Both the position numbers and the translations under genes were made by a program. Below, in pieces: positions 1-64,000 of a stretch of DNA of 64,000 nucleotides. The notes under the pieces were generated by a model. That model had not been told where the DNA came from. It did not search any database and saw only the letters and a program-made list of their open reading frames with translations. The stretch spans positions 372,001-436,000 of the forward strand of contig NZ_JQFA01000004.1 in assembly GCF_000763385.1 (NCBI RefSeq), given 5' to 3'. Within the stretch, counting starts at the first letter, position 1. Each line of letters opens with the position of its first letter. The DNA comes from Leptolyngbya sp. KIOST-1. Its GTDB lineage: Bacteria; Cyanobacteriota; Cyanobacteriia; Phormidesmidales; Phormidesmidaceae.

Positions 1-2
1 CC

Positions 3-653
3 GCCAACCGCCGGTTTCTGCGCGAGGACCTCGATCGCGAGGGCTACCGGCGGCTACTGGCGATCACTTCGCTGGATGGTCTGGTAGAAGCCAGCCGCAT
101 GTCGCGGATTTTGGGCGGTGCCAGCAACGAGGTTCAGGCCATGCTGATTCGAGTGCTGATGGAAGAGTACGGCAACGGTCGTCTCTCCCGTAAACACTCC
201 ACCTTTTTCGCCAAAATGATGGCCGAAATGAACCTGGACACCACCCCAGAAGGATACTTTGATTTGGCCCCCTGGCAGCTGCTGGCCAGCATTAACCACA
301 ACTTTTTGCTGACCGAATGTAAACAGCATTTCCTGCGCTACAACGGTGGTTTAACTTACTTTGAAATTGTTGGTCCATCGATCTATACCGACTATTTGAT
401 GGCGGCGCAGCGACTGAACCTGAGCGAAGCATCGTCGGGGTATTGGGAGCTGCACATTCGAGAAGATGAGCGGCACGGCCTGTGGATGCTACAGGATGTA
501 GCGCTGCCGCTGGCAGACCAATATCCTGACCAGGCCTGGGAACTGCTGCTGGGGTACGCCCAGGAAAAATTCATTGGCGACCGGGCTGGGCAGGCCATTA
601 TTCAGCATATTCAGCAAGCATCTACTCCCCTACCTGAGATTTACTCAGCCTAA
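3..653 (+). CDS. Iron-containing redox enzyme, heme-oxygenase-like fold (5' partial)
   Basis: The reading frame is open to the left window edge, so the start codon lies upstream; the first visible in-frame methionine at 99 is internal. The visible part of about 216 residues is helical. The segment YWELHIREDERHGLWML has the His/Glu/Asp-rich pattern used as metal ligands in heme-oxygenase-like diiron proteins (the TenA-like/iron-containing redox enzyme superfamily). Such proteins oxidise small molecules or amino-acid-derived substrates; the substrate here cannot be read from sequence. It is followed 43 bp downstream by a methyltransferase on the same strand, so the two are probably co-transcribed. 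Family assignment is fairly sure; function is open. Confidence 0.75.
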   Translation, partial: ANRRFLREDLDREGYRRLLAITSLDGLVEASRMSRILGGASNEVQAMLIRVLMEEYGNGRLSRKHSTFFAKMMAEMNLDTTPEGYFDLAPWQLLASINHNFLLTECKQHFLRYNGGLTYFEIVGPSIYTDYLMAAQRLNLSEASSGYWELHIREDERHGLWMLQDVALPLADQYPDQAWELLLGYAQEKFIGDRAGQAIIQHIQQASTPLPEIYSA

Positions 654-696
654 GGTGCAGGTCTATTTCAATTAACGTACGTAGTGAACCTTTGCA

Positions 697-1437
697 ATGA
701 ACAAAAGTTTGTTAGTCTCCGATGCTGTGGTTGAGGCAACATCCCCTAACCAGGTTTTCTTTTGCCCCGAAGAGTCGCAGTTTTACGCCCAGTGTCTGGA
801 GAAGATGGTGCTAGCCCAGGGCAGCTCAGACCCCATCGTTGAATTTGGTTCAGGGGACGGTAGCCCCGTCATTCAGGCGCTGCTGCGCAGCACGTATAAA
901 GGGGCAATTCAGGGGTACGAACTCAATGTAGCGGCCCATCAATTGGCTCAGCTAAGAATTGAGCAGTATGGGCTGACTCCCTATTACCAGGTTCACAACG
1001 ACTGTTTCTTTAAAGGCTCTACCGCCGCCGCCCACTGTCTAATTGCCAATCCTCCCTACCTGCCCGCCCCCGACAATCAGCTTTACATGCCCTCTCTGCA
1101 CGGCGGTGACGACGGTGCCACCATTACCAAACAGCTGCTTGCCCGGGGCTGTGAACAGGTCATGCTCATGATCTCGGCCTACTCAAACCCTGTGGATACG
1201 GTCAATCACGCGATTAAAAATGGGTATGATGTGGTGGACTTTATGGTCACCCCGCTCAAGTTTGGCTACTACAGCTGCGAACCCAAGGTGAGAGACTCAA
1301 TCGCAAAACTTAAGCGCAGGCGCCAGGCCTTTTTCTCGGAGAAAATTTACTTTCTTGCTGGCGTCTTGTTTCGGCAAAAAAGTGCTGCTACGGCGTGCCT
1401 GTCAGAGGAGTTTTTGAAGGTCATGACGGCGCTGTAA
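697..1437 (+). CDS. Class I SAM-dependent methyltransferase, HemK-like
   Basis: A 246-residue protein. A glycine-rich SAM-binding motif (VEFGSGDGSP) lies near residues 48-57 and the catalytic-type motif ANPPYLPAP about 75 residues later. The order motif I then NPPY is that of the HemK/N6-adenine-type methyltransferases. HemK members methylate glutamine of release factors, but relatives also act on other proteins and small molecules. This copy lacks the N-terminal helical domain expected of PrmC, so it is probably not the housekeeping enzyme. It directly follows the iron-dependent oxidase-like gene, which suggests a two-gene tailoring unit (inference). Confidence 0.75.
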   Translation: MNKSLLVSDAVVEATSPNQVFFCPEESQFYAQCLEKMVLAQGSSDPIVEFGSGDGSPVIQALLRSTYKGAIQGYELNVAAHQLAQLRIEQYGLTPYYQVHNDCFFKGSTAAAHCLIANPPYLPAPDNQLYMPSLHGGDDGATITKQLLARGCEQVMLMISAYSNPVDTVNHAIKNGYDVVDFMVTPLKFGYYSCEPKVRDSIAKLKRRRQAFFSEKIYFLAGVLFRQKSAATACLSEEFLKVMTAL

Positions 1438-1456
1438 GCGTCCCTCATCGAACTTT

Positions 1457-2026
1457 CTAAGCTAGAGAGAGAGGCTGACCATGAGCCTCCAGAGAGTCCT
1501 CCTGCTCGGGCTCAAATTGAGGAAGTAAAGATGGCGCGGGCCGGTTCAACCGAGCGGCGGCACAGGTTTGACTGAGGAAGGCCAAGACATTGCGATGCTG
1601 AGCCTTCAAGGAGGTGACCACCGTCAGCATGCGCGAGACAAACTGACTTCCTCCATGAGACTGGGAGCCAAAACTGGTGCGCCGCCAGATCACCGCTGGA
1701 CGCAACGCCCGCTCAGCAGCATTGTTGGTCGGCTCCACCCCTGGGGTCTGCACAAACGTCCAAAGGGCGGGTTCTACCTGTAAGAGTTGCTGGCAGGTGC
1801 GGATGGTTTTAGCTAGCGGCGTCTTTTCGGCGATGGCGATAGGCAGGGCTGTCGCCGCAACGAGTTCAGCCTTAAAGCCAGCCCGCAAGGGTTTGACGAA
1901 CTCGATAAAGTCGGAGCGTACCAAGGTGCCATCACGCACCCGGTGCCACCAGCGAAATAATCGCCGCTGCCGCCTCAGCAGCGCCCCAATCAGGGTTGTT
2001 GCTGTTGGGTGAAAGGCAGGGTTCAC
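1457..2026 (-). pseudogene. IS66-family transposase, C-terminal fragment
   Basis: The 189-residue ORF matches only the C-terminal third of an IS66-type DDE transposase. The region around GVEPTNNAAERALRPAVIW carries the final catalytic glutamate, followed by a conserved Phe/Gly/Ser-rich stretch and a C-terminal helix. IS66 transposases are usually about 500 residues; the N-terminal zinc finger and first aspartates are missing. The frame stays open upstream of the first GTG but does not resemble IS66, which marks the break. No terminal inverted repeats were found around it. It is a dead remnant. Confidence 0.7.
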
Positions 2027-2076
2027 CCAACCTCCGAGAGCCCAAATTTTTGGGCTTGACGCTGCCCTAGATAAAA

Positions 2077-2364
2077 CTACTTGCCGCCGTAGAAATAGGC
2101 GATCTCTTTGTCTTTGAGAGGGGCAAAGTCGGCGGCAGCCAGCATGGCGTTCAGCTCATCCTGGGAAAAATGCTTGGCCCCAATTCGCACAATCCGCGAT
2201 CGCATGGAGTTGGAGACACCGCTGCGCTGCCGCCCGGCTTCTTTCGCCATTACCTGGTGGTAGAGGTCGAGCTTGGCAGGGGGAATGGGGGTGCCGTCGA
2301 GATCGATGCCGGCTGCGATCGCGGCATCAACGGCATCGGCCCCGGTGGTGGGAGTCTGAGACAT
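2077..2364 (-). CDS. Small hypothetical protein
   Basis: A 95-residue protein with no membrane segment or signal peptide. The N-terminus is Ala/Thr-rich; a basic central patch (RQRSGVSNSMRSRIVRIGAKH) is followed by a helical acidic/Ala segment and an aromatic tail ending IAYFYGGK. The composition looks like a real soluble protein and no competing ORF exists on the other strand. An 8-bp inverted repeat at 2039-2056 lies just beyond its stop and could be a weak terminator. I do not recognise the family and offer no function. Confidence 0.6.
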   Translation of the reverse strand: MSQTPTTGADAVDAAIAAGIDLDGTPIPPAKLDLYHQVMAKEAGRQRSGVSNSMRSRIVRIGAKHFSQDELNAMLAAADFAPLKDKEIAYFYGGK

Positions 2365-2420
2365 GGCGGTTTCTGCTAGGTGAATCGTCTCAAGATCCTA
2401 CCAGACCGCGATCCCCGTCG

Positions 2421-3128
2421 TCAGGACGGAACCGCCGCAACCGGCTGATGGCCCTCAATTTCTTTGACCACGCGGGTTTTGCTGGCCCGCAGGTGCTGGG
2501 TGATGGCGCTGACGGCCACCTCCGAGTTGCGGCTGAGGATGGCCTCGTAGATCTGGCGGTGCTCCAGGCGAATATCGAGCACGTTGGGGTTTTGCTGGAG
2601 GGTCTGGATCCGCAGCAGGGCCATGGCGTCAAACAGTGAATCGAGCAGCGACACCAGCCGCCGATTGCCCGAGCTTTCGGCAATCAGGTGGTGAAACTGG
2701 TAGTCCACGTTGAGCAGCCCTTCGGGGGAGAGGCTGCCGTGGCTGTTGGCGGTGGCCCCCTCGGCCTGGGCCACGCAGAGGGCAATTGCCTCCAGCTGCT
2801 CCGCTGTGGCGTGGGTACAGGCCCCGGCCACCGCCAGGGCCTCCAGGGCCAGCCGACAGTCGTAGAGTTCTTCGGCATCGGCGGCAGTAATGGTGGTCCC
2901 CCGCAGCCCGCCGCTGACATCGGCGGTAACCAGCCCGTCCTGCTGGAGCTGGCGCAGCGCCTCGCGCAGGGGGGTGCGGCTCACCTGCAGCCACTCGGCC
3001 AACTGGGTTTCAACCAGGCGATCGCCTGGGGAGAGGTCGCCGGTCAAAATCGCCGAACGCAGCGCGTGGTACACCTGCTCGTAGAGCGACTTGCTGCGGT
3101 TGATGATCGGTGAAGAGGATAGAATCAC
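2421..3128 (-). CDS. GntR-family transcriptional regulator, FCD (FadR) subfamily
   Basis: A 235-residue regulator. Residues about 12-78 form the GntR winged helix (SLYEQVYHALRSAILTGDL, then SRTPLREALRQL). Residues about 88-225 form the all-helical FCD effector domain. Typical metal-binding positions are visible in DYQFHHLIAES and in the later LEHRQIYEAI and ITQHLRAS segments. FCD regulators usually bind small organic acids and often control an adjacent operon. Here the neighbours are a small hypothetical gene downstream and a repeat-rich gap upstream, so the target and ligand cannot be named. Confidence 0.88.
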   Translation of the reverse strand: MILSSSPIINRSKSLYEQVYHALRSAILTGDLSPGDRLVETQLAEWLQVSRTPLREALRQLQQDGLVTADVSGGLRGTTITAADAEELYDCRLALEALAVAGACTHATAEQLEAIALCVAQAEGATANSHGSLSPEGLLNVDYQFHHLIAESSGNRRLVSLLDSLFDAMALLRIQTLQQNPNVLDIRLEHRQIYEAILSRNSEVAVSAITQHLRASKTRVVKEIEGHQPVAAVPS

Positions 3129-3280
3129 AGGGCCTCGGAACTCGGATTCCAGCTATCTCGATCTCGTCGCTCATCGCTTCACCTTACCGGGACTCCTAGC
3201 CCAAAATCCCTAAGCCTTCGTTAAATTCCTGGGACGGTTACACGGCGCTTTAGTGCTAAACATACTGCATTTATTATCAT

Positions 3281-3311
3281 AGGGGGTGACACTCGAAGGG
3301 TGTCACCCCCT
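3281..3311. repeat. Perfect 12-bp stem, 7-nt loop hairpin
   Basis: AGGGGGTGACAC at 3281-3292 pairs with GTGTCACCCCCT at 3300-3311 around a 7-nt loop. No T-run follows on either strand, so it is more likely a dispersed palindromic repeat than a rho-independent terminator. Confidence 0.75.
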
Positions 3312-3356
3312 GCACTGCCTGTAAACTTTACATCCGTTCATCGCCCCCTAAATTCT

Positions 3357-3400
3357 CCAATTCTGGGGGACTTTGAGGTTTCGACTCCCCCCAGAATTGG
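3357..3400. repeat. 13-bp inverted repeat of the 'AATTCTGGGGG' type
   Basis: CCAATTCTGGGGG at 3357-3369 is exactly complementary to CCCCCAGAATTGG at 3388-3400, separated by 18 nt. G-rich direct copies continue to about 3412. This is a repeat style commonly seen between cyanobacterial genes. Confidence 0.7.
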
Positions 3401-3556
3401 GGGACTGGGGGGCATATCGTACCTGCATTCAGCAACGCCGGGCTACCTCTTGACTTTGAGATTGACAAGAAATTGGCTACGGCAATGACAGCCCTGAGCC
3501 GGCATCCCGTAGCCAAAAGTGAGTGAAGAAAAGATTGTCTGTAAACGGTAGTCCGT

Positions 3557-3733
3557 TTAGTTTGTGCCTTCGGTTTGAGGTTCTCCTGTCGGATCCCCTT
3601 CCATCGGTGTACCTGCTGGTTGATCTTCCTGAACGGGTTCAGTGACGCCAGGGTCCTGGGGGCCGTCGCAAGCAACGGTCAGGGCGGAGAGACCTAAAAT
3701 GAGAGGCAATGCCATCCAGCCAGATACTTTCAT
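3557..3733 (-). CDS. Small lipoprotein
   Basis: A 58-residue protein. I start at the ATG at 3733 because AGGA sits 8 nt upstream; a TTG five codons earlier is the alternative. A short basic N-terminus and hydrophobic stretch (WMALPLILGLSALTVAC) end in a lipobox-like LTVAC, so the cysteine would be lipidated and the protein anchored to a membrane. The mature part is acidic and Pro/Gly/Thr/Glu-rich (DGPQDPGVTEPVQEDQ...) with no fold visible. Function unknown; similar short acidic lipoproteins are common in cyanobacteria. Confidence 0.65.
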   Translation of the reverse strand: MKVSGWMALPLILGLSALTVACDGPQDPGVTEPVQEDQPAGTPMEGDPTGEPQTEGTN

Positions 3734-3953
3734 GAAAATTTTCCTCAAAGGTGGATAAATGTGAGCTTATAATTCTGCCTGGCGGGGTGTCTCTATCAGA
3801 AGATATATTTTGGCAGAGGGTCTTAAATGCAAATTTTTGGTTGAGGAACGCAAAGCTGGGCCAGGATCATTTTTGGCTCAGCCATATAATTTTACTCAGG
3901 CCCATAGACGAACAATGTGCAAGCAAAAAGCGGCCTGAGTGGGGTACAACGGC

Positions 3954-4163
3954 TTAGTTTAATTGGTAGTCTGGATCGACCCAACACCGGGGTAGTGCTT
4001 CACCAGATGGGAACTGGAGTGCCGATTTTTGAAAGGCTCGCGTAGGTTGTTCTTCCTGGCCTGACTGTTGGTGACCCTGGACCTCATCGCGGAGAGGATC
4101 AAACAGTTCATTGACATCAACGATTTTGATTAGAGTCTGATCCTGGGCGTTTTTAACAAACAT
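3954..4163 (-). CDS. Conserved small cyanobacterial protein
   Basis: A 69-residue protein starting at the ATG at 4163; the longer 83-codon reading adds an unlikely aromatic leader. The core motif IKIVDVNELFDPLRDEVQG is followed by a Gln/Glu-rich linker and the C-terminal block FPSGEALPRCWVDPDYQ. I recall short proteins of this pattern as conserved hypotheticals in cyanobacteria, but from memory only. No membrane segment or signal peptide. The surrounding DNA is more AT-rich than the rest of the window. Confidence 0.6.
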   Translation of the reverse strand: MFVKNAQDQTLIKIVDVNELFDPLRDEVQGHQQSGQEEQPTRAFQKSALQFPSGEALPRCWVDPDYQLN

Positions 4164-4253
4164 AATTGGCGCTAAGTAAAAATAGTGTTTCTCTAGTGAG
4201 AGCACACCTGTACAAGGTACACAGTACCTGCTAAAAACAGCATTTGCTTCTGC

Positions 4254-4469
4254 CTAAATAGATAAATAGGCGATCGCAGTCTGAACCTCAGCCCACAGGA
4301 TACTGGAGCCAACGTCAGTGCCATTTGCAGCTTTTAAAATTTGGAACTGACAAGCGATCGTAAAAGTGGGGCCGAGTTCCTTTATAAAAATAAATATTTT
4401 TTCTACCTCCAGGTAGATCTCGCCATCTATAAAAAGGCGGACCATCAGTTGTAGCGATAGGGATAGCAC
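4254..4469 (-). CDS. Doubtful short ORF
   Basis: A 71-codon ORF with alternating hydrophobic and acidic residues (LFIDGEIYLEVEKIFIFI, then GTDVGSSILWAEVQTAIAYL). That composition is more protein-like than a random frame, and no gene lies opposite. There is no clear ribosome-binding site, and I do not recognise it. It may be the end of a decayed gene. Confidence 0.3.
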   Translation of the reverse strand: MLSLSLQLMVRLFIDGEIYLEVEKIFIFIKELGPTFTIACQFQILKAANGTDVGSSILWAEVQTAIAYLSI

Positions 4470-4781
4470 GGGGGTAATGGCAACGGTTCCTGCGGGTCAA
4501 ATTTTCTGCCCACGGGGAGAAAAGCCTGAACTCAGCTGTTCTTTTTACGCTTTAATTGCTCTTCGGGTCGGCGTTGGCTGGGATGGGCTTCATCGGTCAG
4601 GTCGCTGGGGGTAGGTGGTGACCTGAGCTTGTACTAAACGCGGGTCTAAGCCTTTGGTCGGATCTGGCTATGGGTGGCCTACTCCAGTTCTCCTGTGCAG
4701 CGGTTCGACAGCAAGGCCTGCTGCAGGGGCAGCACCTGGGTCAACAACTCGGTGTGGACTAAGTCGTTAAGGAAGGAAGGA
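4470..4781. other. Gap ahead of the hybrid kinase; possible gene remnant on minus strand
   Basis: On the minus strand, 4532-4632 is open for 32 codons and ends in a strongly basic tail (EAHPSQRRPEEQLKRKKNS, then stop). A second short open stretch ends near 4668. Both look like C-termini of a broken gene, perhaps a transposase, but there is too little to name it. The first 36 codons that could extend the downstream kinase also lie here and are probably untranslated. Confidence 0.3.
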
Positions 4782-7700
4782 ATGACTCCTCAAGGAGTGA
4801 CCCACGGAACCCCGGATGTCTTGATGGGGCAGGGCCCTACAGCAACGCGGCTGCGATCGCACGACTGGTCAGCCACCGACCTGGGACCGCTAGCCCAATG
4901 GCCTGCGGCCCTGCAAACCACCCTGGGCATTGTGCTGAGCGCAGGTACCCCCATGGCCTGCGTCTGGGGCCGCGATCGCCGGGTGTTTTTCAACGATGCC
5001 TGGGCGGCGCTGCTGCCAGGGGCGGAGCTGGGGCAGCCCCTGGCAGCCGTTGAGGACTGGAACGCAATGGCTGTGACCATCGAGCAGGTATTGGCCACCG
5101 GGCGATCGCAGGTGGTAGATGCCCCGTCTACCCCGCTCACCCGCCCCCACCGCTGGGCCTGCAGCACCCTCGGCTCTGGTTCAGGGGAGGGAGTTTTTAT
5201 TGTCGGGCTGCCCTGGGGAGAGGGCAACCCGCCGCAGGCGAACGGGCAAATGCCCGGTTGCCAAAACCAGGATCTGGCTGCGATGGCCGCTGGTCTGCGG
5301 GAGAGCGAAGAGCGATTTAGCCACCTGGCCGACAACATCACTCAGCTGGCCTGGATGGCGGACGCCCAGGGATCGATTTTTTGGTACAACCAGCGCTGGT
5401 TTGACTTTACGGGCACCACCCTAGAGGAGGTGCGCGGCTGGGGCTGGCAACGGGTGCATCACTCCGATCACGTCGATCGGGTGACTGAGAAATTGAGTGC
5501 CTGTTTTCAAACTGGTGAGGTGTGGGAAGACACCTTTCCGCTGCGGGGAAAAGACGGACAGTACCGCTGGTTTCTTTCCCGGGCCATTCCGGTGCGCGAC
5601 GATCAGGGGCAGGTGTTGCGGTGGGTGGGTACCAACACCGACATCACCGAGCTGAGACAGACCGAAAAAGCCCTGGAGCAGGTCACCCATCGTCTGGATA
5701 TTGCCCTCAAAAGTGCCCCCATTACCCTGTTTACCCAGGACCACCACCTGCGCTATACCTGGGTGCACAACCCCACCCACAGCTACACCGTAGACCAGAT
5801 GATTGGGCTTCAGGATGGGGATCTGGTGTCTAAGGATGCGGCGGATCGGCTCCGACAACTGAAGCAGTCGGTGCTCGATACAGGGGCGGGCCTGCGGGCG
5901 GAGGTGGACGTCGATGGCAATGTGTTTGATCTCACCGTCGATCCGATTCGCGATCGCGGCAGTGCCATCGTTGGGGTAACGGGCGCAGCGGTGGACATCA
6001 GCGAGCGAGCCCGACTGGTGACCCAGCACCAGCGGGCGGAGGCCACCCTGCGCAAAAGCGAGGAGCAGCTGCGCCTGGCCCAGCGCGCCGCTGGGGTGGG
6101 GCTCTGGGACTGGGATATGGCCACCGACGAGGTGACCTGGTCGCCGGAGTACTATCGCCTCTACGGCCTTGACCCGGACGTGACCCCCTCCTACACCAAC
6201 TGGTTGGCCACAGTTTTGCCGACCGATCGCGATCGCGTCGAGCGAGAAACCCAGGCGGCGATCGCCGAGCGCAAAAACCTCAAGGTGCACTTTCGCATTG
6301 AGCACCCCGACGACGGCCAGCGCTGGATTATGGTGCGGGGGCAGACGTTCTATGACGCGGCAAACCACCCCTGTCGCATGACCGGCATTGCCATCAACAT
6401 TACGGAGCAAAAGCGCTTTGAGCAGGCGTTGATCGAGAGCGAGGCGATCGCCCGCACCCGGGCCGAGGAACTGGCCACCCTGATGGAAACAGCCCCCGCC
6501 GCGATCTGGATTGCCCACGATGCCCAGTGCCACCGCATGACGGCCAACCGAATGGCCTACGAGCTGATGCAGCTCGAACCAGGGTCGCCGGTCATGGCCA
6601 ATCCAGCCGAGGGGGAAGAGGGCGTGCCCTTCAGGCAGTACAGACAGGGGCAGGAAATTTTGCCCCAGGACCTGCCCATGCAAAAGGCCATTCGCACCGG
6701 GCAGGAGGTGACCGATCAAATTGAGTTCGTCTTCCCCGACGGGACGGTGCGGTCGATCTACGGCAAGGTCCTGCCCCTGTTTGGGCCGGGCGGGGTGGTG
6801 CGCGGCGCGATCGGCGGGTTTACCGAAATTACCGCCCTCAAGCAGGGCGAGCAGGAGCGGGAGCAGTTGCTCCAGCGCGAGCGGGTGGCCCGCGAGGAGG
6901 CCGAGCAGGCCAACCGCCTGAAGGATCAGTTTTTGGCGGTGCTCTCCCACGAGCTCAGGTCGCCCCTCAACCCCATTCTGGGCTGGTCAAAGCTGCTGCA
7001 AACCCGCAGCTTTGACCCCGACAAAACCCAGAAGGCGCTGGCCACCATCGAGCGCAATGCCCAGCTCCAGGCCCAGCTGGTGGATGACCTGCTCGACCTG
7101 GCACGAATTTTGCGCGGCAAGCTCCACCTCACCCCCATGCCGGTCCATCTGGCCGGGGTGGTGGAGTCGGCCCTGGAGACGGTGAAGGCGGCGGCGGCCA
7201 CCAAGACCATTGCCCTGCAGCTGGATCTCGATCGAACCGTGCGGGTGGCGGGGGATGCCGCCCGCCTGCAGCAAATTGTGGGCAACCTGCTCTCCAACGC
7301 GGTCAAGTTTACCCCCGGCGGGGGCCAGGTTACGGTCATCCTGCGATCGCGCCAGGACCAGGCCGAAGTCAGCGTCGAAGACACCGGCATGGGCATTAGC
7401 CCCGACTTTTTGCCGCACCTGTTTGAGTCCTTTCGCCAGGAGGATATTTCCATCACCCGCCAGCACGGTGGGCTAGGGCTGGGACTGGCGATCGTGCGGC
7501 AGCTGGTGGAGATCCACGGCGGCACCATTGTCGCCCGCAGTCCCGGCGAAGGGCAGGGGGCCACCTTTACGGTGCGGCTGCCCCAGCTGGCCGCCGAAGC
7601 TGCCGATGACTCGGCGGCTTCGCTGCCCCAGCCCACCCTCGACCTCAGCGGCATCCGCGTGCTGTCGGTGGATGACTCCGCCGACACCCGCGAATTTTTG

Positions 7701-8027
7701 ACGGTGCTGCTCGGTCAGTACGGGGCCGAGGTGGTCACGGTGGGCTCGGCCAGCGAAGCCCTCACCCGGCTCAAAACCTGGCTGCCCCATGTGTTGATCA
7801 GCGATATCGGCATGCCCGACATCGACGGCTATAGCCTGATTCAGCAAATTCGGGCTCTGCCCCCGGACCGGGGAGGCAGGCTGCCGGCGATCGCCCTGAC
7901 CGCCTACGCCCGCTACGAGGATCAGCAGCAGTCGTTGGCCAGCGGCTACCAGCGCCACCTGAGCAAACCGCTGGACCCCGAAAAGCTTGTGCAGGCGGTG
8001 ATCGCCCTTACCCAGGGCTCCCCCTAG
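4782..8027 (+). CDS. Multi-PAS hybrid histidine kinase / response regulator
   Basis: A cytosolic hybrid kinase of 1081 residues. The ATG at 4782 is chosen because GGAAGGA lies just upstream; a frame extension of 36 codons to 4674 lacks such a site. Order: an N-terminal PAS/GAF-like sensor (about 1-170), PAS (about 174-300), PAS (about 300-415), PAS (about 427-550), PAS (about 555-690), HisKA with phosphoacceptor H723 (SHELRSPLNP), HATPase_c with the N box at N839 (LLSNAVKF) and later GLGLGLAIV, then a receiver domain with D1008 (ISDIGMPD). There is no transmembrane segment. The C-terminal receiver suggests a phosphorelay to an unlinked partner. The signal sensed is unknown. Confidence 0.93.
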   Translation: MTPQGVTHGTPDVLMGQGPTATRLRSHDWSATDLGPLAQWPAALQTTLGIVLSAGTPMACVWGRDRRVFFNDAWAALLPGAELGQPLAAVEDWNAMAVTIEQVLATGRSQVVDAPSTPLTRPHRWACSTLGSGSGEGVFIVGLPWGEGNPPQANGQMPGCQNQDLAAMAAGLRESEERFSHLADNITQLAWMADAQGSIFWYNQRWFDFTGTTLEEVRGWGWQRVHHSDHVDRVTEKLSACFQTGEVWEDTFPLRGKDGQYRWFLSRAIPVRDDQGQVLRWVGTNTDITELRQTEKALEQVTHRLDIALKSAPITLFTQDHHLRYTWVHNPTHSYTVDQMIGLQDGDLVSKDAADRLRQLKQSVLDTGAGLRAEVDVDGNVFDLTVDPIRDRGSAIVGVTGAAVDISERARLVTQHQRAEATLRKSEEQLRLAQRAAGVGLWDWDMATDEVTWSPEYYRLYGLDPDVTPSYTNWLATVLPTDRDRVERETQAAIAERKNLKVHFRIEHPDDGQRWIMVRGQTFYDAANHPCRMTGIAINITEQKRFEQALIESEAIARTRAEELATLMETAPAAIWIAHDAQCHRMTANRMAYELMQLEPGSPVMANPAEGEEGVPFRQYRQGQEILPQDLPMQKAIRTGQEVTDQIEFVFPDGTVRSIYGKVLPLFGPGGVVRGAIGGFTEITALKQGEQEREQLLQRERVAREEAEQANRLKDQFLAVLSHELRSPLNPILGWSKLLQTRSFDPDKTQKALATIERNAQLQAQLVDDLLDLARILRGKLHLTPMPVHLAGVVESALETVKAAAATKTIALQLDLDRTVRVAGDAARLQQIVGNLLSNAVKFTPGGGQVTVILRSRQDQAEVSVEDTGMGISPDFLPHLFESFRQEDISITRQHGGLGLGLAIVRQLVEIHGGTIVARSPGEGQGATFTVRLPQLAAEAADDSAASLPQPTLDLSGIRVLSVDDSADTREFLTVLLGQYGAEVVTVGSASEALTRLKTWLPHVLISDIGMPDIDGYSLIQQIRALPPDRGGRLPAIALTAYARYEDQQQSLASGYQRHLSKPLDPEKLVQAVIALTQGSP

Positions 8028-8084
8028 GGCTCAATCCATTGAATTCAACCCCGCCCACGGACGACTCGCCCCTGGGCAGGAGGG

Positions 8085-8309
8085 TCAGAGGGGCACAATC
8101 AGCAGGGTTAGGCCGTAGCGCCCCACCACCGACACCCAGCTGGAGGGGGCCAGGGCGGTGCTGGCGGCGTCGATGACGCCTTCATAGATGCGAGCGGGCC
8201 AGTAGGTGCCCTGGTAGTAGACCCGTCCCTCCAGTTGTGCGGTAATCGGGCAGTCGACGCGGGCGGCTTTGGGGGTGTCAAAAAGTTCCAGGGTGTGGGT
8301 CAGATTCAT
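8085..8309 (-). CDS. Small NfeD-like OB-fold protein
   Basis: A 74-residue protein. The pattern LEGRVYYQGTYWPARIYEG, followed by a short turn and WVSVVGRYGLTLLIVPL, matches the C-terminal OB-fold (NfeDb) of NfeD proteins, which normally follows a membrane region in partners of stomatin-like proteins. Here only the OB-fold is present, as in free-standing small versions seen in cyanobacteria. No stomatin gene is adjacent. It converges with the hybrid kinase gene, whose stop is 57 bp away. Fold assignment is moderately sure; role unknown. Confidence 0.6.
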   Translation of the reverse strand: MNLTHTLELFDTPKAARVDCPITAQLEGRVYYQGTYWPARIYEGVIDAASTALAPSSWVSVVGRYGLTLLIVPL

Positions 8310-8897
8310 CGCTATCCTCCCAAGAGTTTCTCAGTGCAGTGGTCTGTGCTACTCGTTTGTGCTTGCTAATCAGTGACGGTTGGGCGCTGCCTGTGACAGG
8401 CCCAGCGGTATTGCGGTACTCCAGGGCTGGCGCAGAACAGCGCTCAGGGGTTGACTTGGAGGTTTAACCTACCTGTGGTGCAGGGTTTTGCACCAGACTT
8501 GCTCTAAACCAGTAGTAAAGGACGATAAAAGGCCTGTCCCAGGCCTAGAGTCATGCCTATGACAGATATTGAAGCGTTTGCTGCCCCAGACTCATCCCAG
8601 GGCGATGCCGCTACCCTCCCGTGCGATCGCGGGGACTTAAGCGATCAATAGAAGATGCTGAGGTGTACGGTGCACGGTGCACGGCATACGGTGCACGGCA
8701 GAACCGTATACCGCAGACCGTAAACCCTCTTCTTATTACAATCAATTGGCCTTGGCAACTTATCAGTAAAAATCACCAAAATATAGGGATGGTTATAGAA
8801 CGGCATCCAGCCCTTATTCCGCCAAGCAATCCCCTGCAAGACCTGGCAGCCTCGGAATAATTATGGTACAAATAACTAAAATAATCGCGCCTCTGCC
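8310..8897. other. Long gap upstream of the NAD gene cluster
   Basis: No solid gene. A 32-codon ORF (8553-8651, MPMTDIEAFAAPDSSQGD...) has acidic, protein-like composition but no clear ribosome-binding site. The heptamer array occupies 8662-8724. The 80 bp before pncB are AT-rich (around 8855-8885) and probably hold its promoter. Confidence 0.5.
8662..8724. repeat. Heptamer array with GG-to-CC polarity switch
   Basis: Nine contiguous 7-mers: GGTGTAC, GGTGCAC twice, GGCATAC, GGTGCAC, GGCAGAA, then CCGTATA, CCGCAGA, CCGTAAA. The first units begin with GG and the last with CC, so the array can fold back on itself. Cyanobacteria are known to carry short tandemly repeated heptamers; the polarity switch is what I see here. 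Confidence 0.8.
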
Positions 8898-10253
8898 ATG
8901 ACCTATTCAGCGCTTCTGGCCGCCCCCGCAGACTACGGTTTGCTGACCGATCTCTACCAACTCACCATGGCCAGCTGTTACGCCGGGGAAGGGGTAGCCG
9001 ATCGCCGCGCCAGTTTTGAGCTGTTTGCCCGACGCTTGCCCGCCAACTACGGCTACCTGATTGCCATGGGGCTGGCCCAGGCGATCGACTACCTGGCCAA
9101 TCTGCGCTTTTCAGCGCGCCATCTGGAGGCTCTACGGCAGACCGGTCTGTTTGACCGCGCCCCGGCGGAGTTCTGGCAGCGGCTGGAAACGGGTGTCTTT
9201 ACCGGCGACCTGTGGGCGGTGCCGGAGGGGACGGCGGTCTTTGCCAACCAGCCGCTGCTGCGGGTGGAAGCCCCCCTGTGGCAGGCCCAAATCGCCGAGA
9301 CCTACCTGCTCAACACCCTCAACTACCAGACCCTGGTGGCCACCCGCGCCGCCCGCCTGCGGGATGTGGCTGGGCCAGCGGTCAAACTGCTGGAGTTTGG
9401 CACTCGCCGCGCCTTTAGCCCCCAGGGGGCGCTGTGGGCGGCGCGGGCGGCCCTGGCGGCGGGGCTGGACGAAACCTCCAACGTGCTGGCCGCCGTTGAG
9501 CTGGGGCGACGGCCAGCGGGCACCATGGCCCACGCCCTGGTCATGGTCTTTGCCGCCCTGGAGGGCAGCGAAGACGATGCCTTCGAGGCGTTTCAGCGCT
9601 ACTTTCCCGGCTCGGCTCTGCTGATTGACACCTACGATACGGTGGCGGCGGCGGCTCGGCTGGCCAACCAGGGTAACCCGGTGGCGGCGGTGCGGCTCGA
9701 CTCGGGGGATCTGGTGGCGCTGTCTCAGGCGGTGCGATCGCATCTGCCCGAGACCAAAATCCTGGCCAGCGGCGACCTGGACGAGTACGAAATTGCCCGA
9801 CTCCAGCGGGCCGGGGCAGCGATCGACGGTTACGGTCTGGGCACCAAACTGGTGACCGGCGATCCTGTGAACGGGGTGTACAAGCTGGTGGACATTGACG
9901 GCACAGCGGTGATGAAGGAATCGAGCCACAAGGCGACGCTGCCGGGGCGCAAGCAAATTTTTCGCCGCTACGATCGGGGGCAGGCGGTGGCCGATCGCCT
10001 CGGCCTGGTAGACGAGCCCCCTGCCCCCGGCGAGCAGCCCCTGTTGCAGCTCATGGTCAAGCAGGGTGAGCCCTTGCAGGAGGTAGAATCGCTGGATGCG
10101 ATCGCGGCCCGCACCGCCGCCTCGGTGGCCAGCCTGCCCGCCGCCGTGCGGCAGCTGGAGCAGCCCGCCGCCTACCCCGTCGCCCTCTCCGATGCCCTAG
10201 CCGAGCTGACGGCGCGCACCCGTCGCGGCCCGCAGCCCCAGTCCCAGTCCTGA
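8898..10253 (+). CDS. pncB: Nicotinate phosphoribosyltransferase
   Basis: A 451-residue enzyme that converts nicotinate and PRPP to nicotinate mononucleotide, the entry of the Preiss-Handler route to NAD. It starts LLTDLYQLTMASCY, the typical N-terminal block. It carries FELFARRLP, LLEFGTRRAFSPQGALWAAR (phosphoribosyl site), VRLDSGDL and SSHKATLPGRKQIFRRY, all hallmarks of the family. Length is normal. The gene ends 2 bp before nadD, so the two next steps in the pathway are translationally close. An AT-rich promoter-like region precedes it. The downstream NrtR-like gene is the obvious candidate regulator. Confidence 0.93.
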   Translation: MTYSALLAAPADYGLLTDLYQLTMASCYAGEGVADRRASFELFARRLPANYGYLIAMGLAQAIDYLANLRFSARHLEALRQTGLFDRAPAEFWQRLETGVFTGDLWAVPEGTAVFANQPLLRVEAPLWQAQIAETYLLNTLNYQTLVATRAARLRDVAGPAVKLLEFGTRRAFSPQGALWAARAALAAGLDETSNVLAAVELGRRPAGTMAHALVMVFAALEGSEDDAFEAFQRYFPGSALLIDTYDTVAAAARLANQGNPVAAVRLDSGDLVALSQAVRSHLPETKILASGDLDEYEIARLQRAGAAIDGYGLGTKLVTGDPVNGVYKLVDIDGTAVMKESSHKATLPGRKQIFRRYDRGQAVADRLGLVDEPPAPGEQPLLQLMVKQGEPLQEVESLDAIAARTAASVASLPAAVRQLEQPAAYPVALSDALAELTARTRRGPQPQSQS

Positions 10254-10255
10254 GG

Positions 10256-10900
10256 ATGGCCGCCATGACCTCACCGGAACGTTCCACCGATCGCGCCACC
10301 GGGCTCCACGTTGCCCTGTTTGGCACCAGCGCCGACCCGCCCCATCGGGGACACGCCGCCATTTTGGCCTGGCTGGCCACCCAGTTTGACCACGTGGCGG
10401 TGTGGACGGCCAACAACCCGTTTAAAGCCCACCAGACCGACCTGGGCGATCGCTTTCGCATGCTGGAGCTGCTGATTGACGAGCTAGACGCCCCGCCCCA
10501 GCGGGTGCAGGTGCACCCCGAACTCAGCCACCGGCGCACCGTCGTCACCCTGGAGCGGGCGCGGCAAATTTGGCCGGGGGCCAGGTTTGCGCTGGTGGTC
10601 GGGGCCGACCTGGTGGAGCAGTTGCCCAGCTGGTATCGGGCCGAGGAGATCCTCTCGGCGGTGAACGTGCTGGTGATTCCGCGCCCTGGGTACGACCTCA
10701 CCGAGACGGGCCTGGCCAGTCTGCGGCAGCGCACCACCGTGACCATTGCGGCCATGCCCGCGATCGACGCCTCCTCCTCGCGCTATCGTCAGTGCGACGA
10801 TGCCCACCCCCAGCTCACCCCCGCCGTGCAGGCCTACATTGCCCAACACCACCTCTACCCATGTCCGCAAAACTCCACCGCACCTCTGACCACCCCCTAA
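10256..10900 (+). CDS. nadD: Nicotinate-nucleotide adenylyltransferase
   Basis: A 214-residue nucleotidyltransferase that adenylates nicotinate mononucleotide to form deamido-NAD. The N-terminal GTSADPPHRGH (residues 23-33) is the (H/T)xGH-type active-site block. DASSSRYRQ near residue 170 is the C-terminal ISSSxxR-type phosphate-binding motif. The start at 10256 lies 2 bp after the pncB stop; an ATG at 10265 is an equally good alternative. Its last 40 bp overlap the start of the next gene in another frame, which implies translational coupling. Confidence 0.9.
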   Translation: MAAMTSPERSTDRATGLHVALFGTSADPPHRGHAAILAWLATQFDHVAVWTANNPFKAHQTDLGDRFRMLELLIDELDAPPQRVQVHPELSHRRTVVTLERARQIWPGARFALVVGADLVEQLPSWYRAEEILSAVNVLVIPRPGYDLTETGLASLRQRTTVTIAAMPAIDASSSRYRQCDDAHPQLTPAVQAYIAQHHLYPCPQNSTAPLTTP

Positions 10901-11607
10901 GCCCGGTGCCCCTGGCCGACTTCAAGGTGGGGGTAGACAACGCCATTTTCTCTGTCGATACCCAGCAAAACCGGCTGCTGGTGCTGGTGGTGATGCGACC
11001 CGACCCACCCTTTGCGGGCTACTGGAGCCTGCCCGGCACCCTGGTGCGCCAGGGCGAGTCCCTGGAGGACGCGGCCTACCGCGTGCTGGCCGAAAAAATT
11101 CGGGTCAATACGCTCTACCTGGAGCAGCTCTACACCTTCGGCGGTCCCAATCGCGACCCCCGCGAGGCCCCGACCGCCTTTGACGTGCGCTACCTCTCGG
11201 TCAGCTACTTCGCCCTGGTGCGCTTCGAAGACGCCGAGCTGATTGCCGACGGCGTCAGCGGCATTGCCTGGTATCCCCTGGCCCAGGTGCCCCAGCTGGC
11301 CTTCGATCACAACGAAATTCTGGCCTACGGCTATCGCCGCCTGCGCAACAAGCTGGAGTACAGCCCGATCGCCTTCGACGTGTTGCCCGAGGCATTTACC
11401 CTGGGCGACCTCTACCAGCTCTACGTCACCGTGCTGGGGGAGGGCTTTGCCGACTATTCCAACTTTCGCGCCCGGCTGCTCAAGCTGGGCTTTTTGCAGG
11501 ATACCGGCCACAAGACCTCGCGGGGGGCCGGACGCCCCGCCAGCCTGTACCGCTTCGATGCTGTGGCCTTTGAACCTTTAAAAGACAAGCCGATGGTGTT
11601 TATTTAA
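10861..11607 (+). CDS. nrtR: NrtR-like Nudix-related transcriptional regulator
   Basis: A 248-residue protein with two domains: a Nudix domain (about 15-165) and a C-terminal winged helix (about 172-240, with FTLGDLYQLYVTVLGEGF and NFRARLLKLGFLQ). This is the layout of NrtR repressors of NAD metabolism, which sense ADP-ribose or related nucleotides. The Nudix box reads GTLVRQGESLEDAAYRVLAE followed by K: the core REUxEE has become RVLAEK, losing two metal-binding glutamates, so it should bind but not hydrolyse its ligand. The ATG at 10861 lies inside the end of nadD. The NAD context makes the regulator call strong; the gene symbol is by family. Confidence 0.82.
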   Translation: MSAKLHRTSDHPLSPVPLADFKVGVDNAIFSVDTQQNRLLVLVVMRPDPPFAGYWSLPGTLVRQGESLEDAAYRVLAEKIRVNTLYLEQLYTFGGPNRDPREAPTAFDVRYLSVSYFALVRFEDAELIADGVSGIAWYPLAQVPQLAFDHNEILAYGYRRLRNKLEYSPIAFDVLPEAFTLGDLYQLYVTVLGEGFADYSNFRARLLKLGFLQDTGHKTSRGAGRPASLYRFDAVAFEPLKDKPMVFI

Positions 11608-11639
11608 TGGATTTAGGTTGATTAAATTGATTTAAACCA

Positions 11640-12605
11640 ATGAAAGTCAGAGCACCTAAAAATCGAACTATAGATCTCACCAATGAGGACCGAGAGAGAT
11701 TTTCCCAGGGGCTAATTCGCCTGGATGGCGATCGCGCCCTCGCCGACCTTCTCAATCAAACCATCTGTCAGGATGTGCTGGAGGCCCTGCGGCATCTGCC
11801 GCCAAACTTTGTCGATTTGCTGATTGTCGATCCCCCCTACAACCTGACTAAAACCTTTAACGGTCAAACCTTTCGGCAGTGCGATCGCCCCACCTACACC
11901 GCCTGGCTTGAGCGTTGGATAACTCAGCTCAAGCCAGCGCTCAAGCCCAGTGCCTCCGCCTATTTCTGCGCCGACTGGGCCACCTCAACCGTCCTGTATC
12001 CAGTCCTGGAGAAACACTTTACAGTCAGAAATCGCATCACCTGGGAGCGCGAAAAAGGCCGCGGTGCCCAGGCCAACTGGAAGAACGCCAGCGAAGACAT
12101 CTGGTTTTGCACCGTCTCCGAAACCTACACCTTCAATGTGGAGGCGGTAAAGCTCAAGCGCCAGGTGCTGGCCCCCTACAGAACCCTGGCCGGGCAACCC
12201 AAAGACTGGGACGATACAGGGGCAAAAAACTACCGGCTCACCCACCCCTCCAACCTCTGGACTGACATCACCGTGCCCTTCTGGTCCATGGTCGAAAACA
12301 CCGATCACCCCACCCAAAAACCCGAAAAGCTGGTGGCCAAACTGCTGCTGGCCAGTTCCAACCCCGGCGACGTCGTGCTCGATCCCTTCCTGGGCAGCGG
12401 CACGACCGCTGTGGTCGCCAAAAAGCTGGGGCGGCAGTACCTCGGCATTGAGCAAGACCCGGACTACTGCTGCCTGGCCGAGAAACGCTTGGCTCTGGCC
12501 GGCACCGACCCCACCATTCAGGGCTACGCCGACGGTGTGTTTTGGGAGCGCAACACCCTCAACGCCCAGCGCAGTCGCCCCAAAAAATCCACCTCTAAGG
12601 CCTGA
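11640..12605 (+). CDS. Site-specific DNA methyltransferase, beta class
   Basis: A 321-residue amino-methyltransferase. The catalytic motif IV (IVDPPYNLTKTF) comes before the SAM-binding motif I (VLDPFLGSGTTAVVAKKLGR), which defines the beta class acting on N6-adenine or N4-cytosine. HPTQKPEKLVAKLLLASS between them is the usual linker. The DPPY form favours N6-adenine, but some cyanobacterial relatives methylate GGCC at N4-cytosine, so the target base is open. No restriction endonuclease lies next to it, so it looks like an orphan methylase. It sits between nrtR and nadE on the same strand (32-bp and 66-bp gaps), an unrelated gene inside an NAD cluster. Confidence 0.85.
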   Translation: MKVRAPKNRTIDLTNEDRERFSQGLIRLDGDRALADLLNQTICQDVLEALRHLPPNFVDLLIVDPPYNLTKTFNGQTFRQCDRPTYTAWLERWITQLKPALKPSASAYFCADWATSTVLYPVLEKHFTVRNRITWEREKGRGAQANWKNASEDIWFCTVSETYTFNVEAVKLKRQVLAPYRTLAGQPKDWDDTGAKNYRLTHPSNLWTDITVPFWSMVENTDHPTQKPEKLVAKLLLASSNPGDVVLDPFLGSGTTAVVAKKLGRQYLGIEQDPDYCCLAEKRLALAGTDPTIQGYADGVFWERNTLNAQRSRPKKSTSKA

Positions 12606-12671
12606 ACCTGCCGCCGCCGAGGCGGAGCCACCGCCAACGGTCTAGACGATATCCTTTTATCCTTAACTCCT

Positions 12672-14462
12672 ATGAAATTCGCGATCGCTCAGCTCAATCC
12701 CACCATTGGCGACCTGGCCCACAACGCTCAGCAGGTGCTCGATGCCGCCCGCCAGGCCGATCGCCTGGGGGCGCAGGTGCTGGTCACCACCGAGCTAGTG
12801 CTGTGCGGCTACCCCCCGAGAGATCTGCTGCTGCGGCCTGGGTTTATTCAGGCCATGGCCGATACCCTGGCAACCCTGGCCGGGGATCTACCCCCCCACC
12901 TGGCGGTGCTGGTCGGCTACGCCGCCGCCAACCCCAAGGCCCGCTACTCCGGTGAAAAGCCCCTGTTCAACAGCACCGCCCTGCTCCAGGGCGGACGGGT
13001 GCAGCAGGTGTTCCACAAGCAGTTGCTGCCCACCTACGATGTGTTCGACGAAAATCGCTACTTCGCGGCGGGTCAGGGGCCGAGCAGTTTTACCCTGCCC
13101 TGTGGCGACTGGGGTATTCGAATAGGGGTCACCATCTGTGAAGACCTGTGGAACGACGAGGAGTTCTGGGGCGGGCGCAGCTACCCCCGCAACCCGATCG
13201 CCGACCTGGCTGAGGCGGGTGTGGACGTCATCGTCAACCTCTCCGCCTCCCCCTACTCGCTCAACAAAGCCCAGCTCCGCGCCGCCATGCTGGCCCACAG
13301 CGCCACCCGGTTCCGCTGCCCCATCCTCTACGTCAACCAGGTGGGGGCCAACGACGACCTGATCTTCGACGGCACCAGCATGGCCTTCAACCGCCAGGGC
13401 GAGCTGGTGGCGCAGCTGCCGGCCTTTCAGGCCGGGCTGGCGGTAGTGGAGTACGACCCGGTTGAGCACGACCTTGGCCCCGCCGCCATTGCCCCCCTGC
13501 CCAGGGATGAAAACGAGGCCCTTTGGTCGGCCCTGGTGCTGGGGGTGCGTGACTACACTCACAAGTGTGGATTCTCCAAGACCGTCATTGGCCTCAGCGG
13601 CGGCATTGACTCGGCCCTGGTGGCGGTGATCGCCGCCGCCGCCCTCGGCCCCGGCAACGTGCTGGGGGTACTTATGCCCTCCCCCTACAGCTCTGACCAC
13701 TCCCTCAGCGATGCCCTGGCCCTGGCCCAAAATCTGGGCATCGCCCATCAGACCCTGGCCATTGGCCCCCTGATGACCGCCTACGACCAGGTGCTCGACC
13801 CCCTGTTTGCGGGCACCAGCCCCGGCATCGCCGAGGAAAACATCCAGTCGCGCATTCGCGGCAACCTGCTGATGGCCATTTCCAACAAGTTTGGCCACCT
13901 GCTGCTGTCCACGGGCAACAAGTCGGAGATGGCGGTGGGCTACTGCACCCTCTACGGCGACATGAATGGCGGCCTGGCGGTGATTGCCGACCTGCCCAAA
14001 ACGCGGGTCTATGCCCTCTGCCGATGGCTCAACCAGCGGGTGATGGAGGGTGGCGATCTGGGCGATTTGGGGGAACTGGGCGATCGCGCCAACCACCTCA
14101 CCGCAGGCCTCATCCCCCAGCACATTCTCGACAAGCCCCCCAGCGCCGAACTCAAGCCCGGCCAGGTGGACCAGGACTCCCTGCCCCCCTACGAGGTGCT
14201 GGACGACATTCTGGAGCGGCTGGTGCAGCGCCACGAGTCGGTGGCCGAAATGGTCGCCGCTGGCCATGACGCCACCCTGGTCGATCGGGTGGTGCGGCTG
14301 GTGGCCCGGGCTGAGTTCAAGCGGCGGCAGGCTCCGCCGGTGCTCAAGGTCACCGATCGCGCCTTTGGCATGGGCTGGCGCATGCCGATCGCCAACCGCT
14401 GGACCAGTGAAGTCAAGGCAGTGGCCCAGCCGTCCGACCCTGAGCCACTCTTGCACACCTAG
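12672..14462 (+). CDS. nadE: Glutamine-dependent NAD+ synthetase
   Basis: A 596-residue fused enzyme. The N-terminal nitrilase-type glutaminase domain (about 1-270) shows the catalytic triad: Glu in TTELVLCGYPPRDLL, Lys in VFHKQLLPTYDVFDE and C156 in GVTICEDLWN. The C-terminal synthetase domain has the ATP-pyrophosphatase P-loop GLSGGIDSALVAV (S309). Glutamine-derived ammonia amidates deamido-NAD to NAD+, the last step after pncB and nadD. Length and domain order are normal for the two-domain form. It closes the NAD cluster. Confidence 0.94.
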   Translation: MKFAIAQLNPTIGDLAHNAQQVLDAARQADRLGAQVLVTTELVLCGYPPRDLLLRPGFIQAMADTLATLAGDLPPHLAVLVGYAAANPKARYSGEKPLFNSTALLQGGRVQQVFHKQLLPTYDVFDENRYFAAGQGPSSFTLPCGDWGIRIGVTICEDLWNDEEFWGGRSYPRNPIADLAEAGVDVIVNLSASPYSLNKAQLRAAMLAHSATRFRCPILYVNQVGANDDLIFDGTSMAFNRQGELVAQLPAFQAGLAVVEYDPVEHDLGPAAIAPLPRDENEALWSALVLGVRDYTHKCGFSKTVIGLSGGIDSALVAVIAAAALGPGNVLGVLMPSPYSSDHSLSDALALAQNLGIAHQTLAIGPLMTAYDQVLDPLFAGTSPGIAEENIQSRIRGNLLMAISNKFGHLLLSTGNKSEMAVGYCTLYGDMNGGLAVIADLPKTRVYALCRWLNQRVMEGGDLGDLGELGDRANHLTAGLIPQHILDKPPSAELKPGQVDQDSLPPYEVLDDILERLVQRHESVAEMVAAGHDATLVDRVVRLVARAEFKRRQAPPVLKVTDRAFGMGWRMPIANRWTSEVKAVAQPSDPEPLLHT

Positions 14463-14557
14463 ATTCCCTATGGTTGGCATTGCAGGATTTTCAACCCAGG
14501 GGGACAAAAGCTGGGATCGTTCGCGCTAGCCTAAACATAGCCCTTACCCGCGTTTCC

Positions 14558-15931
14558 ATGCCGACCTCAGAGTCTTCAGCACCCCCTGCTTGGCCCACCT
14601 CCGACAGTGTTGCTAACGGCTTCGATGCCCAGCACCCCCCCGACCCCAAGCTGATCGATGCCTGCGTGCACTGCGGATTTTGCCTCACCACCTGCCCCAG
14701 CTACCGGGTGCTCGGCACAGAGATGGACTCGCCCCGGGGCCGCATCTACCTAATGGATGCGATCAACGGTGGCGAAGCGCCCCTGTCGGCCGCCTCGGCC
14801 CAGCACTTCGACTCCTGCCTCGGCTGCTTGGCCTGCACCACCGCCTGTCCGTCGGGGGTGCAGTATGACCAGCTGATTGCGGCGGTGCGGCCCCAGGTGG
14901 AGCGCAACCACGCTCGGCCCTGGCCAGAGCGGCTGGTGCGATCGCTGATCTTCAGCCTGTTCCCCTACCCCACCCGGCTGCGGGCGGTAGCTGGTCCCCT
15001 GTACCTGTACCAAAAGCTGGGCCTCTCCAAGCTGGTGCAGAGCACTGGGCTGCTGACCAAACTCTCCCCCAGCCTGGCAGCGATGGAATCGCTGCTGCCG
15101 CCGATCACCGCTGAGAGCCTGACTGACGACCTGCCCGAACTGGTGCCTGCGGTGGGCCAGACCCGGTACCGGGTGGGCATGGTGCTGGGCTGTGTGCAGC
15201 GGGTGTTTTTCTCCGATGTCAATGCTGCCACCGCGCGGGTGCTGGCCGCCAACGGCTGCGAGCTCGTCATTCCCCACGCCCAGGGGTGCTGCGCGGCGCT
15301 ACCCGCCCACCAGGGGCAGGAGGCCCAGGCCCAGGATCTGGCCTGCCGCATGATCGACTGCTTTGAGACCGCCAATGTTGATTTTGTGGTGATCAACGCA
15401 GCGGGCTGCGGTCACACCCTGAAGGAGTACCACCACATTCTGCAGGATGACCCGGAGTATCGCGATCGCGCCAAAGCCTTTGTTGCCAAAGTTCGCGATG
15501 TCCAGGAATTTTTGGCCCAGGTGGGCCTGACCACGCCCCTGCACCCCATCGCCGAGGGCAATTTGCCGGTTGTTTACCAGGATGCCTGCCACCTGCTCCA
15601 CGGGCAAAAAATTAGCCTTCAGCCCCGCCAGCTGCTGCGCCAGATCCCTGGGGTTACCCTGCGGGAGCCGATCGATGCGGCCCTCTGCTGCGGCAGTGCC
15701 GGAGTCTACAACATGCTGCACCCCGAGGTGGCGGCCGAACTGGGGCAGATGAAAGTCAGGAATTTGCTGAATACCGGCGCGACTCTGGTAGCCTCCCCCA
15801 ACCCCGGCTGTTCCCTGCAAATTCAGCAGCATATGGAGACCCAGGAGCGCTCCCTGCCTCTATTTCACCCGATCGAGCTGCTCGATCACTCCATTCGTGG
15901 GGTGCCGCTGCCGCTGAAGACGAATGGCTAA
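14558..15931 (+). CDS. glcF: Glycolate dehydrogenase iron-sulfur subunit
   Basis: A 457-residue protein from the ATG at 14558; a TTG 28 codons earlier is possible but less likely. Two 4Fe-4S clusters are visible at C36/C39/C42 with C46 (CVHCGFCLTTCP) and C87/C90/C93 with C97 (CLGCLACTTACP). Two CCG domains follow, the first around GCVQRVFFSDVN and QGCCAALPAHQG, the second around YQDACHLLHGQ and ALCCGSAGVYN. GlcF passes electrons from the GlcD/GlcE flavoproteins during photorespiratory glycolate oxidation. A GlcE-like gene is at 28.4 kb; no GlcD is seen in the window. Confidence 0.9.
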   Translation: MPTSESSAPPAWPTSDSVANGFDAQHPPDPKLIDACVHCGFCLTTCPSYRVLGTEMDSPRGRIYLMDAINGGEAPLSAASAQHFDSCLGCLACTTACPSGVQYDQLIAAVRPQVERNHARPWPERLVRSLIFSLFPYPTRLRAVAGPLYLYQKLGLSKLVQSTGLLTKLSPSLAAMESLLPPITAESLTDDLPELVPAVGQTRYRVGMVLGCVQRVFFSDVNAATARVLAANGCELVIPHAQGCCAALPAHQGQEAQAQDLACRMIDCFETANVDFVVINAAGCGHTLKEYHHILQDDPEYRDRAKAFVAKVRDVQEFLAQVGLTTPLHPIAEGNLPVVYQDACHLLHGQKISLQPRQLLRQIPGVTLREPIDAALCCGSAGVYNMLHPEVAAELGQMKVRNLLNTGATLVASPNPGCSLQIQQHMETQERSLPLFHPIELLDHSIRGVPLPLKTNG

Positions 15932-15997
15932 CCCGACGGGGGTATTCTAGAATTTGGGCTCAACTCAGGCCTTCCTTCCCTTCATGCCTCTGTCGTA

Positions 15998-16663
15998 ATG
16001 ACTCCTGTCCACCACCGTCGCCTTCAGCTCAAAACCCAGCTGCTCCAGCAGATCGAGACCCTGGAACCCGAGGATGCCATTCTGCCCGCTGAGCACCCTG
16101 CGATCGATCAGATCATCTGTGAGCTAGAGGCCCTCAACCCCATCGATCAGCCCCTGCGTCCGGAGCACTGGCCGATGCTGTTGGGGTCCTGGGCGCTGGT
16201 GTACGCCTCCCAGGGCACGGTGGTCACCCGCCGTCTGGGTCGCCAGCTACCGCTGCCGGTCAGGATTCAGCGGGTCTGGCAACGGCTGACTAACCCTGAG
16301 GTCACAGCCGATGCGATGGTCAAAGACCAGCCCCTGGGGGCGATGGCCAAAGACCAGCCCCTGGGGGCGATCGCCACCGAGAACGGTGCCGTGCTCTCGC
16401 TGCCGTTCCTGGGCGAACTGACTGCCACTGCCCAGGGCATCTGGCAGCCCTTCGAAGAAGGCGAAAGCGCCCGGGTAAGCTTTGGGGCCTTTAGCGTGCA
16501 GGCCACCCGACTTCTGGGTATTACCGGGCTGAACCTACCGCAAATTACCGTGCCAGTGCTGGAGTTTCTGCGCCAGGAAGCCCTGTGGATTACCTCGTAT
16601 CTGGATGAAGACCTGCGGTTTGGGCGCGGCGCTACGGGCAACCTGTTTGTATTTCGGCGGTAG
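15998..16663 (+). CDS. PAP/fibrillin-family protein
   Basis: A 221-residue protein of the plastid lipid-associated (PAP/fibrillin) family, lipocalin-like proteins linked to thylakoid or plastoglobule lipids. The N-terminus RRLQLKTQLLQQIETLEPE is the usual helical lead, LGSWALVYASQGTVVTRRL is the first strand block, and the C-terminal ITSYLDEDLRFGRGATGNLF is the characteristic signature. An internal 27-bp tandem duplication (16321-16374) gives KDQPLGAMA followed by KDQPLGAIA in a variable loop, keeping the frame. It follows glcF by 66 bp. Confidence 0.82.
   Translation: MTPVHHRRLQLKTQLLQQIETLEPEDAILPAEHPAIDQIICELEALNPIDQPLRPEHWPMLLGSWALVYASQGTVVTRRLGRQLPLPVRIQRVWQRLTNPEVTADAMVKDQPLGAMAKDQPLGAIATENGAVLSLPFLGELTATAQGIWQPFEEGESARVSFGAFSVQATRLLGITGLNLPQITVPVLEFLRQEALWITSYLDEDLRFGRGATGNLFVFRR
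16321..16374 (+). repeat. 27-bp tandem duplication inside the PAP/fibrillin gene
   Basis: Two 27-bp units start at 16321 and 16348, nearly identical, encoding a repeated nonapeptide. The low divergence suggests a recent slippage event that preserved the reading frame. Confidence 0.85.
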
Positions 16664-16741
16664 ACCACGGGAGCTGCCCCGGCAAACCAGTCGCTGGGGA
16701 CGGGTTTCAGGGCTCAGGTATCAGGGGCGGGTCGTTTAGGC

Positions 16742-17479
16742 CTACAGTCGCCGCAGCAGGCTGGGGCCGTGGGTGTCGGTGCCGCAGGTGGTCAGCAGCC
16801 CGTAGGCTTGGGCCAACTGCTCCACGGTGGGGGTGTGGCGAGGGCAGGGCACCCAGGCTTCAGGGTTGGTGTAGGCATAGTAGGTTTCCACGCCGTCAAT
16901 GCCCAGGGCCGCCGCAATAGGAATTAGGCTTTTGGCCGAAACCCGATAGCGGGCCGGGTGAGCCAGCACGGCAATGCCCCCAGCCGCCTGAATAGCTGCA
17001 ATCACCATCGCCGCCAGCTTGGCATCGCCCCGGGGCGCGTAGCCCCGCAGGTAAGGTTCGATCGCATCGTGGCCAGGCGAAAAGCCGTAGCCCAAGATAT
17101 GCACTTCGGTTTCGGCCAGAATGGCGGTAATTTCTACCCCTGTAAACAGTCGAGGAATAGCCCCGCCCCGTCCCCCCTGGCGACGGCGGAGGGAGGTGGG
17201 GTTGCGCCACTGCCAGTCTTCGAGCCAGGCCTTGGCCTGCTGGTAGCCCTTGACGGTGTGGTGATCGGTGATAGCGAAGGCGCTGAGGCCAATATCTACC
17301 ACCTGCTCCATCAGGCCAGCGGGGGTCAGCTTGCCGTCCGAGCAAGCGGTGTGCATGTGGAAGTTGTAGGTGTAGGGGCAGCTGGTTGCGTCCACTGCGG
17401 CAAAAATTTCTCTCAGCATTTCGGCATCCCCGGTGCGAGGACGCTGGCTAAGGGAGCTGAGATGGGGAGTTGCAACCAT
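16742..17479 (-). CDS. PHP-domain phosphoesterase
   Basis: A 245-residue metal-dependent phosphoesterase. The PHP metal-binding motifs are in order: FHMHTACSDG near residue 40, AITDHHTVKG near 72, a Glu in FTGVEITAI, VLAHPARYR near 175 and CGTDTHGPS at the end. This matches stand-alone PHP proteins of the YciV/RnaAM or TrpH type, which remove nucleotides from RNA 5' ends or hydrolyse nucleoside bisphosphates. The exact substrate is not predictable. It converges with the PAP/fibrillin gene. Confidence 0.82.
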   Translation of the reverse strand: MVATPHLSSLSQRPRTGDAEMLREIFAAVDATSCPYTYNFHMHTACSDGKLTPAGLMEQVVDIGLSAFAITDHHTVKGYQQAKAWLEDWQWRNPTSLRRRQGGRGGAIPRLFTGVEITAILAETEVHILGYGFSPGHDAIEPYLRGYAPRGDAKLAAMVIAAIQAAGGIAVLAHPARYRVSAKSLIPIAAALGIDGVETYYAYTNPEAWVPCPRHTPTVEQLAQAYGLLTTCGTDTHGPSLLRRL

Positions 17480-17778
17480 GAATCTTGATAGGGAGTGCGG
17501 CGTTTTACCAAACGTTCTTAATTAAATATATAACTTTCAGCCGTTGAGCGAAGAAACTTATGTGCTTGGGGGGTCGTTCACAGGCATATAAGCCTGTCAT
17601 CTGCCTGTCAGCGGATCCAAAGCTGTGCTCCAACCGTTGACAACCACCAGCCTTAACAACTGCCAGTCTTGACAATTGGACCAAAATTAGCCCACAACAC
17701 TGTTACAGGTTAACAAACCTGGCCGGAACAAAGTGTTCGCGCCTGACCAATTGCCGGGCCTCCTGCCCCTGAAACCTC

Positions 17779-18111
17779 CTAGGACTCTTTGCTGGGGGCG
17801 GGCCGACCCATCAGACGCTGCACCAGCCATTGCAGACCCAGCAAGAACAATCCCAGTCCGGCCAGTCCAAATACGCCGGACCCCAGGGCCGCCATTCCTA
17901 CTACCAGGGTGCGCACCGCCGATGAAATGTTGGCAACCGCCGGATTGTCTGAGACCACCGGATGAGCGGCAAAGTTAGCGGCAATGGAGATCATCAGGCG
18001 GTAGGCCAGCACGGCGATAGTGCCCGCCACAAACGCACCGCTAAAGCATTGCAAAATTCTGGCGACGGGGGTTGCGGCAGGGGAACTGGCGGAGGTCGGG
18101 TCGTCGGGCAT
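17779..18111 (-). CDS. DUF3082-type small membrane protein
   Basis: A 110-residue protein starting at the ATG at 18111; the longer frame to 18246 runs through a palindromic repeat and is unlikely. Two hydrophobic helices are clear (FVAGTIAVLAYRLMISIA and VVGMAALGSGVFGLAGLGL), followed by a short helix and a basic C-terminus. This two-helix layout is that of cyanobacterial DUF3082 proteins. Function unknown. The 299-bp region upstream of the divergently placed PHP gene shows nothing coding, only a short dyad at about 17708-17723. Confidence 0.7.
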   Translation of the reverse strand: MPDDPTSASSPAATPVARILQCFSGAFVAGTIAVLAYRLMISIAANFAAHPVVSDNPAVANISSAVRTLVVGMAALGSGVFGLAGLGLFLLGLQWLVQRLMGRPAPSKES

Positions 18112-18213
18112 GGGAAAGGTTGGCAAAGGACTGTCTATATATTGCCAAACCGGGTGCGATTCCTGCGGTTGCTTAACACAGGGTTGAATCAAAACTTCAA
18201 CGCCTTTCGTAGG

Positions 18214-18231
18214 GGCAAACGGCCGTTTGCC
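18214..18231. repeat. Perfect 18-bp palindrome
   Basis: GGCAAACGGCCGTTTGCC is its own reverse complement. It lies between the DUF3082 start and the 3' end of selO, next to another stem (CAACGCCC with GGGCGTTG, about 18258-18286). Both look like dispersed palindromic repeats; the second could also act as a weak terminator for selO. Confidence 0.7.
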
Positions 18232-18342
18232 TCGACCCAAATTCATGCCTTAATGCAGCAACGCCCGATTCCTTTGGGGCGTTGTTGACTTTGAGGAACG
18301 GATCAAATGGACCTCTGGACCGTTGTGCTCCTAGCAGGACGC

Positions 18343-19800
18343 TCAGGTTTGTCCAATTTGCCCAAAAGGATGCTGAATTTTGTCGAGTAAATCGTAGAAG
18401 GGCTGCCAGTTGTCCTCGGTGGTGATGGGCTCCCAGACTGCCTCAATTTCGGGACGCAGCAGCACCGTTTGCGGGTTGGTGCCCTTGAGCAATGCGGCCA
18501 CTTGCTCCATTTGCTCGGCCTTGAGGCTTTGCAAGCAGCGGTGGTAGATTTGCCGCCACGGTTCGAGTTGGGCCGCTGCCGCCGAGTCCGAGGCTTGCAG
18601 GGTGGTGCTAAATATGTCACCGGCCTGCTCACGCCAGCGGGGGGAAAACTGCTCAGTGAGGGCAAAAAAGAAGTCGTGGTAGCCCACCTGGACGGCACTG
18701 AGCAGGTCGATCGTCTGATTGACCAGGGCGGTGGCCAGATCGGCGTCTAGCTGCTCAAATCCCAACTTCTGCAGCATGCGCTGCCGGTAGTAGGTCTCGT
18801 AGCGATCCTTGAAGGGTTCTAAAGCTGTTTCTAGCTCAGCTTCGGGCATGATCAGCTTGAGGGGTTTTTGCAGTGCCTTGAGGTTCATCTGACAGATCAG
18901 CGGCTGGTTGCCGTAGCTGTAGCGGCCGGCGTAGTCGAAGTAGGCGGCGGTGAAGCGGGGGTCGTAGCCATCCATAAAGGCGTAGGGGCCGTAGTCGAAA
19001 CTTTCGCCAGTGATCGACATGTTGTCGGTGTTGAGCACGCCGTGGCAAAAGCCCACCGACATCCACTGGGCGGCCAAGCGGGCGACGCGATCGCACAGTT
19101 CCCCGTAGAAATGCAGGTAGCGCTCCTGGGCATCGGTAAACAGCCGCGCCTCGGGATAGTAAACGTCGATGACATGCTCTAGCAGCTTGGCAATCAGGTC
19201 GGGGCGGTTGTGGTACTCCAGCCGCTCAAAGGTGCCAAAGCGAATGTGGGACTGGCTGAACCGCACCAGCACCGACGATCGCGTCGGGGAGGGCTCGTCG
19301 CCGCGCCACAGGGCTTCGCCTGTTTCGACCAGGCTGAAAGCGCGGGAGGTGTTCACCCCCAGGGCGTGGAGCGCCTCTGCCGCCAGTACCTCCCGCACGC
19401 CGCCCTTGAGGGTGAGCCTGCCGTCGCCACCGCGGGAGTAGGGCGTGGTGCCCGAGCCTTTGGTGCCAAAGTCGTAGAGGGTGCCGTCGATGCCGCGCAC
19501 CTGGCCGTAGAGAAAGCCGCGCCCGTCGCCCAGAAAAGGGTTGTATTCGCCAAACTGGTAGCCGTGGTAGCGCAGGGCCAAAAAGGGCTCGCGCCCCTGA
19601 AATTTGCCGAAGGCTTCGATAAAGTCGCCATCGCTGACGGCGGCGGGGTCGAGGCCGAGCCGCCGCACCAGGTCGTCGTTGCGAAAGCGCAGCCGGTGCT
19701 GCGGAAACTCGGCGGCGGAAACCACATCGTAGTAGTCGTCGCCCAGAGACTCCAGGGCAGGTAGGTAGTCGAGGGCAAGCAGGGGGTTTGCGGCGGTCAT
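18343..19800 (-). CDS. selO: Protein adenylyltransferase SelO
   Basis: A 485-residue SelO/YdiU (UPF0061) pseudokinase that AMPylates proteins, linked to redox stress. The family blocks are clear: [19 protein letters not shown], then [18 protein letters not shown] with the nucleotide-binding Gly/Lys region, [15 protein letters not shown], and [20 protein letters not shown] with the catalytic-loop Asp/Asn and metal-binding Asp. Length is normal. The C-terminal selenocysteine or cysteine found in some members is not seen; the protein ends FGQIGQT. It stands alone and diverges from the GH116 gene, 127 bp away. Confidence 0.92.
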
Positions 19801-19927
19801 AGGTCTCGGGCGTCAGGACTTTAGCAACAAAGGCATTACTTAAGTATTGCAAATCTAACGCCCGGCGATCGCCTTCGCAGGGAGATGACGCAGCCTATTA
19901 ATCAACCCGCTCCGGTAAAATTCTGGG

Positions 19928-22429
19928 ATGACTGAAACCCCATCCCTTCCCCAAATCCCCCCCCAGGCGTGGCAGCGACCGATCGGCCAGCCCTGGGAAC
20001 ACCACTACATTGTGCGCTACGCCAGCAACCTCGATGATGGCCCCAGCCACGGGGCACCCCTGGGTGGCATGGGGGCAGGCTGTATGGGGCGATCGCCCCA
20101 CGGCGACTTCAACCTCTGGCACCTGGACGGCGGCGAGCATCTGTTCCAGAGCTTCCCTGGCTGCCAGTTCAGCCTGTGGGAGAGCACCGGGGCAGGCACC
20201 CAGGCCTACGGCCTCAGCACCGAGCCGCCCAAGGATGGGACGTTGTCCGCCTGGCAGTGGTATCCCGCTTCCACCCAGGGACGCACGACGGGGAGCTACC
20301 ACGCCCTCTACCCCCGCAGTTGGTACCGCTACGAGAATGTGTTTCGCGCTCAGGTCACCTGCGAACAGATCTCGCCCATCTGGCCCCACAACTACAGAGA
20401 AGCCAGCTACCCGGTGGTGGCCTTTGAGTGGACCGCCCACAACCCCACCCGCTTCCCCATCACCCTGAGCGTCATGGTGAGCTGGCAGAATATGGTGGGC
20501 TGGTTCACCAATACGCAAAAATCCCCCGAGGTGCTGCAACGCGACGACGGTAGCCCCTACTACGACTACGTGCCTGCGATCGGCCAAAGCACAGGCAACT
20601 TTAACCAGTTCCTCAACGAGGGTGGCCTCAGGGCGCTGGTGATGGATGGGGCTTGGGAGGGGGAACCTGCCGAAGGCGACGGTCAGTGGTGCATCGCAAC
20701 GTTGGATGACCCCAGTGTAGAAGTGTCCTACGACCTGCGGTGGAACCCGGCGGGTGACGGGCGCGACCTGTGGGATACCTTTGCCAAGCTGGGGCGATTG
20801 ATGAACCTGCTGGACACCAGCCCGGCAAAAGAAGGAGAGCAGATTGCGGGGGCGATCGCCCTCCGCTTTACCCTGCAACCCGGCGAGACCAAGCAGATCC
20901 CCGTCGCTCTGGCGTGGGATTTGCCCGTCACCGAGTTTGCTGCCGGGGTGGTGAACTATCGGCGCTATACCGACTTTTTTGGCCGGAGCGGACGGAATGC
21001 GCGGGCGATCGCCTTCACCGCCCTGAGCGACTACCAAACCTGGCAGCGGGAAATTACCAACTGGCAGCAGCCGATTCTCGATCGCCCCGACCTGCCCGAC
21101 CCCTTCAAAATGGCACTGTTCAACGAGCTGTATGACCTGGCCAGCGGCGGCACCCTGTGGAGCGCCGCCACCGAGGCCGACCCCGTGGGCCAGTTCGCCG
21201 TGCTGGAGTGCATTGACTATCGCTGGTACGAAAGCCTGGACGTGCGCCTCTACGGCGGCTTTGCCACCCTGCTGCTGTGGCCGGAGCTGGAGAAGGCCGT
21301 GCTGCGCGCCTTTGCCCGCGCCGTCCCCACCCAGGACGATCGCACCCGCATCATTGGCTACTACGTCACCATGGGCCTGGAGCAGCCCCCGGCGCTCCGC
21401 AAGCTCAAGGGCGCAACCCCCCACGACCTCGGTGCCCCCAACGAGCACCCCTGGGCGCAGACCAACTACACCAGCTACCAAGACTGCAACCAGTGGAAAG
21501 ACCTGGGCAGCGACTTTGTGCTCCAGGTTTACCGCGCCTACCGGTTCACGGGGGCGACGGATGTAGAATTCCTGAAAGACTGCTGGCCCGCCGTGGTCGA
21601 TACCCTGCAATACCTGAAGCACTTCGATCGCGACGGCGACGGCATGCCCGAAAACGAGGGTGCCCCCGACCAGACCTTCGACGACTGGCAGCTCAAGGGC
21701 ATTAGCGCCTACTGCGGTGGGCTGTGGCTGGGGGCGCTGGAGGCGGCGATCGCGATCGCCGAAATCCTCACCGCTGCCAACCTTGCCCCCGGCAACACCC
21801 CGATTTTGCTCAGCCAGTACCGCCGCTGGCTCGACAACGGCCTCAAGGCCTACCACCCCAAGCTGTGGAATGGCCGCTACTACCGCCTCGATACGGGCAG
21901 CGGCTCCGATGTAGTGATGGCCGACCAGCTCTGCGGCCAGTTTATGGTGCGCCACCTGGGCCTGCCCGACCTGGTGGAGGATGAGTTTACTCTCTCGGCC
22001 CTCGATGCCATCTACGACGCCTGCTTTGTGAAATTTAACCAGGTCGTCCAAAGCCAGGAACGTCCCCCCCAGCAAAAGTTTGAGGGGGCGCAGCTGGGCA
22101 ACTTTAGCGCCGCCACGCTGAAAATGGCGATCGGGGCGGCTAACGGTGTGCTGCCCGACGGTTCCCCGGAAGACCCCGACAGCACCCACCAGCAGGAGGT
22201 GTGGACGGGGATTAACTTTGGTCTGGCGGCGTTTTTGGCCCAAATGGGCAAGCGGGAGGAGGCGATGGCGATCGCCCTGGCCGTCATCCACCAAATCTAC
22301 AGCTACGGCCTGCAATTTCGCACCCCGGAGGCGATCACCGCCCTGGGCACCTACCGCGCCTGCCACTACATGCGCCCCATGGCCATCTGGGGGCTATACG
22401 AAGTGCTCACCGCCAGCCCCGATCCGTAG
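19928..22429 (+). CDS. GH116 glycosidase (bile-acid beta-glucosidase/GBA2-like)
   Basis: An 833-residue protein with the N-terminal beta-sandwich (GGMGAGCMGRSPHGDFNLW) and the C-terminal (alpha/alpha)6 barrel of GH116. The nucleophile is predicted as E427 in VLECIDYRWYESLDVRLYG and the acid/base lies in DQTFDDW (from D581), followed by SAYCGGLWLGAL. Family members hydrolyse beta-glucosides, including glucosylceramide in animals and aryl glucosides in bacteria. No signal peptide, so it is cytosolic. The TAG stop codon is part of the inverted-repeat element that begins at 22426, so the last residues may have been set by that insertion. Confidence 0.9.
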   Translation: MTETPSLPQIPPQAWQRPIGQPWEHHYIVRYASNLDDGPSHGAPLGGMGAGCMGRSPHGDFNLWHLDGGEHLFQSFPGCQFSLWESTGAGTQAYGLSTEPPKDGTLSAWQWYPASTQGRTTGSYHALYPRSWYRYENVFRAQVTCEQISPIWPHNYREASYPVVAFEWTAHNPTRFPITLSVMVSWQNMVGWFTNTQKSPEVLQRDDGSPYYDYVPAIGQSTGNFNQFLNEGGLRALVMDGAWEGEPAEGDGQWCIATLDDPSVEVSYDLRWNPAGDGRDLWDTFAKLGRLMNLLDTSPAKEGEQIAGAIALRFTLQPGETKQIPVALAWDLPVTEFAAGVVNYRRYTDFFGRSGRNARAIAFTALSDYQTWQREITNWQQPILDRPDLPDPFKMALFNELYDLASGGTLWSAATEADPVGQFAVLECIDYRWYESLDVRLYGGFATLLLWPELEKAVLRAFARAVPTQDDRTRIIGYYVTMGLEQPPALRKLKGATPHDLGAPNEHPWAQTNYTSYQDCNQWKDLGSDFVLQVYRAYRFTGATDVEFLKDCWPAVVDTLQYLKHFDRDGDGMPENEGAPDQTFDDWQLKGISAYCGGLWLGALEAAIAIAEILTAANLAPGNTPILLSQYRRWLDNGLKAYHPKLWNGRYYRLDTGSGSDVVMADQLCGQFMVRHLGLPDLVEDEFTLSALDAIYDACFVKFNQVVQSQERPPQQKFEGAQLGNFSAATLKMAIGAANGVLPDGSPEDPDSTHQQEVWTGINFGLAAFLAQMGKREEAMAIALAVIHQIYSYGLQFRTPEAITALGTYRACHYMRPMAIWGLYEVLTASPDP

Positions 22430-22599
22430 GGTGCATTCGCGGCGCGACACCCCCTGCTGCTACCCCACCACCCCCGCCCGCCGCAATGCACCACAGCGAG
22501 GAACCCGATTGTGAGGATATTCGCGATGGTTAGGCGGTGCATTGCGGCACAGGGGCGATCGTCTAGTGCGAAGATTTGAGGGCCGCGAATGCACCCTAC
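22426..22599. repeat. 174-bp inverted-repeat element, copy 1
   Basis: The ends are an 18-bp perfect inverted repeat: GTAGGGTGCATTCGCGGC at 22426 and its complement at 22582-22599. A second nested pair, GCCGCAATGCACC (22480-22492) and GGTGCATTGCGGC (22536-22548), lies inside. There is no ORF, so it could be a MITE or a structured RNA-forming repeat. Its second base begins the stop codon of the GH116 gene. No target duplication is evident. Confidence 0.85.
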
Positions 22600-22617
22600 C
22601 GATGAAGGAGAGCGCCG

Positions 22618-22857
22618 ATGTCAGAAAAACTTCTCTTCCAATACGATCAGGTGAGCGATATTTTCTACATCAACAAATGCGCGCCCTACGCTGAGCAAGA
22701 ATCCGAAGAAATTGGCGACGAGATGATTGCCCGCCTCAACCCGGTGTCTGGCGAGGTGGAGAATTTGGAAATTCTCTTTTTCTCAAAGCGACTCTTGAAT
22801 GCGGACTTTCTGCTGGAATTGCCCGTTATCGCTAATTTGCGGTTGGCGGCATCGTAG
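22618..22857 (+). CDS. DUF2283-family small protein
   Basis: A 79-residue protein. The start FQYDQVSDIFYINKCAPYA matches the DUF2283 strand pattern (YD...D.LYI), followed by an acidic helix and NPVSGEVENLEILFFSKRL. An AAGGAG site sits 8-13 bp before the ATG. The family is common in cyanobacteria and its function is unknown; some members accompany toxin-antitoxin loci. The gene is boxed in by two copies of the same inverted-repeat element, and the second copy supplies its TAG stop. Confidence 0.75.
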   Translation: MSEKLLFQYDQVSDIFYINKCAPYAEQESEEIGDEMIARLNPVSGEVENLEILFFSKRLLNADFLLELPVIANLRLAAS

Positions 22858-23031
22858 GGTGCATTCGCGGCACGATCACTTTCAGCTTCTACCCTTTTAA
22901 CCCCTGCCCCGCCGCAATGCACCGATGGCGGTGAGGCAAATGCGGGGATGCTCGCGATAGGTGGGCGTTGCATTGCGGAGCGGAGATGGGTGGGTGGTGG
23001 GCGTAGGTTGGGGGCCGCGAATGCACCCTAC
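22854..23031. repeat. 178-bp inverted-repeat element, copy 2
   Basis: It has the same 18-bp terminal inverted repeat as copy 1 (starting GTAGGGTGCATTCG at 22854; complement at 23014-23031). It also has the internal GCCGCAATGCACC at 22911-22923, with a slightly degraded partner near 22966. The middle has diverged from copy 1. As in copy 1, bases 2-4 (TAG) are the stop codon of the preceding gene. Confidence 0.85.
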
Positions 23032-23078
23032 CGCAGGAGCCACCACAGCAGGACGGTGATACCGAGACCCAGCAAAAA

Positions 23079-25407
23079 CTACAGCGCTATGGGCACCCGC
23101 TGGGGGCGTGTCAATAAGGTGGTGAGAAGGGTGGGGGCTGCTTTCGGTTCTGCCACAACCATTTGGCTGAGGTCATCAAGGGCACGATCGCAGTCTTCTA
23201 CATTCTTAGAAAGTCCCATATCTTGGTACTTGGTACAGCGTCCGTGCAGATTCGTAGGCTTGACGGGCCTCCCATTTCTGATCAACGCTGGCTAGGGCTC
23301 CGCCAAGGTTGAAGAGGGAAGTGGCCTCGCCTTGGCGATCGCCGATCTCCTGCGCGATAGCTAACGCTTGCTGAAGATACTGAATGGCCTGTTGGGATTG
23401 GCCCAGAGACCGGTATACATTGCCCAAACTGCCTAGAGAATTGGCCTCGCCTTTGCGATCACCGATCTCCCGCGCGATAGCTAGCCACTGCTGGTGGTAC
23501 TTAATAGTTTGTTGGTCTTGACCTAACGAATCGTACACATTGCCCAAACTGCCCAGGGAATCAGCCTCACCTTGACGATCGCCAATCTCCCGCGCGATCG
23601 TTAATGACTGTTGCTGGTACTCAAGAGCCTGTTGATATTGGCCCAGCGACTGGTATACATTGCCCAAATTGCCTAGGGAACTGGCTTCGCCACGGCGACT
23701 TTCCTGCGGAAACGCTTTGCGAACGCCGATCTCCCGCATGATCGCTAGTGATTGTTGATGGTATTTAATTGCCTGGTGGTATTCGCCTAAAGAATGATAC
23801 ACATTACCCAAATTGCTTAGTGAATTGGCTTCCCCATGGCGGCTTTCCAGCAGAAACGCTTCTTGAACGCTCATCTCCCGCTTGATCGCTAATGACCGCT
23901 GATGGCACTCAATTGCCTGTTGGTACTGCCCCCGCGAATTGTACACAATGCCTAAGTTGCCGCAAACAGCAGCAAATGTGAGGTTTTCTGCTTGGGTCGG
24001 TCGCCATTGCCGATATAGCTGACCATACAGGTCAGCCAGGGTAGCGTAGTATCCGCGCAAACTAAAAAATATGTCGCACTTGCCAACTACAATTGCCGCA
24101 TCGTTAAAGCGGCCCAGCTGCACTTGGTGATAGAACGTCTCTAAATACTCCTTGGCGGCGTCTTGGGTGTCATTCGGGCCAAATTCCTGTCGGCGGTGGC
24201 TCCAAAAGTAGGCGATCGCCCGTTCATGGGCGGTAGTCAAATCCCCCGCCTGCCGCTGCACAAACTCGCGAATGCGGGGCTGTAGGCGAAATTGTAGGTG
24301 GCCTGCGGCACTGGGCTGGGACAGCTCTTGCAGCAGCGACCTTCTATCCAAATCGCGCAGGTCAGCATCCGTCACCGGCTGCTCCAGCACCAGGGCAGCG
24401 GCCATCTCCGCCGTAAATTCGTTTTGAAACACACTGGCCTGGTTCAGCAGGTGCCGCAGCGGCTCCGGCAGCCGCTCCAGGCTCCAAACCAGCACATCCT
24501 CGGCACTGATGTCGGTTTCGTAGGGGCGATCGCCCCTGAGCTGAAACAGATTGTCGAACTGTTCCAGATGACTCACCCAGCGGTTGCCGGGGCGATATTC
24601 ATTGCACAGCCACCCCGCCACCAGGGTCAGCGCCAGGGGGTTGCCCTGTAGCCGCTGGGCCAGGGGCACCAGGGCAGCCGGGTCGTTCTCCACCCCCAGC
24701 GCCCCTAGCAGTGCCGCCCCTTCCTCCGGGCTCAGCCCCTCATCCAGCAGCAGCCACTCCGACTGTCGCCAGCCAAAGTACTTGGCTGGGTATTCTCGAC
24801 TGGCCAGCAGCAGCACACTCTGGCTGCCCAACTGCTGAAAATCGCGCAGAAAGTCGGCATAGCCCCCCTGCCACTCTCCTTCCGGCGTCAGCAGCGACTC
24901 CATATTGTCGATCGCCAGCAGGTAGCGGCCCATTTGTAGATGGCGCAGCAGCCGCTGGGGCAGGTCTTTATCCTCAATAGCCTGCACCTGGTCAATGGGC
25001 ACGTCTAGCTCCAGCAACGCCCGCCGGGCCAGGGCCGATAAGTTGGTACCGGTACGCACATCGGCCCAAAATTTGCTGGCAAAGCCAGGGCAGTCGGCAA
25101 AAGCTTTGCCCACCAGGGTGCTCTTGCCAATGCCCCCCTCGCCCCGCACGCCAATGATGGCGGTGGTGCCCTCTTGCAGCCAGGTGTTGAGCTGGCCCAA
25201 CTGCTCCTGCCGTCCCTGGAAGTAGCGCAGCTCCGGCAGCGGGTCGCTGTAGATTAGCCGAGCCTTTTCGGCCTCGTGGATGGTGATGATGTTGGTTTGG
25301 TGCTCAACCGTTCCCTGGTTGAGGACGCCAATTTTTTCAACCACCGGCTGGCCCCTACAGGTTGATGGTGTTTTGCTGGTTGACGATGGTGCCCTGGTTG
25401 ACGACAC
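23079..25407 (-). CDS. NB-ARC/TPR STAND NTPase, C-terminus frameshifted
   Basis: A signal-transducing NTPase of 733 residues in the intact frame (stop at 23206). The N-terminus repeats the VNQGT-type motif of the gene before it, followed by FQGRQEQL and the P-loop GEGGIGKSTL (89-98), Walker B RYLLAIDNMES, and a winged-helix region. At least five TPR repeats of about 40 residues follow (SLGNLGNVYxSLGQxQQAI). A 7-bp tandem duplication, CTTGGTA twice at 23222-23235, shifts the frame near the end. Removing one copy restores YQDMGLSKNVEDCDRALDDL and runs to a stop at 23079. STAND proteins of this type act as ligand-triggered switches, often in defence or cell death. It starts with GTG and overlaps the upstream small gene by 53 bp. 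Confidence 0.85.
23222..23235. repeat. 7-bp tandem duplication causing a frameshift
   Basis: CTTGGTA occurs twice without a gap. On the coding (minus) strand it reads TACCAAG twice. The duplication adds +1 to the frame and replaces about 42 C-terminal residues with five. Confidence 0.85.
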
Positions 25408-25759
25408 CGATTTTCTCCGCCAGCTGGGTCATATTCACGATCGCCCCCGGCTGGGCCTGCACCGCCGTTTGAATCGCCTGGGCTGAGGTTTGTAGCTCAG
25501 GATCTTGGGCTGCCAAGGCTTCTACAGTTGTGACTAAAGCGGCGATGCCGTGAGTGGCGGGCTGTTGTTCAGCTAAGGCGGGGTTTTGGGCCACTTGCTC
25601 AATGGCCTCAGCGGTTTTGGGGTCTTGCTTCCGCAGGGTGGCGAGAAAGCTGCTAACGAGGTTCCACACGCTATCGGATAGCTTTTCGCCGGTTTTCTCA
25701 AAGGCTTTGGTCGCTACTAGCGTAGCGATCGCAGCGGCAGTCAGGCTCACGGGTTCCAT
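25355..25759 (-). CDS. Small helper protein preceding the STAND NTPase
   Basis: A 134-residue protein beginning MEPVSLTAAAIATLVATKAF. It has a hydrophobic helix, then a helical Ala/Gln/Glu-rich middle and a C-terminal block LAEKIGVVNQGTIVNQQNTI. Proteins of this pattern are often found in cyanobacteria ahead of NB-ARC or caspase-like genes and may be effector-associated adaptors (recollection, not computed). The last block is repeated about 79 bp later, at the start of the STAND frame (VEKIGVLNQGTVEHQTNI), in a different frame. So the two genes are either naturally overlapping or one gene split by a partial duplication. Confidence 0.65.
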   Translation of the reverse strand: MEPVSLTAAAIATLVATKAFEKTGEKLSDSVWNLVSSFLATLRKQDPKTAEAIEQVAQNPALAEQQPATHGIAALVTTVEALAAQDPELQTSAQAIQTAVQAQPGAIVNMTQLAEKIGVVNQGTIVNQQNTINL

Positions 25760-25802
25760 CGCAGCGGCTCCAATGGGGCGATCGGGTTGCCATCATTGTA
25801 GG

Positions 25803-26198
25803 CTATGGCTTTGGGGCGATCGCCGCTGCCAACCGCTGAGCCAGCTCGGTTTTGCCCAGTTGCCCCTGGGCCACCTGCATGACTAAAGCGTAGGCTGCAT
25901 CAGGCGTCAGCCCCAGTCGAGCACCGTTGAGCCGGATGAAGGTATCCATCACCGCAAACGCCGTGCGCTTGTTGCCGTCCACAAAGGGGTGCTTCTTGGC
26001 CAGGTGGTATAAGTATGCCGCTGCCTGGTCGGCCAGGGTAGGATGCAGCAGCTGGCCGCCAAAGGTGGCCTGGGGCTGGGCCAGGGCAGACTCCATCAGC
26101 TCGATATCGCGCACCCCAGACGTACCACCAAACCGCTCAATCTGACGGCTATGGATCATTAAAACCGTTTCAGCATCGAGAAATTTAGGAGTTGGCAA
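25803..26198 (-). CDS. doc: Doc/Fic-type death-on-curing toxin
   Basis: A 131-residue Doc toxin. The active-site loop KHPFVDGNKRTAFAVMDTF is intact (HxFxDGNKR), and the N-terminal block FLDAETVLMIHSRQIERFGG is typical. Doc uses this Fic fold to phosphorylate EF-Tu and stop translation. Its start overlaps the end of the upstream antitoxin gene by 14 bp, the usual coupled order. Only 43 bp separate its stop from the STAND helper gene on the same strand, so all four genes may share one transcript. Confidence 0.88.
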   Translation of the reverse strand: MPTPKFLDAETVLMIHSRQIERFGGTSGVRDIELMESALAQPQATFGGQLLHPTLADQAAAYLYHLAKKHPFVDGNKRTAFAVMDTFIRLNGARLGLTPDAAYALVMQVAQGQLGKTELAQRLAAAIAPKP

Positions 26199-26391
26199 GA
26201 CGGGTATAGACCTCTTCGTACGCTTGCTCCGATGCCAGGTAGGCCTGCATCGCCTCTTCAGAGGAGGCCATTGGGGGGCTGTCGTGGAGCGCCTTCACGT
26301 AGGCCAGCGTCTCGGCCAGGGCTTCTACAGAGAGTTGATCCAGCTCGGCCAGGATTTGTTCTTTGAGAGTGGCGGCGATCGCAGTAGTCAT
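26185..26391 (-). CDS. Antitoxin partner of Doc
   Basis: A 68-residue protein starting at the ATG at 26391 with GAGG about 8 nt upstream; a TTG six codons earlier is less likely. It is helical: LKEQILAELDQLSVEALAETLAYVKAL is a probable dimerisation region. The acidic, Tyr-containing C-terminal tail (SEEAMQAYLASEQAYEEVYT) would wrap the toxin. Overlap with doc and size support the antitoxin role, although the family is not certain from sequence alone. Confidence 0.75.
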   Translation of the reverse strand: MTTAIAATLKEQILAELDQLSVEALAETLAYVKALHDSPPMASSEEAMQAYLASEQAYEEVYTRLANS

Positions 26392-26500
26392 AGTGCTGGC
26401 CTCAACCAAAGGGCTTGCTTCACTATTTTAGTGCTGCGACGGACGATAGAAGCCGATCGAAGGCAGTGCTGGACCAGCCTACTTTTGACAGGCTTTGACA

Positions 26501-26535
26501 GGTTAAAGGTTCACGGTATACGGTTCACGGGCCTC
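26501..26535. repeat. Short heptamer array
   Basis: Five 7-mers in register: GGTTAAA, GGTTCAC, GGTATAC, GGTTCAC, GGGCCTC. Same style as the arrays at 8662, 45357 and 48676, but only the GG-initial half is present. Confidence 0.65.
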
Positions 26536-26574
26536 CCTGAAAGGTGTGGAGTACAATTAAACTGGTGAAATTAG

Positions 26575-26668
26575 CCCACCCGCCCACTCACCTACCCGCC
26601 CACTCACCTACCCGCCCACTCACCTACCCGCCCACCCACCTACCCGCCCACCCATCCACCCGCCGCCC
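26575..26668. repeat. 16-bp minisatellite
   Basis: About five and a half units of CCCGCCCACTCACCTA with small changes (ACT to ACC) run directly up to the ATG of the DUF4230 gene. One strand is nearly pure C/A with few T. It occupies the place where a ribosome-binding site would be expected. Confidence 0.85.
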
Positions 26669-27568
26669 ATGCGCCCTGCACCGCCCGATCGCACCCCACC
26701 CTCCCCGCCGCGCTACGCTGACCCCAGCGTCCCGGTGGATCCCTGGCCGATTCCGGTAAGCGAGCCGCAGCCGCAGCCCCAGCCGGTTCGGCCATCGCGA
26801 TCGCGCCGCGAATCCCCCCGGTTTGCGCCCTTCCAACCCCTCCGCACGGTGTTCAATGCGCTGATCGGTGGGGCGGTGCTGGTGGGGGTAGTGGCGGCGG
26901 TGGGCTTTTGGCGATCGCCCGATCGCTTTCTGGAGGGGGCGAGGATCATGCTGACTCCGGCCCAGCCGGAGCCCCAGGTGGATGTGCGGTCGGTGGTGGT
27001 GCAGCAGCTGCGGGGGGCTAGCGAGCTGACCACGGCGATTTTTGCCATGGAGGCGGTGGTGCCCACCCGCAGCGATCGCACCCTGGCGGGCTACGTGATC
27101 GGCTCCACCAATCTGCTCTACATTGCCTACGGCGAGGTGCGGGCCGGGGTGGACCTGGCGGAACTGACCGCCAGCGACATTCAGGTAAGTGGCGATTCCG
27201 CCATTCAGGTTACCCTGCCCCCGGCCAAAATTCTGGACAGCAAGATCGACCTCAGCCGCTCCAACGTGTTTGACTACAGCCGGGGCTTTTTGGGGCTGGG
27301 GCCAGATGTCGCGCCTGAGCTACAGGAAAAAGCTCAGCAAGAGGCGCTGATCAAAATAGAAGAGGCCGCCTGCCAGGAAAATCTGCTGGCCGAGGCCAAC
27401 CGCCGGGCCGAAGTTACAGTTGCTCAGCTCCTGGCTACCGCTGGGTTTGAAACCGTCACTGTTACCACCCAGCCGCCGACTAATTCCGCCTGTGCAGCGC
27501 CCGCAAATAGCGATACAGTGTTACCGGGTTTAGCAGTACCCACCCCGCCCCCCGAACCGGGCCAGTAA
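26669..27568 (+). CDS. DUF4230-domain membrane-anchored protein
   Basis: A 299-residue protein. The first 50 residues are Pro/Arg-rich and cytosolic. One transmembrane helix (LIGGAVLVGVVAAVGFW) follows, then the DUF4230 domain with GASELTTAIFAMEAVVPT and NLLYIAYGEVRAGVDLAEL, and a Pro-rich tail. DUF4230 proteins are widespread and of unknown function. No Shine-Dalgarno sequence is visible because the 16-bp repeat abuts the ATG. It is followed 23 bp later by a GST gene, so the three genes to 29.66 kb are probably one operon. Confidence 0.8.
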   Translation: MRPAPPDRTPPSPPRYADPSVPVDPWPIPVSEPQPQPQPVRPSRSRRESPRFAPFQPLRTVFNALIGGAVLVGVVAAVGFWRSPDRFLEGARIMLTPAQPEPQVDVRSVVVQQLRGASELTTAIFAMEAVVPTRSDRTLAGYVIGSTNLLYIAYGEVRAGVDLAELTASDIQVSGDSAIQVTLPPAKILDSKIDLSRSNVFDYSRGFLGLGPDVAPELQEKAQQEALIKIEEAACQENLLAEANRRAEVTVAQLLATAGFETVTVTTQPPTNSACAAPANSDTVLPGLAVPTPPPEPGQ

Positions 27569-27591
27569 ATCCGGCTAACAGAGGACTCCCT

Positions 27592-28389
27592 ATGCTAGAT
27601 CTGTACCAGTTTGAAGCTTCCACCTTTGCCGAAAAGGTGCGCCTGATCCTCGACTACAAGCAGGTGCCCTACCGCAAGGTCGAAGTCACCCCCGGCGTAG
27701 GCCAGGTGGAGGTGTTCCAACTGTCGGGCCAGCGCCAGGTGCCCGTGCTCAAAGACGGCGAACTGGTGATCCCCGATTCCACCGCGATCGCCCTCCACCT
27801 GGAGAAAACTTACCCCGATCGCCCCCTGATTCCCACTGACCCCAAGCCCAGGGGCCTGTGCCTGGCCCTGGAGGCCTGGGCCGACGAGGCGATCGTGCCC
27901 AAGGCCCGGGTGGTGATGGTCGGTGCCTTTAAGCAGCACCCCAACTTCCGCACGGCACTGCTGCCCAGCTTTACCCCCGCCCCCCTGCGTTCCCTGGTGG
28001 GGTCCCTGCCCGGCGACCTGCTGAATCTGGTGGGTACCGGCGTTGGCTTTGGCCCCGACGACATCAAAGTGGCCACCGCTGGCCTGCGCCAGGACCTCGA
28101 AGCCCTGGTGCTGATGCTGCAAAATAGCCCCTACCTGCTGGGGGATGCCCCCAGCCTGGCGGACTTTGCCGTGGCCGCCGCCACCATGTACCTCAAGTTT
28201 CCCACCGCCCAGTACGTGGACCTGCCCGAGGGCATTGGCGGCAAGGGGGTGCCCGGCATTGCCGATGTGCCGGAGTTTCAGGTCTTCTTTGACTGGCGCG
28301 ATCGCCTCTACGCCGAGTTCCGCACCGCCCGCACCAGTGTCCCCCCCGCCAGCCCAGGCAGCGGCCCTACCCCCATCAGCATCGACTAG
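27592..28389 (+). CDS. Glutathione S-transferase family protein
   Basis: A 265-residue protein. The N-terminal thioredoxin-like domain (about 1-80) reads LYQFEASTFAEKVRLILDYK, with the conserved Pro in RQVPVLKDGELVIPDSTAI (SNAIL-type motif). A longer-than-usual C-terminal helical domain follows, with the conserved capping Asp in LLGDAPSLADFAVAAATM. GSTs conjugate glutathione or reduce oxidised substrates; the substrate here is unknown. The stop is 3 bp before the next ATG, so the pair is tightly coupled to the GlcE-like gene. Confidence 0.85.
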   Translation: MLDLYQFEASTFAEKVRLILDYKQVPYRKVEVTPGVGQVEVFQLSGQRQVPVLKDGELVIPDSTAIALHLEKTYPDRPLIPTDPKPRGLCLALEAWADEAIVPKARVVMVGAFKQHPNFRTALLPSFTPAPLRSLVGSLPGDLLNLVGTGVGFGPDDIKVATAGLRQDLEALVLMLQNSPYLLGDAPSLADFAVAAATMYLKFPTAQYVDLPEGIGGKGVPGIADVPEFQVFFDWRDRLYAEFRTARTSVPPASPGSGPTPISID

Positions 28390-28392
28390 GGT

Positions 28393-29661
28393 ATGGCCAC
28401 CGTTGCTGAAATTCTAGGGGATACATTGGGGAGCGATGGGATTCTTGCTCCCGATGCTTTTGATCTGCCCACTCACTTGAATCCAGCCGCCGTGGCCTGC
28501 CCCGCCACCGAAGCGGAACTGGCCGCGGTGATGGCCTGTGCCTACGAGCATCGCTGGCGGGTGGTGCCCTGCGGCAGCGGCAGCAAGCTCACCTGGGGTG
28601 GCCTGGGCCATGGAGCGGATCTGATTCTCAGCACCGCTCGGCTCAACCAGGTAATTGACCATGCGGTGGGGGATATGACCCTCACCGCCCAGGCTGGGGT
28701 GCAGCTGGCGGAACTGGCTCCCAGATTGGCTCAGCACCGTCAGTTCCTGGCCGTAGACCCGGCCTACCCCGATCGCGCTACCCTGGGCGGCATCGTTGCC
28801 ACCGCCGATACCGGTTCTCTGCGTCAGCGCTACGGCAGCCTGCGGGACATGTTGATCGGGATTTCCTTTGTCCGCTACGACGGCCAGATCGCTAAGGCTG
28901 GCGGTCGCGTGGTCAAAAATGTGGCGGGCTACGACCTGATGAAGCTGATGACCGGCTCCTACGGCACCCTGGGCATCATTTCTCAGCTCACTTTTCGCCT
29001 GTACCCGGTGCAGGAAGCGTCTAAAACGGTGGTGGTGACCGGGGCGGCTGACTCGGTCAATGCTCTGCTGGGTGCCCTGCGGCTGTCGCCGCTGACGCCC
29101 GTGGCGATGGATGTGTTGTCGCCTGCCCTGGCCGCCCGCCTGGGCTACGGTGAAACCCTTACCCTGCTGGCCCGGTTTCAGGCGATCGCGCCGGGGGTAG
29201 ATGAACAGGTAGACTCGCTTCTGGCTATGGTGGGCACTGAGCTATCAGCCCACGTTCTGGAGGGGCCGGAGGACGGACGGGTCTGGACGGCTCTGACCGA
29301 GGCGTTATTTCCCTCCGCTCCGGAACCGGAGGTGGTCGTAGCCAAAGTGGGTTTGCGAGCATCCCAGGCTGTAGCCTGGTTGGCGACGTTGCCCCCGGCT
29401 AGTCTGGCTCGGTTCCACGGGGGCAGCGGCCTTGGCACGGTGCGGTTGCCCGGGGCGACGGCCGCGGTCGTGCAGAATCTGCGAGCCCTGGCCGCAACCG
29501 CTGGCGGTTATCTCACCCTGCTCGAAGCTCCTCTGGGGCTCAAAAAAGATGTGGATGTGTGGGGCTACAGCGGCAACGCTCTGGCTCTCATCAAAGCCCT
29601 CAAACGTCAGTTTGACCCCGATAGCGGCCTCAGCCCAGGGCGCTTTGTGGGCGGTCTCTAA
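28393..29661 (+). CDS. glcE: FAD-binding oxidase subunit, GlcE-like
   Basis: A 422-residue flavoprotein with the FAD-binding PCMH fold: VPCGSGSKLTWGG, then DPAYPDRATLGGIVATADTG and GGRVVKNVAGYDLMKLMTGS, the latter being the signature of GlcE. In cyanobacteria the GlcD, GlcE and GlcF subunits form the glycolate dehydrogenase of photorespiration. The GlcF subunit is in the same window, 12.5 kb upstream and unlinked. The C-terminal segment LKRQFDPDSGLSPGRFVGG closes the domain as expected. Confidence 0.85.
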   Translation: MATVAEILGDTLGSDGILAPDAFDLPTHLNPAAVACPATEAELAAVMACAYEHRWRVVPCGSGSKLTWGGLGHGADLILSTARLNQVIDHAVGDMTLTAQAGVQLAELAPRLAQHRQFLAVDPAYPDRATLGGIVATADTGSLRQRYGSLRDMLIGISFVRYDGQIAKAGGRVVKNVAGYDLMKLMTGSYGTLGIISQLTFRLYPVQEASKTVVVTGAADSVNALLGALRLSPLTPVAMDVLSPALAARLGYGETLTLLARFQAIAPGVDEQVDSLLAMVGTELSAHVLEGPEDGRVWTALTEALFPSAPEPEVVVAKVGLRASQAVAWLATLPPASLARFHGGSGLGTVRLPGATAAVVQNLRALAATAGGYLTLLEAPLGLKKDVDVWGYSGNALALIKALKRQFDPDSGLSPGRFVGGL

Positions 29662-29983
29662 GCGGCTATATGCTTCTGATTTCGCAAGTGATGGCCTGGT
29701 GCAGCGTCAAAGCTAAACATTAGGGTTCCCGTAGGTGAGTGAAGCGGAGCGTAACCCAACGGCAGTCAGCCCTGTTGGGTTCTGCTAGCGTGCCACCTAC
29801 AAATTTAGGCTTGACAGAGCACTGACGGGCTAAAGGTTCTCTGGCTCCAGGCTAATTCTTCGTCCGAAGCCCCAGAGGGTGGATGCCAGCCAAACGGAAG
29901 GCAGGCCAAAAATTGGGCCGTGCGATAATTTAGGGGCAGGCCAGCCTCAGCTGCGGCCTAGCGGGTACTAAGGAGACGTTGCC
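29662..29983. other. Gap before the dynamin gene
   Basis: Nothing coding. An inverted repeat, AACCCAAC at 29753-29760 with GTTGGGTT at 29774-29781, lies in a stretch that resembles a dispersed repeat. No clear T-run. The region just before the next gene has TAAGGAGA as its ribosome-binding site. Confidence 0.6.
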
Positions 29984-31729
29984 GTGGCCAGCCAAATTAT
30001 TGACAAGACGCTCCACGCCTATCGCGATAACCTCGATCGCCTGCTGGAGCGGGTGCAGACCCTGGCCAAAGACATCAACAACCCCGATCTGCAACTCACC
30101 ACCCACAACCTGCGGCGCAACATCAACGAGCCGTTTCTATTTGTGGTGGTGGGCGAGGTGAAGGCGGGCAAGAGCAGCTTTGTTAACGCCCTGCTCGACG
30201 CCGAGGTGTGCGCTACCGACATTGAGCCCTGCACCGATTCGATTCAGCAGATTGTCTACGCCGAGCAGGCGTTTGTCGAGCAGGTAGAGCCGAGCCTGCG
30301 CAAGATTGGCCGACCGATCCCGATTTTGCAAGAGATTTCCATTGTCGATACGCCGGGCACCAACACGGTGATTGCCGAGCACCAGATCATCACCGAACGC
30401 TACATTCCCAACAGTGACCTGACCTTTTTTGTGCTGTTTGCCAAGAACCCGTACCAGAAGAGCGCCTGGGATTTTCTCGATTTTGTCAGCGCCGAGTGGC
30501 GCAAGAAGGTGGTGTTTATTTTGCAGCAGGCCGACCTGCTGCGCCCCGCCGATTTGGCAACCAATATCGAGCGGGTGCGGGAACTCGCCTACCAGAAGCA
30601 GATCAAAGCCCCCACGATCTTTCCTACGGCGGCGGCGCTGGAGCAGGAGGGCGACACGGCGAACAGCGGGTTTGAGCCGGTGCGGCAGTACATTCAGTCG
30701 ATGGTGTCGTCGGGGGAGAGCTACAAGATCAAGCTGCGATCGGTGAGCCAGACCACCCAGCAGATTATCGACCTGCTGAATGGCGATGTGGAGGGGCTAA
30801 ACCGGCAGCTGGCTAGCGATCGCGCCACCGCCGCCAGCATTCGCAGCAAAATTGATGCCGGCCGGGGGCGATCGCGCTACGAGGTCAACACCCTGGCCGA
30901 TCGCCTGGCCGCCCGCTACGAAATTATCTCAGCCCGGATCAAGCGCGACTTTCGCCAGAGCCTGACGGTGCCCATGGTGGTGCGGCGATCCTTCGTGGGC
31001 CTGTTTAATGAAGATGCCTCCATGCAGGCCTGGATTGACGACTTTCAGGAGCGCTGTGCCCGCGACCTGCGCACCTCGCTGGAGGAGGTTTCCCAGGAGG
31101 GAGCCCAGCACTTCGTCGATGGCATCCGCCAGCTGTTTGAGGGGCTGAACCAGGATCTGGAGAGCGTCAAGACCCACCGTCTGGAGAGCAGCCACATTTC
31201 GCTCAAGGTGCTGGAGCGTCGCCAGGAGGTGATCGACAGCGTGCGGGCCAAGGTGAATAACCTGATGGCCGACCACGGCCTGGGAGATATGCTGGTCACC
31301 CAGGCGGGGGATATGGCTAACGAAATCGTGGGCGGTGCGGTGATGGCGGTGACGGGTACCATTCTGCACATTATTGAATTTGCGGTGGCTGAGGCAATCT
31401 TGAGCGCGATCGGCATTGCCTTTGCCGGGGTGGGGGTGATCGTGCTGGCGATCGGCATTTTGTGGCAGCGCAACCGGATCATCGCCAAGTTTGAGCAGGC
31501 CCTCGATAGCGAAAAAAACCGGTTTCAAGAAGAAGTGGCCAGCCGCCTGAACGAAAAGCTGGGGATTATCTACGAAGAAGTGGAGCGCATTTTCACCCAG
31601 TTTTACGACTATGTGGAGCGCGAAGAGGCGGCGGTGCAGCCGGTGATCGACCAGTACACAGCGATTCAGCAAGAGGCGGCGACGCTGTTTAGCTCCCGTG
31701 TGCTGAACGGAGTGGGGGAGCCACGATGA
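29984..31729 (+). CDS. Bacterial dynamin-like GTPase
   Basis: A 581-residue protein starting with GTG (AAGGAGA 8-14 bp upstream). The GTPase domain has the P-loop GEVKAGKSS (57-65), a switch threonine region and DTPG (122-125). The base-recognition site reads FILQQADLL rather than the usual NKxD, as in several bacterial dynamins. A helical middle is followed by a strong hydrophobic stretch at about 445-495 (GGAVMAVTGTILHIIEFAV, then GIAFAGVGVIVLAIGILW). A final coiled coil ends the protein. This fits a membrane-remodelling dynamin with a hairpin paddle. No tandem second dynamin gene is present. Confidence 0.85.
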   Translation: MASQIIDKTLHAYRDNLDRLLERVQTLAKDINNPDLQLTTHNLRRNINEPFLFVVVGEVKAGKSSFVNALLDAEVCATDIEPCTDSIQQIVYAEQAFVEQVEPSLRKIGRPIPILQEISIVDTPGTNTVIAEHQIITERYIPNSDLTFFVLFAKNPYQKSAWDFLDFVSAEWRKKVVFILQQADLLRPADLATNIERVRELAYQKQIKAPTIFPTAAALEQEGDTANSGFEPVRQYIQSMVSSGESYKIKLRSVSQTTQQIIDLLNGDVEGLNRQLASDRATAASIRSKIDAGRGRSRYEVNTLADRLAARYEIISARIKRDFRQSLTVPMVVRRSFVGLFNEDASMQAWIDDFQERCARDLRTSLEEVSQEGAQHFVDGIRQLFEGLNQDLESVKTHRLESSHISLKVLERRQEVIDSVRAKVNNLMADHGLGDMLVTQAGDMANEIVGGAVMAVTGTILHIIEFAVAEAILSAIGIAFAGVGVIVLAIGILWQRNRIIAKFEQALDSEKNRFQEEVASRLNEKLGIIYEEVERIFTQFYDYVEREEAAVQPVIDQYTAIQQEAATLFSSRVLNGVGEPR

Positions 31730-31770
31730 CGGCGAGGACTTTCTGTGGCGGTATCTCTCCCCAGGCAGGA

Positions 31771-33384
31771 CTAGTGCGCTTCGCCAATGCGATCGGGTAG
31801 CACCCCTTCTAGCAGCGGGGTCAGGGTATCTTTGAGCTGTCCGGCCCGAATGAACTCGGCGTAGGTGTCCGATTCGATCGCCAGCAGTTCTTCCCGCAGC
31901 TGCTCGGAGGCGTACTCGCGAATGGTTTCGTTTTGCTGCTCCAGGCGGGCCATTTTTTCTTTCACTTCCTCCAGCTGCCCCTGCACCAGGGCCATCTGGT
32001 AGCCGACAAACTCGGGGTCAAATTCTTCGTTGACCTTCATGTCCTCCAGGCGCTGCATGACGCGGGTGAGGGCGACGCGGTGGGCGGTCATCTGGCTGTA
32101 CTCCACCCGCAGGGGCTGGTCGCCCAGCAGGCCCAGGTACTCCAGCAGCGGCTTGGTGGTCAGGCCCTGCACCAGCAGGGTAAACAGCATCACCCCAAAC
32201 ACAATGGAGATAATCTCCTGGCGATCGCTCAGCATGGCGGGCACGCTCAGGGCCAGGGCCACCGAAACCGACCCCCGCAGGCCACCCCACCACAGAATGG
32301 TCTGGCCCCGCATGGGTAAATCCATATTGGGGCCGGTAATGGCATTGCTGAGGTAGCCCAGGCCGTAGACGCTGATGGCGCGGGCGACAATCATGATCAA
32401 AATGGCGATCGCAATTTTGTCCAGCTCGTCCACCAGGCCGTAGAAGTTGGCCTGATCGCCAATCAGCAGGAACACAATCGAGTTGATAAAGAACGACACA
32501 AACTCCCAAAATTCAGATACCACCAGGCGAGTGCGGGGGTTCATGCCGATGCGGGAGCCAAAGTTGCCCAGAATCAGCCCGGTAGTCACCACCGCAATCA
32601 CACCGGAGCCGCCTAGTTCTTCGGCCACCAGGTAGGTGCCGTAGGCCGAGACCAGGGTCAGCGACTGCTCCACCAGGGGAATGTCAAACCGCTGGGTGAG
32701 AAACGACAGGCCAAAGCCGATCAGCCCGCCGATGCTGATGCCCACGCCGACAAAGACCAGAAAGCGGGCGATCGTCACCGATACATCGAACTGCTCCAGA
32801 CCCAGGGCAATGCCCAGCACCAGGTTGAAGGCGACCACCGCCACGCCGTCGTTGAACAGGCTCTCGCCCTCCATCACGGTGGTGAGCTTTTTCTCAACCC
32901 CCAGCTCGCGAAACAGGGCCACCACCGACACCGGATCGGTGGCCGACAGGCTGGCCCCCACCAGCAGCGCCGTCGCCAGGGACGCCCCGGCAAAGGTCTG
33001 TAACCCCCACACCAGGCTGGCCACGCAGATCACCACCCCGACCACGGCATAGAGCACCACGGGCACGGCGTACTGCTTCAGGCTCTTCCAGTTCAGGTTC
33101 CAGGCGGCCTCAAACAGCAGCGGCGGCAAAAAGATAAACAAAATCAGCTGGGGCGACAGGTTGATCAGCCGCACGTCCAGCACCGCCAGGCCCAGACCCA
33201 CCAGCAGCAGCAGCAGGGTGTAGGGAATGTTGCGCAGCAGGCTAAACACCCGCGACAGGGTGGCTACCCCCAGCGACACCGACAGCACCAGACAAAACTG
33301 GCGCAGATGCTCCTCAATCGCAGGATCCTCCAGCACCAGGGAGGGATCTTCAAGCAGGGGTTCGACGGTCAGGAGAAAATCCAT
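31771..33384 (-). CDS. Na+/H+ antiporter, CPA1 (NhaP-like)
   Basis: A 537-residue membrane protein with about 12 helices. The ion-binding core is intact: SATDPVSVVALFRELG and MEGESLFNDGVAVVAFNL, both typical of CPA1 exchangers. The later WGGLRGSVSVALAL motif contains the conserved arginine. The C-terminal cytosolic tail (about 420-537) is long, charged and partly coiled coil (QGQLEEVKEKMARLEQQNE) and may regulate activity. It exchanges Na+ or K+ for H+ at the plasma or thylakoid membrane. It converges with the dynamin gene. Confidence 0.9.
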   Translation of the reverse strand: MDFLLTVEPLLEDPSLVLEDPAIEEHLRQFCLVLSVSLGVATLSRVFSLLRNIPYTLLLLLVGLGLAVLDVRLINLSPQLILFIFLPPLLFEAAWNLNWKSLKQYAVPVVLYAVVGVVICVASLVWGLQTFAGASLATALLVGASLSATDPVSVVALFRELGVEKKLTTVMEGESLFNDGVAVVAFNLVLGIALGLEQFDVSVTIARFLVFVGVGISIGGLIGFGLSFLTQRFDIPLVEQSLTLVSAYGTYLVAEELGGSGVIAVVTTGLILGNFGSRIGMNPRTRLVVSEFWEFVSFFINSIVFLLIGDQANFYGLVDELDKIAIAILIMIVARAISVYGLGYLSNAITGPNMDLPMRGQTILWWGGLRGSVSVALALSVPAMLSDRQEIISIVFGVMLFTLLVQGLTTKPLLEYLGLLGDQPLRVEYSQMTAHRVALTRVMQRLEDMKVNEEFDPEFVGYQMALVQGQLEEVKEKMARLEQQNETIREYASEQLREELLAIESDTYAEFIRAGQLKDTLTPLLEGVLPDRIGEAH

Positions 33385-33577
33385 AGAATGCGGGCCTAAC
33401 TTCTGGGACGCAACAGTTAAAGCTGATTTTTGACCACGAATGCCCAGTCTAGCTGAGATCTAACAGTGATTTAAGACCATCCCTGTCCAGGACTCTAAAC
33501 GTTCTGTCACCCCCCTGAGCAAGGAGGACAGGGTGGACCTCCCCTGTGTCACGCAATTACAGGCCGCTCATCCAGCC

Positions 33578-35305
33578 TCACGCCCTGGCTCGAATACTGT
33601 CGGCCTGGGACAGCAGCGCCTCGGCAAAGGAAAGCGACTGCTGGTGCGACTCGCCCCCAGCTAATTGGGCCAGCTCTTCGCGGCGATCGCTGGGCGACAG
33701 CGGCAGCACCCGCACCACCGTGCGCTCGGCCTCATCGGTCTTAGCGCCCTTCGCCCCAGCGGCTTCCACCACATGCTTGCCAACCCGAAAGTGGGCATCG
33801 GCCAGGGCCGCCACCATCGGCTGGTGCGTCACACACAGCACCTGGTGCTGGCGACCGAGCTGGTGGAGCTTCTCGGCGATCGCCTGGGCCACCCGGCCCG
33901 ACACCCCCACATCGATCTCGTCAAACACCAGCGTGCCCACCGGGTCCACCTGGGAAAAGCAGGCCTTCAGCGCCAGTAAAAAGCGGCTCATTTCGCCGCC
34001 CGAGGCCGTTTCGGCCAGGGGCTGCAGGGGCTCGCCGGGGTTGGGGCTAAACAAAAAGCGAATGCCATCGGCCCCGGTGGCGGTGGGGGCGATGGGCTTG
34101 AGCTCGACCTCAAACTGCACCCGCTCCATAGCTAGGGGTTTGAGTTCGGTGATTAAGCGGGTTTCGAGCTGTTGGGCCACGTCCTGACGCAGGGTGGTGA
34201 GCTGGGAGCAGGCGTCTTCTAGGGCGGCTTGAGTCTTCTCGACCTCGGCTTCTAGGGCCTCGATCGACTGGCCCTCGCCAGAGAGTTCGGCGAGGGATTG
34301 GATTACCTCATCACGGTAGGCCACTAGCTCGGGCAGGGATCGGCTAAAGCGGCGGCACAGCCCCTTGAGCTGGCGCATGCGCTCTTCCACTTCCTCCAGC
34401 CGCTCGGGGTCGGCCTCCACGCTGGCCCCGTAGGCGTTGATGGCGCGCCCGGCCTCTTCGACCTGGGTAAGGGCTTCGCTGACCAGGGCCAGCATGGGGG
34501 TAATGGCGCTGTCGTAGCGCTCCATGTCGATCAGAATGGCCTCAGCCTGGCCCAGCAGGTCGGAGCAGGCGCTGCCGCTGTCGCTCTCGTAGAGAATTTG
34601 GTAGGCCTGGTAGCTGTTTTGCTGCAGGTCAACGCTGTGGTTGAGGCGATCGTGCTCCTGGGCGAGCTTGTCGAGTTCGTCGGGGTCGTCGAGCTGGGCC
34701 TGCTCCAGGTCGTGGCGGTGCATTTGCAGCAGCTCCAGCTGGTCGCGGCGCTGCTGGTCGGCCTTGCGGCGGGCGTCGAGCTTGCGTTTGGCCTGGGTGG
34801 CGGCCTCGTAGGCCGTCGCTACCCGCTGGCGCTGGGCCACCAGGGGGGCACCGCCAAAGCCGTCGAGCCACTCCCGCTGGCGATCGCCGGAGCCGAGCAA
34901 TACCGTTTGCCCCTGGGCGGTGATTTCGACCAGCTTTTGGCGCAGCCCTTCGAGCTGGGGCCGAGTGGCGGGGCTGCCGTTGAGAAACGAGCGACTACGG
35001 AGGGTTTTGCCGAGGGTGAGTTCGCGGCGCAGCACCAGGGCACCGTCGGCGGGGGGAAGGTCTTGCTCGGCCAGCCAGGTGTGGATGTCGCTGGGTACGT
35101 CGAAGGTGGCTTCGACCAGGGCTTTTTGGCTGCCGGAGCGCACCAGGCGCTGGTTGGCCTTGCCGCCCAGCACGGCGTCGATGGCGTCGAGAATGATCGA
35201 TTTACCGGCTCCGGTTTCGCCCGTGAGCACGTTGAGCCCGGCCTCAAGCCGCAGATCGAGCTGGTCGATCAGCGCAAAGTTCTCGATGTGCAGGGCCGTT
35301 AGCAT
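33578..35305 (-). CDS. recN: DNA repair protein RecN
   Basis: A 575-residue SMC-like ATPase in double-strand break repair. Walker A is GETGAGKSIILDAI (29-42). The signature TASGGEMSRFLLALK and Walker B LVFDEIDVGVSG lie near residues 475-520, with a coiled-coil arm between them. Length and order match the family. It follows the antiporter gene after a 193-bp gap that shows nothing coding. Confidence 0.93.
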   Translation of the reverse strand: MLTALHIENFALIDQLDLRLEAGLNVLTGETGAGKSIILDAIDAVLGGKANQRLVRSGSQKALVEATFDVPSDIHTWLAEQDLPPADGALVLRRELTLGKTLRSRSFLNGSPATRPQLEGLRQKLVEITAQGQTVLLGSGDRQREWLDGFGGAPLVAQRQRVATAYEAATQAKRKLDARRKADQQRRDQLELLQMHRHDLEQAQLDDPDELDKLAQEHDRLNHSVDLQQNSYQAYQILYESDSGSACSDLLGQAEAILIDMERYDSAITPMLALVSEALTQVEEAGRAINAYGASVEADPERLEEVEERMRQLKGLCRRFSRSLPELVAYRDEVIQSLAELSGEGQSIEALEAEVEKTQAALEDACSQLTTLRQDVAQQLETRLITELKPLAMERVQFEVELKPIAPTATGADGIRFLFSPNPGEPLQPLAETASGGEMSRFLLALKACFSQVDPVGTLVFDEIDVGVSGRVAQAIAEKLHQLGRQHQVLCVTHQPMVAALADAHFRVGKHVVEAAGAKGAKTDEAERTVVRVLPLSPSDRREELAQLAGGESHQQSLSFAEALLSQADSIRARA

Positions 35306-35478
35306 GGGGGCAGCATGTTAGTACCCACGTATTTTACTGGGAAGCCCCCTGGATACGCTGCTGAAATGGGTAAGATTTTAGCTAGCTCGCCGTTTTGCAG
35401 GAAAACATCAGGGAATGCCAAGATATTGCGATCCCTGTGATGCGCTTTTAATCTCGGTATTTATCAGGTAGGGCAACT

Positions 35479-35670
35479 ATGGCACTTGCGTTATTTGACT
35501 CGGTGGCAACGTTACAGCCTATTGATGTGGCTCGGCTGACGCTGGTGGAGCCAGTTGAGAGGGCTGGTGAGCAGCTGGCGCGGGGGCAGGTGGGTACGGT
35601 GGTAGATGTGGTTGACCAGGATGAGAGCAAGCAATATTTGGTGGAGTTTGCTGACCTGGAAGGGCGCTAA
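35479..35670 (+). CDS. DUF4926-type small protein
   Basis: A 63-residue protein starting MALALFDSVATLQPID. The pattern LARGQVGTVVDVVDQ and YLVEFADLEGR matches the DUF4926 family of short beta-barrel-like proteins, which often sit beside a second small gene and have been noted near toxin-antitoxin loci. A 55-codon ORF at 35690-35857 follows on the same strand (MESELLPLHYQFTHATPAEL...), opposite the VapC gene, and may be the remnant of such a partner. Confidence 0.65.
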   Translation: MALALFDSVATLQPIDVARLTLVEPVERAGEQLARGQVGTVVDVVDQDESKQYLVEFADLEGR

Positions 35671-35722
35671 TATGCAATGGCATATTTGATGGAGTCAGAA
35701 CTGCTGCCGCTACACTATCAGT

Positions 35723-36115
35723 TTACTCATGCCACACCCGCCGAACTGGATACAAATCAAATTTCTCGTCACGACTCACAATGTCCAGTGAGTAATCTAT
35801 TGCCTGAGCTACCAAAATCCGGTCAAATGGATCTCGATGATCTTTGGTAAGTGGTAAATCCAAATATTGTTTCAGGCTCTCGATCTCGATTGGAATGATT
35901 TCGGCTTGAAGGACTGCGATTCGCTCCAACAAGCTCTCAAAAGAGTAATCAAGCTGGAGTTTGCCAACATTAACTTTGACAACAATCTCCCAAAGGCTTG
36001 CCACACTGAAGAACAGATCCGATTTGGCATCAACGATCGCTTTAGCCCTTGGACTTAAGCTAGGATTCTTTGATGCGTACCAAAGAACAACATGGGTATC
36101 GAGCAAAAACGCCAT
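35723..36115 (-). CDS. vapC: PIN-domain toxin (VapC-like)
   Basis: A 130-residue PIN nuclease. The acidic active-site residues are visible: D6 in FLLDTHVVLWY, a Glu in SVASLWEIVVKVNVGKL, and the Asp pair in HRDPFDRILVAQA, with a late Asp in VSRDEKFDLYPV. VapC toxins cleave RNA, often tRNA or rRNA. The start is 1 bp after the stop of the antitoxin gene. The family form (LLDTHxxLW) is the one that pairs with DUF2281 or Phd-type antitoxins, which is what lies upstream. Confidence 0.87.
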   Translation of the reverse strand: MAFLLDTHVVLWYASKNPSLSPRAKAIVDAKSDLFFSVASLWEIVVKVNVGKLQLDYSFESLLERIAVLQAEIIPIEIESLKQYLDLPLTKDHRDPFDRILVAQAIDYSLDIVSRDEKFDLYPVRRVWHE

Positions 36116-36116
36116 G

Positions 36117-36440
36117 TTACATGTAATCCTTTAAGTCTTCCAAAGGTTCATCAAAATCATCGGACATTGTGATTTTTCCGGCTAAGCTGCCGTAGCCGTA
36201 CTTTTTTTCAAGGGCCGCTTTCTGTTCATCATCAAGCAATTCCATCGGCGCATTGAAGTCCTTTGGTAGCGGCAACTTAAAGGTGCCTTTCAAAATTCCC
36301 GATCGCCGCTTCTTGGGTTGCTCTGTTGTATGAGCACGGGAGTACTTTTCGTTGAGGTACCTGGCATAATGCAAAACCTCTTGCTGAAGAGATTCCGGCA
36401 TCTGAGTAAGGGTTTCTAACAGCTCTACACTAACAGTCAT
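36117..36440 (-). CDS. DUF2281-type antitoxin with two tail motifs
   Basis: A 107-residue antitoxin. The N-terminal helices (LETLTQMPESLQQEVLHYA) match DUF2281. The C-terminus carries two tail motifs normally found singly: GILKGTFKLPLPKDFNAPM and, after a linker (LLDDEQKAALEKK), GSLAGKITMSDDFDEPL followed by EDLKDYM. It therefore looks like a fusion of two antitoxin tails. It is coupled to the PIN toxin. It starts 3 bp after a stop codon that ends a fragment copy of the upstream methylase gene. Confidence 0.78.
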   Translation of the reverse strand: MTVSVELLETLTQMPESLQQEVLHYARYLNEKYSRAHTTEQPKKRRSGILKGTFKLPLPKDFNAPMELLDDEQKAALEKKYGYGSLAGKITMSDDFDEPLEDLKDYM

Positions 36441-36443
36441 TGA

Positions 36444-36542
36444 TTATGCCTCCTGCGCTTTTGCTAAAAATATGACAGTGATTCCGGTTTGAATGCCAAA
36501 GACATTATTCTTAGTGCCAGAGATTTTAGGATTATTTCTCAT
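36444..36542 (-). pseudogene. Diverged second copy of the ISP methylase junction segment
   Basis: A 32-codon frame from ATG at 36542: M then RNNPKISGTKNNVFGIQTGI and a short tail ending AQEA. Twenty consecutive residues are identical to the C-terminal end of the methylase half at 38470-38571. Over the shared 75 bp I count 66 identical bases; seven of the nine differences are synonymous. It lies directly between the end of the ISP C-terminal half and the start of the antitoxin gene. It is a piece of a second, older ISP gene copy. Confidence 0.82.
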
Positions 36543-36549
36543 AGTTCCA

Positions 36550-37902
36550 TCATGCCTCGCCTTGATGCTCTACGGTGGCGGGCATTTGGTGGATGATGTG
36601 CATAGTTTCGACGCTGACGGTGCAGACCCGCTGGAGCAGGTCGATGACGTGCTCTTTGTAGTCGGCGAAGCGGTAGGTGTTGAAGAGTTCGCGGATGGTG
36701 GGGTCTTTGGGTGTCTTTTCTTTGTACTGGTCGAGTATCCACTCTAGGGCGGAGCGGTTGCCAAGTTTGTAGTCCCAGGCAACGGCGGGCACTCCGGTTA
36801 GGGTGGTGTCGGTATCGAGGATGATGTGGCCGTTGGTTTTGTCGGCTTTGAGTTTGGGTTTGGGCGTTTTCTTTGGTTTGGCGGGGGCATCGTTGGGGAT
36901 TAACGATGTCTGTAGGGGCGCATCGTTTTGTACTTCTGGGCTAGATTGGTCAATACGTTTTAGACCGAAGGGTTCGGCGGTTTCGTAGGTGAGGTGCAGA
37001 TCCATGAGGGCTTTGCCCCAGGTGGCCCACTGGTGGAAGTCGGGGTAGTAGGGCAGGCGGGGAAATTCGCGCTTGAGGTTGAGTTCGTATTTGGTGCGGT
37101 AGGCGGGATGGTGGAGAACGGCGTAGGTGTAGTGGAAGATGTGGAGTTTGGTGATGGTGGGGTCGTTGTAGTGAGTTTGAAATTGGGTTAAGCCCCAGTC
37201 GGTGATGTTGTCGATGCGAGTGCCGTTTTCGTCATAGCGGTAGAGGGGGAGGCATTGAGTACTTCCATTACCGAATTTCAACGTCGCCTGATCGAGCAAT
37301 GTATTTGTAGCCAAACTTGCGAAATTAGGATTGCCAATATTGATGCCTATGACCAAGTTTTCAGACTTAAAATCTTCTCCAAGGATTTCATAATGGTTCT
37401 TCGTTAAACGGTGATTGAATAGCTTTTCTGCGTAGTGAAAAATGTCAAAATATGGCCTATAAGTAGAACGTCGGATGAAATTCTGGCTATAGTCGGATTT
37501 GACACCTGCTTCAAAATACGAGTCCAGAGAGGAACTCCACTTTATCGATATATCTTTCTTCCTGGCCTCAATGGATGAGTTGTATTTTTCGCTTAGATAT
37601 TTCGTCTTTCCTGTCAAATTCTCCTTATCTAAGTCATAAACCCAATCATCTCTAGTGGTTTCAAGTCCGCGCGAAAAGAGTACGAAAATCGCTTTATTTG
37701 AACTTCCTCCTTTTACATCTTTATCAAGCAGCGGCAAAAAGTCATCAAAATCGTTATCAGTTAAATTCACCCAGTTGTGCTTGCGATCTGGCGTCACATG
37801 CTCAAACGGGATTTGCTCCAGACGGGTTTGCTCAAACCACTCCAGCTTTTCTTCCTTCGTCTGCTCATCTTGCAGCGTAAAGTAGTAGATTTTCGCCTTC
37901 AT
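36550..37902 (-). CDS. Type ISP restriction-modification enzyme, C-terminal (target recognition) half
   Basis: A 450-residue protein starting at the ATG at 37902, or at a TTG at 37908 that overlaps the preceding stop. It begins AKIYYFTLQDEQTKEEKLEW and continues with RRSTYRPYFDIFHYAEKLF and HIFHYTYAVLHHPAYRTKY, the regions that follow the methylase in type ISP/IIG enzymes and recognise DNA. It has no methylase motifs of its own. With the upstream half (579 residues) it makes about 1030 residues, the length expected for one intact protein without a helicase. It could still work as a separate subunit. Confidence 0.82.
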   Translation of the reverse strand: MKAKIYYFTLQDEQTKEEKLEWFEQTRLEQIPFEHVTPDRKHNWVNLTDNDFDDFLPLLDKDVKGGSSNKAIFVLFSRGLETTRDDWVYDLDKENLTGKTKYLSEKYNSSIEARKKDISIKWSSSLDSYFEAGVKSDYSQNFIRRSTYRPYFDIFHYAEKLFNHRLTKNHYEILGEDFKSENLVIGINIGNPNFASLATNTLLDQATLKFGNGSTQCLPLYRYDENGTRIDNITDWGLTQFQTHYNDPTITKLHIFHYTYAVLHHPAYRTKYELNLKREFPRLPYYPDFHQWATWGKALMDLHLTYETAEPFGLKRIDQSSPEVQNDAPLQTSLIPNDAPAKPKKTPKPKLKADKTNGHIILDTDTTLTGVPAVAWDYKLGNRSALEWILDQYKEKTPKDPTIRELFNTYRFADYKEHVIDLLQRVCTVSVETMHIIHQMPATVEHQGEA

Positions 37903-37904
37903 AC

Positions 37905-38153
37905 TCAAGATGCCTTCGACTCTGGTTGATACGCAAACACATCGACTGAAATTGACTTGACTGGTTTTGCTTCGTCGTGCAGCATCACCCGAATACGTTC
38001 AGTCGTTTCTCGACTAAAGATTTCTTCGCCACAGCGATCGCACACCGTTGCCGGAATCTGTTCAACCAGATAAAAACTTCCATTAATCTGAAAGATTTCA
38101 TTGACTAGCTCTTGATGAGATTCTTCTGAACCACAGACATGACACTTAAACAT
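37905..38153 (-). CDS. YgiT-type zinc-finger antitoxin
   Basis: An 82-residue protein with two CxxC pairs (C4/C7 in CHVCGSEE and C38/C41 in CDRCGEEI) that bind zinc as in MqsA/YgiT antitoxins. The C-terminal DNA-binding HTH of full MqsA is absent. Its start overlaps the stop of the DUF4258 gene by 1 bp and its stop abuts the ISP C-terminal half. Known pairs of this type couple a DUF4258 toxin with a YgiT antitoxin. Confidence 0.82.
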   Translation of the reverse strand: MFKCHVCGSEESHQELVNEIFQINGSFYLVEQIPATVCDRCGEEIFSRETTERIRVMLHDEAKPVKSISVDVFAYQPESKAS

Positions 38154-38464
38154 TAATCTCTCCTAATTCTGTAATTGATCCATTCCTCTGGATCTGGTTC
38201 ATACAGTGTAATTATCTTCGTTATGTCTGATTCCATTCGTGAAGTTTGAATGTGTAGAGGGCGATCGCCCGTTGTAAAGCCTAATAGGAGAAAACTGGGG
38301 GAATATTTATCATCTGGATAATCCTCAATAACCTCTAATTTACCTCCTGCTTCTCGAATTTCCTGTTCGCTAATGTTGCGTTCGATTGCTCTCTTAAAGG
38401 CATGGCGTGTAAATTCAAAATTTCCACTTATTAACTGCTGCTGAACATCCGAAAGGGACTTCAT
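38153..38464 (-). CDS. DUF4258-family putative toxin
   Basis: A 103-residue protein. The N-terminal motif FTRHAFKRAIERNISEQEI is the DUF4258 signature; a beta-rich core (LEVIEDYPDDKYSPSFLLLG) and YEPDPEEWINYRIRRD follow. DUF4258 proteins are relatives of the MqsR/RelE-like RNase toxins. The ATG lies 5 bp after the stop of the ISP N-terminal half, and the gene is followed with 1-bp overlap by YgiT. The pair is thus inserted in the middle of a restriction-modification gene, in the same direction. Confidence 0.8.
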   Translation of the reverse strand: MKSLSDVQQQLISGNFEFTRHAFKRAIERNISEQEIREAGGKLEVIEDYPDDKYSPSFLLLGFTTGDRPLHIQTSRMESDITKIITLYEPDPEEWINYRIRRD

Positions 38465-38469
38465 TCAGT

Positions 38470-40209
38470 TCACCCTTTCCCGCTTTGGACTTTTATTAAA
38501 AACATGACAGCGATTCCGGTTTGAATGCCAAAGACGTTGTTCTTGGTGCCAGATATTTTGGGGTTGTTTCTCACATCTGATTGAGTATCGACAATGTAAA
38601 TGTGGTCGAAGTCTCGCTCAATACACTTGCGAAACCCATCAAAGGTTTTCGAGTCGATGAAAGAGCGATTGGTAATGAACGCGATAATGCCGTTCTTGCC
38701 CAGTCGATCTGTCGCCCAGCGAAAGAATCGGGTATACATATCATAGACAACGATCTGATTTTGGGCAGTACCTTCCTTGATGTAGCTGTCTTTGATAGCC
38801 TTATCAATACCTTGATAGGGTCGATTGGCGTTGCGCTGGTTAAAGTTATCCTGGTGAGCGTTGTAGGGTGGGTTGCCGATGATGACAGAGATAGTGCGAT
38901 CGTTCTGATCTTGAATGCGAGAGGTATTTTGCACACTCATGGCAAACAAATCAAACTGATGTCCTTCTGCACTGCAATGGTCGAGCGTATCTACCAGGCA
39001 AATATTCTTAAATTCCTCGTACTTACCCATCTTTTGCTGATAGGTAAACTCAATATTCAAGTTCGCAATGTAATAGGGCAAAATTGCCACTTCATTGCAG
39101 TGAATCTCATGCTTATACTTATGCTCCAGCTTATCCGGCGGCAAATACTCAATCAGTTCCGTCACATAGGTGCCCGTACCTGTACAGGGGTCCAAAATCT
39201 CCACGCCCGGATCGCTCAGCAGCTTGCCAAAATGCTTGTGGGTCAAATAATCAGCACTCTCAATCATGAAGCGCACAATTTCATTGGGCGTGTAGACAAT
39301 GCCCAGCCGATCTGCCGCTTTGGGGTTGTATGCCTTGTAAAAGTTCTCATACACCGCCTTCAAAAACTTCTGCTTTTCGTGGTGGTTAGCGATATCCGCC
39401 GATTTGCGGCGAATCACCGCGTAATAGTGCTCAATGCTTTTGAGGGTGTTTTTGCGAGTTGCCCCGGTAAAAAACGTGTTGATGATTTGGGCGATGCCCT
39501 GGGCAATGTTGTTTTCGCGGTGGAACTGCGACTCATGGAATATATTGGTAAAAATATCCTCCGTGAGAATATGCTGAATCAGCATTTCGTGAACATCAAA
39601 TGCCTCAATTTCGGGGTTAATAGACTGGCGGCACAACTCCAGAAACATATCTCGCTGCTGGCGAAACGCTGTATTTGTATCTTCCTGCTGAGCAATGATG
39701 CTACGCAGCGCCTCCAGGATGTAAGGAATATCGTCCCTAAAAGCTTTGATGGCCGCACGAAAATCACGCACCTCGGGCCGTTCGTAGTCGATGAAGGTAG
39801 CAATCAGCCCGTCCAGTCCGTCGGCATCGCGCATCGACACCCGCGCCTGCTCTCGTCCATGCTGAATCAGGACAGCAGTTTGAGAGTCTTCAAACAGAAT
39901 GTTTTCGTCGGGGTAGCCTTTCCCAAACTTCTTCTCAATTTCTTCGTCGAGAACATCGTACTGGTCTTTGCTCTCCCACCAGCCATGCTCTAGCCGAATC
40001 GCATCCTTCACGGTGCCATCGGGGTAGACCGTGGTGTTGAACTTAGTTTTGTAGTCCAACTCTGGGATTAGCATGTAGTTGCGCGGCTTGCAGTAGTCGT
40101 TTAGCAAGCGCTCGAAGGCATTGCGAATGCTGGTTTCTTTGCGGGAGCCGCCATACTGAATGATTTTGGCCACTTCGGCCTGGTACTGCGTAACGATGAG
40201 GCGAGACAT
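38470..40209 (-). CDS. Type ISP restriction-modification enzyme, N-terminal (nuclease + methylase) half
   Basis: A 579-residue protein. The N-terminus has a PD-(D/E)xK-type nuclease pattern (YPDGTVKDAIRL then GWWESKDQY, residues 62-84). A helical connector is followed by a gamma-type N6-adenine methylase: motif I DPCTGTGTY (340-348) and motif IV GNPPYNAH (from 445). It ends shortly after RNNPKISGTKNNVFGIQTGI and AVMFLIK, where intact relatives continue into the target-recognition region. That region is encoded separately downstream, beyond an inserted toxin-antitoxin pair. No helicase gene is adjacent. Confidence 0.85.
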   Translation of the reverse strand: MSRLIVTQYQAEVAKIIQYGGSRKETSIRNAFERLLNDYCKPRNYMLIPELDYKTKFNTTVYPDGTVKDAIRLEHGWWESKDQYDVLDEEIEKKFGKGYPDENILFEDSQTAVLIQHGREQARVSMRDADGLDGLIATFIDYERPEVRDFRAAIKAFRDDIPYILEALRSIIAQQEDTNTAFRQQRDMFLELCRQSINPEIEAFDVHEMLIQHILTEDIFTNIFHESQFHRENNIAQGIAQIINTFFTGATRKNTLKSIEHYYAVIRRKSADIANHHEKQKFLKAVYENFYKAYNPKAADRLGIVYTPNEIVRFMIESADYLTHKHFGKLLSDPGVEILDPCTGTGTYVTELIEYLPPDKLEHKYKHEIHCNEVAILPYYIANLNIEFTYQQKMGKYEEFKNICLVDTLDHCSAEGHQFDLFAMSVQNTSRIQDQNDRTISVIIGNPPYNAHQDNFNQRNANRPYQGIDKAIKDSYIKEGTAQNQIVVYDMYTRFFRWATDRLGKNGIIAFITNRSFIDSKTFDGFRKCIERDFDHIYIVDTQSDVRNNPKISGTKNNVFGIQTGIAVMFLIKVQSGKG

Positions 40210-40546
40210 GGGGCAACAGGTGAAAGGCCAGCAGGCAGAGGTTTCTTACCTTTTACCTGATCTTCCCCTCAGTGGAGCCGCTGACCCGCCACACTTTCAC
40301 CCTTTAAACGCATAAATTAACCGAGACAAGAGAATTGAAGCCTCGTCTCGGGGGTGCGATCGCCTCCAACCGTAGGGTGGGCAAAGCCCGCCACCCCACT
40401 TATTCACCCACCACCAACCCCGAATATTCAGCGATTCCTTCGGATAGCTTCGCTAACGCGCCAGTGCAAGGTAAGCGGCGTCCACCCGATGGGTTTGGCT
40501 TGCAGTAGCAGGGGTGCAAGGTGGGCGGTGCCCACCCTACAGTGGT
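40210..40546. other. Gap upstream of the ISP operon with repeat element
   Basis: It contains the inverted-repeat element at 40372-40540 and a probable promoter region for the ISP operon between 40210 and 40370. No coding sequence is visible. Confidence 0.6.
40372..40540. repeat. 169-bp inverted-repeat element, related type (copy 3)
   Basis: Begins GTAGGGTGGGCAAAGCCCGC and ends GTGGGCGGTGCCCACCCTAC, so the terminal 12 bp (GTAGGGTGGGCA) are inverted repeats. The first eight bases (GTAGGGTG) and the overall size are shared with the elements at 22426 and 22854; the rest differs. It ends 6 bp from the stop codon of the small minus-strand gene. Confidence 0.75.
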
Positions 40547-40834
40547 TTACGGGTCTAGCCTTGGCCTTTCGCGCCGCAGCAGACTAAACACCTCCCCTTG
40601 CTCCGGGGTAATCAAAATCCCCGACGGGGGAATCGTCACTAGCTGGCTCCACTCCCGCTGCTCGGCGTACCGGAGCAGGTGCAGGTGGTTGATTGCCCCA
40701 CGCACCCCCTCCGGCGAACCGATCACCAGATGGCGCAATCGCTCTCGCTCCGGCGGCAGGTCAGGATTGGCAAGCAGCAGCGGGGTCGCCGCACCCGCAC
40801 GGGCCGACGCTGCCAAAAATGGCAAACACAACAT
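40547..40834 (-). CDS. Conserved small cyanobacterial protein
   Basis: A 95-residue protein. The ATG at 40834 is chosen because GGAGG stands 10 bp upstream; a longer frame to 40996 is not supported. The body PLLLANPDLPPERERLRHL, then VIGSPEGVRGAINHLHLLRY and WSQLVTIPPSGILITPEQGE, looks like a compact conserved domain that I recall as a cyanobacterial hypothetical. It has no membrane helix. Function unknown. Confidence 0.65.
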   Translation of the reverse strand: MLCLPFLAASARAGAATPLLLANPDLPPERERLRHLVIGSPEGVRGAINHLHLLRYAEQREWSQLVTIPPSGILITPEQGEVFSLLRRERPRLDP

Positions 40835-40962
40835 TGGGGTTTCCTCCAAGAAACGGATGGGTAAGGAAACCCAAAACTTGGCCGCTCCCAGACGTAAGCG
40901 GTTCGGGGCGGCCAAAGTACCATAATACTCAGCCTCCGAGACAGCGCAACCTGTCGAAGGGG

Positions 40963-41132
40963 TCAGCTGGTGGTGGGAGGTGCAAGCTCCTGCCACCAGC
41001 GTTCGACCAAATTTTGGGAACCGGGCTGTGCGCTGACAGCCTTAACCCTGGACTGTAGCGGATTGCGATCGCCCAGGCAAGTCAAAATTGCTACAGAACC
41101 CCGCTCCGTCTTGAAGCTTAACAGTAGTCCCC
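40963..41132 (-). pseudogene. Possible 5'-truncated gene next to a repeat
   Basis: The minus-strand frame from about 41120 reads protein-like: FKTERGSVAILTCLGDRN, then PLQSRVKAVSAQPGSQ and NLVERWWQELAPP, ending at 40963. No good start codon is present. Its upstream side is replaced at 41133 by the first copy of the triple-hairpin repeat. It may be the 3' part of a small gene cut by that repeat. Confidence 0.35.
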
Positions 41133-41237
41133 CCTCGTTCCCATGCTCCCGCCTGGGAATGCCCCGCCTAGGCTCCGCCTCCCCCTCTGCGGCAGAGCCG
41201 CACCAGCTTGATAACTCAGGCAGAGCCTGGGCACCAG
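41133..41237. repeat. Triple-hairpin REP-like repeat, copy A
   Basis: About 105 bp from CCTCGTTCCCA to GCCTGGGCACCAG. It has the same block order as copy B, but the first hairpin is degraded. The central palindrome GCGGCAGAGCCGC is intact. Confidence 0.75.
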
Positions 41238-41256
41238 ACAGAGTCCCCCGCCGCCA

Positions 41257-41356
41257 CCTCGTTCCCAGGCTCAGCCTGGGAATGCTCGCCGAGGCTCCGC
41301 CTCCTCTTGGCGGCAGAGCCGCCTCTAGCGCTACCCAGGCAGAGCCTGGGCACCAG
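41257..41356. repeat. Triple-hairpin REP-like repeat, copy B
   Basis: The cleanest copy. It contains three hairpins: CCCAGGCTCAGCCTGGG, then GGCGGCAGAGCCGCC, then CCCAGGCAGAGCCTGGG. It lies 20 bp after copy A in direct orientation and 55 bp upstream of the transposase gene. Confidence 0.82.
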
Positions 41357-41411
41357 ATATCAGTTAGACCCCGGCGGGCACTCTTCACGAACAGCTACAC
41401 AACACCCCCCT

Positions 41412-41945
41412 ATGGGCCGTTCAAGATATCGCACCCTTGACAATTACCCGCATTTTCTGACCTGCACTGTGGTCAACTGGCTACCCGTATTCAGCCATCC
41501 TCAGCTGGCGCAGATTGTGTTAGATTCCCTCCGCTTTCTACAGGCTGAAGACCGCCTCACTCTGCATGGCTACGTCATCCTTGAAAATCATCTGCACCTG
41601 ATTGCCTCAGGAGATCAGCTCGCAAAGGAAATTGGCAAGTTCAAATCATTCACCGCTCGATCAATCATCGACCGCTTGCATGAGCAGCCAAAAGCTAATC
41701 TGCTACAGCAATTGAAAGCAGCAAAGCTATCCCACAAAACTGGACAGCGCTATCAGCTTTGGCAGGAAGGCTCTCATCCGCAAGCCCTGACCTCGCCGGA
41801 AATAGCGCAACAAAAGCTTGAGTACATCCACAACAACCCAGTTGCCAGAGGTTATGTAGACGAACCGGGGCATTGGCGTTATTCCAGCTACCGCAACTAT
41901 TCGGGACAGCAAGGGCTAATAGACATAAACCCCCTTGAGCTTTAA
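41412..41945 (+). CDS. REP-associated tyrosine transposase (RAYT)
   Basis: A 177-residue Y1 transposase of the IS200/IS605-related RAYT group. The start at 41412 (MGRSRYRTLDNYPHFLTCTV) matches the family N-terminus. The HUH motif is HLHLIASG, and the C-terminal signature YIHNNPVARGYVDEPGHWRY followed by SSYRNY is present. RAYTs bind and nick the palindromic repeats that surround them, and are thought to be single-copy domesticated enzymes. Here two repeats lie upstream and one downstream, in the same orientation, which supports the pairing. No IS ends are seen. Confidence 0.88.
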   Translation: MGRSRYRTLDNYPHFLTCTVVNWLPVFSHPQLAQIVLDSLRFLQAEDRLTLHGYVILENHLHLIASGDQLAKEIGKFKSFTARSIIDRLHEQPKANLLQQLKAAKLSHKTGQRYQLWQEGSHPQALTSPEIAQQKLEYIHNNPVARGYVDEPGHWRYSSYRNYSGQQGLIDINPLEL

Positions 41946-41955
41946 TGAGGTATCC

Positions 41956-42056
41956 CCTCGTTCCCAGGCTCCGTCTGGAGATGCCGCCCCGAGGCTCCGC
42001 CTCCTCTTAGCGGCAGATCCGCACCGCTTGATACCCAGGCAGAGCCTGGACACCAG
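41956..42056. repeat. Triple-hairpin REP-like repeat, copy C
   Basis: About 101 bp starting CCTCGTTCCCAGGCTCCG and ending GCCTGGACACCAG, 11 bp after the RAYT stop. Same orientation as copies A and B; several stem bases differ, so some hairpins are weakened. Confidence 0.78.
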
Positions 42057-42419
42057 GAGTGCAAAGCAAGTACACCTCAGCACGAAGCAAGTACAGGCAA
42101 TCGCAAACCAAGCACAGCCGATCGCGAAGCAAGTACGGGCAATGCTCTAGAGCGGCTTCGCCAACGCGAAGCAATCACAGGGGTGGTTATGCTTCAGCAT
42201 CATCTGCACTTCATTCAGCAGCCCCCGCTGATATTGCTTCTGTAACAGAAACCCGCCCGCTCTCTCAACCGACAGACGCCGATCGGGGGAAGTAGGGAGG
42301 TCACTACCGGGGATTCGGAAACTATGCCGTTACAATAGTTTACGGGGGTGGTTTGGGCGATCGCCTCGGCTTTCCCAACTCTCAAATCCCCGGTTCTCCA
42401 TCCTCTCTCTGAGCGCGCT
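42057..42419. other. Gap with 21-bp repeats and aarF promoter region
   Basis: No gene. The tandem array occupies 42065-42148. A TACAAT -10-like hexamer lies near 42330, about 90 bp before the AarF start. Confidence 0.5.
42065..42148. repeat. 21-bp tandem repeat, four units
   Basis: Four consecutive 21-bp units with start pattern AGCAAGTAC or ACCAAGCAC (42065, 42086, 42107, 42128). In one frame they encode a heptad of the AKQVxxI type, but that frame lacks gene context. Confidence 0.75.
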
Positions 42420-44450
42420 ATGGCATTAAACACCACCCAGGATTCGGCTCAGCACTTCGGCGGCTCCATAGATATTATTGACGCCGAGGCGATCGCGGTG
42501 ACTGAGGAACTGGTAGAACCGCCGGAGGTGATGGTTCCCGCCCCGATCGCTGCTCCCCCGCGCACCCTGGCCACCAAAGCACAGGACCCGTTTGAAGCCT
42601 TTGGCTACGACCCAGGGGCGATCGCCGCCTACTATCGCCGTCGCCCGCTGCGCGTGTGGGCCAGGTTTATCGGCATTTTTCTGCCGCTAATTACCTTTTT
42701 TGCCCGGCTCTGGCTCGATCGCCGCGCTGGCCTGAGCGCCCAGAACGAAGCCCTGCGGGCGGTGCAGCTGCGGGAAATGCTGACCAACCTTGGCCCCGCC
42801 TATATCAAAATTGGTCAGGCCCTCTCCACCCGGCCCGACCTGGTGCCGCCGATTTTCCTCGAAGAACTGACCACCCTCCAGGACCAGATTCCGCCTTTCC
42901 CCAACGAAATTGCCTACCGCTTCATTGAAGAAGAACTGGGCGCGCCCCCCAGCCAGATCTACGCCGAGCTGTCGGTCAGCCCCATCGCTGCCGCCTCCCT
43001 GGGGCAGGTCTACAAGGGCAAACTGCACAGCGGCGAAGATGTGGCCATCAAGGTGCAGCGCCCCGGCCTGGCCCAGCGCATTGCCCTCGACCTCTACATC
43101 ATTCGCGGCCTGGCCCGCTTTGCCACCAACCGCATCAACCAGATCCGCAGCGACCTGGTAGCGATTCTCGACGAGTTCGGTGAGCGCATCTTTGAAGAGA
43201 TGGACTACACCCACGAGGGTGAAAACGCCCAGCGCTTTGCCCAGCTCTACGGCCACATTCCCGACATCTACGTACCCCACATCTACCCCCAATACACCGC
43301 CCGCCGGGTGCTGACCATGGAGTGGATCGAGGGCACCAAGCTGACCAACATTGACAAGCTCGATCGCCTCGGCATCGACGCCAGCCACCTGATCGAGGTG
43401 GGGGTGCAGTGCTCGCTGCGGCAGCTGCTGGAGCACGGTTTCTTCCACGCCGACCCCCACCCCGGCAACCTGCTGGCCATGGCCGACGGCCAGCTGGCCT
43501 ACCTCGACTTCGGCATGATGAGTGAGGTCAAACCCTACCAGCGCTACGGCCTGATCGAGGCCGTGGTCCACATGGTCAACCGCGACTTTGAGGGGCTGGC
43601 CAACGACTACGTCAAGCTGGAGTTTCTTACCCCCGACACCGACCTGACGCCGATTATTCCGGCTCTGGCCAACGTGTTTAGCAACGCCCTGGGGGCCAGC
43701 GTGGCCGAGCTGAACTTCAAGAGCATCACCGACGAATTTTCGGCCCTGATGTACGAATACCCGTTTCGGGTGCCCGCCTACTACGCCCTGATCATCCGCT
43801 CCCTGGTAACCCTGGAGGGCATCGCCATCAACGTGGATCCGGATTTCAAGGTGCTGAGCAAGGCCTACCCCTACGTGGCCAAGCGGCTGCTCACCGACCC
43901 GTCGCCGGAGCTGCGCGCTTCCCTGCAAGACCTGCTGTTCAAAGACGGCAGCTTCCGGTGGAACCGGCTGGAGAACCTGTTGCGCAATGCCCGCAGCAGC
44001 GATGAGTACGATATGGACCGGCTGATCGATCAGACCCTGGAGTTTTTGTTCTCTGAGCGGGGGACGTTTCTGCGCGATCGCATCGTCAGCGAACTGGTCA
44101 ACGGCCTCGATACCTTTGGCCAAACCACTGTCAAAAACCTCACCACCGCCGTACAGCGTCGCCTGGGCCTGAAGCAAGAGCCGGCGGTGGTGGCCCCGGC
44201 GGCCCCCAGCGACCTCGACCACCTGCGCCGCATTGTCGATATTCTCAAAGACACCCCCGGCTTCGATGCCGCCCAGGTGGCCACCCGCATCCCCACCCTG
44301 CTGCTGAAGCCTGAAACCCAGGCCATGGGGCAACAGGTGGTGACCGGATTGGCCCAGCGCGCCCTGGCCCGGATCATTCGCAACCTGCTGCTGGAGGGAG
44401 AACCCAGCGCCACTCCACCACGGCTTACCCCCTCTCGGGTTGGCAGCTAG
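42420..44450 (+). CDS. ABC1/AarF (UbiB-like) atypical kinase
   Basis: A 676-residue protein from the ATG at 42420. The ABC1 kinase features are all present: KxGQ in AYIKIGQALSTRPDLVPP, the Ala-rich loop SPIAAASLGQVYKGKLHSG, the lysine in VAIKVQRPGL, the catalytic loop HADPHPGNLLA and the metal motif LDFGMMSEV. The N-terminal 80 residues are variable with one hydrophobic stretch (FIGIFLPLITFFARLW). Cyanobacterial ABC1 kinases are linked to quinone metabolism and thylakoid lipids. No obvious operon partner. Confidence 0.92.
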   Translation: MALNTTQDSAQHFGGSIDIIDAEAIAVTEELVEPPEVMVPAPIAAPPRTLATKAQDPFEAFGYDPGAIAAYYRRRPLRVWARFIGIFLPLITFFARLWLDRRAGLSAQNEALRAVQLREMLTNLGPAYIKIGQALSTRPDLVPPIFLEELTTLQDQIPPFPNEIAYRFIEEELGAPPSQIYAELSVSPIAAASLGQVYKGKLHSGEDVAIKVQRPGLAQRIALDLYIIRGLARFATNRINQIRSDLVAILDEFGERIFEEMDYTHEGENAQRFAQLYGHIPDIYVPHIYPQYTARRVLTMEWIEGTKLTNIDKLDRLGIDASHLIEVGVQCSLRQLLEHGFFHADPHPGNLLAMADGQLAYLDFGMMSEVKPYQRYGLIEAVVHMVNRDFEGLANDYVKLEFLTPDTDLTPIIPALANVFSNALGASVAELNFKSITDEFSALMYEYPFRVPAYYALIIRSLVTLEGIAINVDPDFKVLSKAYPYVAKRLLTDPSPELRASLQDLLFKDGSFRWNRLENLLRNARSSDEYDMDRLIDQTLEFLFSERGTFLRDRIVSELVNGLDTFGQTTVKNLTTAVQRRLGLKQEPAVVAPAAPSDLDHLRRIVDILKDTPGFDAAQVATRIPTLLLKPETQAMGQQVVTGLAQRALARIIRNLLLEGEPSATPPRLTPSRVGS

Positions 44451-44729
44451 GGCAGCGTGGGGTGATGAATATCTCAGGCATTCGTCACCTCCTTAGAGAC
44501 CAGGGTCGATTTGCTCAGGTTACTGATCAGACAGATTGATCGGACAGGCCGTAGCGTATGGCTTTGCGCGGAAAATTCAGTGTGTTGAAATCTGAACCTT
44601 GGAGTAAGCTTACGGCAGGCTGAGGGCAATGGTGGCTGAAATCGCCCCACGGCGACAGATTCAGGTCGGTACCGAGAGCCCAGTACAGACGGCCAATATA
44701 GCAAGTTGGAAGGTTTGAGGAGTAACTCC

Positions 44730-45269
44730 ATGAAAAGCGTAGGGCGTTGGATGGGGCATACGGCAGGGGCCGCCCTGCTGGCAGCAGCAGCTACGGTTGT
44801 AGGGGCGGCGATCGCGCCTGAAGCCGTCCAGGCCCAGGTGGCCTACGGCAGCTATGTCGGCGTGGGCGCTGGTATCGGCGTCACCAACGATGCCGCCACC
44901 GGCCAGGGCAGTGGCGTGCAGGGGGTAATCTCCGGTCGCTACCGGCTGCTGCAGTACCCGGTGTCGCTGCGAGCCCAGGCATTTTTATTTGGTGGTGAGT
45001 TCGCCTTTGTGCCCACGGTCTCCTACGATGTGCCCCTGAGCTGGAACACCGATGTCTACGTGGGTGCAGGGGCCTCCTTTGTGGGCGGCGGCAACAATAC
45101 CTCCATCGTGGGCGACAAGACTTCTTTTGTGCTCCAGCCCGGTATCGACTATCTGTTCCCCAACAGCAACCTGGTGGCCTTTGGCAACGCTATTTTTGCC
45201 TTTGACGCCTACCGCCAGGGGGGCAACATGGCGATCTCCGTGCAGGGCGGCGTGGGCATTCAGTTCTAG
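44730..45269 (+). CDS. Secreted beta-barrel-like outer-membrane protein
   Basis: A 179-residue protein. The ATG at 44730 has GAGGAG about 8 nt upstream. A signal peptide is clear (GAALLAAAATVVGAAIAPEA, with cleavage near VQAQ). The mature part alternates hydrophobic and polar residues with many Gly and aromatics (GSYVGVGAGIGV, RAQAFLFGGEFAFVPTVSYD) and ends in the C-terminal phenylalanine (GGVGIQF) typical of outer-membrane barrels. A small eight-strand porin-like fold is likely. A terminator follows at 45299. Confidence 0.78.
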   Translation: MKSVGRWMGHTAGAALLAAAATVVGAAIAPEAVQAQVAYGSYVGVGAGIGVTNDAATGQGSGVQGVISGRYRLLQYPVSLRAQAFLFGGEFAFVPTVSYDVPLSWNTDVYVGAGASFVGGGNNTSIVGDKTSFVLQPGIDYLFPNSNLVAFGNAIFAFDAYRQGGNMAISVQGGVGIQF

Positions 45270-45298
45270 AAACGGTGCCAGTTTTCAAATAAAGCTTG

Positions 45299-45337
45299 AA
45301 AGCGCTTGTGTGGCTAGGTGTCGCATAAGCGCTTTTT
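45299..45337 (+). terminator. Probable rho-independent terminator
   Basis: Stem AAGCGCTT (45300-45307) with AAGCGCTT (45327-45334), both self-complementary, followed by further T residues to 45337. It lies 30 bp after the barrel gene stop. Confidence 0.65.
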
Positions 45338-45356
45338 GGTGGGAGGGGAGAGCTTA

Positions 45357-45468
45357 GGTGTCGGGTGTCGGGTGTCGGGTGTCGGGTGTCGGGTGTCAGG
45401 CGGAATTGTGAACCGTATACCCGAGACCAGAAACCCAATACCCGATGCCCAGTTCCCTATGCCCAACC
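45357..45468. repeat. Long heptamer array with GG-to-CC switch
   Basis: Sixteen 7-mers in register: GGTGTCG five times, GGTGTCA, GGCGGAA, TTGTGAA, then CCGTATA, CCCGAGA, CCAGAAA, CCCAATA, CCCGATG, CCCAGTT, CCCTATG, CCCAACC. The left half is GG-initial and the right half CC-initial, so the ends can pair imperfectly. It ends 47 bp before the HerA-like gene. Confidence 0.82.
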
Positions 45469-45515
45469 AGGACAAATGTATTAAAATTGGCGGAACGCTT
45501 ACCGAGGACTGCCGC

Positions 45516-47252
45516 ATGGGGATGAGTCAGCCGCTGGGGTCTGTGATCCAGGGATCCCTAAGTCAGGGGTTGGAGGTGCGCTTGCACCCGGATATCTCTG
45601 TGGAGGATATGCGGGTGGGCAAGTTTTTGGTGGTGCAGGGGCGGCGATCGCAGTTTTTCTGCATGCTCACCGATGTCACCCTGGGCACGGGCAGCCAGCG
45701 CATTCTGGCCCATCCACCGGAGCCGTCGAATCTGTTTTTGCAGGAGGTGCTGGCGGGTACGGGCACCTACGGCACGATCAACCTGACGCCGATGCTGATG
45801 TTTACCCAGCAGGAGAGTGAAGGAGTAGGGAGTGAGGGGGTAGGGGGTAGGGGGAAGGCGAAGAAAAAAGAGGGTGAGGGGTCCTACGGATCGTTGCAGG
45901 CGCAGAGTAGCGCCGATGTAGAACTGCTGCCGGTAAAAACCATTCCGGCCCACTTTAGCCAGGTGTACGACGCCAGCGATCGCGACTTCCGCATCATCTT
46001 TGGCTGGGAGGACGACCCCCACCGCCGCAACTTCGCGATCGGCCAGCCCATCGACATGGAGGTGCCGGTGTGCCTGGACCTGGACCGCTTTGTGGAGCGC
46101 AGCAACGGCATCTTTGGCAAGTCGGGTACGGGCAAGTCGTTTCTCACCCGGCTGCTGCTGGCGGGCACCATTCAGCGGGGGGCGGCGGTCAATCTGATCT
46201 TCGACATGCACTCGGAGTACGGCTGGGAGGCGGTCAGCGAGGGCAAGCAGTTCAGCACCGTCAAGGGGCTGCGCCAGCTATTTCCCGGCCAGGTGCAGAT
46301 GTTTACCCTCGACCCGGAGGCCACCCAGCGACGCGGCGTGCGCGACGCCCAGGAACTCTACATCAGCTTTGATCAGATCGATGTGGAGGACCTGAACCTG
46401 GTGCGGGGGGAACTAAACCTGTCGGAGGCCAGCCTGGAGAACGCCATCATTCTGCGCAACGAGTTTGGCAAGAGCTGGATCAACCGCCTGCTGACCATGA
46501 CCAACGAGGAGATCCAGGAGTTCTGCGAGACCAAGATGGGCAGCAAGTCGTCGATTATGGCCCTGCAACGCAAGCTCACCCGGTTGGCCGACATCAAATA
46601 TATGAAGGCGGCCAGCGGCAACAACTACATTCAGCAAATTCTCGCCGCCATTGACGAAGGCAAGCATGTGGTGGTGGAGTTTGGTTCTCAATCCAATATG
46701 CTGGCCTACATGCTGGCCACCAACGTGATCGCCCGGCGCATCCACGCCAGCTACGTGAAAAAGGCCGATCGCTTCTTGCAGACCAAAAACGTGGTGGACC
46801 GGCCCCGCCAGCTGATGATCACCATCGAGGAGGCCCACCGCTTCCTCGACCCGGCCACGGCGCGGCAGACCATCTTCGGCACCATCGCCCGAGAAATGCG
46901 GAAGTATTTTGTTACGTTGCTGGTGGTCGATCAGCGGCCCTCGGGCATCGACAACGAGGTGATGTCGCAGATTGGCACCCGCATCACCGCCCTGCTCAAC
47001 GACGAAAAAGATATCGACGCCATTTTTACCGGGGTGTCCGGGGGGCAGAGTCTGCGATCGGTGCTGGCCAAGCTCGACTCCAAGCAGCAGGCCCTGGTGC
47101 TGGGCCACGCCGTGCCCATGCCGGTGGTGGTGCGCACCCGCCCCTACGACAGCACCTTCTATGCCCAGGTGGGGGCCACCGCCTGGGAAGACCTGCCCGA
47201 TGAGGTGGTGTTTCGAGCCTCGGAGGTGGCCCGAGCCGACCTGGGCTTTTAG
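45516..47252 (+). CDS. HerA-like (DUF87) ATPase
   Basis: A 578-residue P-loop ATPase. I start at the ATG at 45516 because the longer frame runs through the heptamer array; an ATG at 45522 is equally plausible. The N-terminal barrel domain is LGSVIQGSLSQGLEVRLHPD. Walker A is GIFGKSGTGKSFLTRLLLAG and Walker B is MITIEEAHRFLD, with a downstream Arg-rich SQIGTRITALLND. HerA-type motors pump DNA, usually with a NurA nuclease, none of which is adjacent. A heptamer repeat is embedded in frame at 45816-45857, giving ESEGVGSEGVGGRGKAKKKE between the barrel and motor domains. Confidence 0.85.
   Translation: MGMSQPLGSVIQGSLSQGLEVRLHPDISVEDMRVGKFLVVQGRRSQFFCMLTDVTLGTGSQRILAHPPEPSNLFLQEVLAGTGTYGTINLTPMLMFTQQESEGVGSEGVGGRGKAKKKEGEGSYGSLQAQSSADVELLPVKTIPAHFSQVYDASDRDFRIIFGWEDDPHRRNFAIGQPIDMEVPVCLDLDRFVERSNGIFGKSGTGKSFLTRLLLAGTIQRGAAVNLIFDMHSEYGWEAVSEGKQFSTVKGLRQLFPGQVQMFTLDPEATQRRGVRDAQELYISFDQIDVEDLNLVRGELNLSEASLENAIILRNEFGKSWINRLLTMTNEEIQEFCETKMGSKSSIMALQRKLTRLADIKYMKAASGNNYIQQILAAIDEGKHVVVEFGSQSNMLAYMLATNVIARRIHASYVKKADRFLQTKNVVDRPRQLMITIEEAHRFLDPATARQTIFGTIAREMRKYFVTLLVVDQRPSGIDNEVMSQIGTRITALLNDEKDIDAIFTGVSGGQSLRSVLAKLDSKQQALVLGHAVPMPVVVRTRPYDSTFYAQVGATAWEDLPDEVVFRASEVARADLGF
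45816..45857 (+). repeat. In-frame heptamer array inside the HerA-like gene
   Basis: Six 7-bp units (AGTGAAG, GAGTAGG, GAGTGAG, GGGGTAG twice, GGGGAAG) total 42 bp, a multiple of three, so the frame is kept. It encodes a low-complexity Gly/Glu/Ser linker. Same repeat style as the intergenic array 350 bp upstream. Confidence 0.75.
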
Positions 47253-47585
47253 GGCAAATTGCCCCCATGGGCTGAGGGTCATACCCTAGACTTGTCATCA
47301 CCCTAACGGTCTAAACCAACGGGGGCCGAACGTGATACCCTGAGGGCTATCGTTGCTAATTGTGTAGCGGATACCCGCCTGGCCTTAAGATTTCTAAGGA
47401 TTCTGGAGAATCTTGCTAGGTTGGTGGAGAAAACGCTGTGCTGTGGTCGGCTTTTCGCAAGGTTGTCCCGTTTTTGCGTTCCTGTGCATTGTTTAACCGC
47501 AGTTGGGCTGACAGCCCAATAGGCTAATTACTAAACTGGAAACCAGGCATCTTCCCCTCGATTGAGGCCAGGATAGACAACACCT
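47253..47585. other. Gap between HerA-like and kinase genes
   Basis: No coding sequence. A near-perfect 17-bp dyad, TTGGGCTGACAGCCCAA at 47503-47519, lies 67 bp before the kinase start and could be an operator. No clear terminator. Confidence 0.5.
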
Positions 47586-48671
47586 ATGGCAAATCCACCC
47601 AGGCAAACCCTAGACCGCACGGCCAACTCTGAAATTCGCCATTACTACCAGTCCCACCGCCTTTTTCGCGATCGCTACCGGGTACTGAAGAAACTGGGGC
47701 AGGGGGGGTTTGGGGTCACCTACCTGGCCCAGAATGCCACTTTGCCGGGAGAGCCCTACTGCGTCATCAAGCAGCTCTGCCCCAAGGCGGGCAGCGAGCT
47801 ATCCCTGGAGCGGGCCAAGGTGCGGTTCCGTCGGGAGGCCAGGGCGCTGGCCAACCTGGGCAGTCATTCCCAGATTCCCCAGCTGCTCGACTACTTTACC
47901 ACCGGGGGCGAATTCTACCTGGTGCAGGACTATATCCATGGCGAAACCCTGGCCCAGGAGGTGCGGCGGCAGGGGCGGCTGACCGAGGCCCAGGTGAAGT
48001 ATTTTCTGCGCGAAATTATTCCGGTGGTGCGCTTCATCCACCGCAATCGGGTCATTCACCGCGATATCAAGCCGCCCAACATTATCCGCAGCGAGCGCGA
48101 TCGCCGTCTGGTGCTGATCGACTTTGGGGCAGTGCGCGAGTTCCTCTCCGATGTGGAAGAGCAAGTCTCGATGCAGGCCCCGGCCACCCAGTTTGTGGGC
48201 ACTCCCGGCTTCGCGCCGCCCGAGCAGCTGGCCCTGCGCCCCTGCTACGCCAGCGACATCTACGCCCTGGGCATCACCTGCCTGTACCTGCTGACGGCCC
48301 GCACCCCAATTGAGTTTGACCAGGACCCCAACACGGGCTATATTCGCTGGCAGCACACCGTCACCGTCAGCCCCCACCTCGCTGCGGTGATCGACAAAAT
48401 GCTGATGCCCGATGCCCGCGATCGCTACACCACAATCGATGACCTGGAGCGAGCCCTGGAACTGGAGCCCCACCTGGAGGCTCTGGCCAGCTGCATGAAT
48501 ACCCGCGATCGCCCCCCCTATGACCCGGGCAGCGACTCAGTCGAGCTCGACCCCGATGCCTACCTCACCCCCATCCAGCGGGAGGCCCAGGCCATTCGCA
48601 AGTGGCGCACCAAGCGATCGTTCAATCGGGGGCCTCAGGGGCGTCCGACGGGGCCAGTGTCGCTGCCCTAG
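47586..48671 (+). CDS. Serine/threonine protein kinase
   Basis: A 361-residue Hanks-type kinase. The Gly-rich loop is LGQGGFGVTYLAQN, followed by the catalytic Lys in YCVIKQLCPK. The catalytic loop is HRDIKPPNII, with a Pro instead of the usual Glu or Ser, and the metal motif is DFGAVRE. The activation segment ends GTPGFAPPEQ. The C-terminal 100 residues are a short charged tail with no transmembrane helix, so the protein is soluble. Kinases of this type are common in cyanobacteria; the substrate is unknown. Confidence 0.9.
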   Translation: MANPPRQTLDRTANSEIRHYYQSHRLFRDRYRVLKKLGQGGFGVTYLAQNATLPGEPYCVIKQLCPKAGSELSLERAKVRFRREARALANLGSHSQIPQLLDYFTTGGEFYLVQDYIHGETLAQEVRRQGRLTEAQVKYFLREIIPVVRFIHRNRVIHRDIKPPNIIRSERDRRLVLIDFGAVREFLSDVEEQVSMQAPATQFVGTPGFAPPEQLALRPCYASDIYALGITCLYLLTARTPIEFDQDPNTGYIRWQHTVTVSPHLAAVIDKMLMPDARDRYTTIDDLERALELEPHLEALASCMNTRDRPPYDPGSDSVELDPDAYLTPIQREAQAIRKWRTKRSFNRGPQGRPTGPVSLP

Positions 48672-48675
48672 GTGG

Positions 48676-48738
48676 GTATACGGCGTATGGTTCAGGGTAT
48701 ACGGTTCGAGGCAAACCGTGAATCGTATACCGTACACC
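48676..48738. repeat. Heptamer array with GG-to-CC switch
   Basis: Units of 7 bp in register such as GGGTATA, CGGCGTA, TGGTTCA, GGGTATA, CGGTTCG, AGGCAAA, CCGTGAA, TCGTATA, CCGTACA. The left part carries GG and the right part CC. It fills the space between the converging kinase and hydrolase genes and may serve as a bidirectional terminator. Confidence 0.72.
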
Positions 48739-48768
48739 CCATTAACCCATCACCCCTAGCCTTGCAGC

Positions 48769-49692
48769 CTACTCAATGCTCTGGAGCCAGGCCAGTAGTC
48801 GCTGGTTAAAATCGGCGTCGGTTTCGTCGTAGAGGCAGTGGCCTACGCCGGGCAGTACCTCGGTCGTTAGCCAGGGGCTGAGGTTGTCCAGCCTCCGGGA
48901 TTGGGCGATGGGCACCACGCGGTCCTGGTCGCCCCACAGCAGCAGCGTGGGCACCGTCAGTGCGGTGACCATGTCTTTCACCGAGGGGCTGAAGCCGGGA
49001 GCCGTGCGCGATCGCACCAGGTAGCACAGGGCGCGGGCTGCGCCGCGATCGCTCGTGGGCAGGGCAAACAGGCTAACCAGGTCCTCATCCACCCGCTCCG
49101 GGACCGTGTAGATGCCCGCCAGCGCCCGGCGCAGGAAACTGGGGCGACGCACCAGGGCAAACAGTGATCGCATCAGCAGCGGGTTGGCCACCAGGCTCTC
49201 GACCCGCAGCGCCAGGGCTGCCACCCAGCCCGCCACCAGATCTTCGCGGTTGCCCTCCAGGGGCAGCGTCAGTAGGGCCAGCTGCTTTACCCAGTCGGGG
49301 TGGCGGTGAGTCACCGTCAGCGCCACCAGCGCCCCCAGGGAATGGCCCACCAGCGCTACCGGCTGACCCACTACCCCCTGGATAAAATCGGCCACCTGCT
49401 CCGCCCACAGCTCCGCGCCGTAGAGGGTCGCTGCCTTCTCAGAATCGCCAAAGCCCAGCAGGTCGATGGCATAGACCGGAGCCACCTGGCTGAGGGCCGG
49501 CAGGTTGTGCCGCCACTGGTTCAGGTTGGCCCCAAACCCATGAATCAGCAGCAGCGGCGGCAGGTTGCCCGGCCCCGGCCCAGGGTGAAACCAGTAGCGC
49601 ACCCGCCAGCCCCGCCAGTGCCACAGGCGCTGGTAGCCAGCCTGGCTGAGGGTAGAGGGCAGACTGCTCAGCAGCGTTGGAGGGATAGACAT
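48769..49692 (-). CDS. Alpha/beta-fold hydrolase
   Basis: A 307-residue hydrolase. The oxyanion region is LLIHGFGANLNQWRHNL, the nucleophile serine is in LVGHSLGALVAL, the acid is in LLWGDQDRVVP and the histidine is in LPGVGHCLYDE. The complete catalytic triad indicates an active enzyme. Cyanobacterial relatives include probable esterases and haloperoxidase-like enzymes; the substrate cannot be named. It is divergent from uvrC with 131 bp between starts, so promoters probably overlap. Confidence 0.87.
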   Translation of the reverse strand: MSIPPTLLSSLPSTLSQAGYQRLWHWRGWRVRYWFHPGPGPGNLPPLLLIHGFGANLNQWRHNLPALSQVAPVYAIDLLGFGDSEKAATLYGAELWAEQVADFIQGVVGQPVALVGHSLGALVALTVTHRHPDWVKQLALLTLPLEGNREDLVAGWVAALALRVESLVANPLLMRSLFALVRRPSFLRRALAGIYTVPERVDEDLVSLFALPTSDRGAARALCYLVRSRTAPGFSPSVKDMVTALTVPTLLLWGDQDRVVPIAQSRRLDNLSPWLTTEVLPGVGHCLYDETDADFNQRLLAWLQSIE

Positions 49693-49823
49693 GATGGATA
49701 TCGCCCAAGGGGGCCTGGATGCCCTCCAACCATATCACTCCCGCTGGCGGCGGAAAACCGTCTGTGCAGCCAACCCTTGCCGGGCGGGTTTACCGCTATC
49801 CTGGTTAGTACAAAGGTCTAGGC

Positions 49824-51767
49824 GTGCTATCTGTGACTACGGTTCAGCCCCCCACCCTGGTTAACGACCCCGATCGCCTGGAGGCGCGGCTCAAAGAGAT
49901 CCCTAAAGAGCCAGGGGTCTACTTTATGAAGGACAGCCGCGACCAGATTCTCTACATCGGCAAGTCGAAGTGTCTGCGTACCCGGGTGCGATCGTACTTC
50001 CGCGACTTTCACGGCCACATGCCCCGCATTGCCGTGATGGTGATGCAGATTGTCGATATCGAGTTCATCGTTACCGATACCGAGGCCGAGGCGCTGGCAC
50101 TGGAAGCCAATTTAATCAAGCAGAACCAGCCCCACTTCAATGTGCTGCTGAAGGACGACAAGAAGTACCCGTACCTCTGCGTCACCTGGTCGGAAGATTA
50201 CCCCCGCATTTTCATTACCCGCAAGCGGCGCAAGAGCCTCAAGGATCGCTACTACGGCCCCTACGTGGATGTGGGCCTGCTGCGCAGCACCCTCAACCTG
50301 GTGAAGCGGATATTCCCGTTGCGGCAGCGACCCCAGCCGGTCCACCGCGATCGCCCCTGCCTCAACTACGACATTGGCCGCTGTCCCGGCGTCTGCCAGC
50401 AGCTAATCTCGCCGGAGGACTACCACAAGACCCTGCAGCGGGTGGTGATGGTGTTCCAGGGCCGCACCACGGAGCTGGTGGATATTCTCACCGCTCAGAT
50501 GGAACGGGCGGCGGAAGATCTCAAGTTTGAGGTGGCGGCCCGGCTGCGGGACCAGATTCGCGGCCTGGAGCGGCTGTGTGCCGACCAGAAGGTGGCCCTG
50601 CCGGATGACACCGTGTCGCGGGATGCGATCGCCCTGGCCGCCGATGACAAGTACGCCTGCGTGCAGATCTTTCAGGTGCGGGCGGGGCGACTGGTGGGTC
50701 GCCTGGGCTTCACCGCCGATGCTGAGTCGGGCACCCCCGGCGAAATTTTGCAGCGGGTGCTGGAGGACCACTACCAGAGCGTGGAGGCGGTGGAAATTCC
50801 GGCAGTGATTCTCTCCCAGCACGAACTGCCGGAGAGCGAGATCTTGACCGACTACCTGAGCCAGCGCCGGAACCGCAAGGTGTCGGTGGAGGTGCCCCAG
50901 CGCCAGACCAAGGCCGACCTGATCGAGATGGTGGAGCGCAACGCCCAGTATGAGCTGGCCCGCACCCAGGCCGCCGCCGATCGCAACATTCAGGCCCTGC
51001 AGGACCTGGCGATCGCCCTCGACCTGCCCGACCTGCCCAAGCGCATCGAGGGCTACGACATCTCCCACATCCAGGGCTCCGATGCAGTGGCTTCCCAGGT
51101 GGTGTTTGTCGACGGCATGCCCGCCAAGCAGCACTACCGCCACTACAAGATCAAAAACCCCGAGGTGAAGCCGGGCCACTCCGACGACTTCGCCAGTATG
51201 GCCGAGGTGATTCGCCGTCGCTTTCGCCGCTACGCCACCGACCCCACCAAGCAACGCCTGGGCAACCCCGACTGGCCCGACCTGGTGATGATCGACGGCG
51301 GCAAGGGGCAGCTCTCGGCGGTGGTGGAGGTGCTAAAGGAACTCAACCTACTGCAGGAGATCCACGTGGTCAGCCTGGCTAAAAAGCGCGAGGAGATTTT
51401 CCTCCCCGGCGAGTCGATGCCCCTGGCTACCGAGGCCGACCAGCCGGGGGTGCAGCTGCTGCGCCGCCTGCGCGACGAGGCCCACCGCTTTGCCATCAGC
51501 TTCCACCGCAAGAAGCGGACGGACCGGATGCGGCGATCGCGCCTCTCCGAGATTCCCGGCCTCGGTCAGCACCGCCAGAAGGAGCTGCTGGCGGCCTTCC
51601 GATCGATCGACTACATCCGCGAGGCTAGCCCCCAGCAGTTGGCCACTGTCCCCGGCATTGGCCCGCAGCTGGCCCAGCAGATCTACGAGTACTTTCACCC
51701 CCAGCCAGAAGCATTCCAAGAGGAGGAAGTCCAGGCCGAGGAAGTGGAGGAGATGGCGGGATCTTAG
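49824..51767 (+). CDS. uvrC: Excinuclease ABC subunit C
   Basis: A 647-residue nucleotide-excision-repair nuclease that makes both incisions with UvrB. The N-terminal GIY-YIG domain is [19 protein letters not shown] (about 30-50). A UvrB-interacting UVR motif follows ([17 protein letters not shown]). The C-terminal RNase H-like domain has [17 protein letters not shown] and [13 protein letters not shown]. Tandem helix-hairpin-helix motifs end the protein ([16 protein letters not shown] and [17 protein letters not shown]). The start is GTG. A Glu-rich tail of 15 residues is unusual but harmless. Confidence 0.94.
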
Positions 51768-51781
51768 GGGAATGGCATGCG

Positions 51782-51885
51782 CTGGTGCCCTAGCTCCGCC
51801 TGGGCACCCTGGTTTGCGGCTCTGCCGCTCATTGGAGGAGGCAAAGCCTCCGATGGGCATTCCCATGCAGAGCATGGGAACGAGG
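51782..51885. repeat. Triple-hairpin REP-like repeat, copy D (inverted)
   Basis: 104 bp on the opposite orientation to copies A to C, running from CTGGTGCCC to TGGGAACGAGG. It lies between the converging uvrC and GH13 genes, 10 kb from the RAYT gene, showing that the repeat has dispersed. Confidence 0.78.
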
Positions 51886-51895
51886 AGCGATCGCC

Positions 51896-54475
51896 CTACC
51901 CACCAGCCGCATTGACCAGCAGTACCCCCTGGCTGTCGCGCAGCTCAAAGGCGCGCAGGTCGTCGGGCTGCGCGCCCAGCTCCAGCCCCGGCGTGGTCAG
52001 GGCCACCCGCCAGGCCGCCATATCGAGCTGGAGCCAGTCGCCCAGGTTGACCGTCATCGGCGCGCCCCCCATGTGGGCTACCATGGCCACCTCCTGGGGC
52101 GGCTGGTGGTCGGCGGCGTGGGGCTGAATGCGGTAGCCATAGAAAATGGTGCGCTCGTCGTCACTGATGCGGTTGAAGCGATCGCGGCCAATCAGGTTCT
52201 CCCGCAGCCAGGGGCGCTGCCGCCGAAACTGGCGCAGCTCCATGCCAAAGTAGCCGCGATCGGGGTTGGCCTGCCCAAAGTAGTGGGCCACATTGCACAT
52301 GTCGTGGCCGTCTTCCATAAAGGCCATGGCAAACTGCTTCAGCTTGGGCACATCGAGGGTGGCCAAAAATCGGGGCAGGCTGGGCTGGTTGAGTTCTTCC
52401 AGGGCGGGCACCTCACACACCATGCCATCGGCTCCCTCGCCCAGGCAGTGTTGGCAAATCTGGGCCACCTCTTCCAGGTTGTAGTCGGTTTCGACCATGG
52501 CCTGGCGCAGAGCGTTGGCAAAGTCCTTCAGCTGCTCCAGGCTCTCAAACCCGAGGGACTTGAGCTGGGGAAAGGCGTGGGGCTGTCGGTACAGCTCGGG
52601 CTCAATCTCCCAGTCCAAAAAGCCCACTTCCTCAGAGACCACTTTGACCCCGTAGCGATCGTCGGTGTTGCGAAAGAAGCCCCAGGGGGTTTCCAGGCTG
52701 GCGTTGAGAAAGTCCATCGGCAGGCCGGGGCTAAAGCCGTGCACCCACAGCAGGGTGGCCGAGTTGTTGTAGGCCCGGTTGAGGGCTTCGGGCAGGGTGT
52801 TGCCCAGGTTCCAGTTGATGTCGGCATCCAGCTCAATTTGGTTGCCCCGGCGTACGGTGTCGTGGTTGCCGCAGCCGGTGATCCAGTGGTCACCCTGGAA
52901 AATCACCTCGCACACCCGCCGCCACTTGCGGTCCCAGAAGCCCTTCAGGGTGGGGGTGTTGTGGGCAAAAATCAGCGGCCCCCACTGAAACGAGCCGGGC
53001 TTGGCCTCGATCAGCTCGCGGTAGGTCGATTTTTCTTCCCAGCCTGCCTCGGGCCAGGGGCGACCATCCTCAAAGATGGTGAACATGCGCCGCCGATAGC
53101 CCTGGATATCCTGCACCACGTCGCTCATGGCCAGCAGGTACACATCGTCCTGCTCAACCCGCCCGCTGAGGGGGTTGAAAAAGCGAAAATCCTGCCCGCC
53201 ATCGACGCGAATGCCGTCGGCCCCGGTGTTGATTTTACGCCGCTGCATCTCCAGCAAAATGGCTCGCACCTGGGGCAGCTGGTGGTTGAGGTCCTGGCCG
53301 TACATATTGGGGCCTTTGAAGAACTGCTGGGTGAGCAGCTCGATGCCCTGGTTGTCAGCGTGGCCGTAGACCAGGTCGTAGATCAGCTGAATGGGGCCGG
53401 TGGAGAAGGTGTGCAGCGTGGCGATAAACTCCACGATTTCGTCGGGGCGCAGGCTGCCCAGCACGCTGGGGTTGGTGGCCGCCGAGCCCAGAATGGGCAC
53501 ATCGTAGCCCCAGTTTTGGGTGTTGGGCTGGCGCAGGGTGACGGTGAGGTGGGCGCTGGTTTCGTCTCTATGGGGTTCGTCTTGATTTAAGGAATCGGTG
53601 GCTAGAGCGGTTGTTTCGGCAATCGCAAAGAACTCGTGCTCGCTGTTGGTATCCTCGCGGCGATATTCAATTGTGGGTTCGACCGGCAGCAGCTGCACCG
53701 CGTCGTAGCCGGTGTAAGCGGCTTCAGCGGGGGTGAGGTTTTCCCCGGCGGCCAGCTTGTCAGAAATGCGCTGGTATATGCGGGTCAGCCCCTCCAGGCT
53801 GCCCTCGGCGGAGGCGGTCTTGACGTGGATTTGCAGAATGTTGGTGGGGGCGGGCACGCGCGGAATTTCGGGGTCGATGCCGCCCTTGGGGGCAGAACTG
53901 CGGGCCAGGTAGCCCAGGTCGGCCCGCCGCTGCTGGAGCCGCCGGAGGTCGTAGACTTCGGCGGGGGCAAACACGCCGTAGGGCAGCGAGTAGGCCAGCG
54001 GGTCGCGAATGTAGTTGAGTCGGCCCTCGGCGTCAATGTAGCGCAGCCAGTAAAAGCTGCCGGCGCGATCGCGGCTGCCCGGCTTTACCCCCGCCACTAC
54101 CGCCCAGACAAACTCCCCCTGCTGCATTACCGGCAGGCGATCGCGCTGAAACCGGAGCGTCTGCTGAGGGGCGCGAAAGTCGATCGGCTGCAGCGGCGTG
54201 AGAATCTCCAGCTCCAGGGTGCGCTCCGACTGAATGATGTCGGCCACCAGCTCTGGCGTCCAGAAGCCAAACTCGGTCAGCCCGTCGCGGCGGTAGTGGG
54301 CCCCCAGCCGCCGGGCCAGCCGTTGGCCCCGCTGAAAGTAGGTGTCGTCGGAGTGGCCCACGGTGGCGGCCCATTCAAGTACCGTTCGGGTTTCATCTTC
54401 GACCAGGTAAACCAGGGGCTGGAGGGGCGGCTGAACTACGGGGGGCAGAGTGGAGGCTGAGTCTTTAACGGTCAC
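51896..54475 (-). CDS. gghA: GH13 glycosidase, probable glucosylglycerol hydrolase
   Basis: An 859-residue enzyme. The GH13 catalytic residues are visible: nucleophile D425 in GADGIRVDGGQDF, acid/base E469 in FTIFEDGRPWP and the transition-state His/Asp pair at H538/D539 in CGNHDTVRRG. The long N-terminal region (1-250) is not a usual amylase domain. The full pattern matches the cyanobacterial glucosylglycerol hydrolase group (like slr1670 of Synechocystis, recalled from memory), which recovers sugar and glycerol when salt stress ends. The compatible-solute synthesis genes are not in the window. Substrate assignment is inference; the GH13 call is firm. Confidence 0.82.
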   Translation of the reverse strand: MTVKDSASTLPPVVQPPLQPLVYLVEDETRTVLEWAATVGHSDDTYFQRGQRLARRLGAHYRRDGLTEFGFWTPELVADIIQSERTLELEILTPLQPIDFRAPQQTLRFQRDRLPVMQQGEFVWAVVAGVKPGSRDRAGSFYWLRYIDAEGRLNYIRDPLAYSLPYGVFAPAEVYDLRRLQQRRADLGYLARSSAPKGGIDPEIPRVPAPTNILQIHVKTASAEGSLEGLTRIYQRISDKLAAGENLTPAEAAYTGYDAVQLLPVEPTIEYRREDTNSEHEFFAIAETTALATDSLNQDEPHRDETSAHLTVTLRQPNTQNWGYDVPILGSAATNPSVLGSLRPDEIVEFIATLHTFSTGPIQLIYDLVYGHADNQGIELLTQQFFKGPNMYGQDLNHQLPQVRAILLEMQRRKINTGADGIRVDGGQDFRFFNPLSGRVEQDDVYLLAMSDVVQDIQGYRRRMFTIFEDGRPWPEAGWEEKSTYRELIEAKPGSFQWGPLIFAHNTPTLKGFWDRKWRRVCEVIFQGDHWITGCGNHDTVRRGNQIELDADINWNLGNTLPEALNRAYNNSATLLWVHGFSPGLPMDFLNASLETPWGFFRNTDDRYGVKVVSEEVGFLDWEIEPELYRQPHAFPQLKSLGFESLEQLKDFANALRQAMVETDYNLEEVAQICQHCLGEGADGMVCEVPALEELNQPSLPRFLATLDVPKLKQFAMAFMEDGHDMCNVAHYFGQANPDRGYFGMELRQFRRQRPWLRENLIGRDRFNRISDDERTIFYGYRIQPHAADHQPPQEVAMVAHMGGAPMTVNLGDWLQLDMAAWRVALTTPGLELGAQPDDLRAFELRDSQGVLLVNAAGG

Positions 54476-54628
54476 GGTAGGTCTACACGCTGTGGAGGAC
54501 GCTTGGCTGCCGTTAGTCTAGCAAGCGCCTTTCCTGGCCCGATCGCCTTCTGTCTGAGGTTTATCTAATTTATATCCAGGGATAGAGCCCAGTGGCTGTC
54601 CCTAGCTAACCACCCCAGATCGCCCGAC

Positions 54629-55837
54629 CTATCGCGATACCGGATCGACCCTGACCTCTACCTCGGTCGGATTGCCCTGGGTAATCACCGCAAACCGGCT
54701 GGTATTGATAAACCGCAGCTCTCCATCGACGAGAATGCGGGCCTGCACCGCGTAGGAAAAGCGGGCGTCGATCTGGTCGGGGTTGTACACCAGCTCAAAG
54801 GGGATGGGCACCTGACGCTCGCCAAACACCATACTTTGAGAGGCCAGGGTAATGGCGGGGGCGTCGGCCCGGCTGACATCCAGCAGGCTAACCTCCAGCA
54901 CGGCGTTGGAGGGCATGGCAATGCGGGGCAGGTAGGTGACGGTGCCGGTCACGCTGGCGGAGTTGGTTTGCACGGTGTCGTTGACCTCAAAGGTTTGGCT
55001 GCCATCGGGGGAAAGGCTGACCCGCACGGCGGGCTGCCCCTGGGCGGTGGAGCCAGAGGTCATAAAGACCATGCCCTCTACGGAACTGACCGCGATCGCC
55101 CGCACGCCATTCAGCTCCTGCCGTCCGCTGGTCCGGTTGAACAGATTGATGTAGGGCAGGCCATCGCGGGTAAACACCCGCACGGCATGGGTTGTGGTTT
55201 GCGAAAAGACCACGGTGCCGTCGGGCACCTCAGCCCGCTCGGGGCTGGGCAGCTGGGCCAGCTCGCTGAGGCTGCCGCCATCGACCACAAAGCTGCGGTT
55301 GATCACCTCGGTTTGGGTCAGCTGAGCCACGTTGATCCGCTGATTTTCAATGGCGGTGGGGCCGTTGAGCAGAATGCGATCGCCCAGGGCCACGGGCCGC
55401 AGCGCCTCGGCCTCGCCGTCGATATCCATTACCGCCGCCAGGTAGGTGACCAGGTTGGTGCCGCCCCCCTGGTTGACGCCAAAGATCACGGCGGCATCGT
55501 CCTTGCCGTCGCCATCGATATCGCCAAAGGCCAGCCAGTTAGGCTCGTTGGCCAGGCTCACCACCAGCTCGCCAGGGCGATTGTACTGGCCGTTTTCGAG
55601 GGTCACGGTTTCAAATGTAGGTTCGGGGCCAAAGCCCAGGGGCACGATGTAGGTGCCGTTTTGCAGCGTGCTCCAGCGGTTGCACCAGGCCTGTTTCTCG
55701 GGAGTAAACACTTCGCGGGTGAGGCAGTTGTGCCACTCGGGCTGGGTCTGCGCGATCGCCTGACTTCCTGCCCCGCTGCCCAGGGTTGCAGCCACCAGGC
55801 TAGCCCCCGCCAGCGCCAAAAATACTCGTTTGCTCAT
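54629..55837 (-). CDS. Secreted protein with YbaY/YscW-type C-terminal domain
   Basis: A 402-residue exported protein. The ATG at 55837 is preferred over a GTG four codons earlier. The signal peptide is VFLALAGASLVAATLGSGAG with cleavage near AIAQ. The middle contains DIDGDGKDDAAVIFG, a calcium-binding-like repeat motif. The C-terminal 110 residues (VTGTVTYLPRIAMPSNAVL, QVPIPFELVYNPDQID and FSYAVQARI) match the YbaY/YscW lipoprotein-chaperone fold. It has no lipobox. It probably works in the periplasm; precise role unknown. Confidence 0.75.
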   Translation of the reverse strand: MSKRVFLALAGASLVAATLGSGAGSQAIAQTQPEWHNCLTREVFTPEKQAWCNRWSTLQNGTYIVPLGFGPEPTFETVTLENGQYNRPGELVVSLANEPNWLAFGDIDGDGKDDAAVIFGVNQGGGTNLVTYLAAVMDIDGEAEALRPVALGDRILLNGPTAIENQRINVAQLTQTEVINRSFVVDGGSLSELAQLPSPERAEVPDGTVVFSQTTTHAVRVFTRDGLPYINLFNRTSGRQELNGVRAIAVSSVEGMVFMTSGSTAQGQPAVRVSLSPDGSQTFEVNDTVQTNSASVTGTVTYLPRIAMPSNAVLEVSLLDVSRADAPAITLASQSMVFGERQVPIPFELVYNPDQIDARFSYAVQARILVDGELRFINTSRFAVITQGNPTEVEVRVDPVSR

Positions 55838-55990
55838 GGTTAATCTCACACCTAACGTTCGGTCGGGGAATCGCAGTCATAGCCAAGGCGTAGCTAACCC
55901 GATGACTGGATTTTCCCTAACCTCTAGAAATTTACCAATGAATGATAAGGAAGCGGTGTGAGTTACGGTTTTGGCAACGCATAGCGTCTT

Positions 55991-56296
55991 TCAACTGGCG
56001 ATGCGCTGCTGAATCAGGATTTCTACGATGCCAGCCAGCCGGTCAATGTGGCGGGCCTGCATTTGGGTGGTTTCGTGCTGCTGCCTTACCAACCGCTCTA
56101 GGCTGTCGAAGTTGCGCTCAATGCGCTCAAAGCCAACTTGTACAATATTTTCTAGCCGAGTCAAACCCTCTGAGAGAGCGGCAATTTGTTGAGTGTTAGC
56201 CTCAAGCAGATCGGCAGTGCGATCGAGCTTTTGCCCGACGATTTCGAGCCTAGCTGAGACAGCTTCGAGCATTGAGAGCGTTGCATCTGGGGGCAT
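55991..56296 (-). CDS. Small coiled-coil protein
   Basis: A 101-residue protein, almost entirely helical with heptad hydrophobics: LSMLEAVSARLEIVGQKL, LLEANTQQIAALSEGLTRLE and FERIERNFDSLERLVRQQ. Likely an oligomeric coiled coil. Such short proteins are frequent in cyanobacteria, sometimes beside nuclease genes; none is adjacent here. Function unknown. Confidence 0.65.
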   Translation of the reverse strand: MPPDATLSMLEAVSARLEIVGQKLDRTADLLEANTQQIAALSEGLTRLENIVQVGFERIERNFDSLERLVRQQHETTQMQARHIDRLAGIVEILIQQRIAS

Positions 56297-56510
56297 AGTA
56301 ATTGCTCCACTCCTTAGTTCTACAACTCCAGGCTAACCTTACTCTCAAATTAGTCTCTGTCTGTGCTCTACCTGCCGCATCACGATACCGACGGAGGCAA
56401 AAGGGGCGCGACTACGTGTTTGGAATTGTTAACCCACGTCCGTAAAGGTTTGTTGGATACTCAAAGAATAGTGCCAAATCGGCTCCCTGAACAGTTCTGG
56501 AGAACCCGTG

Positions 56511-57590
56511 ATGCAGGTAACCCCTAGCGTTAAGCGGCTGTGGTTAATGATTTCAGCGACCGCCGTGCTGATTGCCCTGGTGGTTTATCTGGGGGTGGTG
56601 CCCGTGGTGAAGGGGCAGCCAGTGTTCTTGAAAACGGCAGAAACCCAGTGGCTGAGGGATGGGCTGCTGCCCCAGGGGGCGATCGCAGAACAGGCAGTCA
56701 GCGGCGGCATGAGTCGGGGCGGCTCGTTCAGTCAGCCAGCACCAGCCCCATCGGCTCCCCGCAGCCTGCCCCCCAGTGGCGGGGGCTATGGCGGTGGGTA
56801 TGGCGGTTACGGCGGCTATGGCTACCGCTCGGCTCCCGGCCCGGTAATTGTGCCCTATCCCACCTACAATCCGGCTCCGGTCTATGTCGACTCGGGTGAC
56901 GATGGCGGCGAGCTGTTCTTCATCATTGTGGTGCTGGGGTTCATTCTGCTGCCCATCGTCTTCAGCTATATCCAGAGCAGCCGCAGGGAAGGTCCGGCAG
57001 CGACGGGCAGCCAGAGCGAATTGCTCAACGATATTGTCACGGTAACGCGTCTGCAGGTGGCGCTCCTGGCCGGGGCGCGAGAACTTCAAGGCCAGCTCGA
57101 TCGCATTGCCCTGGAGGCCGACCTCTCCACCTCGGCAGGGCTGGCTGCCCAGCTGCGCGCCACCGCGCTGGCCCTACTGCGCCATCCCGACTACTGGACC
57201 CACGTGGGGGCCGACTCGCAAACCGTCGCCGGGCGGGAGAAAGCAGCAGAATTGTTTGAGCGCCTCTCCATTCAAGAGCGCAGCAAGTTTGCGGTTGAAA
57301 CCCTGGTCAACGTGGGTGGCGAGGTGCAGCGGCGGGCCATGCCCACTGCACCCAGCGATGAGGTGGCCTCGCACATTGTGGTGACGCTGCTGCTGGGCAC
57401 GGCAGACGATCGCCCCCTGTTTAAGTCCGTCAACTCGGTGGCCGATCTCAATGCCGTTCTACAGCGCTTGGGCTCTATTTCGCCCGCCTACCTGCTGGTG
57501 TATGAGCTGCTGTGGACACCCCAGGACCCCAGCGACAGCCTCAGCGCCGATGAGCTGATCGCCAACTACCCCGACCTGGTAACGCTGTAG
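56511..57590 (+). CDS. DUF1517-domain membrane protein
   Basis: A 359-residue protein starting at the ATG at 56511; GTG one codon earlier is the alternative. An N-terminal membrane helix (LMISATAVLIALVVYLGVV) is followed by a Gly/Tyr-rich loop (GGGYGGGYGGYGGYGYRS), a second helix (LFFIIVVLGFILLPIVFSYI) and a cytosolic helical DUF1517 domain. The Gly/Tyr-rich loop followed by a helix is standard for the family, which occurs in cyanobacteria and plant plastids. Function unknown. Confidence 0.85.
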   Translation: MQVTPSVKRLWLMISATAVLIALVVYLGVVPVVKGQPVFLKTAETQWLRDGLLPQGAIAEQAVSGGMSRGGSFSQPAPAPSAPRSLPPSGGGYGGGYGGYGGYGYRSAPGPVIVPYPTYNPAPVYVDSGDDGGELFFIIVVLGFILLPIVFSYIQSSRREGPAATGSQSELLNDIVTVTRLQVALLAGARELQGQLDRIALEADLSTSAGLAAQLRATALALLRHPDYWTHVGADSQTVAGREKAAELFERLSIQERSKFAVETLVNVGGEVQRRAMPTAPSDEVASHIVVTLLLGTADDRPLFKSVNSVADLNAVLQRLGSISPAYLLVYELLWTPQDPSDSLSADELIANYPDLVTL

Positions 57591-57751
57591 CGCGATTGGG
57601 GTTTAAATGACGATTGGGCAATCGGCCAGGGGAGCTATTTTGAGACCTCGCCTTGATTCTCATTTGGTAACCCTAAAGATTAATTGCTGTTCTCAGGATC
57701 TGAGGTTGGAATCGCTGAAGTAATGTTTATCTAAACAGTTGAGGTGGAGTG

Positions 57752-58267
57752 ATGTTAAGCCCTCAACGGCATTGGCTCAAGCGATTCGAGGTCGGTATTT
57801 TTTTAGGGTTAATAGTTAGTGGCGCTACGTTATTTTGCACCCCAGCGGCAGGGCCTGCCCTAGCCCTCACAACTGAAGAAATTGCCGCTCAGGTTGAACG
57901 ATTGCAACAATCGGAGGAACGCTGGTTACAGATAGATCTGTCGAGCCAGCGGTTGTTCGCATGGGCAGGCGGTACCCCAGTCTATGCGGTTATTGTTTCG
58001 ACGGGGAAGCCATCGACACCAACAGTGACAGGAGTGTTTGCAATTCAGTCCATGCATCGGTTGGCTAGAATGCGTGGCGCAGACTATGATGTGCCCAATG
58101 TTCCATGGACCATGTATTTTTATCGGGGATACGCGATTCATGGGACTTACTGGCATCATAATTTTGGTACACCTGTGAGCCATGGGTGTGTCAATGTTGC
58201 AGTTGATCATGCTCAGTGGTTGTTCAATTGGGCAGATGTGGGAACACCCGTTGTAGTTCAGCCTTAA
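57752..58267 (+). CDS. L,D-transpeptidase (YkuD)
   Basis: A 171-residue protein from the ATG at 57752 (GGTGGAG upstream). A signal-like helix ([16 protein letters not shown]) precedes the catalytic domain. The active-site motif [20 protein letters not shown] has the essential His and the nucleophile Cys in SHGCVN. The enzyme cross-links peptidoglycan. The coding sequence is clearly lower in GC than its neighbours, with many A/T-ending codons, which hints at a different origin or low expression. It has no operon partner. Confidence 0.88.
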
Positions 58268-58540
58268 ATTGTTGACCCAGGTGTTGACCTAGGGTGTTTA
58301 AGCGGCTAGTGAAGAGATGCTGCGCCAACGTACGAAGCTTTCTAACACCACAATCCGGCGGTCTCTGTCGTAATCGCCTGTTCAGGACCTGCCGTGGCGG
58401 ACGCGATCGTCATCTCAGCGATCGCAGCCAGGGCCAGGGCGATCGCTCCATCAGCGCTCACACCGTTAAAGGATGATTACAACCAGGCAGCATCTCCGGC
58501 GGCAGCCCCTAAGCTGGAGGGGACTCGTTCAGTGTTCGCC

Positions 58541-58924
58541 ATGACTCAGCCTGTCGCCGACATTTCCACCGCCGTTGCCCTGCTGCAAACCTACGCCGCC
58601 GGGCGGCGCGACTTCGCCAACCTGGTGCTCTCCGCCGTAGACCTGGCCGGGGTAGACCTCAAAGGGGCCGACCTCAGCTACGCCGATCTGAGCGGCAGCG
58701 ACCTCACTGGGGTCAACCTGCGCGGGGTAGACCTGAGCTACGCCAACCTATCCGAGGCCGACCTGTCTGGGGCCGACCTGCGCGGAGCAATGCTGATTGG
58801 CACCAATCTGCGAACAGCAACGCTTACCGGGGCGGTGCTGACCGCTGCCGACTACGACCCTCACGACACTCACTTTCCCGAAGGGTTTGACCCGGTGCAG
58901 GCGGGGTTGAAAAGCGATCGCTAG
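58541..58924 (+). CDS. Pentapeptide-repeat protein
   Basis: A 127-residue protein. The frame extends upstream to a GTG at 58394, but the added 49 residues are Ala-rich without a fold, so the ATG at 58541 is preferred. From residue about 30 it carries A(D/N)LxX repeats: VDLAGVDLKGADLSYADLSG and SDLTGVNLRGVDLSYANLSE, continuing to ADLSGADLRG. These form a right-handed quadrilateral beta-helix. The repeat tract is short (about 14 repeats). Function unknown; the family is abundant in cyanobacteria. Confidence 0.8.
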   Translation: MTQPVADISTAVALLQTYAAGRRDFANLVLSAVDLAGVDLKGADLSYADLSGSDLTGVNLRGVDLSYANLSEADLSGADLRGAMLIGTNLRTATLTGAVLTAADYDPHDTHFPEGFDPVQAGLKSDR

Positions 58925-59188
58925 GAGCTGGCGATGATTGCCTGTCTCATTCAACGACAATGAGCTAAGTCGCGTAGGGGCGATCGCCCTTAACCCCCCG
59001 TACCCGCCGTTACGGTTCACCCTCCAAGCCGGTACGGGAGGGAAGTTCGCCACCGCAGTAGGGTTCCTACGACTGGAGGAGTAGGCGACCCTAGCGCACC
59101 ATAGTAACTGTAGAGAGCGAAAGCTCAAACGCTTAACCTGACTCACTTCAAAGGTTTGGAAAAGCAAGTACCAGGAGGTTAGAAACCG

Positions 59189-59665
59189 ATGATTATTCGC
59201 CGCTACCTAGACCCCATCACCGAAATCAACGCCATTCGCCGTCAGATCAACGATGTGTTTGGCGACCTCACCAGTGAAGCGCTGACCAAGAGCGATTGGG
59301 CTCCTGCCATTCGCCTGGTTGACCACGGCAACGAGTTTGTGCTGACTGCTCACCTGGTGGGTGTCACCGCTGCCGACCTCGACGTGCAGGTGACCGCTGA
59401 CAGCGTATCCGTCGCTGGCATTCGCAAAGCTCCCGCCGCCCCGGCCGAAGAGGGGGCCCAGGTGCTCTACGACGACACCCGCTACGGCAGCTTCCAGCGC
59501 CTGGTCAACCTGCCCGACGCCGTTCAAAACGACAAGGTTGAGGCCGACTTTGCCCACGGCGTGCTGACCCTGACCCTGCCCAAGGTGGTCGAGGCCCGCA
59601 ACAAGGTGGTCAAAATTAGTCTCGGCGGTGCCGAAGCTCCCGCCATTGAATCAGGCGAGGCCTAA
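59189..59665 (+). CDS. hspA: Small heat-shock protein, Hsp20/alpha-crystallin
   Basis: A 158-residue chaperone. The alpha-crystallin domain runs from about 40 to 135 (WAPAIRLVDHGNEFVLTAHL, then FQRLVNLPDAV and the signature ADFAHGVLTLTLPK). The short N-terminal arm and Glu-rich tail are normal for cyanobacterial HspA. A strong ribosome-binding site (AGGAGG) stands 10 bp before the ATG, and a clear terminator follows at 59780. The possible thermosensor hairpin upstream is listed as a finding. No CIRCE-type repeat was found. Confidence 0.92.
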   Translation: MIIRRYLDPITEINAIRRQINDVFGDLTSEALTKSDWAPAIRLVDHGNEFVLTAHLVGVTAADLDVQVTADSVSVAGIRKAPAAPAEEGAQVLYDDTRYGSFQRLVNLPDAVQNDKVEADFAHGVLTLTLPKVVEARNKVVKISLGGAEAPAIESGEA

Positions 59666-59779
59666 CGGGTAAAGCCCAGGCGCAGAGCAAAGGTGTCTCT
59701 GCGTCCAGGGTTCACGCCCTGGGGTGATACCCAGAGCTGATGTCCAAGATTGATCCTTGAGAGCAAGTCATGATGACGC

Positions 59780-59805
59780 GGGGAGGCACTGCCTCCCCTT
59801 TTTTT
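59780..59805 (+). terminator. Strong rho-independent terminator of hspA
   Basis: GGGGAGGC at 59780-59787 pairs with GCCTCCCC at 59791-59798 across a 3-nt loop, followed by seven T residues (59799-59805). It is the clearest intrinsic terminator in the window. Confidence 0.92.
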
Positions 59806-59940
59806 GTGCTTGCTAGAGCGTGGGTACAGTAGGGAACTGTAGACCCTGCGGTGGCAGATTCGAGATCGCGGCCATACTGAACCGGTGCTCTAGGCTTATT
59901 TCGTGTTTGTCAAAATTGCTAATCCAAACTCCAAAATTGC

Positions 59941-60162
59941 TCAGGGCTGCGGCTTTTCGAGATCGGCGTCGCCCACGGTAAAGGTGACCGAAAGGGGGCT
60001 GTCTACCCGCCGCGAGGCCTCGCGCAGCTCTAGCCCAACCACTAAACCGTCATCGTCGTAATCGAGAATGAGGTTGGGCGAAATGCGGGCGGTTTCACCA
60101 ACTTCGCGCTGGTTGAAGGCAATTTGCAGGATGTCGCGATCGGGGTCGTAGGTAATCTGCAT
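59941..60162 (-). CDS. DUF2283-family small protein
   Basis: A 73-residue protein starting at 60162. The motif MQITYDPDRDILQIAFNQ and the later LILDYDDDGLVVGLELREA fit DUF2283. It lies downstream of the GT2 gene on the same strand with about 100 bp between. It is a second, distant member of the family seen at 22618. The much longer frame that runs upstream of it overlaps the end of the GT2 gene and is not real. Confidence 0.8.
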   Translation of the reverse strand: MQITYDPDRDILQIAFNQREVGETARISPNLILDYDDDGLVVGLELREASRRVDSPLSVTFTVGDADLEKPQP

Positions 60163-60263
60163 AGGGTGAAGGTTCGGGGCGACAGGGGAAGAGGGTGTTA
60201 TGACAGGTGATGTGATAGCCGCCATCATAAAGGGTTTCGGCCCCGATGGCTTACCCCCCGCCG

Positions 60264-62579
60264 CTACCCTTTGACCACTGGCAACGCCCTGGCTCGGTGG
60301 GGGTGAAACCGGCGGGGCCACAGCAGCACCCGCAGCAGCAGCCAGAGCGATCGCAGCTCGCCGGGGCTGTTCCAGCGCTTCCACTGGCCGGGACGGCAGA
60401 ACAGGGTTGTGACCAGCGCCCGGTAGCTGGCCGGGGTGAGGGGCGCAAACTGCACCCGCAGGTGAGGACAATCGTCTCTGTCGTCGACGGCGGTGATGAT
60501 GCCCTCCAGGGCGATCGCCTCCTCGACAATTTCTAGTTCTATGGCCATTCCCACCCCCAGGGGCCGGGCTGGGGACACCTGCTGGGTGAGGGTGACCTCC
60601 AGTCCAACCTCCGACAGGGCGGTGGTCACGCCCCACCAGGTTTGTGCCAGGGAGGCGGAGGCGTCAGGAGTGGGGGGCTGCGCCGAGGTCGGTCCCAGGC
60701 TGCGGGGGGAGAGTTTGATCACCCGGCGCAGGTCAAACCACAGGTGGGAATCGGGCCGGGGCACATCTAGCAAAATCAGCAGGGCAACGGCGATCATCGC
60801 CAGGTTGTACGCGCTCCAAATCCAGCCCAGGGCCAGTCCCCGGTAGGTGAGGCCGTAGGCGGCGTTGGTGCCCCAGCCGGCCATTAGGCAAAGGCCCAGG
60901 TTGCGCCACAGGCTGATGGCGGTGAGCCCAAACAGCAGCACCAGCGGCCAGCCCAGTTTCCAATTGAACTGGTACCGCTGGTTGGAGGTACCCTTGGGCG
61001 TGACCTTAAACCCCCGCGAGAAGGGGTTGACCATGGCCTGGACCACCGTGGCTGCCAGGGGAAACACCAGCACCAGGGAGTAGATATCGGACAGCAGGGC
61101 CGATCGCGATCGCTCGTTCAGCCAGGCAAACACCGTCAGCTGCACCAGGTAGTAGGGCACAAAGTAGTAGAGCAACTCCTGGGTTGTCGCCTGAATGGGA
61201 ATCACGTCAAGAAACGAGTAGGCCAAGGGCATCAGCAAAAAGCCGATGCGGGGAATGCTGCTAAACCAGTGCAGCAGCCCCTCCAGGTGGCCCAGCCGCT
61301 GCATGGGGGTGAGCCCCGGAATCGTCAGCGGGTTGGAGTCAATAAAGAAGGCCTGTAGGGTGCCCCTGGCCCAGCGCAGCCGCTGGGTGGCGTGGGCGGC
61401 AATATCTTCGGCGGCCAGTCCGGCGCTGAGCTTTTCGTCCAGGTAGATCACCTCGTTGCCCTGGGCGGCCAGGCGCACCGAGGTAAAGTAGTCTTCGCTC
61501 AGCGACTCGGTGACAAAGCCGCCGCTGCTTTCAAGGGCGCTGCGCCGCACCACAAAGGAGGTGCCCGAACACACCACGCTGCCCACCCCGTCGCGCATGG
61601 GCTGAATCTGACGGTAAAACACCTCTTCTTCCGGGGTGAGCACCCCCTCCAGGCCCAGGTTACGGGCGATCGGGTCGGCGTTGTAGAAGCTCTGGGGGGT
61701 TTGCACCAGGCCCACGCTGGTCCGCTGAAAAAAGCCTACCGTGCGGCAGAGAAAATTTTGGGTGGGCACAAAGTCGGCGTCGAAGGAGGCAATTAGCTCG
61801 CCCTGGGTTTGGCCCATGGCGTGGTTAAGGTTGCCCGCCTTGGCGTGGTCGTTGCTGGGGCGGGTGATGTAGTGGCACCCCAACTCCTCGGCCAGGGCTT
61901 TGATCTCGGGGCGGCGGGTGTCATCGAGCAGGTAGATGGTTTTGCGCGGGTAGGTCATGGCCTGGCAGCCAATGACAGTGCGGCGCAGAATAAAGGCCGG
62001 TTCGTCGTAGGTGGGCACAAATACATCCACCCAGGGCTGATAGCGACCACCGATCACCGCCTGCTGGAGTTGGTCCGCCTGGGGCCTGCGATCGCGCACC
62101 CACAGCAGCAGCACCAGCTGAATAATGCTGGTGATCAGGCCAAACAGCTCCATCCCCAGCAGCCCCAGGCTAAGGGTGCCCTCCAGGGGCGAGGCCAGAT
62201 TCAACGTCGAGAGACAGCGCCAGACCAGGTAGCGCAGGACCAGGGTGAGCAAGATGCCCACCACAATGCACCGCGACCAGGTCTGGGGCCGGGGCGAAAT
62301 GCGGGTAATGGCGTAGGCCAGCAGCAGCAGCACCATGGTTGGGGCCAGCAGGTACTGGGCCGTCACCATGGGCACCTCCAGCCACATGGGCGGCTGGCTC
62401 TGCAACATCTGGAGCTGGGCAAAAATTCTGGTGACGCGCGCCTCCCCGGCGAACCAGGCCAGCACGATGGCTGCCGCCAACCCAACGGTCGCCACCATAA
62501 TCAACGTCGCCCAGCGTACCGGGGGGCGCGGCTTAGGCGGACCAGCCGACTTAGAAACAGATTTGGATAGGAGTGCCAT
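60264..62579 (-). CDS. Cellulose-synthase-like GT2 glycosyltransferase
   Basis: A 771-residue membrane enzyme. N-terminal helices at about 25-45, 75-95, 105-125 and 135-160 precede the GT2 domain. The catalytic residues are D220 (LLDDTRRPE), the DAD triad at 267-269 (FDADFVP), D363 (LSEDYFTS) and QRLRW at 399-403. Further helices follow, then a C-terminal PilZ-like domain. The PilZ motif is degraded: ALSEVG replaces (D/N)xSxxG and no RxxxR precedes it, so c-di-GMP control is doubtful. It probably makes a beta-glucan or related exopolysaccharide. No bcsB-like gene is adjacent. Confidence 0.85.
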   Translation of the reverse strand: MALLSKSVSKSAGPPKPRPPVRWATLIMVATVGLAAAIVLAWFAGEARVTRIFAQLQMLQSQPPMWLEVPMVTAQYLLAPTMVLLLLAYAITRISPRPQTWSRCIVVGILLTLVLRYLVWRCLSTLNLASPLEGTLSLGLLGMELFGLITSIIQLVLLLWVRDRRPQADQLQQAVIGGRYQPWVDVFVPTYDEPAFILRRTVIGCQAMTYPRKTIYLLDDTRRPEIKALAEELGCHYITRPSNDHAKAGNLNHAMGQTQGELIASFDADFVPTQNFLCRTVGFFQRTSVGLVQTPQSFYNADPIARNLGLEGVLTPEEEVFYRQIQPMRDGVGSVVCSGTSFVVRRSALESSGGFVTESLSEDYFTSVRLAAQGNEVIYLDEKLSAGLAAEDIAAHATQRLRWARGTLQAFFIDSNPLTIPGLTPMQRLGHLEGLLHWFSSIPRIGFLLMPLAYSFLDVIPIQATTQELLYYFVPYYLVQLTVFAWLNERSRSALLSDIYSLVLVFPLAATVVQAMVNPFSRGFKVTPKGTSNQRYQFNWKLGWPLVLLFGLTAISLWRNLGLCLMAGWGTNAAYGLTYRGLALGWIWSAYNLAMIAVALLILLDVPRPDSHLWFDLRRVIKLSPRSLGPTSAQPPTPDASASLAQTWWGVTTALSEVGLEVTLTQQVSPARPLGVGMAIELEIVEEAIALEGIITAVDDRDDCPHLRVQFAPLTPASYRALVTTLFCRPGQWKRWNSPGELRSLWLLLRVLLWPRRFHPHRARALPVVKG

Positions 62580-62706
62580 TGTGCTGCTAAACGGTTAGGG
62601 AGCAGGATGGAGCCGGTCAGCCCGTGGGGCATTAATTGCCTGGGGTGTTACCCATCGCAATTGGAGCTCCCTCGCGATTGTGGCGGTTTTCTCTGAGAAC
62701 CGCCTG

Positions 62707-62757
62707 AGCGACCCTCAATATGGAGATGCCAAGCGACCCTCAATATGGAGATGCCAA
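62707..62757. repeat. 25-bp tandem duplication
   Basis: AGCGACCCTCAATATGGAGA followed by TGCCA occurs twice in a row. It lies in the gap upstream of the GT2 gene, where the promoter should be. Confidence 0.8.
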
Positions 62758-62866
62758 CGGATTAAAAGGGTCCCAGGGGTTACTACAGCACGACTCGCCT
62801 CATTCCTTATGTATGAGTCCTTACCCATGGGTCAACTCCTTAGATGGCGATAGATGGCGATCGCCC

Positions 62867-64000
62867 TCACTTAGGCTCGGTCGGGAGCAGCCCCTGGCGC
62901 AGCAGGTCGTGGCCAAAGCCGTAGCCGCCCCCTACGCGCCGCAGCAGCCCCGCCGCCACCATGGCATCGAGCCAGGGGCGGGCGGCCAGGGGCAAGCCTC
63001 GCCGCTCACTCAGCAACAGCCGCACCAGCCCCTGCTGCAGGGTAAACGATAGCCACAGCACCGCCGCCACCAGCCCTGCTATCACCAGCCGCGCCCGGCT
63101 AAGGGGCAATAGCGCCAGGGGCGGCTGGCCGCTCGCCACCGCTGGCAGCAGCAGGAAGAGAATGACCAGCAGCCCCAGCACCGCCACCAAAATCACCGTG
63201 TTGCGCAGGGCCAACCCCACGTCCTGGTTGGGCACCTGGCGACTCTGGATGGACCCGGCCTGCCCGCTGTGCAGCAGCCCCACCAGTCCCAGGCTCCAGC
63301 CCATCACCGCCCCCAGCGCCCCCGCCCAGCCAAACCCAGGCCCGCCCAGGCCAAAGGGCGTCAGCAGCAGCGCCGCGATCGCCCCCAGCCCCAGCCCCAG
63401 CCCCAGCCCCAGCAAGCCGCTGGTCAACGCCAGGGGCACCAGGCCGCCCAGGGGGGCGATCGCGAGCCCCAGGCGAAAATAGGTGAAATTCTCCAGGTCA
63501 ATCTGCGAGAGCAGCAGCCCCACCGCCAGCCCCAGCAGCAGGTTGCCGCCCACCAGCCCGATCACCAGGGTAATGGCCAGCCCCACCAGCAGCCGGTACA
63601 GCAGCTGGCGGGGATCGGGCAGCCAGGTGCGCTGCAGGTCGTCGAGGTAAAACAGGCGCGGGCGAGTCTCCAGCTGCTGGGCCAGCCAGCCCAGGGTGGC
63701 CCGGTGCTGAGCCGGGTTGCCCTGGGTCTGGGCCAGGCCATGGTCGAGGTATCGCTGCACCAGGTCGGCGCGATCGCGAATGGGGGGCGCTGGCGGATGC
63801 TGCATCGCCACCAGCAGGGTCAGGTTGAGGGGCAGTCGGGCCAGCTGTTGCAGCACTTTGCTGCCCTTGATTGTGGGCCAGAGGTCGGGACAGTTCTGGG
63901 CCAGCACGTAGTCTTTGACCTGCTGCGCCGCCAGCGGAATGATGTGAATGCCGCCGTTGAACTGATCAAAGGTTAGCCCCAGCGACTCCATTACCTGGCG
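62867..64000 (-). CDS. Membrane NACHT-type STAND protein, C-terminal part (5' partial)
   Basis: At least 377 codons are open to the window edge (continuing upstream of the ATG at 63991). The start of the visible region, GIHIIPLAAQQVKDYVL and LQQLARLPLNLTLLVAM, is the end of a NACHT NTPase module. Then come several hydrophobic helices (LLYRLLVGLAITLVIGLVG and later ones), Gly/Leu-rich and partly repetitive. The tail LLRRVGGGYGFGHDLLRQGL resembles the conserved end of cyanobacterial membrane NACHT proteins. These are possible defence or signalling switches. The NTPase core and any effector domain lie outside the window. Confidence 0.72.
   Translation of the reverse strand, partial: RQVMESLGLTFDQFNGGIHIIPLAAQQVKDYVLAQNCPDLWPTIKGSKVLQQLARLPLNLTLLVAMQHPPAPPIRDRADLVQRYLDHGLAQTQGNPAQHRATLGWLAQQLETRPRLFYLDDLQRTWLPDPRQLLYRLLVGLAITLVIGLVGGNLLLGLAVGLLLSQIDLENFTYFRLGLAIAPLGGLVPLALTSGLLGLGLGLGLGAIAALLLTPFGLGGPGFGWAGALGAVMGWSLGLVGLLHSGQAGSIQSRQVPNQDVGLALRNTVILVAVLGLLVILFLLLPAVASGQPPLALLPLSRARLVIAGLVAAVLWLSFTLQQGLVRLLLSERRGLPLAARPWLDAMVAAGLLRRVGGGYGFGHDLLRQGLLPTEPK

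Follow-up and report, generated by a model that had tools for sequence, protein, structure and literature searches.

The window analyzed here is a stretch of 64,000 nucleotides (C4:372001-436000) from the 6.32 Mb genome of Leptolyngbya sp. KIOST-1. Within it, a GH116 gene, a DUF2283 gene and a convergent gene with tetratricopeptide (TPR) repeats lie around two inverted-repeat elements of 174 and 178 bp. The features are as follows.

19928..22429, + strand, GH116 gene (PF04685, PF12215; ORF, domain search)
22426..22599, no strand, BIME 1, head-to-head REP doublet of 174 bp (sequence repeats; RNA fold z -6.4)
22426..22492, + strand, REP unit 1A: GTAG tag, stem GGTGCATTcGCGGC, 36-nt loop, GCCGCAATGCACC (inverted-repeat pairs)
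22427..22429, + strand, GH116 stop TAG, identical with the TAG of the left GTAG tag of BIME 1 (ORF end)
22536..22599, - strand, REP unit 1B, inverted, GTAG tag at 22599-22596 (inverted-repeat pairs)
22618..22857, + strand, DUF2283 gene (PF10049; ORF, domain search)
22854..23031, no strand, BIME 2, head-to-head REP doublet of 178 bp (folds z -4.8 as RNA, -4.4 as DNA)
22854..22923, + strand, REP unit 2A (inverted-repeat pairs)
22855..22857, + strand, DUF2283 stop TAG, identical with the TAG of the left GTAG tag of BIME 2 (ORF end)
22967..23031, - strand, REP unit 2B, inverted (inverted-repeat pairs)
23028..23030, - strand, TAG of the right GTAG tag of BIME 2, at the stop position of the convergent TPR gene (..WWLLR*; orthologs)
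23206..25407, - strand, TPR gene, convergent, 3' end disrupted between 23031 and ~23285 (TPR read by eye from a repeated motif)

The closest named relatives of the GH116 protein are mostly from Nodosilinea and from relatives labelled Phormidium, Leptolyngbya or Shackletoniella. As the first-pass annotation had described, each element is bounded by perfect terminal inverted repeats of 18 bp (22426-22443 and 22582-22599 in element 1; 22854-22871 and 23014-23031 in element 2), contains a nested second pair (perfect over 13 bp in element 1, 22480-22492 and 22536-22548; 83% over 18 bp in element 2, 22907-22924 and 22966-22983) and starts one base before the TAG of the gene upstream. The terminal 18-mer occurs four times in the window, all four copies being exact with up to three mismatches allowed, against 0.09 expected. 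Each element reads GTAG-GGTGCATTcGCGGC, loop, GCCGCAATGCACC, spacer and then a similar unit in inverted orientation, one inner arm being altered in element 2; the layout of unit 1A recurs in single copies elsewhere in the genome (e.g., L002 and L014). No direct repeat longer than TA was found at the edges of either element. The right tip of BIME 2 likewise falls on a stop position, that of the TPR gene on the minus strand. The 3' end of this gene is broken in the window by a frame change and an internal TAG, while its last codons and the tip TAG remain. Its orthologs in G009, G001, G013, G012 and G010 end in the GTAG of a REP-like tip, and that in G004 ends in ATAG.

Each of the two is a doublet of GTAG-tagged REP palindromes in head-to-head order (BIME/REPIN-like): GTAG stands at the foot of an imperfect palindrome, the palindromes form inverted pairs, and many copies, mainly extragenic, are present in the strain's own genome. 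This genome holds 48 sites with at most three mismatches to the 18-mer (reversed control, 2) and 87 exact copies of GTAGGGTGC (control, 26), as singles and as head-to-head doublets. Single long-loop units are common (e.g., L001, L002, L014, L015 and L025), as is a short form, GTAGGGTGCATTCGCGNAGCAATGCACC, and a second REP family, GTAGGGTGGGCANTGCCCACC, carries the GTAG tag too. In 95 distinct copies of the 28-mer short form, columns 12 and 21 pair as T-A in 81, C-G in 11 and T-G in one, and are mispaired in two. Of the genus's 26 genomes, 24 contain the exact 16-mer GTAGGGTGCATTCGCG, this strain's among them, and so do seven of 37 further genomes from the family; a separate, earlier sample of 11 genomes from other families of the class contained none.

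An association with a REP-associated tyrosine transposase (RAYT) was found in eight congeners (Nodosilinea), though not in the strain itself. At all 10 loci with a near-full-length RAYT of 78-100% identity to P0001, the gene lies between two GTAGGGTGCAT tips; these loci come from G029, G008, G030, G013, G012, G009, G033 and G011; an internal stop is reported in 5 of the 10 P0001-like matches. P0001 is assigned to NF047646, the REP-associated tyrosine transposase (NCBIfam equivalog, 182.6 bits, cut-off 80), scores 26.5 bits against Pfam Y1_Tnp (cut-off 23) and matches E. coli TnpA-REP 4er8 with an E value of 8e-36. Sister RAYTs at 43-48% identity occur with the other REP, GTAGGGTGGGC, on both sides at L247 (one tip altered) and L230 and on one side at L228 and L229. 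Relatives at 57-60% identity (L244, L246) are flanked by a third REP family, and at L225 and L245 one flanking unit begins like the long-loop type of the window. In the strain's own genome, the search found no intact cognate RAYT, only weaker matches and a broken relative of 41-42% identity (C2:3754234-3754703) that has no adjoining GTAGGGTGC tip. Two other Y1 genes of this genome exceed the family cut-off; they have different palindromes at their flanks and were rejected as drivers. With RAYTs of congeners lying between the same repeats, this is the known GTAG REP/RAYT system, whose driver the strain has, as far as the RAYT search shows, either lost or kept in degraded form.

GTAG REPs are reported from Cyanobacteria, head-to-head dimers included, and their termini are said often to provide flanking ORFs with a TAG stop, there called opal (PMC3733652). 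The overlap with stop codons is thus already in print and is not new. The window elements resemble the GTAG-tagged REPs described by Di Nocera et al. 2013 (PMC3733652) in their tag, imperfect palindrome, occurrence as singles and dimers and mostly intergenic position; they differ in their loops, which measure ~33-39 nt as against the 9-15 (large, GTAG-15), up to 27 (Bradyrhizobium type) and, in a table, 2-20 given in the available text of that paper. As in REPtrons (RAYT/TnpA-REP, NF047646, PDB 4er8), a transposase with HuH and Tyr motifs (HFH, YIHNNP) lies between inverted REPs of one family; unlike in REPtrons, this arrangement is seen in congeners and is not intact in the window's genome. 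The inverted doublet as apparent mobile unit recalls the REPINs of Pseudomonas as presented in PMC3116915, from which the window family differs in its low copy number, many single units and variable spacer. A RAYT and REPIN framework (PMC2817692, PMC3116915) and a catalogue of cyanobacterial RAYT subclasses (PMC6006769) have been reported. Our literature searches found nothing on Nodosilinea together with REPs, and the accessible portion of the literature on RAYT/GTAG target sites and REPIN stop codons held no empty-site test at stop codons.

The position of each tip was scored as an offset, counted from the stop codon of the nearest gene upstream on that strand to the T in the tip's GTAG, with genes called by a home-made ORF and hexamer caller rather than taken from annotation. 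Among 113 sites in the own genome, one was left out as too near the end of its locus, and 44 of the other 112 because they failed the hairpin patterns; of these 44, 25 lie inside genes, L058 and L090 are at offset 0, and another two are overrun by a gene on their own strand. None of the 68 REP-like tips retained is read past by a same-strand gene, and two are inside a predicted opposite-strand gene (L024, and window position 38863, which is not a clear REP). Offset 0 was found for six of the 68, at the ends of the GH116, DUF2283, homoserine dehydrogenase, chlH/cobN-like, Uma2-type and GGDEF genes (the last four named by eye). It was also found for 7 of 113 tips in five congeners, these tips having been taken by their first 11 bases alone, without a hairpin test, from 77 loci of G009, G001, G011, G008 and G002 picked as genome-search matches. 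Because homoserine dehydrogenase occurs in both sets, the 13 tips at offset 0 represent 12 gene ends.

With a gene end within 60 nt there are 57 tips, of which 13 are at offset 0, none at -5 to -1 and none at a positive offset, so that offset 0 is over-represented about 14 times. The remaining 168 of the 181 tips lie away from stops. Random placement of the other copies, which the first-pass annotation had named as grounds for refuting its reading, is thus only half borne out. The first-pass annotation had suggested an insertion preference for stop codons or selection for insertions that provide a TAG. The overlap is indeed far above chance, yet neither process is required, since the share of tips on stops (13/181, 7.2%) fits random use of non-coding GTAGs, of which 17 of 306 (5.6%) are part of stop codons (P(>=13) ~0.2; the 306 come from the window plus L092 and from 14 GH116 loci, REP copies left out). 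GTAG use alone is enough to account for the stop-sited share. Counting open frames across every locus retrieved gave 87 for the TAG frame and 21 and 35 for the other two; this count was set aside as biased by the ortholog searches.

Gene ends that are conserved across the genus provide a fixed ruler for the insertion point, which intergenic DNA does not offer. In each of the 23 homoserine dehydrogenase orthologs examined, the protein ends in ..VL and the position of the last codon is unchanged. Genomes were placed on a FastTree tree of ~600 bases from two genes, rooted on G034 and without support values, and site states were placed on it by eye. On this tree, 12 of the 17 inner genomes, the window's own among them, carry a REP at a GTAG stop (that of G003 belongs to the other REP family), G016, G030 and G032 have an apparently decayed REP, and G007 and G009 have TAA and no REP. 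All seven genomes on the lower branches are REP-less; G005, G001, G014, G035 and G006 nevertheless end in GTAG, G034 in ATAG and G031 in GTGA.

The second conserved end is that of urtC, where AAG-TAG is found in 23 of 26 genomes. It is followed by the window-type REP in three (G002, G031, G014), by the other REP family or close variants in nine and by no recognizable REP in three (G036, G009 and the own genome, whose next bases could be a decayed REP); the remaining eight are unclear or have a REP ~12 nt further on. The REP-less gene of G009 reads TAG-ACGCCGGAACCCGAAGGAGACC, and in G005, G016 and G033 CCGGAAACCGAAGGAGACC or a close variant stands within a few bases of the REP end. The sequence that flanks the REP end in those three genomes thus resumes in G009 a few bases after GTAG. 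The right ends of the REPs vary, and in G016 the stop is TAA with the REP beginning a few bases later. Judged from these alignments, the urtC stop is clearly independent of the element; the simplest reading is insertion just 3' of GTAG with no gene sequence lost, although exact loss of an element would look alike. Because REP-less relatives have GTAG stops and two REP families occupy one urtC GTAG, the stop probably came first at both homoserine dehydrogenase and urtC.

The window's own two genes gave a different picture. Among REP-less orthologs with the same end, GTAG was found in 0 of 5 for GH116 and 0 of 6 for DUF2283 (together 0/11), so that comparison with empty sites in relatives, the check proposed in the first-pass annotation, yielded REP-less GTAGs at homoserine dehydrogenase and urtC and none at these two genes. 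Over nine loci, REP-less rows ended in GTAG in 12 of 36 cases against 62 of 321 background stops (p ~0.03, a weak difference as the rows are related by descent). Same-end scoring left out the orthologs that end elsewhere (GH116, 68/77; chlH-like, 12/21; Uma2, 9/16; Q1left, 17/23; DUF2283, 2/17; GGDEF, 1/3; L326, 1/3), and rows with decayed or shifted REPs were set aside by eye (homoserine dehydrogenase L365, L359 and L264; urtC L447, L454, L467 and L461-L466; Uma2 L266; DUF2283 L203, L202, L205, L129, L499 and L207; Q1left L477; and row L053 of L286). The GGDEF orthologs were too distant for comparison. The G004 ortholog of L326, which is REP-less, has a GTAG end as well, displaced three codons downstream (by eye). 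None of the non-coding sites compared gave a clean empty site, and one of them, L317 against G029, had no GTAG; inspection by eye of 15 sites of G008 and G011 found no clean pair.

We favor, with moderate confidence, the reading that the window elements are doublets of a RAYT-spread, GTAG-tagged REP family placed 3' of GTAG tetranucleotides, including those formed by stop codons. A REP-associated tyrosine (HuH, Y1) transposase would spread the doublets, and the GTAG directly 3' of which the repeats lie would serve as the insertion target. Copies inside genes being rare, intergenic GTAGs and those made by a G-ending last codon plus TAG would remain, and stops would for that reason be occupied about as often as they are present among tolerated GTAGs. 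The same docking would have happened at GH116 and DUF2283; the window REPs probably sit on TAG stops since REPs adjoin GTAG and the last codon plus TAG can spell it. If the repeats do anything for the cell, this would be incidental, through an mRNA hairpin that follows the stop directly.

IS200/IS605 elements have a Y1 transposase and hairpin ends and insert beside a short fixed tetranucleotide. The window system shares the transposase type and the hairpin ends with them (as described in PMC8266576), and insertion next to GTAG would match if GTAG has the target role suggested here. In the same source GTAG is a guide motif belonging to the REP, not a target, and cleavage is placed at a nearby CT or CA; the mechanism of REP spreading is there, and in PMC3116915, called unresolved. 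We grade GTAG as a likely insertion target of these REPs, and no higher, because of the 0/11 at GH116 and DUF2283, the states at DUF2283 and L337/L318 that look like stop takeover (below) and the lack of a clean non-coding empty site. The non-uniform right ends at urtC and the lack of an intact cognate RAYT in the strain's RAYT search also count against it, and its odds are slightly lower because G-TA at one end and TA-C at the other would fit a TA duplication as well. That the tag is in general at least partly host target, RAYTs placing the palindrome immediately 3' of a GTAG that was already there, is a more tentative proposal, which we regard as possible without leaning toward it. If true, it would account for the tag being common to unrelated REP families, for the different families found at one urtC stop and for the recurrent docking at TAG after a G-ending codon. 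An otherwise ordinary REP family would in this way be a useful clue to REP insertion, the urtC and homoserine dehydrogenase series of Nodosilinea turning the question of whether GTAG is carried or targeted into a simple comparison.

In the opposite order of events, an element would insert close to the end of a gene, mutation or deletion would remove the original stop, and the tip's TAG, being in frame, would replace it. This is improbable as a general account and deserves the most attention among the alternatives. In its favor, the gene at L318 in G011 stops at a TGA situated 9 nt ahead of the tip, and its counterpart at L337 in G008 has TGC at that codon and stops at the tip TAG. At DUF2283 the window gene ends at the tip TAG; G004, G029 and G011 still use a TGA, followed 8 nt later by a decayed REP, whose own TAG is in frame in G004 and G029. 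Because a 12-nt deletion in the window lineage, or the reverse insertion in G004/G029/G011, would link both states, takeover of the DUF2283 stop by the element is possible. Away from homoserine dehydrogenase and urtC, supply or capture of a stop thus does look possible (L337/L318, a change that could have run in either direction, and perhaps DUF2283). The absence of GTAG from the REP-less GH116 and DUF2283 orthologs fits this account as well. What it does not explain is the presence of two REP families at one urtC GTAG; moreover, capture would usually lengthen proteins, yet the C-termini of homoserine dehydrogenase and urtC are nearly constant across the genus and REP-less relatives have the GTAG. 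Coincidence of two insertions with two stop codons is scarcely credible: although only 13 of 181 tips are on stops, 13 of the 57 near tips share one offset, with p ~8e-12 for a share of 1/61 (orthologous rows included).

Retention of the repeats as a selected 3' element, a hairpin after the stop kept for transcription end, mRNA protection or ribosome stalling, appears quite unlikely. Both elements fold strongly (z values listed above), the hairpin stem begins directly after the stop codon, and in E. coli, REPs located no more than 15 nt from a stop are reported to reduce translation and stall ribosomes (PMC12306157). The minimum-energy RNA fold of both elements is one long concentric hairpin, not the four-armed structure first proposed, two separate REP hairpins being a possible alternative. 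Nor did the suggested role as a transcription terminator find support: a terminator scan gave no intrinsic, T-rich terminator within the elements and only two weak minus-strand sites, both outside them. Neither element had an Rfam match at E values up to 1, and five other loci had none at the gathering score. Most tips lie away from stops, and the absence or apparent decay of the element in 12 of 23 homoserine dehydrogenase orthologs speaks against a required role there. It is more doubtful still that the elements are ordinary MITEs of a DDE transposase, bounded by GGGTGC.. inverted repeats and by a duplicated TA target. The perfect terminal inverted repeats and the element ends, G-TA-GGGTGC and GCACCC-TA-C, are compatible with such a duplication, but single half-elements are common, and the ends are GTAG-tagged hairpins of the kind that flank REP-type Y1 transposases.

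The convergent TPR gene has a broken 3' end at 23031-23285 of the window (an internal TAG and a frame change), yet it keeps its final codons and, at the element tip, its stop. Two further features of the window are as follows:

40372-40540, doublet of a second family of REPs, or GTAG-tagged palindromic repeats (GTAGGGTGGGCA..)
41208-41945, + strand, ORF with a Y1-transposase-like C-terminal half (motifs NHLH and YIHNNP)

The similarity of this ORF to the RAYT (REP-associated tyrosine transposase) is weak (27%, E 5e-5), and the ORF's N-terminal portion seems to come from reading through repeated DNA. Elsewhere in the KIOST-1 genome, further Y1 transposase genes adjoin AGATCCCAGGGTT..AACCCTGGGATCT palindromes, which form a separate REP-like family:

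C2:2257931, Y1 transposase gene at locus L031
C2:2555719, Y1 transposase gene at locus L032

RAYT relatives, broken or full, at L236, L237, and L248 are adjoined by GTAGGTTGCCCCTGRGGTTTT.., perhaps an additional REP family.

An abundant repeat of ~110 bp (GCCAGATCTGCTGCTGGGGCCATTTCGC..GGCCCCAGACCCCCGTCGA..GGAAAGGATT), for which nothing in Rfam reached the gathering score, frequently has a REP directly upstream. It was located at these loci:

L001, about 1610-1720
L333, L322, and L316, 3' of the REP

The same repeat occurs at many places in four of the genomes compared (G004, G008, G011, and G029). At L358, L361, L426, and similar loci, a second palindrome (GTAGGGTGCATAGCGCTAAGGCGCGGCTTCGCCTACGCG..) apparently lies inside the REP loop, as though palindromes had become nested through insertion.
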